Below, in pieces: positions 1 to 42,843 of a stretch of DNA of 42,843 bases. The stretch covers positions 1-42,843 of the forward strand of contig CALDUQ010000022.1 of the NCBI GenBank assembly GCA_937924845.1, given 5' to 3'. A program made the position numbers and the translations under genes. The stretch's first letter is position 1. The number at the start of each line of letters is the position of its first letter. The stretch is from an uncultured Flavobacteriaceae bacterium (GTDB lineage: Bacteria; Bacteroidota; Bacteroidia; Flavobacteriales; Flavobacteriaceae). The notes beneath the pieces were generated by a model. The model was not told the origin of the DNA. It worked only from the letters and a program-made list of their open reading frames with translations, and searched no databases.

Positions 1-127
1 CGCACCTCCCAACAATATTTGATAAGTATTTTCCACTTTCATTATCAATATAAAGGACTAATTTTTTCTTTTGACATTGTGGACATATATGTTTTATTGA
101 TTTTTTATGTAATGAGTATTTATACAT
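1..127 (-). CDS. Primase-like mobile-element protein with zinc finger, DUF6371-like (N-terminus only)
   Basis: The minus strand reads from an ATG at 127-125 to the window edge, giving 42 residues with no stop. The peptide contains a CPQC knuckle at residues 15-18, then YIDNESGKYL and an NIVGRC segment ending in a third cysteine at residue 42. This arrangement (aromatic start, CPxCxKKK, Y-I-D-x-E-T/S-G-x-Y-L, GRC) is the N-terminus of the DUF6371/CHC2-like proteins that accompany DUF3987 ATPases in Bacteroidetes mobile elements, where they are thought to act in element replication. The gene lies 234 bp downstream of the DUF3987 gene on the same strand. Family assignment is from memory of the motif. 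The body of the protein is not visible. Confidence 0.6.
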   Translation of the reverse strand, partial: MYKYSLHKKSIKHICPQCQKKKLVLYIDNESGKYLSNIVGRC

Positions 128-140
128 TGACTAGAGTTTT

Positions 141-356
141 ACTGCACTTTCTGCACTTTTAAGCTATTATTGAGCTTCAGGAGTATTTCAGCTGCATTTT
201 GACTGTATTTTGACTGCATTTTGACCGCACATTATCTTATGTTTTTAATTTATATTAATGTAATTGATTTTACTTTGTGCATTAATTTTGCACTTTGTAA
301 AGCATTTAACTTATTGGTAAACAATTATTTATGTTTGAAAGTGCAGAAAATGCAGT
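141..356. repeat. Imperfect 20-bp inverted repeat flanking the tandem repeats
   Basis: ACTGCACTTTCTGCACTTTT at 141-160 and GAAAGTGCAGAAAATGCAGT at 337-356 are reverse complements at 18 of 20 positions. Each arm itself holds two TGCA(C/G)TTT-like half-sites. The arms bracket the 11-bp tandem units and lie entirely in the intergenic gap. The right arm ends 5 bp from the DUF3987 stop codon. The layout suggests a regulatory or replication/transfer origin site. Confidence 0.6.
192..224. repeat. Three tandem 11-bp units
   Basis: Three head-to-tail copies of CTGCATTTTGA (the second reads CTGTATTTTGA) occupy 192-224, and a decayed fourth begins at 225. They sit in the 234-bp gap between the primase-like gene and the DUF3987 gene. 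A unit length of one helical turn suits a protein-binding (iteron-like) site, but the function is inferred. Confidence 0.6.
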
Positions 357-361
357 TTTCT

Positions 362-1717
362 CTATAAGTTTATCTTCTCATATTTACCATGTGATATTTT
401 TTTAAACAGTTTTGGATCTTTCAAATACGTTTTAAATTGCCGTTCACTAATTCTAGGTTTATTGTTTATTTTCTTACATGCAATCTTCAGCCCTTCTGAT
501 GTTGTAAATTCACGGGGTAAATCTTCAAGAATAGTTTTTTGTAAAATTGTTAAAGTTTCTATGTATGCTTTTTTTATAATTTCTTGCCTAACTTTCAGGG
601 CATTAAAACGGAAGTAGTAAAAAAGTTTTATACCTCCTTTAATTGCAAACAACTCTATTTGGTAATTTTTTTCTTTTTTAGATTCTTGGTGTATTGACTG
701 TAAAATAAGCGCAAACCGAATGACATATTGTTGAAGCTTAATTTCAATGCTACGTTCATATTCAAAAAGGAATTCATCTGGTCTATTATTTTGCCAGTTA
801 AATAAGTACTCTTTAGCGCTTTTCTCTATTGGAACAGATTTTGATTTTGGACTGTTTTCTGAATTATTTATCAAATTTGCTATTACTGAAAAATAATTGT
901 TTAGAATTCTATCATCTATTTTATTGATATTCCATTTTACTGTTTTTTGATTTTCTGGATAGACAAATAGCAAGCGATCCATAAAACCATTAGAACTTCT
1001 ACCATCTTGCGCAAATGATTTTAAAACTGAAATTTGAGTACTCCCGATTACACCAACATAAGGATCTTCAATTCTTAAACTTTTTCCAGAAGCTCTATCT
1101 ATAGAGACTGTAGTTCCACTCCAAAGACTTAAATATGTTTCAGCTTCACCTGAACTATTATATCTATTGAAATTTTTTATCCACGAGTTCAGTTCATCTA
1201 CATATATTGTTAAAGACTTTTTATTATTGGAATGATGCATAATTAATGCTTCAGGAGTAAAGTCGCTAATTAAATATTTTTTTAAATATGGTTTTCGTGT
1301 CTTAGGCTTATCATTTAATTTTATTTCCTCTTCATATTCACGTAATAAATTTGAGTAATCGTTATATAATGTATTTTCTTTTATGTGAATAGGTTTAAAA
1401 CAAAAATTCAAAGCATGTGTCTTGCTGTCTCCTGGTCTTCCAACAATTACAGTAAAAAGATTTGCTTTTTCTTCCCATCCACTTTTTACTTTAACCTTGA
1501 TAGAGTTACCAATAGCGGATGATATAGCGGCTAGTATGCCTGAGCTTAAATAATCGAGAGAAAATTGATATTTACTATGAGCTTCAAAGATTACTTCCTG
1601 AATTACTTTTGGAAATATATCAACGGGAAACGGATTCTCGTTTTTGCTGGCTAATTTTAAATAATCATTTTCTAAATCTATTTTGTCAATTCCAATTGTA
1701 GGTGAATTTTTATTCAT
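362..1717 (-). CDS. DUF3987-family ATPase of mobile elements
   Basis: This is a 451-aa protein with a Walker-A-like loop GRPGDSKT at residues 93-100 and a hydrophobic strand ending in an acidic pair (TIYVDELNSW, about residues 170-179) that fits Walker B. The N-terminal region (FPVDIFP, then an SSAIGNSIKVKVKSGW segment) and the FMDRLLFVYPE segment are characteristic of the DUF3987 family. These proteins occur in phages and integrative elements of Bacteroidetes next to a CHC2/Toprim-like primase partner. They probably act in element DNA replication, although the biochemical role is not established. It is preceded by the HTH gene and followed by the primase-like gene, all on one strand. A lysine-rich tail ends in KYEKINL. 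The stop is at 362-364. Confidence 0.8.
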   Translation of the reverse strand: MNKNSPTIGIDKIDLENDYLKLASKNENPFPVDIFPKVIQEVIFEAHSKYQFSLDYLSSGILAAISSAIGNSIKVKVKSGWEEKANLFTVIVGRPGDSKTHALNFCFKPIHIKENTLYNDYSNLLREYEEEIKLNDKPKTRKPYLKKYLISDFTPEALIMHHSNNKKSLTIYVDELNSWIKNFNRYNSSGEAETYLSLWSGTTVSIDRASGKSLRIEDPYVGVIGSTQISVLKSFAQDGRSSNGFMDRLLFVYPENQKTVKWNINKIDDRILNNYFSVIANLINNSENSPKSKSVPIEKSAKEYLFNWQNNRPDEFLFEYERSIEIKLQQYVIRFALILQSIHQESKKEKNYQIELFAIKGGIKLFYYFRFNALKVRQEIIKKAYIETLTILQKTILEDLPREFTTSEGLKIACKKINNKPRISERQFKTYLKDPKLFKKISHGKYEKINL

Positions 1718-1781
1718 TTTTTGGACTGAATTTTAAAACGTATTTTTGCAATACGGTATGGTTAATACTGTTTTTTTTAAT

Positions 1782-1815
1782 AAAATAGCATAGAGCGGAC
1801 ACTCTATGCTATTTT
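1782..1815 (-). terminator. Hairpin terminator after the HTH gene
   Basis: A 14-bp perfect stem (1782-1795 with 1802-1815, loop 1796-1801) overlaps the stop codon of the HTH gene. On the minus strand the 3' arm is A/T-rich and a T tract follows (1773-1780 read in reverse is A-rich on the other strand). It could therefore work in either direction, but it most likely ends transcription from the HTH gene. Confidence 0.6.
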
Positions 1816-2114
1816 TACAATCGATTAAAATCTTTAGGATGATTTTTAGCATATGCTAATAATTCAGACTTAGAATAAAAAATAGTCCCCTGAATTTGAT
1901 AATAAGGAATTTTGTTTTTCTTCTTCCATTTTATCAAGGTTTGGACACTTCTATTAAGCATTTTTGCAGCCTGTCTCTGACTTAGTCTATCCTCTTCAGG
2001 TATTTCTTTTTGAGGAAGGGGTTTTTTTGAAGTTTTGTTAAACTTCACAAGTAGTTTTTCGAAAATTCTTTCTAGTTGATCTTCGGAGTATGCGTAAAGA
2101 GTATTGCCGCTCAT
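1815..2114 (-). CDS. Excisionase-like helix-turn-helix protein
   Basis: This 99-aa protein has a C-terminal winged-helix/MerR-type DNA-binding domain. LSQRQAAKMLNRSVQTLIKWKK forms the helix-turn-helix (residues about 44-65), and KIPYYQIQGTIFYSKSELLAYAK forms the wing and the HTH_17 ending. The N-terminal 40 residues are charged and probably helical. Small proteins of this kind in Bacteroidetes integrative elements act as recombination directionality factors or transcription regulators. The position between the integrase module and the DUF3987 gene supports that role, but excision activity is inferred. A strong hairpin overlaps its stop codon. Confidence 0.8.
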   Translation of the reverse strand: MSGNTLYAYSEDQLERIFEKLLVKFNKTSKKPLPQKEIPEEDRLSQRQAAKMLNRSVQTLIKWKKKNKIPYYQIQGTIFYSKSELLAYAKNHPKDFNRL

Positions 2115-2186
2115 AGTTATTAAGTATTAAGGTTTATTATGATTTTTTCAACACTGTAAAATTGAAGAATTAATCATTTATTCATC

Positions 2187-2212
2187 TCTATCCGATTTTT
2201 TTATCGGATAGA
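2187..2212. other. Perfect 10-bp hairpin with T6 loop
   Basis: TCTATCCGAT at 2187-2196 pairs perfectly with ATCGGATAGA at 2203-2212 across a six-T loop, 45 bp after the end of the 300-aa gene on the minus strand. No clear T tract follows on either strand, so it may be a weak terminator, an RNA-stability hairpin or an operator for the HTH gene downstream. Confidence 0.5.
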
Positions 2213-2257
2213 ATTAATACCTAAGTTATTGATAAACAATTTTTTAAAAGAGTGTTT

Positions 2258-3160
2258 TTATTTTTTTTCTCGGATATAAGATTCTATTTGTTTTACGGTT
2301 TTTTCACTTATGAAACTATATTCTTTTAAGTTAATCCATCTATTTATAGTATCGTATTCTTCAGTAAGCATAAAATAGTTTTTTATAACTTTAGATAGTA
2401 GAGTTTTATTTTTTCCAATTACTTGATTTAGCTGTAACACTTTTAAGAATTCTATAAATTTTCTAAGTTCTGGTTGTTTTAATTTGTTTTTAATAGTTTC
2501 TGTTTTTTCAGTGAAAGCAAAATCTGAAAAGTGGTTGATTTTTATATTAGGAAAGAGGTTTTTAAACGTGTTTAGAATGATTTCAATTTTACTTTGTGTG
2601 AAATCATCACTTATTTTTAGTTTTTCTTTTTTTAATAAATGATCTTCAATTTTAATTTTATTGATGTCTATTCTTTTGTTTGATGTTTTTGCTTCTTTTT
2701 TTACAATAATTAAATCCTCTTCTATTGATTTAACAGAGGTTGTGATATTTGAAATTTGTTTTTGTAAAACTACAAATTCATTGGTGTTTTTATTAATGAG
2801 TTGTTTTGTCGTTAATTCTGTATTATTTAAACTATTAATTTCCGATAACCTTAATCTTGACGTAGTATATCTAAGATATTTAGAATGGCTATTGTCACTC
2901 TTTTTCATGAGGCCTAACTCTATAAGAATTATATTAATTAATAAACAGCTAGTTAAAAAATAGAATAATATAAAAAACCATCCTATGGTAGAATTACCAT
3001 AGGAGATGTTTATTTTGCATAATTGAAACCCTAAATAGTAGTACGAAGCTAGACCCAGGAATATACTTGTTATCATTCCGTTTTTACTGTAATAATAATT
3101 ATTTTGAATCAATTTAATTAAATTTCTCGATCCTAAAATTGATGCTGCTAGATTTCCCAT
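2258..3160 (-). CDS. Unrecognised membrane protein with coiled coil (element cargo)
   Basis: I do not recognise this 300-aa protein. It shows two hydrophobic segments (about residues 29-49 and 58-84) forming a hairpin, a long charged helical region with heptad-like spacing (about 115-185, rich in K, E, I and L), and a C-terminal alpha-helical domain ending in KTVKQIESYIREKK. It contains no signal peptide and no enzyme motif that I can see. It starts 13 bp after the integrase stop on the same strand, so it is probably co-transcribed with the integrase. Its base composition (very A+T-rich) matches the rest of the element. The position suggests an accessory or cargo gene, and no function can be assigned. 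Confidence 0.65.
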   Translation of the reverse strand: MGNLAASILGSRNLIKLIQNNYYYSKNGMITSIFLGLASYYYLGFQLCKINISYGNSTIGWFFILFYFLTSCLLINIILIELGLMKKSDNSHSKYLRYTTSRLRLSEINSLNNTELTTKQLINKNTNEFVVLQKQISNITTSVKSIEEDLIIVKKEAKTSNKRIDINKIKIEDHLLKKEKLKISDDFTQSKIEIILNTFKNLFPNIKINHFSDFAFTEKTETIKNKLKQPELRKFIEFLKVLQLNQVIGKNKTLLSKVIKNYFMLTEEYDTINRWINLKEYSFISEKTVKQIESYIREKK

Positions 3161-3173
3161 AATTTTGTTGAAT

Positions 3174-4409
3174 TTAAATGTTGTTCCAGATTTTACTTAT
3201 TTCTGATGTTATAGTTGTTTTAGATACGTGTTTGTAGGTTTCAAATGATTTTGAATCTGTGTTTCCTGTAACTTCTTTAATGACTTCTAGATTCATTCCC
3301 ATGGCAATAGAATTAGATATAAATGTTTTTTTTGCAGTGTGTGATGTAATTAATTGATATTTAGGTACTTCTGTATCTATTCTTTTGCTTCCAACATATC
3401 TTGTTATGTTTATCATTTGATTAATTTCAGCTTCTTTACAGGCAAGCTTAAGGTATTCATTGAACTTTTGAGAGCTAATTTTAGGTAGGGGGTCATAAAT
3501 GGTGTTTTTATATTTGGAAAGAATTTCTTTAGTATATTTATTTAATGGCGTTATGTGGTCTATATCTTTAGTTTTTTGTATGTTAAACCTTAAATAGTCA
3601 TCATGTATGTTGGATGACTTCAAATTATTTAAGTCGCTGAATCTTAATCCGCTAAAACTTGAAAAACAATATAGATCTCTAACTTTTTCTAGTTTGATGT
3701 TGTCAAATTTAAAATGATAAAAAGTTTTTAATTCTTCTAGATTAAGGTATATAACCTCAATTCTGTTTTTAGGGGCTTTAAATTTCTTAAATGAGATATT
3801 TTGATGAAAATCTCTTTCAAAAGCCCAATTCATAAATGCTTTAAGACCTGTAATAAGTTTTCCAAAATAATTATTTAAAGTGTTTCTTTCTTCAAAACAG
3901 TAAATTGTAAAGGCTTCATAAAACTCTAAGTTGATGGATTCAAAATGCATTTTATATCCAGTAAATTCTTCAAAGTCTTTGAAGAATTTCATGTTAGATT
4001 TATATCTTTTAATAGAACCAGGTACAACTCTGTTATTAGACTTGTCAATGTAATTTTGATATGTAGAGAAAAAGTCTTTGGCTAAACTATTTTCACCAAA
4101 GTGATCATCATTTAATTTTTCGATTATATAGTTTTTCCCTACTATTAGATTGTTGGATCTTATGTATCTGAAAAGGTAGTCAACTTTATCTTCAAATTCT
4201 TTTAACTTGGTGTTGTATTCATCATGAAAGTTGTATTTTTCATTTTTAAGATTTGCTTTAATGCGATTATTTTTCCAATCTTTAATTGATGTTTTTACAC
4301 CCCTTATAGTTTTTCTTGCTCTTTCACCATTTATAGAGATATCTGCTCTAATAGGGCAGAGGCCGTTTTTATTTATTTTATCTTTTCTAACAACAAATGT
4401 TAATTCCAT
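3174..4409 (-). CDS. Tyrosine recombinase (integrase)
   Basis: This 411-aa site-specific recombinase has the Bacteroidetes layout. An arm-binding domain lies at about residues 1-90 (KNGLCPIRADISINGERARKTI), a SAM-like core-binding domain at about 105-205, and the catalytic domain at about 220-411. Visible active-site positions are R256 in SGLRFSDL, K279 in the beta-hairpin, H357 in HTAKKTF and the nucleophile Y392 in SKSFETYKHV. Two positions differ from the textbook set: the second arginine (HxxR) is K360, and the H/W position before the tyrosine is N383 (TGNTD rather than TGH). The gene reads away from the element end, with the tRNA fragment 226 bp upstream. It probably catalyses integration at that tRNA gene. 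Confidence 0.92.
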   Translation of the reverse strand: MELTFVVRKDKINKNGLCPIRADISINGERARKTIRGVKTSIKDWKNNRIKANLKNEKYNFHDEYNTKLKEFEDKVDYLFRYIRSNNLIVGKNYIIEKLNDDHFGENSLAKDFFSTYQNYIDKSNNRVVPGSIKRYKSNMKFFKDFEEFTGYKMHFESINLEFYEAFTIYCFEERNTLNNYFGKLITGLKAFMNWAFERDFHQNISFKKFKAPKNRIEVIYLNLEELKTFYHFKFDNIKLEKVRDLYCFSSFSGLRFSDLNNLKSSNIHDDYLRFNIQKTKDIDHITPLNKYTKEILSKYKNTIYDPLPKISSQKFNEYLKLACKEAEINQMINITRYVGSKRIDTEVPKYQLITSHTAKKTFISNSIAMGMNLEVIKEVTGNTDSKSFETYKHVSKTTITSEISKIWNNI

Positions 4410-4498
4410 AATTTACTTTGATATCGTTTATAAATGATTAATCTTTGTTTAACTATATTAAAGCAGAAAAGAATTAAAGTTTATTCTACTTTATTAAA

Positions 4499-4531
4499 TA
4501 GGGGACGAAAAGATTAGTTTTAGGGGACGAA
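4499..4531. repeat. Direct repeat upstream of the integrase
   Basis: TAGGGGACGAA occurs at 4499-4509 and again at 4521-4531, 22 bp apart, which is two helical turns. The pair lies between the integrase start and the proposed attachment site and stands out by its G-rich composition in an A+T-rich gap. This is the expected place for integrase or excisionase arm-binding sites. The rest of the 308-bp gap 4410-4717 holds only the tRNA fragment and the terminator. Confidence 0.55.
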
Positions 4532-4635
4532 GTTGTATTTTTATAACAAAATCATTAGTTAAATTTGATTATACTTTCCTCTGTTGTTCAAATATATAGG
4601 GTTAAAAGGAGTTATACAAGAGTTTTTTTGAAGTG

Positions 4636-4655
4636 GAATCCTTCAGGGCTCACTT
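4636..4655 (+). other. Attachment site: 3' fragment of a tRNA gene
   Basis: GAATCCTTCAGGGCTCACTT fits tRNA positions 57 to 73 and three bases beyond. GAAT closes a T-loop, CCTTC is the 3' side of a T-stem, AGGGCTC is the 3' acceptor strand and A is the discriminator. Homology to a tRNA stops abruptly upstream (AAGTG instead of a TTC T-loop start), so only the 3' end is present. A strong terminator follows directly, as expected for the native 3' flank of the tRNA. I infer this is the integrase-proximal attachment site, with the intact tRNA at the other end of the element. Which tRNA it is cannot be told from 20 bases. Confidence 0.6.
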
Positions 4656-4656
4656 A

Positions 4657-4692
4657 AAGTCTTCATAACCTATTGGTTTTGAAGACTTTTTT
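4657..4692 (+). terminator. Strong intrinsic terminator after the tRNA fragment
   Basis: A 14-bp stem (4657-4670 with 4675-4688) with one T-T mismatch and a TATT tetraloop is followed by a run of T to 4692. It reads on the plus strand immediately after the tRNA 3' fragment. It is probably the original terminator of the tRNA gene and would also block transcription leaving the element. Confidence 0.85.
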
Positions 4693-4717
4693 GTTTTAAT
4701 TACCAATTTATTTTATC

Positions 4718-4876
4718 ATGGCAAAATCTGGAAGCGCAAAAAACACTAAAAATAAGGCAAAGCATGCTCGATTAATGGATCAAAAAAAGAATAAAATTCG
4801 AAAAGAAAAGCAAACCAGAAAGGATCGTTTAAAAGCTATCATGGCTAAAGCAAAATCTAGTGGTAGCGATTCCTAA
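4718..4876 (+). CDS. Small very basic protein, 52 aa
   Basis: The ATG at 4718 opens a 52-codon frame to a TAA at 4874. The product begins MAKSGSAKNT and has 14 lysines and 4 arginines against 4 acidic residues. It is predicted to be mostly helical in the middle (DQKKNKIRKEKQTRKDRLKA) with a Ser/Gly tail. The composition points to binding of nucleic acid or the ribosome, but I do not recognise a named family. It lies 26 bp after the tRNA-type terminator and belongs to the chromosome rather than to the element. Regular codon use without rare codons and a clean stop argue that it is a real gene. Confidence 0.6.
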   Translation: MAKSGSAKNTKNKAKHARLMDQKKNKIRKEKQTRKDRLKAIMAKAKSSGSDS

Positions 4877-4907
4877 AATCTACTAAAAATAACGGCAACC
4901 CTAATAA

Positions 4908-4950
4908 TGTGTAATATAATTCACATTTATGTGTAATTTGATTATACTTG
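4908..4950 (+). promoter_or_regulatory. hipBA promoter and operator candidate
   Basis: TATACTTG at 4943-4950 differs by one base from the flavobacterial -7 box TAnnTTTG and is placed 22 bp before the ATG at 4972. Upstream, TGTGTAATATAATTCACA (4908-4925) is an imperfect palindrome (7 of 9 pairs), and ATGTGTAAT is repeated at 4928-4936. These are candidate binding sites for the HTH antitoxin, which in known hipBA systems represses its own operon. Confidence 0.45.
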
Positions 4951-4971
4951 TGTATTAAAATAAACAGTTTT

Positions 4972-5235
4972 ATGATTAATTTTGTTACGGTTAAAGATAT
5001 TAAACTAAAGTTGGCAGTGCTTTGTAAAAGCAAAAGACAAAGCTACGGCATGTCTCAAGAAGAGCTTGCAGAAGCAATAGGTTTGTCTAGGTATACAATT
5101 CAGAAATTTGAGAACGGAAAAAACTCAACATTAGATACAGTGTTAAAAATAGCCAATCATTTTGATTTGTTAACGCCTTTAGGTAAAGGTATTGATAAGG
5201 TAATTGAAGCCGATAACTCTATGTCATTATATTAA
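4972..5235 (+). CDS. hipB: HipB-like antitoxin, XRE-family HTH
   Basis: The 87-aa product contains an XRE/Cro helix-turn-helix: LKLAVLCKSKRQSYGMSQEELAEAIGLSRYTIQKFENGKNSTLDTVLKIA, written here as a run of three segments covering about residues 12-61. This is the HipB arrangement, in which a short DNA-binding protein neutralises the HipA kinase and represses the operon. I chose the ATG at 4972 over an upstream in-frame TTG (4948), because that TTG lies inside the likely -7 box. The stop is 2 bp before the HipA start, so the two genes are translationally coupled. It lies just outside the integrative element. Confidence 0.85.
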   Translation: MINFVTVKDIKLKLAVLCKSKRQSYGMSQEELAEAIGLSRYTIQKFENGKNSTLDTVLKIANHFDLLTPLGKGIDKVIEADNSMSLY

Positions 5236-5237
5236 TT

Positions 5238-6500
5238 ATGACGAGGGAAAAAATCATAAATGTTATTGTATTTGGCAAAGAAGTTGGTAAAATTGGCTAT
5301 GATTTAGATCAAGGTAAATCGTTTTTTCAGTATAATCCAGCTTTTTTAGATTCTGGTCAATTTTTAAATTTGTTCCCTTTTATTTTTAAAAAGATAGCGC
5401 CAGTACAAGTGTTTTCTGAATTTAAAAAGGATACGTTTCAAGGTTTGCCGCCTATGATAGCCGATTCTTTACCAGATACCTTTGGTAATATCATATTTCA
5501 AGAATGGCTAACGGCAAGAGGTATTTATAAAGCAACACCACTCGAGCAGCTAGCTTATGTGGCTGACCGAGGCATTGGTGCATTAGAGTATAAGCCCATT
5601 GCTAAATTACCCAAAACATCTAAAGTTAATATAGATGAAGTTATTAGTATTTTAGAAAAAGTATTAAACCTTAAAAAGGACACTAAAGGTAATGATTTAA
5701 GCGAATTGGCACTTCTAAATGTTTTTAAAATAGGAACTTCGGCAGGAGGAGCAAGGCCAAAAATTTTAATTTCAGAACATAAAAAAACAGGAGAAATTAT
5801 TGCTGGTGATAGGGCGATTAGTAATGATTATTACCATTATTTAGTGAAGTTACATATCAATGATGAAGATGGATATAATAAAGAAAAAATTCAGTATGCT
5901 TGCTATTTGTTAGCCACAGAGGCAGGAATTAATATGATGCCTTCAAAATTAATTGATGACACTCATTTTGCTACGTTAAGATATGATAGGCAAAACGGAG
6001 AAAAACAGCACGTTTTAACAGTAACAGGTTTAACGGGATGGGATTTTAAAAGTGAGCCAGAAAATTCGTCATATGAAAATGTTTTTAAAGTTGCATTAAG
6101 TTTGGGTGCGCCGCATAAAGATTTACAACAGCTATTTAAACGTATGGTGTTTAATTTAGTTTTTAGAAATAGTGATGACCATTTAAAAAACCATAGTTTT
6201 ATTTATAATAAAGATAATGATAATTGGAGCCTGTCACCGGCCTACGATTTAACATTTGCTTTAAATCCTCTGTTAACGTTTAAAACAACATCACGTGCAC
6301 TTTCGGTTAATGGTAAGCGAACCGATATACACCTTAAAGATTTATTAATACTAGCAGATACATTTTCAATAAAAAATCCTAAAGGTATAATAAAAAACGT
6401 GCAATTGCTTGTGCCAAAATGGGCAGAAATTGCTAGTAAACTAAATATACCTAAAAACATAATCACTTCAATTGAAAAAGAAATTAGGCTGTTTTCTTAA
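5238..6500 (+). CDS. hipA: HipA-family serine/threonine kinase toxin
   Basis: At 420 aa it is close to the length of E. coli HipA. The N-terminal HipA domain (about 1-105) includes FQGLPPMIADSLPDTFGN, a family hallmark. The kinase core shows the phosphate loop GTSAGGARPK (166-175), the ATP-binding lysine K204 in YLVKLH, and the catalytic SDDHLKN motif (D313, N318). The metal-binding D337 is in PAYDLTF. All key residues are present, so the kinase should be active. The best-known HipA phosphorylates glutamyl-tRNA synthetase and induces growth arrest, and the target here is unknown. It is paired with the HTH gene 2 bp upstream. The gene end is followed by short palindromic repeats rather than a clear terminator. 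Confidence 0.9.
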   Translation: MTREKIINVIVFGKEVGKIGYDLDQGKSFFQYNPAFLDSGQFLNLFPFIFKKIAPVQVFSEFKKDTFQGLPPMIADSLPDTFGNIIFQEWLTARGIYKATPLEQLAYVADRGIGALEYKPIAKLPKTSKVNIDEVISILEKVLNLKKDTKGNDLSELALLNVFKIGTSAGGARPKILISEHKKTGEIIAGDRAISNDYYHYLVKLHINDEDGYNKEKIQYACYLLATEAGINMMPSKLIDDTHFATLRYDRQNGEKQHVLTVTGLTGWDFKSEPENSSYENVFKVALSLGAPHKDLQQLFKRMVFNLVFRNSDDHLKNHSFIYNKDNDNWSLSPAYDLTFALNPLLTFKTTSRALSVNGKRTDIHLKDLLILADTFSIKNPKGIIKNVQLLVPKWAEIASKLNIPKNIITSIEKEIRLFS

Positions 6501-6550
6501 AATACATTTTATAAAGTTTACTGCCTTTGCGAAGCTGATGTATTTAGATT

Positions 6551-6644
6551 ACTGCTTTCGCAGAAAGGAAAAAAACACTTCTTGTAATAAATTAATGCGT
6601 TAAAAATTATATGCTATTATTGTTATTCCTGCGTAGGCAGGAAT
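6551..6644. repeat. Short palindromic repeats after hipA
   Basis: Two small palindromes occupy the 159-bp gap. CTGCTTTCGCAG at 6552-6563 has a 4-bp stem and a related degenerate copy near 6521-6537. ATTCCTGCGTAGGCAGGAAT at 6625-6644 has an 8-bp stem and a 4-base loop. The second resembles the REP-like palindromes scattered in many flavobacterial genomes. It may separate the convergent hipA and the minus-strand gene that ends at 6660. Confidence 0.5.
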
Positions 6645-6659
6645 TAAAAAAAAACTAAA

Positions 6660-7298
6660 CTAAATAGTAGAGGTGTTATAGCCAGAAAATTGCTTTAAGT
6701 AGTGCTTTACCGATGATCCGTAGGCATCAGAAATATTAACTTTACCACGACGTTTAAGATATTTTTTTACACCACCAGGACCAGCTAAATGTGCAGCTGC
6801 TAAAATGCCAGATTCGGTAACCTTAATATTGTTTAAAACTACGCCATCAAATTGATTAATATAATCGGCAAGTATTTTTTTGTTACGCTTAATGTTTTTT
6901 AAAAATATTTTTTCTTGAAGTTTTGGAGAGCTTAAAAAATAATCAATATTGGTAACCCCAAGCGTATTTAGTGTTTCTTCTCCAAATTGGTATTTTCCTA
7001 AGTAGCCTAAGGTGTTAATTTCATTATATCGTCCTTGTGATTCTTTAAAACCAATATGTTCTTTAAAAGCGATAAAGCAATTTTTGAGTTTAAAAAATTG
7101 AAATTTGCTTTTGTAATCTTCGGCAGTTATGGCTGTGGCTGTGGTAGGTGCGTTATTGGTTTTTGTTAAACTAATATAGTCGTTGTTGTTGTTAACTATA
7201 TTTAGGTATAAAAATAAACCGTATAACGATGCTATAGGTGCTATGGTGTAAAAACCATAGCACAAATAGAATTGTATTTTGATAATAATTTGCTTCAA
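6660..7298 (-). CDS. Membrane-anchored lysozyme-like peptidoglycan hydrolase
   Basis: The 212-aa product has an N-terminal membrane segment (about residues 10-34) and a linker rich in Thr and Ala. Its C-terminal domain (about 72-212) carries HIGFKESQGRYNEINTLGY followed by GKYQFGEETL and SGILAAAHLAGPGGVKKYL. This pattern (a catalytic-type glutamate E86 followed by S-x-G-x-Y, then GxYQF and AAxHLxG) is that of the lysozyme-like/transglycosylase-fold proteins that Flavobacteriaceae often annotate as LysM peptidoglycan-binding proteins. No LysM repeat is visible here. It would cleave or bind peptidoglycan in the periplasm. The gene has its own promoter box (7319-7326) and lies downstream of guaB on the same strand. 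Confidence 0.65.
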   Translation of the reverse strand: MKQIIIKIQFYLCYGFYTIAPIASLYGLFLYLNIVNNNNDYISLTKTNNAPTTATAITAEDYKSKFQFFKLKNCFIAFKEHIGFKESQGRYNEINTLGYLGKYQFGEETLNTLGVTNIDYFLSSPKLQEKIFLKNIKRNKKILADYINQFDGVVLNNIKVTESGILAAAHLAGPGGVKKYLKRRGKVNISDAYGSSVKHYLKQFSGYNTSTI

Positions 7299-7318
7299 AT
7301 TAATTAGATTTGGTTTTG

Positions 7319-7326
7319 CAAATCTA
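7319..7326 (-). promoter_or_regulatory. -7 box of the peptidoglycan hydrolase-like gene
   Basis: The minus strand reads TAGATTTG here, a perfect TAnnTTTG box, 20 bp before the ATG at 7298. It forms part of a small inverted repeat (AGATTTG at 7307-7313 with CAAATCT at 7319-7325) that could also be an operator or a weak guaB terminator. Confidence 0.55.
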
Positions 7327-7385
7327 GTAAATTTAAGTTTAATCTGTTTTTTAGGTTGTTTTGTCGAAATGACCTCGTATTTTTT

Positions 7386-8858
7386 TTAGCGACTGTAGTT
7401 TGGTGCTTCTTTAGTTATGGTGACATCGTGCGGATGACTTTCGTTAATACCCGATGCTGTAATTTTTACAAATTTAGCATGTGTTTTAAGTGCGTCAATA
7501 TCTTTTGCACCACAATAACCCATCCCCGCTCTAAGTCCGCCAATAAATTGGTGAATACTTTCGTATAATTCACCTTTGTAATTAACACGGCCAACAATGC
7601 CCTCAGGTACTAGTTTTTTGATATCGTCTTCAACATCTTGAAAATAGCGGTCTTTACTGCCTTCTTTCATTGCTTCAACGCTTCCCATACCTCGGTAGGA
7701 TTTAAATTTACGGCCTTCGTAAATGATAGTTTCACCGGGCGATTCTTTGGTGCCTGCAAGTAATGAGCCTAGCATTACGCAGTCAGCTCCAGCAGCAATA
7801 GCTTTAGGAATATCACCAGTGTATCTAATTCCGCCATCGGCAATAACAGGAACACCGCTGCCTTTAATAGCTTCGGCGACTTCTAAAACTGCTGAAAATT
7901 GAGGAAAACCAACACCTGCCACAACACGAGTTGTACAGATTGATCCTGGGCCTATACCAACTTTTACGGCATCGGCACCTGCTTCGACCAAATATTTAGC
8001 AGCTTCTGGAGTTGCTATGTTGCCAACAACAACATCTAGGTTAGGAAATTGTTTTTTGACATTTTTAAGTACATCTACCACGCCTTTTGTGTGTCCGTGT
8101 GCGGTATCAATAATGATAGCATCTACACCAACTTCAACTAGTGCAGCAGCTCTATCAACAGCATCGGCTGTAACGCCAATAGCTGCAGCAACTCTTAGCC
8201 TGCCATAAGTATCTTTATTGGCAATTGGTTTTTGTGTTAATTTTGTGATATCTCTAAAAGTGATTAGGCCAACAAGTTTGTTGTCACTGTTTACCACAGG
8301 AAGTTTTTCGATTTTGTTTTCTTGTAAGATGCTTTCTGCATCAAGTAGCGAAGTTCCTTCTTTGGCAGTAACAATATTTTGACTTGTCATTACCTCTGTG
8401 ATTAAACGATTGTTGTTTTTTTCAAATCGAAGATCACGATTGGTAACAATACCTTTTAAAAATCCGTTGTCATCAATAATAGGTATACCGCCAATGCTAT
8501 GTTCTTTCATATGCTGTTTTGCATCTTTAACAGTAGCATTTAAATCTAAGGTTATAGGGTCGATAATCATACCGCTTTCGGCACGTTTTACTTTTCTAAC
8601 CTGAATTGCTTGTTGTGCAATTGTCATGTTTTTGTGTAATACACCAATACCGCCTTCTCTAGCAATGGCAATGGCCATATCGCTTTCGGTAACTGTATCC
8701 ATCGCGGCAGAAATAATCGGAACATTAATAGTAATATTACGTGTAAATTTTGCTTGGATATTAACTTCTCTTGGAAGTACTTGAGAGTAGGCAGGTACTA
8801 AAAGTACGTCATCGTAAGTAAGACCTTCTCCTAGAATTTTATTTTGGTGGGCTTTCAT
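7386..8858 (-). CDS. guaB: Inosine-5'-monophosphate dehydrogenase
   Basis: GuaB oxidises IMP to XMP with NAD+, the first committed step of guanine nucleotide synthesis in the cytosol. The 490-aa length is normal for the bacterial enzyme. The N-terminal barrel segment is [20 protein letters not shown]. Two CBS domains follow at about residues 95-210 ([27 protein letters not shown]). The catalytic loop [15 protein letters not shown] contains the nucleophile C308. The phosphate-binding GGIRYTGD and the flap YRGMGS are intact. It lies next to purB on the same strand, which groups two steps after the IMP branch point, although the 89-bp gap has its own promoter box, so they may be transcribed separately. 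Confidence 0.98.
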
Positions 8859-8881
8859 CGCAATTAATTTATAATTGCATG

Positions 8882-8889
8882 CAAATATA
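8882..8889 (-). promoter_or_regulatory. guaB -7 promoter box
   Basis: TATATTTG on the minus strand matches TAnnTTTG perfectly and lies 23 bp before the guaB ATG. No clear -33 TTG is visible at the usual distance. Confidence 0.6.
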
Positions 8890-8947
8890 CGCTATTTTGA
8901 TTGATTATTAGCGGATATTATTTAGATAACTAATTTTAGATTTAAGC

Positions 8948-10291
8948 TTAAATGCCCGTGTAATTGCTAGGTGAAATGGCTTTGAGTTCATTTTTTAAGC
9001 TGTTACTGATGTTTAATGTGTCGATAAATTTTGAAATAGAAGTTTTGGTAATGGCTTCATTGGTGCGTGTAAGTCCTTTTAAGGCTTCATAAGGGTTGGG
9101 GTAGGCTTCTCGGCGTAATATGGTTTGAATAGCCTCGGCAACTACAGCCCAATTTTGCTCTAAATCATGAGCTATTTTTTGTTCGTTAAGTAGTAATTTG
9201 TTTAAGCCTTTTAGTGTAGAGGCAAGTCCGATTAGTGTATGTCCAATTGGTACGCCTATGTTGCGCAATACGGTACTATCGGTCAAATCGCGTTGTAGCC
9301 TTGAAATAGGTAGCTTTGCTGAAAGATGCTGAAATATAGCATTGGCTAGCCCTAAGTTGCCTTCGCTATTTTCAAAATCAATAGGGTTTACTTTGTGTGG
9401 CATTGCAGAACTGCCAACTTCTCCTTTTTTAATTTTTTGTTTAAAATAATCCATGGAAATGTAAGTCCAAAAATCTTTATTTAAATCAATAATAATGGTG
9501 TTTATGCGTTTAAGTGCGTCAAATAACGCTGCCATATAATCGTAATGCTCAATTTGTGTGGTAGGAAAAGAGTGGTGTAGGCCTAATGTGTTTTCGACAA
9601 AATTAGTGCCAAAGGTTTTCCAATCAATATTAGGATAAGCAACTTTATGTGCGTTAAAATTGCCTGTAGCACCGCCAAATTTTGCGGCGTTAGGGATGTT
9701 GTTTAGTAATTTAAATTGCTCGTTTAATCGGGTAATAAAAACCTGTATTTCTTTGCCTAGTCGTGTTGGTGACGCGGGTTGACCGTGTGTGCGTGCAAGC
9801 ATGGCAATAGCTTGCCAGTCATTAGCTAATGTTTTTAGTTTATCTGCTGTTAATTGGTAAGCAGGTTTGTACACATTATTAATAGCATCTTTAATACTTA
9901 GCGGTACAGCTGTGTTGTTTATGTCTTGAGAGGTGAGTCCAAAATGAATAAACTCTTTATACTCTGATATGTTTAATTGGTCAAATTTTTGTTTAATAAA
10001 ATATTCAACTGCCTTTACATCATGGTTTGTTGTTTTTTCAATTTCTTTTATGGCTTGTGCATCTTGAGATGAAAAATTAGAGTAAAGTTGCCTTAAATTG
10101 TTATATAATGTTTTGTTAAACGATTTTAATTGCGGTAAAGGCTGTTCACAAAGGCTAATAAAGTATTCAATTTCTATTAAAACACGATACTTAATTAAGG
10201 CTTCTTCAGAGAAGTAGTTAGCTAATTCGTTAGTCTTATTTCTATATCGGCCATCAATAGGGGATATCGCGTTTAATGTACTTGTTTGCAT
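8948..10291 (-). CDS. purB: Adenylosuccinate lyase
   Basis: PurB cleaves adenylosuccinate to AMP and fumarate and also SAICAR to AICAR, acting twice in purine synthesis. The 447-aa length is typical. The N-terminus ISPIDGRYRNKT matches the PurB type found in Proteobacteria and Bacteroidetes. The family signature SSAMPHKVNP is at 294-303 and holds the mobile catalytic serine loop. ARTHGQPASP contains the catalytic histidine H169, and FGLTSQDINNTA is the substrate loop. guaB lies 89 bp downstream. Upstream TATATTTA (minus strand, about 10319-10326) is a near-consensus -7 box. Confidence 0.97.
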   Translation of the reverse strand: MQTSTLNAISPIDGRYRNKTNELANYFSEEALIKYRVLIEIEYFISLCEQPLPQLKSFNKTLYNNLRQLYSNFSSQDAQAIKEIEKTTNHDVKAVEYFIKQKFDQLNISEYKEFIHFGLTSQDINNTAVPLSIKDAINNVYKPAYQLTADKLKTLANDWQAIAMLARTHGQPASPTRLGKEIQVFITRLNEQFKLLNNIPNAAKFGGATGNFNAHKVAYPNIDWKTFGTNFVENTLGLHHSFPTTQIEHYDYMAALFDALKRINTIIIDLNKDFWTYISMDYFKQKIKKGEVGSSAMPHKVNPIDFENSEGNLGLANAIFQHLSAKLPISRLQRDLTDSTVLRNIGVPIGHTLIGLASTLKGLNKLLLNEQKIAHDLEQNWAVVAEAIQTILRREAYPNPYEALKGLTRTNEAITKTSISKFIDTLNISNSLKNELKAISPSNYTGI

Positions 10292-10347
10292 AATGCTTGC
10301 ATAAAAAATTAAGCTGTAAATATACTTATTCGTATGTTGTGTGAAGG

Positions 10348-11094
10348 TTAAATTTTAGTGATGTTGCTATCACCTATAATTAGTCCTTTTTTTACTGAGG
10401 CATTGCCGGTGTAAATTATATTGGCTTCGCCATAAGCGGTTACTTTAAATTGATTTGTAATGTTAAGTTGGTAAGTGCCATCGCCATATGCGGTTAGTTT
10501 GGTGTTTTTACTTTTTACAGTTTTGCAATTTACAGTGCTGGAGCCGTAAGCGGTTATACGTTGATTGGCAATTGTACCATTTTCAATGTTTAAATCACTA
10601 TCGCCATAGATAGCAACTTTTAAGTTGTTTAATTCAATATTGGTTATGTTGACTTCGGATTTACCATAAATGCGAAGTGTAAAATCGTTTTGCTTTATAG
10701 GGCTTGTAAATTCTATTTTTTCTTCACCTCTAACTGAAAATGTATTTACGTTGTGGTTGTATGTAATGGTGACTTTGGCTATTTTGTTTTTGTAAATTGG
10801 TGTTTTTTGTTTCCATCCATTATGTTTTTTGGTAGTATTGGTTGTAATAGTTTTTGCGCCTTCTAAAAATACTTGTAGTGTGCCTTTTTTTAATTCGTAT
10901 TGCAGTTTTTCCGTAGGTACAAAAATTTCATCAATACGGATGCTTGCTTTATCTCCTTTTTTAAAGGTTACTTCAATATGTGGGCTAATAATAATTTTGT
11001 TAAAATTACTAGGTATAGTGTAAGTTGTTTCTTGAGCCGTAATGGTAAAAGTGAAATATAGAAAAATAATTAATGTGTTGAAAATTGCTTTCAT
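10348..11094 (-). CDS. Secreted DUF2807 (GIN-domain) protein
   Basis: This 248-aa protein has a signal peptide (about 1-20, cleavage near TAQ). The following FNKIIISPHIEVTFKKGD segment opens a DUF2807 domain. The C-terminal half carries five coils with the recurring motif [IA]YGxS/D/E (IYGKSEVNI, IYGDSDLNI, AYGSSTVNC, AYGDGTYQL, AYGEANIIY), spaced about 17-20 residues apart, as expected of a right-handed beta-helix. DUF2807 proteins are common in Bacteroidetes and are thought to sit in the periplasm or on the surface. No enzymatic role is known. It is a separate unit between purB (same strand) and the divergent ribosomal operon. Confidence 0.8.
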   Translation of the reverse strand: MKAIFNTLIIFLYFTFTITAQETTYTIPSNFNKIIISPHIEVTFKKGDKASIRIDEIFVPTEKLQYELKKGTLQVFLEGAKTITTNTTKKHNGWKQKTPIYKNKIAKVTITYNHNVNTFSVRGEEKIEFTSPIKQNDFTLRIYGKSEVNITNIELNNLKVAIYGDSDLNIENGTIANQRITAYGSSTVNCKTVKSKNTKLTAYGDGTYQLNITNQFKVTAYGEANIIYTGNASVKKGLIIGDSNITKI

Positions 11095-11233
11095 GAGATT
11101 TTGTGTTTAGTGATTTGATATAAAGAGTGCTGTTTTTTTTAATTGTTACAGTTTATAAATTTTTTTACAAAAAAAACATGATTTAAGTGATAATTAATGA
11201 GTTAACTATGACTGTGATTTTTGTAAAATTATA

Positions 11234-11264
11234 TTGTGAGTACAAAAATTAATACCTATTTTTG
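11234..11264 (+). promoter_or_regulatory. Promoter of the rpsF-rpsR-rplI operon
   Basis: TATTTTTG at 11257-11264 is a perfect TAnnTTTG -7 box. A TTG at 11234-11236 gives a -33 element at 20-bp spacing, within the 17-23 bp known for Bacteroidetes sigma factor. The start codon chosen for rpsF is 31 bp downstream, and the in-frame upstream codon at 11236 would lie inside the promoter. Confidence 0.7.
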
Positions 11265-11295
11265 CAGGCTTAAAATAATTAATAAATCATTTATT

Positions 11296-11634
11296 ATGAA
11301 TCATTACGAAACTGTTTTCATCTTGAATCCCGTTTTATCTGAAACTCAGATAAAGGAAACAGTAAAGAAGTATGAAGATTTTCTAACTTCTAAAGGAGCC
11401 AAGATAGTAGCAAAAGAAGATTGGGGCTTAAAAAAATTAGCTTACCCAATTCAAAACAAAAAAAGTGGATTTTACCACTTATTTCAATTTACAGGTGAAG
11501 GCGATATTATTACTCCTCTTGAAGTAGAGTATAGACGTGACGAGCGTTTTATGCGTTACTTAACTGTAAAATTAGATAAGCATGCAGTTGCTTGGGCTGA
11601 AAGAAGAAGAGAAAAACTTAAACAAAAAGCGTAA
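11296..11634 (+). CDS. rpsF: 30S ribosomal protein S6
   Basis: S6 binds 16S rRNA in the small-subunit platform as a heterodimer with S18. The protein is 112 aa from ATG 11296, beginning [21 protein letters not shown], the standard S6 start. The signatures [19 protein letters not shown] and [16 protein letters not shown] are intact. An upstream start at 11236 would add 20 residues that overlap the promoter, so I reject it. rpsR follows after 2 bp and rplI after 10 bp, the usual operon. Confidence 0.97.
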
Positions 11635-11636
11635 TT

Positions 11637-11930
11637 ATGTCTATAGAACAACAAGCTAAAGGAAAAAAAGATGGTGAAGTAAGATATTTAACGCCATTAA
11701 ATATAGAAACTAATAAAACAAAAAAATACTGTCGTTTTAAAAAGTCGGGTATAAAATATATCGACTACAAAGACCCAGATTTTTTATTGAAATTTGTTAA
11801 CGAACAAGGTAAATTATTGCCAAGACGTTTAACAGGAACATCATTAAAATACCAAAGAAAAGTATCTGTAGCAGTAAAAAGAGGGCGTCACTTAGCGTTA
11901 ATGCCTTATGTAGCAGATTTAATGAAATAA
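11637..11930 (+). CDS. rpsR: 30S ribosomal protein S18
   Basis: S18 pairs with S6 in the platform of the small subunit. The 97-aa protein shows the family core [24 protein letters not shown] as consecutive segments, then [33 protein letters not shown]. The first 20 residues form a charged extension seen in Bacteroidetes S18. Only one cysteine is present, so it is of the zinc-free type. It is second in the rpsF operon. Confidence 0.97.
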
Positions 11931-11940
11931 TATTATAACT

Positions 11941-12393
11941 ATGGAACTTATATTAAAACAAGACGTTGAAGGTTTAGGATTTAAAGACGATATTGTAACG
12001 GTTAAAAATGGTTATGGTAGAAATTTTTTAATTCCTCAAGGAAACGCAATTTTAGCTACAATTTCAGCAAAAAAAGTTTTAGCTGAAAATTTAAAACAAC
12101 GTGCTTTTAAAGAAAAGAAAATTGTTGACGACGCTACTGCGTTATCAGAAACATTAAAAGGATTAGATATTAAAATATCTGCAAAAACTGGTTCTGGAGA
12201 TAAATTATTTGGATCGGTTAATAACATTAATGTATCTGAAGCTTTAGAAAAAGCAGGACATGCTATAGATAAAAAGTTTATTAATGTTACAGGTGGTAAT
12301 ATTAAACGTACAGGTAAGTATAATGCTACAGTGCGATTACACCGTGAAGTAACCGTTGATTTACCATTTGAGATTATAGCTCAATCAAAATAA
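11941..12393 (+). CDS. rplI: 50S ribosomal protein L9
   Basis: L9 binds domain V of 23S rRNA and reaches over the small subunit through a long helix. The 150-aa protein has the N-terminal signature MELILKQDVEGLGFKDDIVTVKNGYGRNFLIPQGNA (the GxxxxVKxGYxRNxLxP pattern), a connecting helix and the C-terminal domain ending LPFEIIAQSK. It is last in the operon and is followed by a strong terminator. Confidence 0.97.
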   Translation: MELILKQDVEGLGFKDDIVTVKNGYGRNFLIPQGNAILATISAKKVLAENLKQRAFKEKKIVDDATALSETLKGLDIKISAKTGSGDKLFGSVNNINVSEALEKAGHAIDKKFINVTGGNIKRTGKYNATVRLHREVTVDLPFEIIAQSK

Positions 12394-12438
12394 TTAGTAC
12401 TTGTTAATTTCTTGTTAACAATATTAATTTCAGTTTTT

Positions 12439-12470
12439 AAAAAGACCTCCATTATGGAGGTCTTTTTTTT
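12439..12470 (+). terminator. Terminator of the ribosomal operon
   Basis: A 12-bp stem with GC-rich core GACCTCC/GGAGGTC (12439-12450 with 12456-12467), a five-base loop ATTAT and a nine-T tract lie 45 bp after the rplI stop. The structure is symmetric enough to work in both directions. Confidence 0.9.
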
Positions 12471-12478
12471 TAACTTTG
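12471..12478 (+). promoter_or_regulatory. -7 box of the TonB-dependent receptor gene
   Basis: TAACTTTG is a perfect TAnnTTTG box. It begins directly after the T tract of the rplI terminator and ends 24 bp before the ATG at 12503. No good -33 TTG is visible, since that position falls in the terminator stem. Confidence 0.5.
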
Positions 12479-12502
12479 TTTTTCAAAAAAAAAACTAATA
12501 TC

Positions 12503-15500
12503 ATGAAACTAATTAAACAACAATTAAGTGTTATGTTTTTTATGTTTTTTGGTGTTTTGACCTACAGTCAAGTCACAACATCAAGCATTAAGGGCTTAAT
12601 TCAAGATGAAAGTAATCAACCACTTATTGGTGCTAATGTGGTCGCCATTCACACACCTACAGGAACAAAATATGGTGCTTCTACTAATTTTGATGGGCGT
12701 TATAATTTATTAAACCTTAGAATAGGAGGGCCTTACAGCTTAACCATAAGTTATGTTGGTTATAAGGATAAAGTTTATAATGATTTGTTTTTAAATTTGG
12801 GTATAACTGAAAATATAAACCACACCATGGTTGAAGATAGCGCCCAATTAGATGCAGTAGTAATTACGGGATCATCAACAACAAGTGCTTTTGGTAGTGA
12901 TAGGACAGGAGCTGAAACGAGTGTAGGAAGACGTGAAATTACAAGGTTGCCTACAATATCAAGATCTGCTCAAGATTTTACACGTTTAGAGCCGTCGTCA
13001 TCAGGAAATTCATTTGGTGGTCGTAACGATCAATTCAACAATTTTTCATTAGATGGCGCAATTTTTAGTAACCCTTTTGGTTTGGACGCAGCGACACCAG
13101 GAGGTCAAACAGGAGCACAACCAATCTCGTTAGATGCTATAGACCAAATTCAGGTATCTTTAGCGCCTTATGATGTGACCCAGTCGGGCTTTACAGGAGC
13201 ATCTGTAAATGCAGTAACAAAAAGCGGCACAAATGAATTTAAAGGCACAGTGTATGGCTTTTTTAGAAACGAAGACTTAACAGGAGGAAAAATTAAAGGT
13301 GAAGATGTTTTTAAAGCTGATTTAGAGCAAGTACAATATGGTGTTAGTATAGGTGGTCCAATTGTAAAAAACAAATTATTCTTTTTTGCAAACTTTGAAA
13401 GTGATGATCGTACTGATTTGGGAGCACCTTTTTTACCAAATACAGGAAGTGGCGCTATAAATGAATCAAGAGTAGCAGAAAGTGATTTAGTAGCCGTAAG
13501 AGATGCGTTATTAAATTTAGGTTATGATCCTGGTCGTTATCAGGGGTTTACGTTTGGGTCTGAATCTATAAAAGGTATTTTTAAATTAGATTGGAATATT
13601 AATGATAATAACAGAGCGGCTTTAATATATAACTTCTTAAAAGCATCAAAAGATACACCTGCACACCCCACTGCTTTAGGGGTAAGAGGACCAAACTTTA
13701 CGACACTTCAGTTTGAAAACTCAGCATATACGATAAATAACAATATTGATTCTTTTCAGTTTGAGTTAAACTCAACATTATCCGACGAGGCGGTAAATAA
13801 ATTTCAAATTGGTTACACAAAATTTGAAGATTTTAGAACACCGTTTTCTACACCAGCACCAAGTTTAATTATTGAGGATGGAAATAATAATAATTTGATT
13901 GTGGTAGGTCATGAACCATTTTCAATTAATAATGTTTTAGATCAAAGCGTATTTCAATTTACAAATAACTTGAACTTTTTTAAAGGCGATCATACGTATA
14001 CTGTAGGATTTTCATTTGAAAAATTTCAATTTGATAACTCATTCAATTTAGGAGTTTACGGCGGAACTTTTGGAGTTGTGCCCACGGGACCATTTTCGGC
14101 ACGAAATTTTGCTAGCGTACAAGAATTTTTAGATAATGCTGGTCAAGGCGGTTTAGTAGATGGATTAATTCAAGGTGCTAACGCTACCTTTAATAATAAT
14201 AATCAATTAGAGATTGGTGCTAATGGAGGTTGGTCTTTGGCAGAAACAAATGTTGGGCAATTATCATTTTATGTTCAAGATGAATGGAATGCTACAGATA
14301 ATTTTAAGTTAACTTATGGCGTACGTTTTGATAAACCATTATACTTTGATACAAAAGATAAGATTGAAGAAAATATTGATAGAAAAGGTACTTATAACCC
14401 AGATATTACTTATTTCAATCCAAACACAAATGAAGAGCTTACATTAGACTCTACAACATTACCAGCAAATGATTTTTTAATTTCACCTAGAGTTGGTTTT
14501 AATTGGGATGTAAATGGAGATTCTTCATTTCAATTAAGAGGTGGTTCGGGAGTATTTACAGGACGTTTCCCTTTTGTTTGGTTAGGTAATCAAGTACAAG
14601 GCGTAGATTTTTTCTTTTACCAATTAGTTGACCCTGATTTTAAATGGCCACAAGTATGGCGTTCTAATTTAGGTGCTGATTATAGATTAAATAACGGTAT
14701 TGTTTTAACAGGAGACTTGTCATATACACAAGATATTAATGGTGCTCACGTTCAAAACTGGGGGCTACGTAATCCTTCTCAAACGTTAAACTCTCCTGGA
14801 GATAACAGACCTATTTATGCAGCTACAGATAGAGGAAACAATGCATACGTGTTTACAAACTCTGATAAAGGCCGTATATTTAATGCAACATTAAAAGCTC
14901 AAAAAACGTTTAATAATGGCTTGTATACAAGTGTAGCATATAACTTTTTAGATGCTAAAGATGTTAACTCCATTGAAGCTGAAATTACAGGTGATGCTTT
15001 TGATTTTAATGCAACAAGAGGTAACGCTAATAATGATGTGTTAAGTAACTCACGTTATGGGGATAAGCATAGATTTATTGGTGTAGCAAGTAAAAAGTTT
15101 ACTTACGGTAATGATAAGTTTGCAACAACCATTTCAACATTTTTTGAGTATGCACAAGGTGGTCGTTTTAGTTATACCTATGCAGGAAATATAAATGGAG
15201 ATAGTTCGGGACAAAATAATGATTTAATTTATATACCAACACAAAGTGAGTTGCGTAATTACCAATTTACAGGTACTCCTGCTGAGCAATTAGAGCAAAT
15301 CTCAGCTTTTGAAGCTTACATACAACAAGACGACTATTTAAGTGAGAATAGAGGTGAGTACTCTGAGCGTTACGGTGCTTTAGCACCTTGGAGAGGTAAA
15401 TGGGATTTTAAAGTATTGCAAGATTTTAACTTTAAAGCGGGCGATAAAACGCACACCTTGCAACTTAGCTTAGACGTTTTAAATATTGGTAATTTAATTA

Positions 15501-15679
15501 ATAGTGATTGGGGGCTTGTACAAATACCAAATAATGTAAGTCCACTTGCTGTTGATAGTATTGATGCAACCACAAACACACCAACATATACCTTTAGAGG
15601 AGAAGATACTACCTTTGGTTATGACTCTAGTTTATTATCTAGATGGCAAGCTCAATTTGGATTACGTTATATTTTTTAA
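12503..15679 (+). CDS. TonB-dependent receptor, Oar-like, with carboxypeptidase-regulatory domain
   Basis: This 1058-aa outer-membrane protein starts with a signal peptide (MKLIKQQLSVMFFMFFGVLTYSQ, cleavage after the SQ region). A carboxypeptidase regulatory-like domain follows at about 30-115 (GLIQDESNQPLIGANVVAIHTPTGT). The plug (about 120-245) carries the Oar-type segment GGRNDQFNNFSLDGAIFSNPFGLDA and NAVTKSGTNEFKGTVYGFFRN. A large beta-barrel ends in a terminal phenylalanine (FGLRYIF), as recognised by the BAM complex. Unlike SusC it has no SusD partner. The Oar group is implicated in adhesion, protein or peptide uptake, and the substrate is unknown. I prefer the ATG at 12503, because the upstream ATG at 12476 lies in the -7 box. 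Confidence 0.9.
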   Translation: MKLIKQQLSVMFFMFFGVLTYSQVTTSSIKGLIQDESNQPLIGANVVAIHTPTGTKYGASTNFDGRYNLLNLRIGGPYSLTISYVGYKDKVYNDLFLNLGITENINHTMVEDSAQLDAVVITGSSTTSAFGSDRTGAETSVGRREITRLPTISRSAQDFTRLEPSSSGNSFGGRNDQFNNFSLDGAIFSNPFGLDAATPGGQTGAQPISLDAIDQIQVSLAPYDVTQSGFTGASVNAVTKSGTNEFKGTVYGFFRNEDLTGGKIKGEDVFKADLEQVQYGVSIGGPIVKNKLFFFANFESDDRTDLGAPFLPNTGSGAINESRVAESDLVAVRDALLNLGYDPGRYQGFTFGSESIKGIFKLDWNINDNNRAALIYNFLKASKDTPAHPTALGVRGPNFTTLQFENSAYTINNNIDSFQFELNSTLSDEAVNKFQIGYTKFEDFRTPFSTPAPSLIIEDGNNNNLIVVGHEPFSINNVLDQSVFQFTNNLNFFKGDHTYTVGFSFEKFQFDNSFNLGVYGGTFGVVPTGPFSARNFASVQEFLDNAGQGGLVDGLIQGANATFNNNNQLEIGANGGWSLAETNVGQLSFYVQDEWNATDNFKLTYGVRFDKPLYFDTKDKIEENIDRKGTYNPDITYFNPNTNEELTLDSTTLPANDFLISPRVGFNWDVNGDSSFQLRGGSGVFTGRFPFVWLGNQVQGVDFFFYQLVDPDFKWPQVWRSNLGADYRLNNGIVLTGDLSYTQDINGAHVQNWGLRNPSQTLNSPGDNRPIYAATDRGNNAYVFTNSDKGRIFNATLKAQKTFNNGLYTSVAYNFLDAKDVNSIEAEITGDAFDFNATRGNANNDVLSNSRYGDKHRFIGVASKKFTYGNDKFATTISTFFEYAQGGRFSYTYAGNINGDSSGQNNDLIYIPTQSELRNYQFTGTPAEQLEQISAFEAYIQQDDYLSENRGEYSERYGALAPWRGKWDFKVLQDFNFKAGDKTHTLQLSLDVLNIGNLINSDWGLVQIPNNVSPLAVDSIDATTNTPTYTFRGEDTTFGYDSSLLSRWQAQFGLRYIF

Positions 15680-15700
15680 ACACATTTAACATATATTCAA

Positions 15701-15733
15701 TAAATTTGCGCTCTTTTTAAGAGCGCATTTTTT
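15701..15733 (+). terminator. Terminator of the receptor gene overlapping a promoter box
   Basis: TGCGCTCTT (15707-15715) pairs with AAGAGCGCA (15719-15727) around a TTT loop and a T tract follows to 15733. TAAATTTG at 15701-15708 is a perfect -7 box that runs into the stem. Transcripts for the next gene could therefore start inside the terminator hairpin. Confidence 0.8.
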
Positions 15734-15745
15734 ATTTATAATTTT

Positions 15746-16219
15746 ATGAAGTATTCTAGATTAACTAAAGAACAATTTGACGAATTACATCAAGAGTTTA
15801 TAAACTTTTTGGCTACACAGTCCATTACGGCTGATGAATGGGAAACCATAAAAGTAAATAAACCAGAAATTGCCGAACAAGAGTTAGACGTATTTAGTGA
15901 TTTAATTTGGGAAGGCGTATTAACTAAAGCTAAGTTTTTAGAAAACATATCGCCTCAACATTTTTATTTATTTAGATTGGACGAAACGCAAATGCGATTG
16001 ATTGGCTTAAAACTTAATACTACCGAGGTAGATTTAACCACTAAAGCAGGGTTTGCATGGTTACGTGAAAATTTACTTTCTGATGCTGTCGAAATTTTTC
16101 AGGCCAATAAAAATTACTCTAAAGATGCACAAATGGATAAATTTGAGCTAATACAAAAAGGATCAGTAATCACAAAAGGCGATTTGTTTAAGTATTTTGA
16201 CGATTTAATTGGCGAATAA
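15746..16219 (+). CDS. DUF6495-like protein
   Basis: The 157-aa protein is probably cytosolic, with no signal peptide or membrane segment. Its start MKYSRLTKEQFDELHQEFINFLATQSI, followed by the acidic/aromatic stretch EWETIKVNKPEIAEQELDVFSDLIWEGVL, is characteristic of a conserved Bacteroidetes family that I associate with DUF6495. The function is unknown. It is encoded directly before hisS (72-bp gap with its own promoter box), a neighbourhood I believe recurs in Flavobacteriaceae. The family name is from memory of the N-terminal pattern. Confidence 0.7.
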   Translation: MKYSRLTKEQFDELHQEFINFLATQSITADEWETIKVNKPEIAEQELDVFSDLIWEGVLTKAKFLENISPQHFYLFRLDETQMRLIGLKLNTTEVDLTTKAGFAWLRENLLSDAVEIFQANKNYSKDAQMDKFELIQKGSVITKGDLFKYFDDLIGE

Positions 16220-16236
16220 AAAATGTAATAATAAAT

Positions 16237-16244
16237 TACCTTTG
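16237..16244 (+). promoter_or_regulatory. hisS -7 promoter box
   Basis: TACCTTTG is a perfect TAnnTTTG match, 47 bp before the hisS ATG. The leader has no obvious riboswitch or T-box structure. Confidence 0.6.
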
Positions 16245-16291
16245 CAGTAATTTTAAAGTTTACATAGTTAACTTCATATATAAGATAAACG

Positions 16292-17665
16292 ATGGCGCAA
16301 AAACCAAGTATTCCTAAAGGCACAAGAGATTTTTTACCTTTGCAAATCGCAAAGCGAAATTATATTTTTGATACTATAAAATCTAATTTTAAACGTTTTG
16401 GATTTCAACCAATAGAAACGCCGAGTTTTGAAAACTCAAGCACCTTGATGGGAAAATACGGTGATGAGGGTGATCGGCTTATTTTTAAAATATTAAATTC
16501 AGGCGATTTTTTGTCTAAGGTTGATGACGTTTCTTACGCAAAAAAAAATGCACAAGCGTTAACTCCAAAAATCTCCGAAAAAGCATTGCGTTATGACTTA
16601 ACTGTGCCTTTTGCACGTTACGTGGTACAACATCAAAATGAAATTGATTTTCCGTTTAAACGGTATCAAATTCAACCAGTATGGAGGGCAGATCGACCAC
16701 AAAAGGGGCGATTTAGAGAGTTTTTTCAATGCGATGCTGATGTTGTAGGTTCAACATCGTTATGGCAAGAAGTTGAGTTTATACAATTATACGATGCTGT
16801 TTTTACTGACTTAAAGCTGGAGGGTGTTACAATTAAAATTAATAATCGAAAAATATTATCGGGTATTGCCGAAGTTATTAGTGCTCAAGATAAATTGATT
16901 GATTTTACAGTTGCCTTAGATAAATTGGATAAAATAGGCGAAGACAAGGTAAAGGAAGAAATGTTATCTAAAGGTATTTCCCAAACAGGGATTGATGCTT
17001 TACAACCGTTATTTTCAATGTCGGGTACTTTTGAAACGCAAATAACGCTATTAAAATCAATTTTAGCTACTTCAGCCGAAGGCTTAAAAGGAATTGAAGA
17101 GTTAGAGTTTATAAATACAGCAATAACATCTTTGGGCTTAAAGAGCGCGAAATTAGATTTGGATGTCACGCTTGCTCGCGGACTTAATTATTATACGGGT
17201 GCTATATTTGAAGTGTCAGCACCCGAGGGTGTGAAAATGGGGTCTATTGGCGGCGGTGGTCGTTATGATGATTTAACAGGTGTTTTTGGACTAAAAAATG
17301 TAAGCGGTGTAGGTGTTAGTTTTGGCTTAGACCGAATTTATTTGGTGCTTGAAGATTTAAATTTATTTCCAAAAACAATTACAGATGCCACAGATATAAT
17401 GTTTATTAATTTTGGTGATACAGAAGCGCTGTATTGCTTAAAAGCAATACAGCTACTTAGAGCACAAGGTGTAAAAGCTGAGCTTTATCCTGATACAGCT
17501 AAAATGAAAAAACAAATGAACTATGCTAATAAGCGTCAAATTCCTTTTGTGGTTTTAGTAGGAGATAAGGAGCTTGAAAACGATAACTATACGTTGAAAA
17601 ATATGGTTAGCGGTGAGCAGCAATCCGTATCATTATCTGAGCTTATTTTAGCATTGTCCAATTAA
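16292..17665 (+). CDS. hisS: Histidyl-tRNA synthetase
   Basis: HisS charges tRNA-His in the cytosol. The 457-aa class II synthetase begins [12 protein letters not shown] (motif near the N-terminus). Motif 2 includes [22 protein letters not shown]. The HisA signature [19 protein letters not shown] is at about residue 289, followed by [11 protein letters not shown] and motif 3 [15 protein letters not shown]. The C-terminal anticodon-binding domain (about 365-457) contains [21 protein letters not shown]. All are intact. It converges with the SDR gene, whose stop lies 17 bp beyond. Confidence 0.98.
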
Positions 17666-17681
17666 GTTTTACGAGTTGTAA

Positions 17682-18464
17682 TTACAAACTTTTTGTTCTA
17701 CCACCGTCTACTGGTAAATTCACGCCATTAATGTAGCTTGCCGCTTCGCTGGCTAAAAATGTTATGGCATTTGCGGTTTCTTGAGGTTTTGCAAAACGAT
17801 GAGCAGGTGTGTGCGTTTTCATTACAGCAGTCATATCCTCGATAGATGTATTTGTTTTTTTAGCTTTTACTTTTATAATTTCGTTAAGGCGTTCAGTTTC
17901 TGTAAAGCCAGGTAAAACATTATTAACTGTAATACCATGCGCACCAACTTCAAACGATAAGGTTTTACTCCAATTTCCTACAGCATTACGTATGGTGTTA
18001 CTTACGCCAAGCCCAGGGATGGGTTCTTTTACAGAAGTTGAAATTACGTTAATAATACGTCCAAAACACTGAGTTTTCATATACGGAATTAAAGCTTGAG
18101 CTAAAATATGGTTACACTTTAAGTGTTGTGTAAACGCATTTTCAAATTGATCTAGGCTAGCATCTAAAATAGTGCCACTAGGGGGGCCCCCTGTATTATT
18201 TATTAAAATATGAAAACCGTTATTTTTAGAAATATAAGTGTTTACTTTTTGTTTTAAATCATTTGGGTTTTGAAAATCAGCAACAATGTAATCATGCGCT
18301 CTTTGTTGTGGAAGATCTTTTACTATTTGTTTAAGTTTCTCCTCATTTCTGGCTAAAAGGGTGACTCTAACGCCTTCTGCGGCTAAAGCAAAAGCTGTTG
18401 CTTTACCTATGCCTTGAGTGCTGCCACAAACAAGGGCATGTTTGGTATTAAGTTTTAAATCCAT
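17682..18464 (-). CDS. SDR-family protein of the kynurenine operon, lacking YxxxK
   Basis: The 260-aa Rossmann protein has the nucleotide-binding glycine motif GSTQGIGKA (residues 14-22), an NNTGGPPSG segment in place of NNAG, and the C-terminal VDGGRTKSL. At the catalytic site the usual Tyr-x-x-x-Lys is replaced by S155-N-T-I-R159 (GLGVSNTIRNAVGNWSKTL), while the preceding serines (ISTSV, 142-144) remain. This SNTIR variant is, as I recall, a coherent SDR subgroup, so I take it as natural rather than decay. It is last in the kynurenine operon, 10 bp after the dehydrogenase gene. It may act as a non-classical reductase, hydrolase or isomerase in the later pathway, but the substrate is unknown. 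Confidence 0.85.
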   Translation of the reverse strand: MDLKLNTKHALVCGSTQGIGKATAFALAAEGVRVTLLARNEEKLKQIVKDLPQQRAHDYIVADFQNPNDLKQKVNTYISKNNGFHILINNTGGPPSGTILDASLDQFENAFTQHLKCNHILAQALIPYMKTQCFGRIINVISTSVKEPIPGLGVSNTIRNAVGNWSKTLSFEVGAHGITVNNVLPGFTETERLNEIIKVKAKKTNTSIEDMTAVMKTHTPAHRFAKPQETANAITFLASEAASYINGVNLPVDGGRTKSL

Positions 18465-18474
18465 TTATTTTTTT

Positions 18475-19914
18475 TTAATATTTTATGCATATATTTTTTT
18501 GTTCGGTAAAAAACCGAAGTGCTTCAAAACCACCTTCTCTGCCAACACCGCTAGCTTTTACACCCCCAAATGGGGTTCTTAAGTCACGTGTCATCCAAGT
18601 GTTTATCCATATAATACCTGCTTGTAAATGCTCGCTAAAGTACATTGATCGTTTTAAATTATTTGTCCAAACGGTTGCTGATAAGCCGTATTTTACATCA
18701 TTTGCCATGTTTAAGGCTTCTTCGTCAGTATCAAAAGGCATAATACTCACCACAGGACCAAATATTTCTTCTTGATTGATACGGCAATCATTAGAGTTAA
18801 CTTCTATAATTGTAGGTTCAAAATAATAACCATCTTCATTGTTTTTAACATTAACTTTGTTGCCGCCAAGTAAAATAGTGTGTTTTTCTGCTTTAGCTAT
18901 GATAATATAATCTTGTATTTTAATTAGGTGTGTTTTTGAAACCACAGCTCCAATATTCGAGGTTTTATCCGAAGGTAACCCTATTTTTAAAGCTTTAACT
19001 TTAGCTATAAAATCGGTTTTAAATTTATTATAAATTGATCGTTCTACAAAAATTCGGCTTCCGCATAAACATATTTGTCCTTGATTTGCAAATGATGATT
19101 TTACGGTAGTATTTATCATGGTTTGATAATCGCAGTCAGCAAAAATGATATTTGGGTTTTTTCCGCCAAGCTCTAATGATAATTTTTTAAACATCGGGGC
19201 GGCAGTTTTTGCAATAGAAGCGCCGGTTGCGGTACCGCCTGTAAAGCTTATAGCCTTAATGTTAGGGTGGGTTACAATGGCTTGACCTGTGGTACTGCCT
19301 AGCCCATGAACGATATTTAATACACCTGGGGGTAAGCCTGCTTTATTGCAAATATCGCCCAATAAATAAGCTGTTACAGGTGTGACTTCGCTTGGTTTTG
19401 CAACAACGCAATTACCTGCGGCTATGGCTGGTGCGATTTTCCAAGTAAATAAATAAAGCGGTAAATTCCAAGGTGATATGCAACCTACCACACCTATGGG
19501 TTGTCTTAGGGTATAATTAATAACTTGAGCGCTTGTATTACTGTGACTTTCGCTATAAAATTGTGTAATGGCATTGCCAAAAAATCTAAAATTACTAGCG
19601 GCACGAGGTATATCTACGGTTTTGGCTAATGTAATTGGTTTGCCATTGTCCTTACTTTCAGCCTCGGCAAAAAGACTGCTATGTTTTTCGATTAAATCGG
19701 AAATTTTTAGCAGTATTTTACTGCGTTTTTCTGCTGATGTTTTTGACCAAGTTTTAAAACTTTGCGCAGCTGCTTGATACGCAGCTTCAACATCAGATTG
19801 GTTAGAATTTGGGATTTTTCCGTAAATCACACCATTAGACGGATTGTAATTGTCTATCCATAATTTAGATTGTGGAGGTGTAAATGCGCCGTTAATGTAA
19901 TTACGTATTTCCAT
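18475..19914 (-). CDS. 2-aminomuconate (or 2-hydroxymuconate) semialdehyde dehydrogenase
   Basis: This 479-aa NAD-dependent aldehyde dehydrogenase has the general base E248 in LELGG and the nucleophile C282 in FANQGQICLCGSR. The substrate and cofactor motifs PWNLPLYLFTWKIAPAIAAGN and FTGGTATG are also present. The GQICLCGSR variant and the context (RidA-type deaminase gene 1 bp upstream, kmo and kynU in the same operon) point to oxidation of 2-aminomuconate-6-semialdehyde in tryptophan/kynurenine catabolism, as for AmnC/NbaE. Activity on 2-hydroxymuconic semialdehyde is also possible for this family. Substrate assignment rests on context plus family resemblance. Confidence 0.88.
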   Translation of the reverse strand: MEIRNYINGAFTPPQSKLWIDNYNPSNGVIYGKIPNSNQSDVEAAYQAAAQSFKTWSKTSAEKRSKILLKISDLIEKHSSLFAEAESKDNGKPITLAKTVDIPRAASNFRFFGNAITQFYSESHSNTSAQVINYTLRQPIGVVGCISPWNLPLYLFTWKIAPAIAAGNCVVAKPSEVTPVTAYLLGDICNKAGLPPGVLNIVHGLGSTTGQAIVTHPNIKAISFTGGTATGASIAKTAAPMFKKLSLELGGKNPNIIFADCDYQTMINTTVKSSFANQGQICLCGSRIFVERSIYNKFKTDFIAKVKALKIGLPSDKTSNIGAVVSKTHLIKIQDYIIIAKAEKHTILLGGNKVNVKNNEDGYYFEPTIIEVNSNDCRINQEEIFGPVVSIMPFDTDEEALNMANDVKYGLSATVWTNNLKRSMYFSEHLQAGIIWINTWMTRDLRTPFGGVKASGVGREGGFEALRFFTEQKNICIKY

Positions 19915-19915
19915 T

Positions 19916-20320
19916 TTATACTGGTTTTGGTAGGTAAGCCATGACTTTTATTTCGATTACCAAATCGGGATGTGGTAATTGGTGCACAGCAACTGTGGTA
20001 CGTGTTGGGCCTGTTTTTATGTCAAAAAATTCGGCGTAAGCTTTATTGTAACCTGCAAAATCATTCATGTTTACCAAAAAGGTTGTTACATCAACAATAT
20101 TTTTTAAGGAAGCACCGTGACCTGCTAAGTTTTTATCAATATTTTTAAGCACTTCTCTAGTTTGTGTTTCAATATTTAAATGTTTTGTGCCCATATCGTC
20201 AATTACATCAACTCCAGCAATGGTGTTATCTGGCCGTCTTGAACTTGTGCCCGATACAAATATAAAATCGCCCACGCGTTTGGTATGTGGGTAAGCGCCT
20301 CTTGGTGTTACTTTTGTCAT
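19916..20320 (-). CDS. 2-aminomuconate deaminase-like RidA protein
   Basis: This 134-aa RidA/YjgF-family protein retains R107 ([25 protein letters not shown] region, residues 104-128) and E123, the pair used in imine/enamine deamination. The segments [27 protein letters not shown] and [14 protein letters not shown] closely match the 2-aminomuconate deaminases AmnD/NbaF of Pseudomonas as I recall them, and differ from housekeeping RidA. It would hydrolyse 2-aminomuconate to 4-oxalocrotonate and ammonia. Gene order and gaps of 1 bp and 8 bp to its neighbours support co-translation with the dehydrogenase and kmo. Confidence 0.88.
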
Positions 20321-20328
20321 GTTTTTTT

Positions 20329-21726
20329 TTATTGGTTTAAACCAGCTACACTATCATCTTCTAGTATAGCATTGGTTGCATTGGTAACTAATTTTAAAAT
20401 AGTATTTAAATCGGTTTTGGTGGTTATTTTTTGGTCTGATAGTAAATTTAAAATGGCTTTATCTTGCGCGCGCCCTTTCAGCATGGCTGTACGATAATTT
20501 ATATTTTCATTAAAAGTTACTAATGAGTATTTTGAGGCATATTGCGTGGGGAAATTTAGCTCTAAAGCCATTTCAATTTCTCGTTTTTGTTTAAAAATTG
20601 GGTTAGCTACGTGAGCTTTCATTTCATGAAAATTATCAATAGCTAAATCGGCAATTGCATCGGTGTTTTGTTTACGGTTAGTTTCGTAAGTTTTAAAAAT
20701 AGAGTCCCAATTATCTAATTTTAAATCAAGTACTTTGTCAAATTCAACAACATCTTCAAACGAGGCATTCATCCCTTGTCCGTAAAACGGCACGATAGCA
20801 TGAGCGGCATCACCCATTAATAAAGCATTTCCTTTATAATGCCATGGTGCACATTTAATAGTGCCTAGTGGTGCGGTTGGATTTTTAATAAAATCATTGA
20901 CTAGGTTAGGCATTAGTTTTAAAGCATCGGGAAATTCGGTTTTAAAAAACAATTCAATTTGCTTTGGGGTGTTAAGGTTGTCAAAATTGAATTGGCCCTC
21001 ACTATAGCTTAAAAATAAAGTTACGGTAAAGCTGCCGTCTAAATTTGGTAAGGCAATGAGCATAAAATCACCCCTTGGCCAAATGTGTAATGCGTTTTTA
21101 TTAATTTTAAAATCACCGTTAGCATGAGGTTCTATATTTAACTCTTTATAGCCATGGGTTAGGTAGTTTTGCGAATAACTAAATAAAAACTTTTTACCTA
21201 AATAAAAACTTTTGCGAAGTGCCGATCCTGCGCCATCGGTTGCAATAATGCAGTCAGAGTTTACGCTAAAGTCATTTTTAGTGTGATAATCTTTAAAATG
21301 AGCAGTAGTGTTTGTAAAATCAACCGAAGTACATTTTTTATTAAAATGAATTGTAACATTACGATGCGATTCGGCTTCATTTAATAGCAAAGCATTAAGT
21401 GATTGCCTTGATATGGAGTTGATAAACTCATAGCTTCGGCCGCTGTATTTTGATAGAAAAGTGTTTTCGTTTTTATCATGAATCATTCGCCCGTGCATGG
21501 GAATACAAAGTTCTTTAACTTTGTATTCTAAACCTACTAGTTTTATGGCTTTGTTGCCACGATCGGAAAAAGCTAAATTTATGGAGCGTCCTGCCGAGAT
21601 GTCGGTTTTTCTAAGGTCGGGTAGTTTTTCGTAAACAGTAATGTTAAAACCGCGTTGTGCAAGTCGTAAAGCTAGTAAGCTGCCACATAAACCTGCACCG
21701 ATTATGGTAATGTTTTGGTCTTTCAA
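20329..21726 (-). CDS. kmo: Kynurenine 3-monooxygenase
   Basis: This FAD- and NADPH-dependent enzyme hydroxylates kynurenine to 3-hydroxykynurenine. The 465-aa protein starts with the FAD-binding GAGLCG motif (residues 10-15), and [14 protein letters not shown] is the KMO-specific segment after the first fold. [10 protein letters not shown] follows, and [19 protein letters not shown] (about 308-326) contains the second FAD contact. The C-terminal part (from about 385) is long and polar, without an obvious membrane anchor as in eukaryotic KMO. The stop is 4 bp from the kynU stop in the operon order kynU-kmo-ridA-aldh-sdr. Confidence 0.95.
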
Positions 21727-21730
21727 AATT

Positions 21731-23002
21731 TTAATGTTTTAAAATAGTTTGTAATTTATCTACCATATGATACACATCTAAATACGAATTATAAAGCGGC
21801 ACAGGAGCACAGCGTATCACATCGGGCTCACGCCAATCGCTTATCACCCCTGATTTTGTTAATTTGTCGTGCAAATTTTTATCGGCATTAAGCACTTGTA
21901 TTGATAATTGACACCCACGCTCATTGGGGTTGCTAGGCGTTATAATTTTGATAGTGTCCTCGCCAAGTTGTTTTAGTAAAAACTCAAAATAACTTGTAAG
22001 TTGTTTAGATTTTTTAATAAGAGTTTCCATGCCAATGGAATCAAATAAATCTAACGATGCTTTTATGGCAGCCATTGATAAGATAGGGGGGTTGCTAAGT
22101 TGCCAACCTTCGGCGCCAGGTAATACATCAAACTCATCACGCATGTTAAAACGTGTAGTTTTGTTATGGCTCCACCAGCCTGTAAATCGGTTTAAGTTTT
22201 TGTTATTTGCATGACGTTCATGCACAAAGCAGCCCGATAAACTGCCAGGGCCTGCATTTAAATATTTGTAAGTGCACCAAACCGCAAAATCGGCACCCGA
22301 GTTATGCAAATCAAGATTAACGTTGCCAGCGCCATGCGCACAATCAAAACCTACTTTGCAGCCAGCTTTGTGACCTAAAGTTGTAATGCGCTTTAAATCA
22401 AAAAATTGCCCTGTATAATAATTAACACCGCCTATTAAAATAAGTGCAATTTCATGACCTTGCGTATTTAAAATATGTTCAAGGTCGTTGTAGTTTAAAC
22501 AGTCTTCATTTACTCGAGGCGACCATAAAATTAAGCCATCTTTGTCATCATAACCATGATGGCGTAATTGCGATTCGACCGCATATTTATCCGAAGGAAA
22601 AGCATCACTTTCAATTAAAATTTTATAACGTTTAGCCGTGGGTTTGTAAAACGACGCCATCATAAAATGTAAGTTTGCCGTAAGTGAGTTCATGGTAACC
22701 ACCTCGATTGGTTTGGCGCCAACGAGTCTCGCTGTACTTTCGGTTAAAAACTCATGATAAGGTAACCAGGGGTTTTTAGCTTCGGTATGCCCTTCAACAC
22801 CCAAATTAGCCCAGTCATTTAGCTCTTGATTGATATAGGTTTTTGTGGTTTTTGGCTGTAATCCTAGCGAGTTGCCGCAAAAGTAAATTAAATCGTTACC
22901 GTCTTTATCTTTAGGGATATGAAACTCAGATTTGTATTTGGCTAAAGGGTCTAATTCGTCTAAAGTTTTAGCGTAATCAATACCAGTTTTATGTGTAAGC
23001 AT
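21731..23002 (-). CDS. kynU: Kynureninase
   Basis: This PLP enzyme cleaves kynurenine or 3-hydroxykynurenine to (3-hydroxy)anthranilate and alanine. The 423-aa length is usual. K246 in WCTYKYLNAGPG is the Schiff-base lysine, and D220 and H223 in VGFDCAHGAGN contact the cofactor. IYFCGNSLGLQP and FPSDKYAVESQL match the substrate region. With Kmo next door the likely substrate is 3-hydroxykynurenine. It is the first gene of the minus-strand operon and has a perfect -7 box upstream. Confidence 0.96.
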   Translation of the reverse strand: MLTHKTGIDYAKTLDELDPLAKYKSEFHIPKDKDGNDLIYFCGNSLGLQPKTTKTYINQELNDWANLGVEGHTEAKNPWLPYHEFLTESTARLVGAKPIEVVTMNSLTANLHFMMASFYKPTAKRYKILIESDAFPSDKYAVESQLRHHGYDDKDGLILWSPRVNEDCLNYNDLEHILNTQGHEIALILIGGVNYYTGQFFDLKRITTLGHKAGCKVGFDCAHGAGNVNLDLHNSGADFAVWCTYKYLNAGPGSLSGCFVHERHANNKNLNRFTGWWSHNKTTRFNMRDEFDVLPGAEGWQLSNPPILSMAAIKASLDLFDSIGMETLIKKSKQLTSYFEFLLKQLGEDTIKIITPSNPNERGCQLSIQVLNADKNLHDKLTKSGVISDWREPDVIRCAPVPLYNSYLDVYHMVDKLQTILKH

Positions 23003-23024
23003 TTTATTAGTTGTGTGTTTTCCT

Positions 23025-23032
23025 CAAAGTTA
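23025..23032 (-). promoter_or_regulatory. Promoter box of the kynurenine operon
   Basis: TAACTTTG on the minus strand matches TAnnTTTG perfectly and lies 22 bp before the kynU ATG. The 62-bp gap to the divergent methyltransferase gene is short, so regulation of the two may be linked. No kynR-type Lrp/AsnC regulator gene is in the window. Confidence 0.6.
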
Positions 23033-23064
23033 CTATTTTGTTGATTAAATAAAAAACAAAACTT

Positions 23065-23862
23065 ATGCGTGACAATCAAGATTATTTTAATGTAAATGCA
23101 TCTACTTGGAATAAAAAAGTTGCTATACATGCCAAAAGTGAAATGTATAATATGGAAGAATTTAAGTTAGGTAAAAGTTCCTTGAATAGATATGAATTGG
23201 ACGCTTTGGGTGATGTTAATAACAAGTCACTTTTGCATTTGCAATGCCATTTTGGTCAAGATACGTTAAGTTTAGCCCGTATGGGTGCAAATTGTACAGG
23301 TGTAGATATTAGTGAAAAAGGGATAGAATTAGCTCAAAATTTAAATAAATCATTACAACAAGATGCTAAATTTGTTTGTTGTAACGTGTTAGATACTTCA
23401 AAATATATTGACAAAACCTTTGATATTGTTTATACCAGTTATGGGGTTATTGGCTGGCTACCCAATTTAAAGCCATGGGCAAAAATGATTGCCGAGCGAT
23501 TAAAGCCAGGAGGGGTGTTTTATATGGTAGAGTTTCACCCCATTGTTTGGATGTTTGATTATACTAGCGACGACATAAATATGCGTTACGGATATCATCA
23601 AAACGAGGTGATTCATGAAGAGTATAAAGGTACTTATGCCGATGAAACATCGGAAATCATTAGCAAGGAATACACTTGGAATCACGGACTAGGTGAGGTT
23701 GTTACAGCTTTAATAGAGGCTGGTTTAACTATCGAGTATTTACACGAGCATAATGAAAGCCCTTATGACGTTTTGCCAGATTTACAAGCAACATCAACAG
23801 GGCATTATACCACAAAACACCAATTATATCCTTTAATTTTTGAGCTTAAAGCTTATAAATAA
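23065..23862 (+). CDS. Class I SAM-dependent methyltransferase
   Basis: The 265-aa protein has the SAM-binding motif I LHLQCHFGQDTLSLARMG (about residues 52-69) ending in the acidic GVDIS position. This variant, with HFGQDT in place of the usual GCGTG, is found in a group of uncharacterised bacterial methyltransferases. Motif Post-I to IV are visible as DIVYTSYGVIGWLPNL and LKPGGVFYMVEFHP. The substrate is unknown. It is divergent from kynU and converges with msrA (4-bp gap). It could act on a small molecule. Confidence 0.85.
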   Translation: MRDNQDYFNVNASTWNKKVAIHAKSEMYNMEEFKLGKSSLNRYELDALGDVNNKSLLHLQCHFGQDTLSLARMGANCTGVDISEKGIELAQNLNKSLQQDAKFVCCNVLDTSKYIDKTFDIVYTSYGVIGWLPNLKPWAKMIAERLKPGGVFYMVEFHPIVWMFDYTSDDINMRYGYHQNEVIHEEYKGTYADETSEIISKEYTWNHGLGEVVTALIEAGLTIEYLHEHNESPYDVLPDLQATSTGHYTTKHQLYPLIFELKAYK

Positions 23863-23866
23863 TTGA

Positions 23867-24529
23867 CTAGTGCGAGTTTTGTTTTAAGTACTGCGGAAAT
23901 TTAGCTTGAAATCGTTTTAAACGCGGTATCGATACGTTTTTTACATAGGGGTTGTTTGGGTTTAATCGTTCATAATTTTGGTGATAATCTTCGGCAACCC
24001 AAAATTTTTGAAACGGATATACTTCGGCAGCAATGCTAGCATTAAGTGTTTTTGCTAACGTTTGTTTTTTTTCTAAAATAATTTGTTTTTGCTTATCGTT
24101 TTGATAAAAAATTATAGAGCGGTATTGCGAGCCTTTGTCAGGACCTTGCCCGTTAACCTGAGTTGGGTTTTGAGAGCCAAAATACACATCAACCAAAGTG
24201 CTAAATGTAACCTGATTAGGGTCGTAAATCACCTCAACAGCTTCGGCATGTCCAGTGTTCCCTGTGTTACTAGATTGGTAAGTTGGTTTTGTTGTATGTC
24301 CGCCAGAGTAGCCATTTACAACTTCGTTAACCCCATGTACGCTTTCATAAATTGCTTCAACACACCAAAAGCAACCGCTTGCAAAATAAGCCTTTTCTAA
24401 TCCGTTTTCACTAGCAACTTTAACAGGTTTTAAGTTTGTAATGTCTTCGGTTTTGGGTGTATTATTTTGTGCTGTATTAGCACAAGTAAAACAAAAAATT
24501 AGTAATACAGCAATAAGTACCTGTTTCAT
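23867..24529 (-). CDS. msrA: Peptide methionine (S)-S-oxide reductase, exported
   Basis: MsrA reduces methionine-S-sulfoxide in oxidised proteins. I chose the internal ATG at 24529 (220 aa), which gives a clean signal sequence MKQVLIAVLLIFCFTCANTAQ. The upstream ATG at 24556 would add nine charged residues. A cysteine at residue 16 after the hydrophobic core could be a lipobox, although the preceding threonine is atypical. The catalytic motif is GCFWC (C53 with C56 as possible resolving partner). No C-terminal resolving cysteine is present. GYSGGHTTKPTYQ, NTGHAEAVEVIYDP and QYRSIIFY complete the fold. It probably acts in the periplasm. Confidence 0.93.
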   Translation of the reverse strand: MKQVLIAVLLIFCFTCANTAQNNTPKTEDITNLKPVKVASENGLEKAYFASGCFWCVEAIYESVHGVNEVVNGYSGGHTTKPTYQSSNTGNTGHAEAVEVIYDPNQVTFSTLVDVYFGSQNPTQVNGQGPDKGSQYRSIIFYQNDKQKQIILEKKQTLAKTLNASIAAEVYPFQKFWVAEDYHQNYERLNPNNPYVKNVSIPRLKRFQAKFPQYLKQNSH

Positions 24530-24631
24530 AAGCTTAATTTTTATAGCGTGATGCATTGTTTTAATAATTATAAATTAAACTCATTAGTCGGTAAAATAGT
24601 GTGTGGTTTACGTTAAAAAAACGTTTAATAT

Positions 24632-24665
24632 AAAAAAAGCAGCTTTTTTTAAAGCTGCTTTTTTT
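24632..24665 (-). terminator. Bidirectional terminator after the zinc-ribbon-family gene
   Basis: AAAAAAAGCAGCTTT (24632-24646) pairs with AAAGCTGCTTTTTTT (24651-24665) across a T4 loop. Runs of A and T flank the GC core on both sides. It follows the stop at 24688 on the minus strand and precedes msrA, separating the two transcripts. Confidence 0.8.
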
Positions 24666-24687
24666 GTATGGTAAATTATATAGAAGG

Positions 24688-25467
24688 TTAAAGCTTAGCA
24701 AATAATTTTTGCATTTTAGCTTTTTGCTCTTCTGCAAGTATAGCATCAACAAGGATACGGCCACTATGCTCATCAGTAATAATTTTTTTGCGAGAAGCAA
24801 TTTCAACTTGAATTTGTGGCGGAATAGTAAAATACGATCCTCCAGATGCACCTCTCTCAATTGGCACAACGGCTAAACCGTTTTTTACATTAGTTCTAAT
24901 ACGATCGTAAGCAATAACCAAACGCTCTTCGATAGTTTTTTTGTAATCTTCAGATTTTTTTAGAAGTGTTTCTTCCTCAATTTTAGTTTCTTCAAGAATA
25001 GCGTCAAGTTCACTTTTTTTATGAGCTAAGTGTGATTTTCTTTCATCCAAACGTTGCGTATTGGTATCTATCACTACTTTTTTTTGTTCAATTTGAACTT
25101 TAAACTCTTTGATGTGTTTTTCAGCCAATTGAATTTCTAATTCTTGAAACTCAGTTTCTTTAGTTAAAGAGTCATATTCTCTGTTATTTCTAACATTTTT
25201 TTGTTGCTCAGTATATTTTTGAATTAACCCTTTAGATTCTTCAATGGCATTTTTTTTGCCTTTTATTTGGTCATTAGTATTTGCTAAATCATCATTTAAT
25301 TTTTGAAGACGAGTGGTTAAACCTTCAATTTCATCTTCTAAGTCTTGAACCTCTAATGGTAATTCTCCTCTTACATTTCTAATTTCGTCAATGCGAGAGT
25401 CGATTAATTGTAAGTCGTATAATGCTCTTAGTCGATCTTCTACAGTAACTTCTTTCTTTTTAGCCAT
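24688..25467 (-). CDS. Coiled-coil protein of the C4-type zinc-ribbon family, cysteines lost
   Basis: The 259-aa protein has a long antiparallel coiled coil (about residues 10-195, with VRNNREYDSLTKETEFQELEI as the family hallmark) and a C-terminal ribbon (about 205-250). In the family the ribbon reads CxxC...CxxC. Here the positions are S, S, D and S (ASGGSYFTIPPQ and ITDEHSGRIL), so no zinc can be bound, while the fold-defining IPPQ and GRILVD are kept. I recall the same loss in other Flavobacteriaceae, so it seems an established lineage trait. Its ATG overlaps the Nif3-family stop (ATGGCTAA), an operon pairing common in bacteria. Exact function is unknown. Confidence 0.85.
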   Translation of the reverse strand: MAKKKEVTVEDRLRALYDLQLIDSRIDEIRNVRGELPLEVQDLEDEIEGLTTRLQKLNDDLANTNDQIKGKKNAIEESKGLIQKYTEQQKNVRNNREYDSLTKETEFQELEIQLAEKHIKEFKVQIEQKKVVIDTNTQRLDERKSHLAHKKSELDAILEETKIEEETLLKKSEDYKKTIEERLVIAYDRIRTNVKNGLAVVPIERGASGGSYFTIPPQIQVEIASRKKIITDEHSGRILVDAILAEEQKAKMQKLFAKL

Positions 25468-26563
25468 GCTTATAATACTTTACAGGATTGGTGTTTATGT
25501 TTGATAAAATGACTGCAAAATTAGGTATTTTTTTTGTAAGATACGCTACTAAATGGCTTTTTGTGAATTGCTCACTTTCGTAGTGTCCAATATCTGCTAA
25601 AACAATATTGTTTTCGGCCATAAAAAAATCATGATATTTTAAATCTGCAGTAATAAAAATATCAGCTTTTGCAGCTTTTGCAGCTGAAATGGCAAAACTA
25701 CCTGAGCCACCCAAAACGGCTACCTTTTTAATAGGTTTGTTAAGTAAATTGCTATGTCTAATGCAATCGGTTTTCATGACAGATTTTATATGCTTTAAAA
25801 AATTGTTTTCGGTCATTGGTGTGTTTAACTCGCCAACCATACCCATGCCTATATTTTGGTTGGTGTTTTGAAGTGTTGTAATTTCATAGGCGACTTCTTC
25901 GTAGCTATGAGTTTTAAACAACGTGTTTAAAATAGTTTTTTCTAGGTGTTTGGCATATACAACCGATATTTTTGTTTCTTTTTCAAAATGAGTCGTGCCT
26001 TGTTTACCTTTACTTGGATTGGTGTTTTGGTTGCCTTTGTATGTGCCTATGCCATTGGTGTTAAAGCTGCAGTTTGAGTAGTTGCTAATGTTGCCAGCAC
26101 CTGCATTAAATAAAGCGTTTCTTAGTTTTTCGGCTTCTTCCGAAGGCACATAAGTATTTAATTTTTATAATGTTCCGCTTTGCGGAATTAATATTTTTCT
26201 GTTTAGTAAGCCAATACGTTCGCAAATGATATCATTTACGCCATTGTAAGCATTGTCTAAAGCGGTGTGAATTGCAAAAATTGCAATATGGTGTTGTATT
26301 GCTTTTAGTACAACACGCTCAACATAATTGTTACCTGTGATGCGCTTTAAACCTTTAAAAATAATGGGATGAAAGCTTACAATTAAATTGCAATTTTTGG
26401 CAATAGCTTCGTCAACCACAGCCTCCAGTGTATCTAGTGTTACTAGTACGCCTGTAATAGCCATGTTTTTATCGCCAACTAATAGGCCTACGTTATCAAA
26501 GTCTTCCGCGTAAGCGAGTGGTGATAAATTTTCTAAATGCGAAATTACGTCTTGAACAATCAT
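25460..26563 (-). pseudogene. Nif3-family dinuclear-metal protein interrupted by one in-frame stop
   Basis: One continuous reading frame from ATG 26563 to 25460 encodes a Nif3/YbgI/YqfO-type protein of about 367 residues, normal for the two-domain-plus-insert type, except for a TAA at codon 133 (26165-26167). The N-terminal part (132 aa) holds the metal ligands H65 (SFHPIIF), H99 and D103 (HTALDNAYNG). The C-terminal part, resuming KLNTYVPSEEAEKLR, holds the PII-like insert and the GHYESE metal site. Relatives have lysine where the stop lies, so one base (AAA to TAA) explains it. A GTG at 26149-26147 could restart translation of 229 aa. It may be a fresh pseudogene, a split gene or a sequencing error. 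Confidence 0.85.
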
Positions 26564-26583
26564 GAGGGTTTTTATTAGGGTTT

Positions 26584-26591
26584 CAAATATA
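26584..26591 (-). promoter_or_regulatory. -7 box of the Nif3-family/coiled-coil operon
   Basis: TATATTTG on the minus strand is a perfect TAnnTTTG box, 20 bp before the ATG at 26563. The promoter is therefore intact although the gene carries an in-frame stop, and the downstream coiled-coil gene still depends on it. Confidence 0.55.
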
Positions 26592-26609
26592 AATAATTAC
26601 TTTCGTTGT

Positions 26610-27620
26610 ATGAAGTTGATTCGCTACATATTGTTACCCGTTGTGCCTATTTATTATCTTGTGGCTAGCTTTATTGATTGGGCTTATACTAAAGGTGTTT
26701 TTAAATCAAAGTCATATAATTTTCCTTTAATTTGTGTAGGAAATTTAAGTGTTGGTGGTACTGGTAAATCACCAATGATTGAATATTTAATTAGCTTGTT
26801 AAGTGCTCAATATAAATTAGCAACGTTAAGCAGAGGGTATAAACGGCATACTAAAGGCTTTGTGTTGGCATCAAAAAGTAGTACTGTTTTAACTTTGGGT
26901 GATGAGCCTTTTCAGTTTTATAATAAGTTTAAAGATGTTTATGTTGGCGTAGATGCAAATCGTCAAAATGGTATTACCCAATTGCGAATGCAATCTCCAA
27001 AACCAGATGTTATTTTGCTTGATGATGCGTTTCAACACCGTAAAGTTAATGCAGGGCTTAATGTATTATTGACGCCTTATTATAGTTTATATTCGGATGA
27101 TTTTATGTTGCCTACCGGAAATTTAAGAGTGCCTAAAAATGCTGCAAAACGTGCTCAAATTATTGTGGTTACTAAATGTCCTGAAACTTTGTCAACACAC
27201 CAGCAAGAGGCTGTTGTTTTAAAGTTAAACCCTTTGCCTAATCAAAAAGTGTATTTTAGTGCTATAAAATATTCTGATTTTGTATTAGGAAAGGACGGTA
27301 AATTACCCTTGCAAGATTTGCAATCAAAATCATTAACATTGGTAACAGGAATTGCAAATGCTACACCTTTGGTTAATTATTTGACAGCAAAAGGGTTGCA
27401 GTTTGAGCATTTAAAGTTTAATGATCATCACGAGTTTACGGTTAATGAAATTTATGCGTTACGCAAAAAATCGTTTATTTTAACTACCGAAAAAGATTAT
27501 ATGCGTTTAAATGGCAAGCTTGATACTACGTTAATGTTTTATTTACCAATAACGGTTTCAATATTAAATACTAATGATTTTGATACTGTGATTAAAAATT
27601 ATGTTGTAAACGCATTGTAG
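26610..27620 (+). CDS. lpxK: Tetraacyldisaccharide 4'-kinase
   Basis: LpxK phosphorylates the 4' position of lipid A disaccharide-1-phosphate at the inner membrane to give lipid IVA. From ATG 26610 the protein has 336 aa. An N-terminal membrane-associated helix (LIRYILLPVVPIYYLVASFIDW) is followed by the P-loop GNLSVGGTGKSP (44-55), ATLSRGYKR, DEPFQFYNKF and PDVILLDDAFQHRKV (a Walker-B-like acidic pair). Upstream in-frame codons up to 26562 would overlap the divergent gene's start and its promoter, so I reject them. It converges with the TetR gene (2-bp gap). Confidence 0.96.
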   Translation: MKLIRYILLPVVPIYYLVASFIDWAYTKGVFKSKSYNFPLICVGNLSVGGTGKSPMIEYLISLLSAQYKLATLSRGYKRHTKGFVLASKSSTVLTLGDEPFQFYNKFKDVYVGVDANRQNGITQLRMQSPKPDVILLDDAFQHRKVNAGLNVLLTPYYSLYSDDFMLPTGNLRVPKNAAKRAQIIVVTKCPETLSTHQQEAVVLKLNPLPNQKVYFSAIKYSDFVLGKDGKLPLQDLQSKSLTLVTGIANATPLVNYLTAKGLQFEHLKFNDHHEFTVNEIYALRKKSFILTTEKDYMRLNGKLDTTLMFYLPITVSILNTNDFDTVIKNYVVNAL

Positions 27621-27622
27621 TT

Positions 27623-28303
27623 TTAAGGTGTTTTAATTTCTAGGGTTTTAAATACTAAATTGCTTATAAATTGTGTTGGTGTTGAGTTTTTACAATCGGT
27701 AATTGTATTAAAGTGATCTTTTAAAAAATGTTGATGTAACCCAGTTTCGATTATTGTACTGGCTAAGCTAGCTGGATATTTGTAATTAGGGTTAACTAAA
27801 ATAATCATGTCTTTAATGCGTGTAACCAAACGCTTGTATATTGTAAAATAACCATTTTGGTTTTCTTTATCTACTTCTTTGGTTAAAAATGACTTTGAGT
27901 TTTCGTTAATAATAATGTTGTTTAGCTCAATTTCGTTAATATGTGTAAATTTTGAGTCTTCTTCAATAGTTTTAGTCGTAATAGTTATTGCTTTTTTTAG
28001 TTTTTCAATTGGTAAAGCTACGCTATAAGTTTCTAATACTAATTGGTATTCAAGCCAAGCCCAATACCAACTTGTTAGGTATACTAATAATTTGTGTTTG
28101 TTGTCAAAATAGCGATATATTGAGCTTTCATTAGATTTTATTTCTACACCAAGTTTTTTAAAAGTAAATACTTCAAAACCCAAGGTGCTTATCATGCTTA
28201 TGCTGTTTTTTATAATTCGCTTTCCTAAATCGGATGTTTCAGGGTCTTTATTATAAATTGATGCTGGTACCGAAATTTTAAATGATGATAAAAGTTGATC
28301 CAT
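27623..28303 (-). CDS. TetR-family transcriptional regulator
   Basis: The 226-aa protein has an N-terminal helix-turn-helix (about residues 35-65: GFEVFTFKKLGVEIKSNESSIYRYFDNKHKLL), in which the recognition helix SNESSIYRYFDNK is typical of TetR proteins. The C-terminal helical domain is a ligand/dimer domain of unknown specificity. I chose the ATG at 28303, because the one at 28324 lies in the -7 box (28322-28329). A perfect 17-bp palindrome at 28328-28344 beside this box suggests autoregulation. The regulated gene may also be the flanking PgpH gene, which runs in the same direction upstream. Confidence 0.85.
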   Translation of the reverse strand: MDQLLSSFKISVPASIYNKDPETSDLGKRIIKNSISMISTLGFEVFTFKKLGVEIKSNESSIYRYFDNKHKLLVYLTSWYWAWLEYQLVLETYSVALPIEKLKKAITITTKTIEEDSKFTHINEIELNNIIINENSKSFLTKEVDKENQNGYFTIYKRLVTRIKDMIILVNPNYKYPASLASTIIETGLHQHFLKDHFNTITDCKNSTPTQFISNLVFKTLEIKTP

Positions 28304-28321
28304 AATTAATTGCTTAAAATG

Positions 28322-28344
28322 CAAATATAATAGTAATACTATTA
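28322..28344 (-). promoter_or_regulatory. TetR promoter and palindromic operator candidate
   Basis: TATATTTG on the minus strand (28322-28329) is a perfect -7 box. TAATAGTAATACTATTA (28328-28344) has 8-bp arms around a single central base and overlaps its upstream edge. This is the size and placement of a TetR-family operator that blocks RNA polymerase. Confidence 0.6.
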
Positions 28345-28369
28345 ATTTGTATAAAAAAAGTAAAATTAA

Positions 28370-30418
28370 TTATTCGGGATACTCTATTCTTAAATGGTAA
28401 ATATTAGTGAGTTTATGCTTTATAACTTTTTTTATAGAGTGTATATCTTTAAAAGTGATATCGGCATTTATAAATTGGTTGTTTTCAATTTGCTTGTTTA
28501 TAATTGATTCAACCAGCGCTTCAATTTTAGATGAAGTAGGTTCTTTTAGGCTTTTTGAAGCAGCCTCAACGCTATCACACATCATTAAAATTGCGGTTTC
28601 TTTACTAAAAGGTGTTGGTCCGGCGTATTTAAAATCATCGGCGTTAACTTCGGGGTTAATCTCTTTAGCTTTGCTATAAAAGTAATATACAAGATTGTTG
28701 CCATGATGGGTTCTAATAAAATCTATGATACGATCGGGTAGTTTATTTTTTTTAGCAATTTCAATACCACTAATAGTATGACCAATAATGATGCTTGCGC
28801 TTTCGTTTGGCGATATGTGATCGTGAGGGTTATATCCAGTAGTTTGATTTTCGGTAAAATAGGTAGGGTTTTTAATTTTGCCTATATCGTGATATAATGC
28901 ACCAACTCTAGTTAACATGGCATTAGCGCCAATTTCATTAGCTGCTGCTTCTGCTAGATTTGCAACATTTAATGAATGGTGAAATGTACCAGGTGCTGTA
29001 TTTGAAAGTTCTTTTAATAATTTAGAGTTGGTGTCTGATAATTCTAAAAGTGACACGTCAGACACTAGTCCAAATATTTTTTCATAGGCATAAATTAATG
29101 GCTGTACAAAAAGTGTTGCCAGTCCGCTTATTATAAATAATATAAAGGTTTTTTGGTCAATTGTTTTAACACTGCCTTCATGAATTACAAAAAACGCAAA
29201 ATAACTTAATATGTATATTGAAGTAATTTGAGCTACCGATATAAATAAATTGGCACGCTTATAAAGTTCAGAAACTGTTAAAATTGTAACAATACCAGCT
29301 ATGATTTGCAAAAACATATATTCGTAATTATTTGGTACAATAAAGCCTAATAATAATACAGTTATTACATGGGTAAATAAGCCTAAGCGGGCATCAAAAA
29401 ATGCTTTTAAAATTAAAGGTAAAATGCAAAGCGGAACAATGTATGTGTATGATGAGTTGTAATTGATTACAAATATTGTTAGCAACATCATAGCGGCTAT
29501 ATTAAAAAATATAAACGTTACTTTGGTGTTGTTTTCAAAAACATCAATTCGGTATTTACGTAAAAATAATAGAAGCATTAATAAAGCTAATGCAACCAAA
29601 AGGGTATAAGCAGCAATAATCCAAACATAGTTGGCATCGGTCCAAATTTGAGTTTCATATTCGCTACGTAATGATTCTAAAACTTTAAAGTGTTTGTCAT
29701 TCACAATTTCACCTCTAGATATTATTAAGGTGCCTTTGTCAACACTACCTCTAACTAATGATACAGCGCTAATTTCATCATTTAAAAAGTTATTGCTAAG
29801 TGTTTCATTATACGTTAAATTAGGTTTTATAATGTCAAAAAATAAAGCTGTAAACTGTAATTGGTAAGCCCCCAAATTAACATTGTTAACATTAGTTTTT
29901 ATAACAGTTTCTAGTTTGTTTTGGGTTATTAAGTTAGCAAATACTGTCGATTTTTTTTGAACTCTATTTTCTAAAATAATAATACGCTTATCAGTATTAA
30001 AATTATAGGTTTTATCTAAAATACCGGCTTTGTAAATTGAGTTAAGTATAATTTCGCCTTCTTTTAAAAGTATTTTTTTTTGTTTAGACGAAATACTATC
30101 AGTGAAAATGGTATTAAAATCGTTTTTATATGCCGCCAAAGCGGAATTTTGATTATTCGGGATTATAGAAAAATAAGCAGGGGCTTTCTTTATAATATCT
30201 TGTTTTTCTTTAGCAATAAAAGCATTCGATTTTTTTATTGCAAAATCATACGGTGCAAATAAATTTTCGGATTGCCATGGTTTTCCTTTTTCAAAACTAT
30301 ATTTAAATTTTCCGCTTTTCGGAAAAAAATACACAATTAAAAATGTGGTTGTTACAAACAAGAAAAATTTATAGATTAAACTATGGTTTTTGTAAATTAA
30401 ATTGATGTAATTTTTCAT
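28370..30418 (-). CDS. pgpH: 7TM-HD phosphodiesterase, PgpH type (c-di-AMP hydrolase)
   Basis: The 682-aa membrane protein has an N-terminal transmembrane helix (about 15-33), a long extracytoplasmic 7TMR-HDED domain (about 40-255), a run of transmembrane helices (about 265-445) and a cytosolic HD domain (about 465-680). HD ligands are visible: H480/H481 in GTFHHSLNV, HDIGK at 510-514, then THHG and DSVEAAS. Homologues hydrolyse c-di-AMP to pApA, the role I infer here, although the second messenger is not shown by the sequence. Perfect -7 box upstream at 30438-30445. It lies next to the TetR regulator gene. Confidence 0.9.
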   Translation of the reverse strand: MKNYINLIYKNHSLIYKFFLFVTTTFLIVYFFPKSGKFKYSFEKGKPWQSENLFAPYDFAIKKSNAFIAKEKQDIIKKAPAYFSIIPNNQNSALAAYKNDFNTIFTDSISSKQKKILLKEGEIILNSIYKAGILDKTYNFNTDKRIIILENRVQKKSTVFANLITQNKLETVIKTNVNNVNLGAYQLQFTALFFDIIKPNLTYNETLSNNFLNDEISAVSLVRGSVDKGTLIISRGEIVNDKHFKVLESLRSEYETQIWTDANYVWIIAAYTLLVALALLMLLLFLRKYRIDVFENNTKVTFIFFNIAAMMLLTIFVINYNSSYTYIVPLCILPLILKAFFDARLGLFTHVITVLLLGFIVPNNYEYMFLQIIAGIVTILTVSELYKRANLFISVAQITSIYILSYFAFFVIHEGSVKTIDQKTFILFIISGLATLFVQPLIYAYEKIFGLVSDVSLLELSDTNSKLLKELSNTAPGTFHHSLNVANLAEAAANEIGANAMLTRVGALYHDIGKIKNPTYFTENQTTGYNPHDHISPNESASIIIGHTISGIEIAKKNKLPDRIIDFIRTHHGNNLVYYFYSKAKEINPEVNADDFKYAGPTPFSKETAILMMCDSVEAASKSLKEPTSSKIEALVESIINKQIENNQFINADITFKDIHSIKKVIKHKLTNIYHLRIEYPE

Positions 30419-30437
30419 GTATAGATTTGAACAGTTT

Positions 30438-30445
30438 CAAAAGTA
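30438..30445 (-). promoter_or_regulatory. pgpH -7 promoter box
   Basis: TACTTTTG on the minus strand matches TAnnTTTG perfectly, 19 bp before the start codon. The divergent thiolase gene has a near-match, TAAATTCG, at 30517-30524. Confidence 0.55.
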
Positions 30446-30551
30446 CTAAAAAATGCAAATTAAATTGAAGAATCAACCCAATCAAATTTTTGAACATAAT
30501 CTTGTAAAAAAATAGTTAAATTCGCACTGTTTAATTTTTAATACTTTAAAA

Positions 30552-31733
30552 ATGTTAAAAGAGGTTTATATTGTTTCGGTAGCGCGAACACCAATTGGTA
30601 GTTTTATGGGAGCCCTATCTAAAGTAGAGGCACCAAAATTAGGCGCTATAGCGATAAAAGGGGCATTAGATAAAATTAATTTAAGTCCAAATCAAGTAAA
30701 CCAAGTTATAATGGGCAATGTAGTACAAGCCGGTACAGGTCAAGCTCCAGCTCGACAAGCTGCTATTTATGCAGGTTTGCCTAATACGGTACCTTGCACT
30801 ACAGTAAATAAAGTATGCGCCTCAGGTATGAAAACAGTAATGCAAGCCGCTCAAGCTATTGCACTAGGTGATGCCGATGTAGTTGTAGCAGGTGGTATGG
30901 AAAATATGAGCCGTATACCACATTATTTTCATGCAAGACAAGCAACAAAATTTGGACAAGCTGTAATGGAAGACGGCATGCAAAAAGATGGTTTGGTAGA
31001 TGCATATGACAAAAACGCTATGGGTGTTTGTGCCGATATGTGTGCTAATGAGCATAAGTTTTCAAGAGAGGATCAAGATAGCTTTGCAATCAACTCATAT
31101 AAACGTTCTACTGAAGCATGGCAACAAGGAAAGTTTAAAAACGAAATTGTACCAGTAGAGGTGCCACAACGTAGAGGCGAACCTATTATAGTAGATACTG
31201 ATGAAGAGTTTACTAATGTTAAATTAGATAAAATACCAAATTTACGTCCAGCTTTTACCAAAGACGGAACAGTTACAGCTGCAAATGCATCAACAATTAA
31301 TGATGGTGCAGCGGCTTTAGTATTAATGAGTAAAGAAAAAGTTGATGAATTAGGCTTAAAGCCTTTAGCTAAAATATTGAGTTATGCAGATGCCGCACAA
31401 GAACCAGAGTGGTTTACAACTGCTCCTGCAAAGGCATTGCCAATAGCTTTAGCAAAAGCTAATATTGATATAAATAAAGTAGATTATTTTGAGTTAAATG
31501 AAGCTTTTTCAGTAGTAGGCTTAGCTAATATTAAATTGCTAAATTTAGAAGCGAATAAAGTTAACGTTAATGGTGGTGCGGTGTCACTTGGGCATCCATT
31601 AGGATGTTCGGGCGCGAGGATATTAGTAACGTTAGTAAATATTTTAGAGCAAAATAATGCTAAAATTGGTGCTGCAGCCATATGTAATGGTGGCGGAGGT
31701 GCTTCTGCAATTGTAATTGAGCGTACAGTTTAA
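30552..31733 (+). CDS. Acetyl-CoA C-acetyltransferase (thiolase)
   Basis: The 393-aa biosynthetic/degradative thiolase condenses two acetyl-CoA to acetoacetyl-CoA or runs in reverse. The nucleophile C89 lies in NKVCASGMKTVMQAAQAI. NEAFSV, H348 in GGAVSLGHPLGCSGAR and the second acid/base C378 in CNGGGGAS are all intact. GGMENMSRIPHY and GTVTAANASTINDGAAALVL are family motifs. The length fits AtoB/PhaA-type enzymes. It is followed after 9 bp by the NlpC/P60 peptidase gene on the same strand. The acyl-CoA carboxylase beta gene nearby on the other strand suggests a role in branched-chain amino acid or fatty acid catabolism. Confidence 0.95.
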   Translation: MLKEVYIVSVARTPIGSFMGALSKVEAPKLGAIAIKGALDKINLSPNQVNQVIMGNVVQAGTGQAPARQAAIYAGLPNTVPCTTVNKVCASGMKTVMQAAQAIALGDADVVVAGGMENMSRIPHYFHARQATKFGQAVMEDGMQKDGLVDAYDKNAMGVCADMCANEHKFSREDQDSFAINSYKRSTEAWQQGKFKNEIVPVEVPQRRGEPIIVDTDEEFTNVKLDKIPNLRPAFTKDGTVTAANASTINDGAAALVLMSKEKVDELGLKPLAKILSYADAAQEPEWFTTAPAKALPIALAKANIDINKVDYFELNEAFSVVGLANIKLLNLEANKVNVNGGAVSLGHPLGCSGARILVTLVNILEQNNAKIGAAAICNGGGGASAIVIERTV

Positions 31734-31742
31734 TATAAAGAT

Positions 31743-32498
31743 ATGCAATACGGTATATGTAATTTAAGTATTGTTCCGTTAAGGTTAGAACCTAGGGATG
31801 CATCAGAAATGGTGTCACAAGTATTATATGGCGATGTTTTTAAAGTACTTGAATCTCGTAAAAAATGGAGTAAAATACGTTTGTCTTTTGATGATTATGA
31901 AGGTTGGGTTGATAATAAACAATATTTAGAAATCGAAAAAAATGCCTATGTACAGTTGATAAGTAATGAGCCTTGTTATATAACCAATCAAGTTGATTGT
32001 ATTGAAGATAATATATCAAAGGCAATGTTGTCGGTGCCCATTGGTGTAAATATATCGGCATTAACATTTTTAAACCATCAATATGATGGCGTAGTGAATA
32101 CGGTTACACCAAATAAAAATCAAATCATAGAGATTGCCTTAAAATATTTAAATGCACCGTATCTTTGGGGCGGAAAAACACCTTTTGGTATTGATTGCTC
32201 TGGCTTTACACAAATGGTTTATAAACAAGCAGGTTTTAAATTATTAAGAGATGCTTCACAACAAGCCACCCAAGGTTTACCATTAAGTTTTATAGAAGAA
32301 AGTGAACCAGGAGATTTAGCGTTTTTTGATAATGCTGAAGGTAAAATCACCCATGTTGGTATTATTATGGAGGATAATTATATTATTCATGCGCATGGTA
32401 AAGTTAGGATTGATAGGTTGGACCACTCTGGTATTTATAATGTTGAAAAACGGCAGCATACGCATAAACTACGAGTCATAAAAAAAATAATTACTTAG
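31743..32498 (+). CDS. NlpC/P60 (C40) peptidase with SH3-like domains
   Basis: This 251-aa protein has an N-terminal bacterial SH3-type domain (about 1-62, GDVFKVLESRKKWSKIRLSFDDYEGWVD), a second SH3-like segment (about 65-115) and a C-terminal NlpC/P60 papain-like domain (about 125-250). Catalytic residues are C152 in GIDCSGF, H204 in ITHVGI and H216 in IIHAHG. Such enzymes cut the D-Glu/diaminopimelate bond in cell-wall peptides. No signal peptide is visible, which suggests cytosolic recycling of muropeptides or a non-classical export route. The gene overlaps by 8 bp at its 3' end with the MFS pseudogene on the other strand. Confidence 0.92.
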   Translation: MQYGICNLSIVPLRLEPRDASEMVSQVLYGDVFKVLESRKKWSKIRLSFDDYEGWVDNKQYLEIEKNAYVQLISNEPCYITNQVDCIEDNISKAMLSVPIGVNISALTFLNHQYDGVVNTVTPNKNQIIEIALKYLNAPYLWGGKTPFGIDCSGFTQMVYKQAGFKLLRDASQQATQGLPLSFIEESEPGDLAFFDNAEGKITHVGIIMEDNYIIHAHGKVRIDRLDHSGIYNVEKRQHTHKLRVIKKIIT

Positions 32499-33738
32499 TG
32501 GTATTCTTATAAAGTAAAATGGAAGCTATAAAGCCTAAAACGCTAAATAAAATAACAATACTAAAGGCGTGTTGAAGCCCTAATACTTTATTGTTGTTAT
32601 CAAGTAGTTTACCGTATAGTGGGCCAGAAAAAATATCTGGCGTATAGCCAATTATAGATACAAGTCCAACAGCAGTACCAGTTAATGTTAACGATGTTTT
32701 TGCAGTTTCAAGAGTTGTAAAATATAGTACTCGGCAGGCATAAACCCCAATAGCAATAATTAGTGTGTTGATTATAAATATTACAGTATTGTCACTATTT
32801 ATTACATTAAAAGCCAAAACACTACTAGAAATAGCTGTTAACACAAACCCAATACTTAGCCAAAACGAAGGTTTAGTTTTATCGGCTGTAAAGCCAATTA
32901 TAATTGCAATGACAGGTCTAAAATAGAGTAATAATGTACCTATTTTAGCAGACTCAATGTTGTTATATTGCATTACGTGTGTTGTGTAAAGTGTAAAAAA
33001 ATCAGTGGCTTTGTACCCCATATATGCACACATGATAATTATCATGATAAGCCAGATGTTTTTATTTTTAAGTAAATGTTTAATGTTATCATATATCAAT
33101 TTTTCTTTTTTAGTGTTGTTTGTCTCAGTATTTAAATTTTTAAAAAAGATATAAACCAAAACAGCAACGCAGCAAATAATACTTGAAGAGATTAAAATAA
33201 CATTTTTAAAAGCATTTTGGTTTTCGCTACTACTTAAATCTGATATATTGTTATTAACTTGTGCAGAAAACACCAGTAATCCTATCACTCCAAAGCTTGC
33301 AGAAACCAAACCTCTCCCACCATCCAAAATACCAAAAGCTACACCTTGATTTTTAAGGCCACCCTATACTCGTGTGGCTTTTATCATAGCTGCCCAAAAT
33401 AATAATATAGTTGTAAAGCCCCAATATCCATATAGTAATTTTAATAAAGAGTAGTTAGGAAAACTACTTATAAAAAAACCACCTTAAGTAGTTAATAATA
33501 AGTCAATTGCTATTAAATTTTTTGGTTTAAATTTATCAGCAAGAGGACCGCCCAAAAAGGTATGAAAGTAATGCAGTTATCCCGTAAATCGAAAAACAGT
33601 AACCAAGTTGTTCATTGTTTATATTGAAACTCTCTAGAAAGGTAGCTCTAAAAATGCGTTGTAAAACAAAAGGTAATATAAAAATTGCTTCACCAGATAA
33701 AATCAAAAGCGATATGATGATAATTTTTTATGTATCAT
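32491..33738 (-). pseudogene. MFS transporter pseudogene with two frameshifts and two stops
   Basis: Translating all three minus frames from the ATG at 33738-33736 (its ATGA overlaps the acyl-CoA carboxylase stop) rebuilds one MFS transporter of about 415 aa. Segments in order are ILSGEAIFILPFVLQRIFRATF, GYCFSIYGITALLSYLFG, GGPLADKFKPKNLIAIDLL, LLKLLYGYWGFTTILLFWAAMIKATR and the intact C-terminal 278 aa from LDGGRGLVSA. Four lesions interrupt it: a missing base in the A6 run at 33724-33729, an extra base near 33548-33553, a TAA at 33484-33486 (Leu in relatives) and a TAG at 33364-33366 (Trp). Four independent defects indicate true decay. The transporter substrate is unknown. Confidence 0.88.
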
Positions 33739-35363
33739 ACCTGTAAAACGCCCATGTTAAAAGGTTTTTCAATAGGTGCATTATTAGCGGCTTCTATACC
33801 CATGCTTATCCAAGTTCTAGTTTCTAGCGGGTCTATGATGGCGTCAGTCCAAATTCTAGATGCTGCGTAATAAGGGGAAACTTGCTTATCATAGCGCGAT
33901 TTTATTTTATGAAACAATTCATCTTCTTTTTCTTTAGTAAAAGTTTCGCCTTGTTTTTCTAATGATGCTTTTTCGATTTGTAACAGTACCTTAGCGGCAG
34001 AGTTACCACTCATTACAGCAAGTTCGGCACTTGGCCAAGCAATAATTAATCTTGGATCATAGGCTTTTCCGCACATCGCATAATTTCCTGCGCCATAGCT
34101 ATTGCCTATTATAACAGTAAATTTTGGCACTACCGAGTTGCTTACTGCGTTAACCATTTTAGCACCATCTTTTATAATACCGCTATGCTCACTTTTACTT
34201 CCAACCATAAATCCGGTTACGTCTTGTAAAAAAACAAGAGGTATTTTTTTTTGATTGCAATTGGCTATAAAACGGGTTGCCTTGTCGGCAGAATCGTTAT
34301 AAATAACACCTCCAAATTGCATTTCGCCTTTAGCATTTTTAACAAGTTCACGCTGGTTGGCTACAATACCTACAGCCCAGCCATCAATACGTGCATAGGC
34401 TGTGATAATGGTTTTGCCATAATCTTTTTTGTACTCTTCAAATTCGGAGTTGTCAACTAACCGTTTAATAATTTCTTTCATGTTGTATTGGTCAGCTCTT
34501 GATTTTGGGATGATGCCATAAATGTCCTTGATGTTATTTTTAGGAAGTGCGCTTTCAATTTTATTAAAACCAGCTTTGTTTGAATTTCCTATTTTACTAA
34601 AAATAGTTTTAATTTTATCAAGTGCATCTTTATCATCTTTGGCTTTGTAATCAGTAACTCCAGATATTTCGCAATGTGTTGATGCGCCTCCAAGAGTTTC
34701 ATTGTCAATGCTTTCGCCTATTGCGGCTTTTACAAGGTAACTGCCTGCTAAAAAAATACTAGCTGTTTTGTCAACAATTATGGCTTCGTCACTCATTATA
34801 GGTAAATAGGCGCCTCCTGCAACGCAGCTACCCATTATTGCCGATATTTGAGTAATACCCATACTGCTCATTATGGCGTTATTTCTAAAAATTCTGCCAA
34901 AATGCTCTTTGTCAGGAAAAATCTCATCCTGCATGGGTAAATACACGCCAGCGCTATCAACTAAGTATATAATGGGTAATTTGTTTTCAATAGCAATTTC
35001 TTGAGCTCTAAGGTTTTTTTTTCCTGTAATAGGAAACCATGCGCCTGCTTTAACCGTTGCATCGTTAGCAACTACAATACATTGTGTGTTTTTAATGTAT
35101 CCAATTTTTATAATGACACCTCCAGCAGGGCAACCACCATGTTCTTTATACATGTCTTCGCCAGCAAAAGCACCAATTTCTATTGATTTGGAGTTAGTGT
35201 CTAATAAATAATCAATACGCTCTCTAGCAGATAATTTTCCTTTGGCGTGAAGTTTGTCAATTCTTTTTTGTCCGCCACCTAGTTTAACTTTTGCTAAGCG
35301 ATTTTTTAGTTCAGATACTAATAGTTTATTATGATCTTCGTTTTTATTAAAGTTTAAGTTCAT
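33735..35363 (-). CDS. Acyl-CoA carboxylase beta subunit, methylcrotonyl-CoA carboxylase-like
   Basis: This 542-aa carboxyltransferase subunit transfers CO2 from carboxybiotin to an acyl-CoA. Its size and the segments LVDSAGVYLPMQDEIFPDKEHFGRIF, GSCVAGGAYLPIMSDEA and LGGASTHCEISGVTDY match methylcrotonyl-CoA carboxylase beta (leucine degradation) more than propionyl-CoA carboxylase. The C-terminal GNSYGAGNYAMCGKAYDPRLIIAWPSAE is a carboxyltransferase hallmark. The biotin carboxylase (alpha) partner is not in the window. It is upstream of, and was translationally coupled to, the MFS pseudogene through an ATGA overlap. The adjacent thiolase would fit a shared catabolic route. Confidence 0.9.
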   Translation of the reverse strand: MNLNFNKNEDHNKLLVSELKNRLAKVKLGGGQKRIDKLHAKGKLSARERIDYLLDTNSKSIEIGAFAGEDMYKEHGGCPAGGVIIKIGYIKNTQCIVVANDATVKAGAWFPITGKKNLRAQEIAIENKLPIIYLVDSAGVYLPMQDEIFPDKEHFGRIFRNNAIMSSMGITQISAIMGSCVAGGAYLPIMSDEAIIVDKTASIFLAGSYLVKAAIGESIDNETLGGASTHCEISGVTDYKAKDDKDALDKIKTIFSKIGNSNKAGFNKIESALPKNNIKDIYGIIPKSRADQYNMKEIIKRLVDNSEFEEYKKDYGKTIITAYARIDGWAVGIVANQRELVKNAKGEMQFGGVIYNDSADKATRFIANCNQKKIPLVFLQDVTGFMVGSKSEHSGIIKDGAKMVNAVSNSVVPKFTVIIGNSYGAGNYAMCGKAYDPRLIIAWPSAELAVMSGNSAAKVLLQIEKASLEKQGETFTKEKEDELFHKIKSRYDKQVSPYYAASRIWTDAIIDPLETRTWISMGIEAANNAPIEKPFNMGVLQV

Positions 35364-35502
35364 AGTGTTTTTCGTTTTTGTAAAAATACAAAAGTTAATT
35401 TTATTAGGTATAATTACACTTTTATGAAGATTAAAAACAAAGGGTAAACCAGTATGTTTTTTTATAGTATTAAACCATTATATAAATGATTTCATTAAAG
35501 AA

Positions 35503-35510
35503 TAAATTTG
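35503..35510 (+). promoter_or_regulatory. -7 box of the giant surface-protein gene
   Basis: TAAATTTG matches TAnnTTTG perfectly, 70 bp before the ATG at 35581. The leader includes a 14-codon reading frame (35540-35584) overlapping the start codon. Nothing else is evident in the 217-bp gap 35364-35580. Confidence 0.5.
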
Positions 35511-35580
35511 TATTTTCGCATATTTTTTAAAAAAATAAAATGCAGTATTATTTTAATATTTTGAAATTAATTTTATTCTT

Positions 35581-38500
35581 ATGATAGAAAAGCTACATTT
35601 AATTAAGCGTTATTTCTCAACAAAACTATTATCAACAGTATTGGTTTTTGTGATGTTTAGTGTTAATTTATTTTCACAAACACCTACACAGTTATACGGT
35701 ATGGAAATAACAAGCGTTGGTTCGGCAACGACTGCGGGTCAGGGTTATTTTGCTACCACAGCAGGAGCAACTGGCGATAATAATACAGGAATTTGTTTTG
35801 ATTTTACTTTTGAAAGTAGAAATCATATCAGTAATAATTCTTTTGTAAGGCAGGTTCCAGATAATGGAAATAATGATGCTAATCATTCTGGCACTGATGC
35901 ATTAGGGGTATTTTCTGATGCAAATTTAGAAATAAATGGAACAGGAGCGGATTCTTTTAATGAAAATGTTCTTCATAGTACTGAAGTGAGATGGGTTGTT
36001 AATCTTAATGCGGGAGGAGGGTCTCCTAATTTTACAGGTTTATCAAACCCATATTTGGTTATTCCAAACGGTCCAGAAATTAGGGGTGCAAGGATACATA
36101 GGCTTACTTTTACAGACTGTGAGGGTAACCCTTATGAGTTGGTTGAAGTAGCAAGGCAAGATAGTCCTGAAGGTATTTACTATGATCCTGCACTTTATGC
36201 AAATGGTGTTTTACAAGCAGCTAGCTGTGGTACAGCATGTAGCACAAGAGACGTAGGGCCAAAATTTGCAATTTTTCAAATTATGGGTGATGTAACTTGT
36301 ATTACCGCAGTATATAGAAATGTTTGGGACTCAAATAAAACTGGTTCTACAGATGGTATAAATTGGTATATTACTGATGATTTGCCAGGCTTGCCTGAGT
36401 GTAGCGATCCCAATTTAAATGTAGCAGATACAATTAGCTACTTGACCGAGTTTCCAAAATCTAGTTTTGGAGATGAAGATTGTGATGGAGGTACTGTAAG
36501 TAATTTGTTTGAAATCAATCAATCAACAAACCCTTTTTCAAATCCAGATGATGATTTAGCACCGCCTATAGTTTGTGATCCTGGATTTGAAAGACATACG
36601 GTTTATCATGCAAATGAAAGTGATAGCTTTTTACCTGGGGGAACATTAGTAACCACGACACTTACAACTTTAAGTGGTTCGCCAAGCATAACAACATCTA
36701 ATGCAAGTGCATTAGAATCGGCATTTGTTAATACAAGTAATAATATTGTAGATGGAGGGACATTAATATACAAAACAGAAGATGGAGATAGTGGAACTAT
36801 TGAATATGAGTTTTGTGCACCAATTACCGATCCGTATATCTATATAGGAAAAACAGGTGTTGAAATTAATACGACTATTGAAATATTTGAAATAGATGGT
36901 GTAACGCCAATTCCGCTAAAACCTTTAGATGGAGAGCCTGGTTTTGTAACTCAAGCAGATACGAATTTAATAACAGCAAATAGAAATAATGAGCAAGGTA
37001 TAGTGCAAATACAAGACGGTATAGCTAGAAGTAGTATTTTAGTTAAGTTTGTTAATAAAGCACCACATACTGCCGATTGGTGGAGATTTGGACTAGGTGT
37101 TTGTGTACCCGAGCTAGATAATTCAACGCCACAATGCCCAATAAGTTTAAAAAGTTGGCAAATTGGTGGTGTTGAGCAACGAAAAGTTTATGTTGATGCC
37201 AGAGGATATGCTTATATAGCAAATGACGAGAGCTGCTCTGAAAGCTCTATTGGAGATATGATTTTTCCTATAGCAGGACCAACATGTGGTGTTATTGTTG
37301 ATATACCTGGTTTTGAGGATTGTCTCACTACAGGGTGTGAAAATATAATACCTAGTGGTCCATTTTTTACGTCCCCCGACCCAATTACAACTACTAATGA
37401 TTGTGGAGAAACAACTATAGATTTAAAAGATTTTAATAATCCAGCTTATGTGCCTTCATCAGCAACTATATCTTTTCATTCAGGATCGCCAGCAACATCT
37501 GCAAATTTAATGTCAAATACAGTAGTTGATACAAACGGTACTTATTATGTAGCATATACAGAAGCAATTCCAGGTAGTATAGCTGTAGCCTATCAGCAAG
37601 TAAATGTTACAATTATAGCATGTGATCCTTGTGAGGAAGCTGTTGAATCTTTGATTTCTATTTGTGATCAAATAAATGGAGATGCAAATCACCCATTAGC
37701 CGCTTTAGATTGTGATTTTGGGGGCGAAACAAATATTTCTGAATGTAATGCAGGAAAAGACGCAAATGATCCAGCAGATGATAGTAAAGAAAATTGTTGT
37801 AACGGTATTGATGATGATGGTGATGGCTTAATAGATAATTTAGATGTTGTAGATTGTGTTGATACCGATATGGATGGTTTGCCTAATCAATGTGATATAG
37901 ATGATGATAACGATGGGATAATAGATGTGGATGAGTTTACTTGTGGAGGCTTTCTAGATGACCCAAAATTTGATACTAGTTTTAATAGTAATACAGATCC
38001 AACAATGGGATGGGTGTTAGAAAATAACGCTATATATTCAGGGTCATTTGATGCTGCCAGATTTAGTTTTTCTTCAAATGTGTATAATGGTATTTTACGT
38101 CAAGTTATAACAACAACACCAGGAAATGAGTATACGGTGTCATTTGGTATTAGAAGAGAAAGAGGGTCTGGTTCAGTAAGTATTCAGGTACTTGCTGATG
38201 GTGAATCTTTGGGTGTGTTTTCAGTGTCATCTAATAGTGGAGCAAATTTAAATAATTTATTAAGCGTTATATTTACTGCAAGTTCAAGTACAGCAACTAT
38301 TGAATTTAGAGATGTAACAAACTCATCTTTGGTAACAGTTAGCGCTGGCAATGGATCAGATTTAATATTAGATAATGTTGAAATATGTGAAGGTGGTGAT
38401 AGTGATGGAGATGGTATTTTAGATTCTTTAGATTTAGATAGTGATAATGATGGTATTTATGATATAGATGAGGTTGGTCAAGGTAGTTTAGATGCTAATA

Positions 38501-41500
38501 ACAATGGTGTTATCGATAGTATGGAGATGTCTGGTGGCGATATAGATATGGATGGTTTGGCCGATGAAGTAGAAGCTAGCAATGGTGATAATAATGGTTT
38601 GCCAACTATAGATACAGATAATGATGGAACACCAAACAATGTCGATTTAGATAGTGATGGTGATGGTTGTTCTGACGCTAATGAAGCCAGTTCAAATGCA
38701 GGAGCAGATAATAATGACGGCGGAGAGTTTGGTGAAGAAAACGCCGTATACACTATGATGAGTTCAAGTTTAATAACGGTAAATGGTGAAGTTGTTAGCG
38801 CAATGCCTTACGGTACTCCAAACGGGTCATATTTGGTTGATGATTTTACTAATTCGGTGTGTAATGACCCTTGTGCAATTACTGCTATTGATATAACAAA
38901 TGTATCAGCTTGTGATGATAACTCAACAACAACTAATTCAGCTGATGATGTGTTCACATTTGACGCCGAAATTTCATTTTCAAATGCGCCATCTGGTGGA
39001 AATTTAAATTTATTTGTTACAGGACAAACAACACCTATAGCTTCAGTAGCAGTATCTACAATTACGGGTAGCTCACATAAATTTGTTGGAATTTCTCAAA
39101 GTGCAGTAGCCGGTGGCAGTAGCTTAAATTTAACTTCACAATTTTCAAATGAAACAGCATGTAGTTTTGCGAGTACAAATGCTGTTACAGTTCCAGATGT
39201 TTGTAGTACACCATTGTGTGATATTTCCTTAATATCTGTAAGTGACGTGTCTGCATGTTCAAATGCATCGACAGTACCAGATGCTTCGGATGATACTTTT
39301 ACTGCAGATGTTTCAGTAGCATTTACTAATGCTCCAACAACAGGTAATCTAGAAATTTTAAGAGAAGGTAGTTCTACTGTATTATCAACTATATCGGTTA
39401 CAGGTTTAACATCTCCGTATGTTTTTAATGATGTGTCATTTGCCGCTAATGGAACAACAAGTGATTTAACTGCAAGATTTTCAGCAAGTACTTCATGTAC
39501 TTTAACAGAAACAGATGTATTGACAGCACCTTCAGGTTGTAGTGCAGCAGTTTGTAGTATTACAGCAATAGCAAGTTCAGCTGTATCAGCATGTAATGAT
39601 AACGGAACATCAATGATTACAACGGATGACTTTTTTACTGCAGATTTAACTATTACATTTAGCACTCCTCCTTCTACAGGTAATTTAGAGTTGTTTGTAA
39701 ATGGAGAAACAACTGCTAGAGCTGTTGTAGCAGTAGGCAGTTTATCTTCAACAACGTCTCATGTTTTTTCAGGAGTACAATTACCAACTACAGGCACTGA
39801 TGTTAGTGTTGAAGCTAAATTTTCAGCAGAAACAGCATGTACATTTGTTAATGCAACAACTGTTACAGCACCTTCAAGTTGTAGTGTTGTAAATTGTAGT
39901 ATTACAGATATTAATGCAACAAATGTATCGTTATGTAACAATAATGGTACTACAGCAGATACAACAGATGATTTTTTTACAACCGATATTGAAGTGGTTT
40001 TTTCAGGTGCGTCAAGCACCGGAAATCTTGAATTGTATACTGGTGGTTTACCGGTGTCTGGCACTGCTATTGCCTCAACGTCTATTTCAGGATTAACTTC
40101 ACCATATAAATTTATTGGTGTAAGATTACCTGCCAATGGAGCAGCTTTAGACTTGTCAGCAAAATTTAGTGCTGCTTCACCAGCATGTGAATATTCAGAA
40201 ACTAATGTGGTTACTGCGCCTTCAGATTGTAGTGTGGCATGTAATATAACGTTAATGGAAGTATCTAATCTAAGTTCATGTGACCCTATAAGCAATACTT
40301 ATACAGCTGATGTTGAAGTTACATTTGCGGGCGCACCAACTACGGGTAATTTATTGCTAACTGGAGATGTGTCTCAAGTTGTAGCATTGTCAGGTATAAC
40401 ATCTCCTTATACGTTTACAGGTGTAACATTACCTGCTAATGGTAATGCTATTAATTTAACAGCAACATTTTCTGATGATGGTAGTTGTTCATTTAGCACT
40501 GTATCTGGCGCTACAACAAATGTAGCTTCATGTAGTATTGTTCCAATAGTTAAAAATGATTGTACATCATCTGATCCTAATGCTATTGTTATTGAGTCAA
40601 CTAATTCTGTTATAATGGCTGACTACCCTCCAATTTCTGGAGCTTTAACTGTTCATTCGGGTACACCTGTTGGAGTGGCAAATCAAATTGGTACAGATGG
40701 TTATATTGCAACTAATAGTGTTACTTACTATTTAGCAGATTTAAACGGGGGTGTTTATACAGAGCTAGGGCCTATTAAAGCAGAGGCGATTAACTGTGAT
40801 ATTGAATTAAAAACAGTTAAAACATTGGATAGTACAGACGCAACACCTAATGAAGGGGATATTGTAACTTTTGATATTACAGTAACTAATGAAAGTCCTT
40901 TAAATACTGCAACATCAGTTTCGTTAGTAGATTTAATACCTATACAATTAACTCCAACCGCAAATAATGGTAACGTAACTCAAGGCGTTTATAATGGTAC
41001 AACTTGGAATATAGGGAGTTTAATAGCTGGCTCAGATGCGTCAATTACAATTGAAGGAATTGTTAAAATAGGAACAGATGGACAGATAATAACAAATAAT
41101 ACAACAGCAGCTATAGCTTCAACAACAGGGACTTTAACTCAATCTCCAGATAATGACTTAACCGAGATGGTTGTCGTAGATGGTTGCCTAGATAGTGATG
41201 GCGATGGTACCTGTGATAGTGTGGATCCTGAACCTAACAACCCTTGTGTTGGTGGAAATTTATCTCAAGTAGATTTGGCTCAAACAAATTCTCAATGGTA
41301 TGTTGCCGATTGTGATGGGGATGGTGTTCCTAACGGCTCTGAAGTAAATCCGCCAACAGGAGGTACGGTAACAGACCCTAATGAGCAATGTGATTTTGAT
41401 GAAACATTACAAACTTTAACGCCATCTCCAAAATGGTTGTTGTCAGATTGTGATGGAGATGGAACAAATAATGGAGATGAAAACCCAAGAGAGTCATTGG

Positions 41501-42843
41501 ACCCATGTGCTGAACCAGCTAATAGTAGTATAACAGATAGTGATCCTACTAACCCTATCTGGGCTGCTGCTGATTGTGACGGGGATGGAACCACAAATGT
41601 TCCTGATAATGAGCCGTATAACCCATGTGTAGATAATGGTGTTGTAGGTGACGAAGATTTTACAAACCCACTTTGGCTACAAGCCGACTGTGATGGCGAC
41701 GGAACTATAAATGGGGAGGAAGATCCCTCAGAAATTTTTGAACCATGTTTGGATAATGGAATCCAAGGAGATGAGGATGTAAGTAATTTAATTTGGCTAC
41801 AAGCTGATTGCGATGGTGATGGCGAAACAAATGGAGAAGAATTAAATATGGGTACAGAATATTTTAACCCATGTGATCATACTGTTTCTGTTGAACAAGT
41901 TGACCCTTTAAGTCCTGGGACATCTGCGCAAAGCGGATATGAAATTTGGGCTGCAGCTGATTGCGATGGAGATGGAACTACAAACGAAAATGAAACACCA
42001 GGTGAAGTTTTTAATCCTTGTGAAGACGATGGGGTTGTTGGTGATCATGATCCTGATAATGTGATATGGCAGCAAGCTGATTGTGATGGTGATGGCACAC
42101 CAAATGGAGCTGATCCGAAACCATTAGATCCATGTGTTGATAATGGTATAGATGAAGATTTTGTTGCAACTAACCCTATATGGGCTGCAGCCGATTGTGA
42201 TGGTGATGGCGAGCCTAACGGAGAAGACATGGAGCCATACAATCCTTGTATAGATTTTAATATGAGCAATATTGATTTAACTGCCACCGATTCTGATTGG
42301 TATAATGCCGACTGTGATGGTGATGGCGTATCAAACGGTTCTGAAGTCGATCCAGAAATTGATGGTATAGTCACAGATCCTTCAAATCCTTGTGAATATG
42401 ATGTAACAATCCAAACATTACAAACTTCTGATGCTTGGGCTTTAGCCGATTGTGATGGCGATGGGACTAGAAATGGAGACGAAAGTTCACCGTTAAATGT
42501 GCTAAAACCATGTGTTGATGACGGTATTGTAGGTGACGAGGATATAACAAATCCAATATGGGCAAGTGCTGATTGTGACGGTGACGGAACTCCTAATGTT
42601 TCGGATGATGAACCATTTAATCCATGTGTAGATGATGGAGTTATAGGTGATGAAGATGCAACAAATTCAATTTGGTCTAATGCTGATTGCGATGGTGATG
42701 GTACACCAAACTCAGAAGAAGAACCAGGTGAAATATATGATCCATGTGCGGATAACGGCATAGAAGGTGATGAAGATTTATCAAATGAAATATGGGTGAA
42801 TGCAGATTGTGATGGTGATGGGACTATAAATGGAGTTGATATT
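35581..42843 (+). CDS. Giant secreted multidomain repeat protein (3' end beyond window)
   Basis: One open frame of 2421 codons runs from ATG 35581 to the window edge without a stop. A signal peptide is at 1-36 (cleavage near NLFSQT). The N-terminal region of about 700 aa is cysteine-containing and has no family that I recognise. TSP3-like stretches lie at about 736-785 and 938-1040 (DDDGDGLID, DTDMDGLPN, DSDNDGIYD). A jelly-roll domain resembling CBM or DUF642 is at about 789-936. Five tandem domains of about 114 aa follow at 1098-1650, a DUF11-like domain at about 1741-1870, and 13 DCDGDG units to the end. The Asp-rich loops should bind calcium. The composition fits a type IX secretion substrate for surface adhesion, but the C-terminal sorting domain is unseen. 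Confidence 0.9.
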   Translation, partial: MIEKLHLIKRYFSTKLLSTVLVFVMFSVNLFSQTPTQLYGMEITSVGSATTAGQGYFATTAGATGDNNTGICFDFTFESRNHISNNSFVRQVPDNGNNDANHSGTDALGVFSDANLEINGTGADSFNENVLHSTEVRWVVNLNAGGGSPNFTGLSNPYLVIPNGPEIRGARIHRLTFTDCEGNPYELVEVARQDSPEGIYYDPALYANGVLQAASCGTACSTRDVGPKFAIFQIMGDVTCITAVYRNVWDSNKTGSTDGINWYITDDLPGLPECSDPNLNVADTISYLTEFPKSSFGDEDCDGGTVSNLFEINQSTNPFSNPDDDLAPPIVCDPGFERHTVYHANESDSFLPGGTLVTTTLTTLSGSPSITTSNASALESAFVNTSNNIVDGGTLIYKTEDGDSGTIEYEFCAPITDPYIYIGKTGVEINTTIEIFEIDGVTPIPLKPLDGEPGFVTQADTNLITANRNNEQGIVQIQDGIARSSILVKFVNKAPHTADWWRFGLGVCVPELDNSTPQCPISLKSWQIGGVEQRKVYVDARGYAYIANDESCSESSIGDMIFPIAGPTCGVIVDIPGFEDCLTTGCENIIPSGPFFTSPDPITTTNDCGETTIDLKDFNNPAYVPSSATISFHSGSPATSANLMSNTVVDTNGTYYVAYTEAIPGSIAVAYQQVNVTIIACDPCEEAVESLISICDQINGDANHPLAALDCDFGGETNISECNAGKDANDPADDSKENCCNGIDDDGDGLIDNLDVVDCVDTDMDGLPNQCDIDDDNDGIIDVDEFTCGGFLDDPKFDTSFNSNTDPTMGWVLENNAIYSGSFDAARFSFSSNVYNGILRQVITTTPGNEYTVSFGIRRERGSGSVSIQVLADGESLGVFSVSSNSGANLNNLLSVIFTASSSTATIEFRDVTNSSLVTVSAGNGSDLILDNVEICEGGDSDGDGILDSLDLDSDNDGIYDIDEVGQGSLDANNNGVIDSMEMSGGDIDMDGLADEVEASNGDNNGLPTIDTDNDGTPNNVDLDSDGDGCSDANEASSNAGADNNDGGEFGEENAVYTMMSSSLITVNGEVVSAMPYGTPNGSYLVDDFTNSVCNDPCAITAIDITNVSACDDNSTTTNSADDVFTFDAEISFSNAPSGGNLNLFVTGQTTPIASVAVSTITGSSHKFVGISQSAVAGGSSLNLTSQFSNETACSFASTNAVTVPDVCSTPLCDISLISVSDVSACSNASTVPDASDDTFTADVSVAFTNAPTTGNLEILREGSSTVLSTISVTGLTSPYVFNDVSFAANGTTSDLTARFSASTSCTLTETDVLTAPSGCSAAVCSITAIASSAVSACNDNGTSMITTDDFFTADLTITFSTPPSTGNLELFVNGETTARAVVAVGSLSSTTSHVFSGVQLPTTGTDVSVEAKFSAETACTFVNATTVTAPSSCSVVNCSITDINATNVSLCNNNGTTADTTDDFFTTDIEVVFSGASSTGNLELYTGGLPVSGTAIASTSISGLTSPYKFIGVRLPANGAALDLSAKFSAASPACEYSETNVVTAPSDCSVACNITLMEVSNLSSCDPISNTYTADVEVTFAGAPTTGNLLLTGDVSQVVALSGITSPYTFTGVTLPANGNAINLTATFSDDGSCSFSTVSGATTNVASCSIVPIVKNDCTSSDPNAIVIESTNSVIMADYPPISGALTVHSGTPVGVANQIGTDGYIATNSVTYYLADLNGGVYTELGPIKAEAINCDIELKTVKTLDSTDATPNEGDIVTFDITVTNESPLNTATSVSLVDLIPIQLTPTANNGNVTQGVYNGTTWNIGSLIAGSDASITIEGIVKIGTDGQIITNNTTAAIASTTGTLTQSPDNDLTEMVVVDGCLDSDGDGTCDSVDPEPNNPCVGGNLSQVDLAQTNSQWYVADCDGDGVPNGSEVNPPTGGTVTDPNEQCDFDETLQTLTPSPKWLLSDCDGDGTNNGDENPRESLDPCAEPANSSITDSDPTNPIWAAADCDGDGTTNVPDNEPYNPCVDNGVVGDEDFTNPLWLQADCDGDGTINGEEDPSEIFEPCLDNGIQGDEDVSNLIWLQADCDGDGETNGEELNMGTEYFNPCDHTVSVEQVDPLSPGTSAQSGYEIWAAADCDGDGTTNENETPGEVFNPCEDDGVVGDHDPDNVIWQQADCDGDGTPNGADPKPLDPCVDNGIDEDFVATNPIWAAADCDGDGEPNGEDMEPYNPCIDFNMSNIDLTATDSDWYNADCDGDGVSNGSEVDPEIDGIVTDPSNPCEYDVTIQTLQTSDAWALADCDGDGTRNGDESSPLNVLKPCVDDGIVGDEDITNPIWASADCDGDGTPNVSDDEPFNPCVDDGVIGDEDATNSIWSNADCDGDGTPNSEEEPGEIYDPCADNGIEGDEDLSNEIWVNADCDGDGTINGVDI
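37786..38700 (+). other. TSP3-like calcium-binding stretches flanking a jelly-roll domain
   Basis: Within the giant protein, 37786-37935 encodes NGIDDDGDGLIDN and VDTDMDGLPNQCDIDDDNDG. 38392-38700 encodes DSDGDGILDSLDLDSDNDGIYD and related DxDxDG loops. Between them (37946-38388) is a beta-rich, jelly-roll-like region beginning near GFLDDPKFDTSFNSN, with GNEYTVSFGIRRERG and ending ILDNVEICEGG, the layout of carbohydrate-binding or DUF642-like domains. The Asp spacing matches thrombospondin type 3 repeats. The carbohydrate-binding role is inferred. Confidence 0.7.
38872..40530 (+). repeat. Five tandem domains of about 114 aa inside the giant gene
   Basis: Unit starts are 38872, 39217, 39553, 39895 and 40240, giving periods of 345, 336, 342 and 345 bp. 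The last unit is shorter (291 bp, ending 40530). Each unit begins C-x-I-T/S and has VSxC, then DDxFT, then FxxAPxTGNLEL, SPYxFxGV and FSxxTxCxF, with three or four conserved cysteines. They are beta-rich and in phase with the reading frame. No family name is recognised. Confidence 0.85.
40801..41190 (+). other. DUF11-like (conserved repeat) domain
   Basis: Residues about 1741-1870 read IELKTVKTLDSTDATPNEGD followed by IVTFDITVTNESPLNTATSVSLVDLIPIQL. Next come TWNIGSLIAGSDASITIEG and NNTTAAIASTTGTLTQSPDN. The pattern (T-x-x-x-P-x-x-G-D-x-V-x-F-x-I-T-V-x-N ... V-x-L-x-D-x-L-P) is the DUF11 beta-sandwich common in secreted bacterial surface proteins. It links the 114-aa units to the DCDGDG array. 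Confidence 0.8.
41290..42843 (+). repeat. Array of 13 DCDGDG units with a 1002-bp higher-order repeat
   Basis: Each unit reads W-x-x-A-DCDGDG-x-x-N-G-x-E followed by a spacer with PCxDxGxxGDED in most copies. Tryptophan codons fall at 41296, 41434, 41560, about 41674, 41794, 41950, 42068, 42182, 42298, 42436, 42559 and two more to the end. Units 9-13 correspond to units 1-5 at an offset of 999-1002 bp (41296 to 42298, 41434 to 42436), with matching spacers, such as GSEVxPxxGxVTDP and DxTxQTL. The repeat therefore has an eight-unit superperiod. It continues beyond the window. Confidence 0.85.

Follow-up and report, generated by a model that had tools for sequence, protein, structure and literature searches.

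The window analysed here, 42,843 nucleotides in length, is the entire contig C22 of a draft Flavobacteriaceae metagenome-assembled genome (109 contigs totalling 1.95 Mb, 88% completeness). The features considered below are as follows.

35581..42843, forward strand: truncated gene of at least 2421 aa, still open where the contig stops (open reading frame and translation)
41179..41295, forward strand: unit 0, the degenerate first unit (DSDGDGTCDSVDPEPNNPC), a weak partner of unit 8
41296..41793, forward strand: units 1-4 (46, 42, 38 and 40 aa), first copy of the putatively duplicated stretch
41794..42297, forward strand: units 5-8 (51, 40, 38 and 39 aa), rest of the 8-unit period, led by a long unit as in units 1-4
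42298..42792, forward strand: units 9-12 (46, 41, 38 and 40 aa), second copy, offset by 999-1002 bp
42793..42843, forward strand: unit 13 (17 aa), truncated where the contig stops, with no special likeness to unit 5
42430..42843, forward strand: stretch used for structure modelling, units 10-13 (mean pLDDT 89.1, pTM 0.77)

The protein encoded from 35581 consists of an N-terminal leader, an unclassified N-terminal region, five ~110-aa Cys-containing repeats, a DUF11 domain (E 2.7e-11) and the DCDGDG array, and no adhesive domain was identified in its N-terminal half. The five consecutive repeats, located at 38872-40569 and ~110-115 aa in length, follow the pattern C[ASDN]I[ST]...VSxC...TADxxVxF...TGNLEL and matched nothing in Pfam at E ≤1; the genes L036, L038 and L004 begin with a similar motif. 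Far upstream of the main array, at 37800-38670, lies another group of DxDxDG motifs, which are of the ordinary TSP3 type (e.g. DDDGDGLIDNLD and DSDGDGILDSLD). No further DCDGDG coding sites were found elsewhere in the source assembly, no match to the Dockerin family was obtained in the source genome, and a plasmid search found nothing.

The array contains 13 DCDGDG units, with the first W-start at 41296, and the degenerate unit 0 that precedes them is best matched by units of the 39-aa type from other genera. To compare the units, 669 of them from 17 genes were used. The sequence-only reading had assigned one added cysteine to each unit; the comparison gave two instead, one in DC and one in PC, in 659 of the 669. 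Loop position 9 was N or D and position 12 was E or D in 668 units, and all 13 units of the window carry a DxDxDG loop with ligands at positions 1, 3, 5, 9 and 12. The Pfam EF-hand family (PF00036) matched this loop in the window gene with an E-value of 1.2e-11. In the AF2 model of units 10-13, each unit has a single short helix ahead of the DxDxDG loop, no strands and a turn of at most three residues after the loop, rather than the helix-loop-helix pair of an EF-hand. Matches to XopAW, calmodulin and other EF-hand proteins were set aside, as the calcium loop alone was matched.

The model was built from alignment A2, which replaced alignment A1 (490 columns, model pLDDT 66). In Foldseek searches with both models, thrombospondin and COMP type 3 repeats were the top matches without reaching significance (E 0.33-1.2), and these repeats were also the sole matches in the PDB at E ≤10, likewise not significant; VIA-align returned no structure that reached a Z of 2. 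In the search with the bacterial TSP3 family (TSP3_bac, PF18884), the window block scored 15.3 bits, below the 25-bit cut-off, while relatives scored above it (L045 with 45 stretches, E 7.8e-235; L038 with seven stretches). With loop ligands in 668 and two cysteines in 659 of the 669 units, and a model pLDDT of 89, a calcium-stiffened, disulfide-braced, TSP3-like stalk is plausible, in which the loops would bind calcium and the cysteines would form disulfides.

We then compared the units with one another. The sequence-only reading had matched units 1-5 with units 9-13 at 999-1002 bp, and the pairs indeed lie 1002 bp (1 with 9, 2 with 10) or 999 bp (3 with 11, 4 with 12, 5 with 13) apart. The mean protein identity of the four full pairs at offset 8 was 64.8%, whereas offsets 1-7 and 9-11 gave 41-50%. 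Permutation of the unit order gave p 9e-5 for offset 8 and 8.5e-4 for the best of all offsets. Unit lengths also recurred at lag 8, where they differ by 0.25 aa on average (p 5.5e-4). The match therefore held for units 1-4 and 9-12, but not for the last pair: unit 13 was 58% identical to unit 5 and 58-70% to other units, so that the visible duplicate consists of units 1-4 and 9-12 together with the weaker pair of units 0 and 8. As for the duplicated 8-unit block that had been proposed, duplication itself gained support from these tests, with only half of the second block visible before the contig ends. Because the unit lengths repeat at lag 4 as well (46-42-38-40 / 51-40-38-39 / 46-41-38-40, p 0.007), the 8-unit period is probably a doubled 4-unit block.

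The same order of units could also arise if no block was ever duplicated and a few shared unit types (short, 46-50-aa long and 51-aa long) were kept in a preferred order by structural selection. The recurrence of unit types across genera, the repetition of unit lengths at lag 4 and the lack of extra similarity at synonymous sites at offset 8 would all fit such an arrangement. Against it, the offset-8 pairing still gave p 0.007 when shuffling was restricted to the interchangeable short units, NGSEV was confined to units 1 and 9 and NVxDxEP to units 3 and 11 among all 669 units, and the pairs 3/11 and 4/12 were mutual best matches in the whole set. We consider this explanation improbable. These mutual best matches, together with private signatures that recur in order, instead support block duplication as the likely origin of the offset-8 likeness.

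To judge the age of the block copy, DNA identity and codon identity were compared. The paired units were 60-78% identical in DNA, and at conserved residues the identical codon was used in 53 of 103 cases between units 1-4 and 9-12, compared with 748 of 1342 for all other pairs. Given this DNA identity and synonymous sites without extra similarity, the block copy in the window is old, and a recent event finds no support in the visible part of the array. Tandem Repeats Finder did not report the window array, because its copies are too diverged. It might still be asked whether the 8-unit period is an artefact of assembly, either a chimera or a collapse, as the genome is a draft in 109 contigs, this contig ends within the array and several other draft contigs likewise end in such arrays. 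However, 22-40% of the aligned bases differ between paired copies, and the longest exact repeat in the window array is 20 nt, which makes collapse or a repeat-induced join unlikely in the visible part. An artefact is thus extremely improbable, and the suspicion of a collapsed assembly raised by the sequence-only reading was not borne out for the visible part.

To place the window array among its relatives, 397 Flavobacteriaceae genomes were searched, and 98 of them contained related arrays. The relatives' genes that are known to the 3' end encode proteins of up to 5,275 aa with a type IX secretion (T9SS) type B (CHU_C) C-terminus. Clear higher-order repeats were present in 11 of the 15 relatives with enough units (permutation p ≤0.005), with the best offset at 2-6 units and most often at 4, and the remaining arrays consisted essentially of one unit type. 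The core units of relatives were commonly 97-100% identical in DNA, compared with 56-75% at the array ends. The gene of Nonlabens tegetincola (L005) and a closely related gene (L004) share the same unit order at the N-terminal end and differ in the number of 4-unit blocks. Most core units of L004 were 92-100% identical to their own copies 4, 8 or 12 units away and 76-93% to L005, while some edge units were closer to L005 than to their own copies. Variation in copy number, which the sequence-only reading expected between strains, is thereby supported for the family, by the differing block number of these related genes. The array frame of Nonlabens tegetincola is interrupted at 15079-15912 of L005, and a second frame carries six further units, which reflects either a frameshift or an assembly error.

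These comparisons show that the arrays undergo concerted evolution by blocks. As the relatives show, such an array evolves in a satellite-like manner: in its middle, blocks of 2-6 units are gained, lost and homogenised, presumably through homologous recombination, whereas its ends diverge. The 8-unit period of the window is most likely the trace of an old duplication of a block within the N-terminal edge, which has since diverged. We also considered whether block-wise amplification is itself selected, as it would provide long stretches of identical DNA on which recombination and changes in length could draw, and keep neighbouring domains dissimilar. This idea is tentative and more probably wrong than right; if true, such dissimilarity would keep adjacent units from misfolding and from forming wrong disulfides while they are exported.

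The visible edge in the window had 56-78% DNA identity, unlike the 97-100% in the cores of most relatives, and the longest exact repeats were 113-1740 nt in relatives that contain a core. Of the array, the window holds the diverged N-terminal end only, and the contig probably stops at the start of the homogenised core, which fits the contrast between these long exact repeats and the 20 nt found here. The draft contigs L006, L039, L040, L041 and L049 also stop inside the array or within ~200 bases of it.

The C-terminus of the window gene lies outside the assembly, and we infer its sorting domain, carrier and core from the relatives. In all seven relatives with the downstream sequence available, a PorP/SprF-type gene directly follows the array gene, and in six of them this gene is followed by one of the OmpA/PD40 kind; the domains were checked for L038. 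The L038 carrier matched PorP_SprF with an E-value of 5.4e-90, and the L038 array protein matched CHU_C (E 4e-24) and TIGR04131 (38.1 bits, cut-off 35); CHU_C was also found in L045. Three carriers of the source genome were compared with those beside DCDGDG arrays. The one truncated where contig C11 ends was 55-57% identical to four of these array-side carriers over its 209 residues, and the other two were 45-50% identical. Contig C11 is thus a candidate for the other side of the gap from C22. Contig C46, which starts with a T9SS C-terminus and a carrier, is less likely than C11, because its carrier is 47-50% identical to array-side carriers and its first residues are not array-like. Contig C60 was rejected as a partner, as it belongs to a different repeat protein: the first part of this contig (L074, 1-2493) encodes a T9SS protein with near-identical ~67-aa repeats (EVQAMITAVNASQS...DAFSxPATQA), and its own PorP/SprF gene comes after it. 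Contigs C25 and C18 begin with nearly the same T9SS C-terminal gene end (L076 and L077, 2-403); the two may be paralogues or an assembly split at a repeat.

Taken together, it is likely that the gene encodes a giant T9SS type B surface protein with a TSP3-like stalk, whose array evolves by blocks and retains an old block copy at its edge. The window would hold the 5' part of this gene, and the C-terminal part of the visible protein would be a stalk of ~38-51-aa bacterial-TSP3-like repeats, each with an EF-hand-like calcium loop (DCDGDGxxNxxE/D), a short aromatic-led helix before it and two cysteines. The unseen remainder, by analogy with relatives, would begin with a core in which multi-unit blocks are homogenised, continue into a C-terminal edge that has diverged and end in a CHU_C sorting domain, and a dedicated PorP/SprF-type carrier encoded downstream would hold the protein at the surface. 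Calcium in each loop and cysteines bracing neighbouring segments could make the stalk a stiff rod, which may display the N-terminal domains.

T9SS type B substrates remain bound to a dedicated carrier at the surface, and in Flavobacterium johnsoniae a cysteine pair of SprF ties the carrier to the track protein GldK (PMC12635249). The window protein might accordingly be imagined as an SprB-like motility adhesin dragged along the gliding track. It has in common with the SprB/SprF system the giant repetitive surface protein and, in relatives, CHU_C and an adjoining PorP/SprF gene; the type B signal and the carrier gene of the relatives speak for this reading. However, the C-terminal CxC motif was absent from all seven neighbouring carriers and from the C11 candidate, the likely own carrier, all of which end in PRFF and so differ from SprF in lacking the twin-cysteine tail used for track attachment (PMC12635249). 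Another carrier of the same genome, L065, ends in CQCPNKF. Because the carriers considered here lack the tail that L065 possesses, a passive, long, calcium-stiffened surface stalk seems more likely than a motility adhesin, and we regard the SprB-like reading as quite unlikely.

Centromeric satellites are the best-known setting of higher-order repeats. Here they occur inside bacterial genes, in arrays found in about a quarter of the sampled Flavobacteriaceae, most of those examined having a homogenised middle and diverged edges, and they offer a bacterial system in which to test how arrays turn over and what this costs in protein folding. Because draft assemblies often break in these arrays, short-read and metagenome data probably under-report such stalks. 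No description of DCDGDG arrays, or of higher-order repeats in such proteins, was found in the literature searched, which covered few subscription journals.

Among known families, the units share the core DxDGDGxxNGxE...GTDPxxPC with TSP3_bac (PF18884), but those of the window fall below its cut-off and largely lack GTDP, and the units here have two cysteines each and a ~15-25-aa linker that contains an aromatic residue. Like the thrombospondin and COMP type 3 repeats (PDB 2rhp, 3fby, 1ux6), they line up DxDxDG calcium loops one after another, contain cysteines and form little regular secondary structure. In contrast to those repeats, the unit here is longer, a short helix is added and secretion is bacterial, and the fold matches are not significant. 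Periscope Proteins have length-variable, rod-like stalks that are built from near-identical DNA repeats and project N-terminal domains (PMC8201768, PMC9704523). The present proteins resemble them in a probably length-variable stalk that would project N-terminal domains, but the repeating DNA element is here usually a block of 2-6 unlike units, with a median protein identity of 0.45-0.74 between adjacent units compared with 0.70-0.98 at the block offset. The DCDGDG arrays would be a new variant among the length-variable bacterial stalk proteins.
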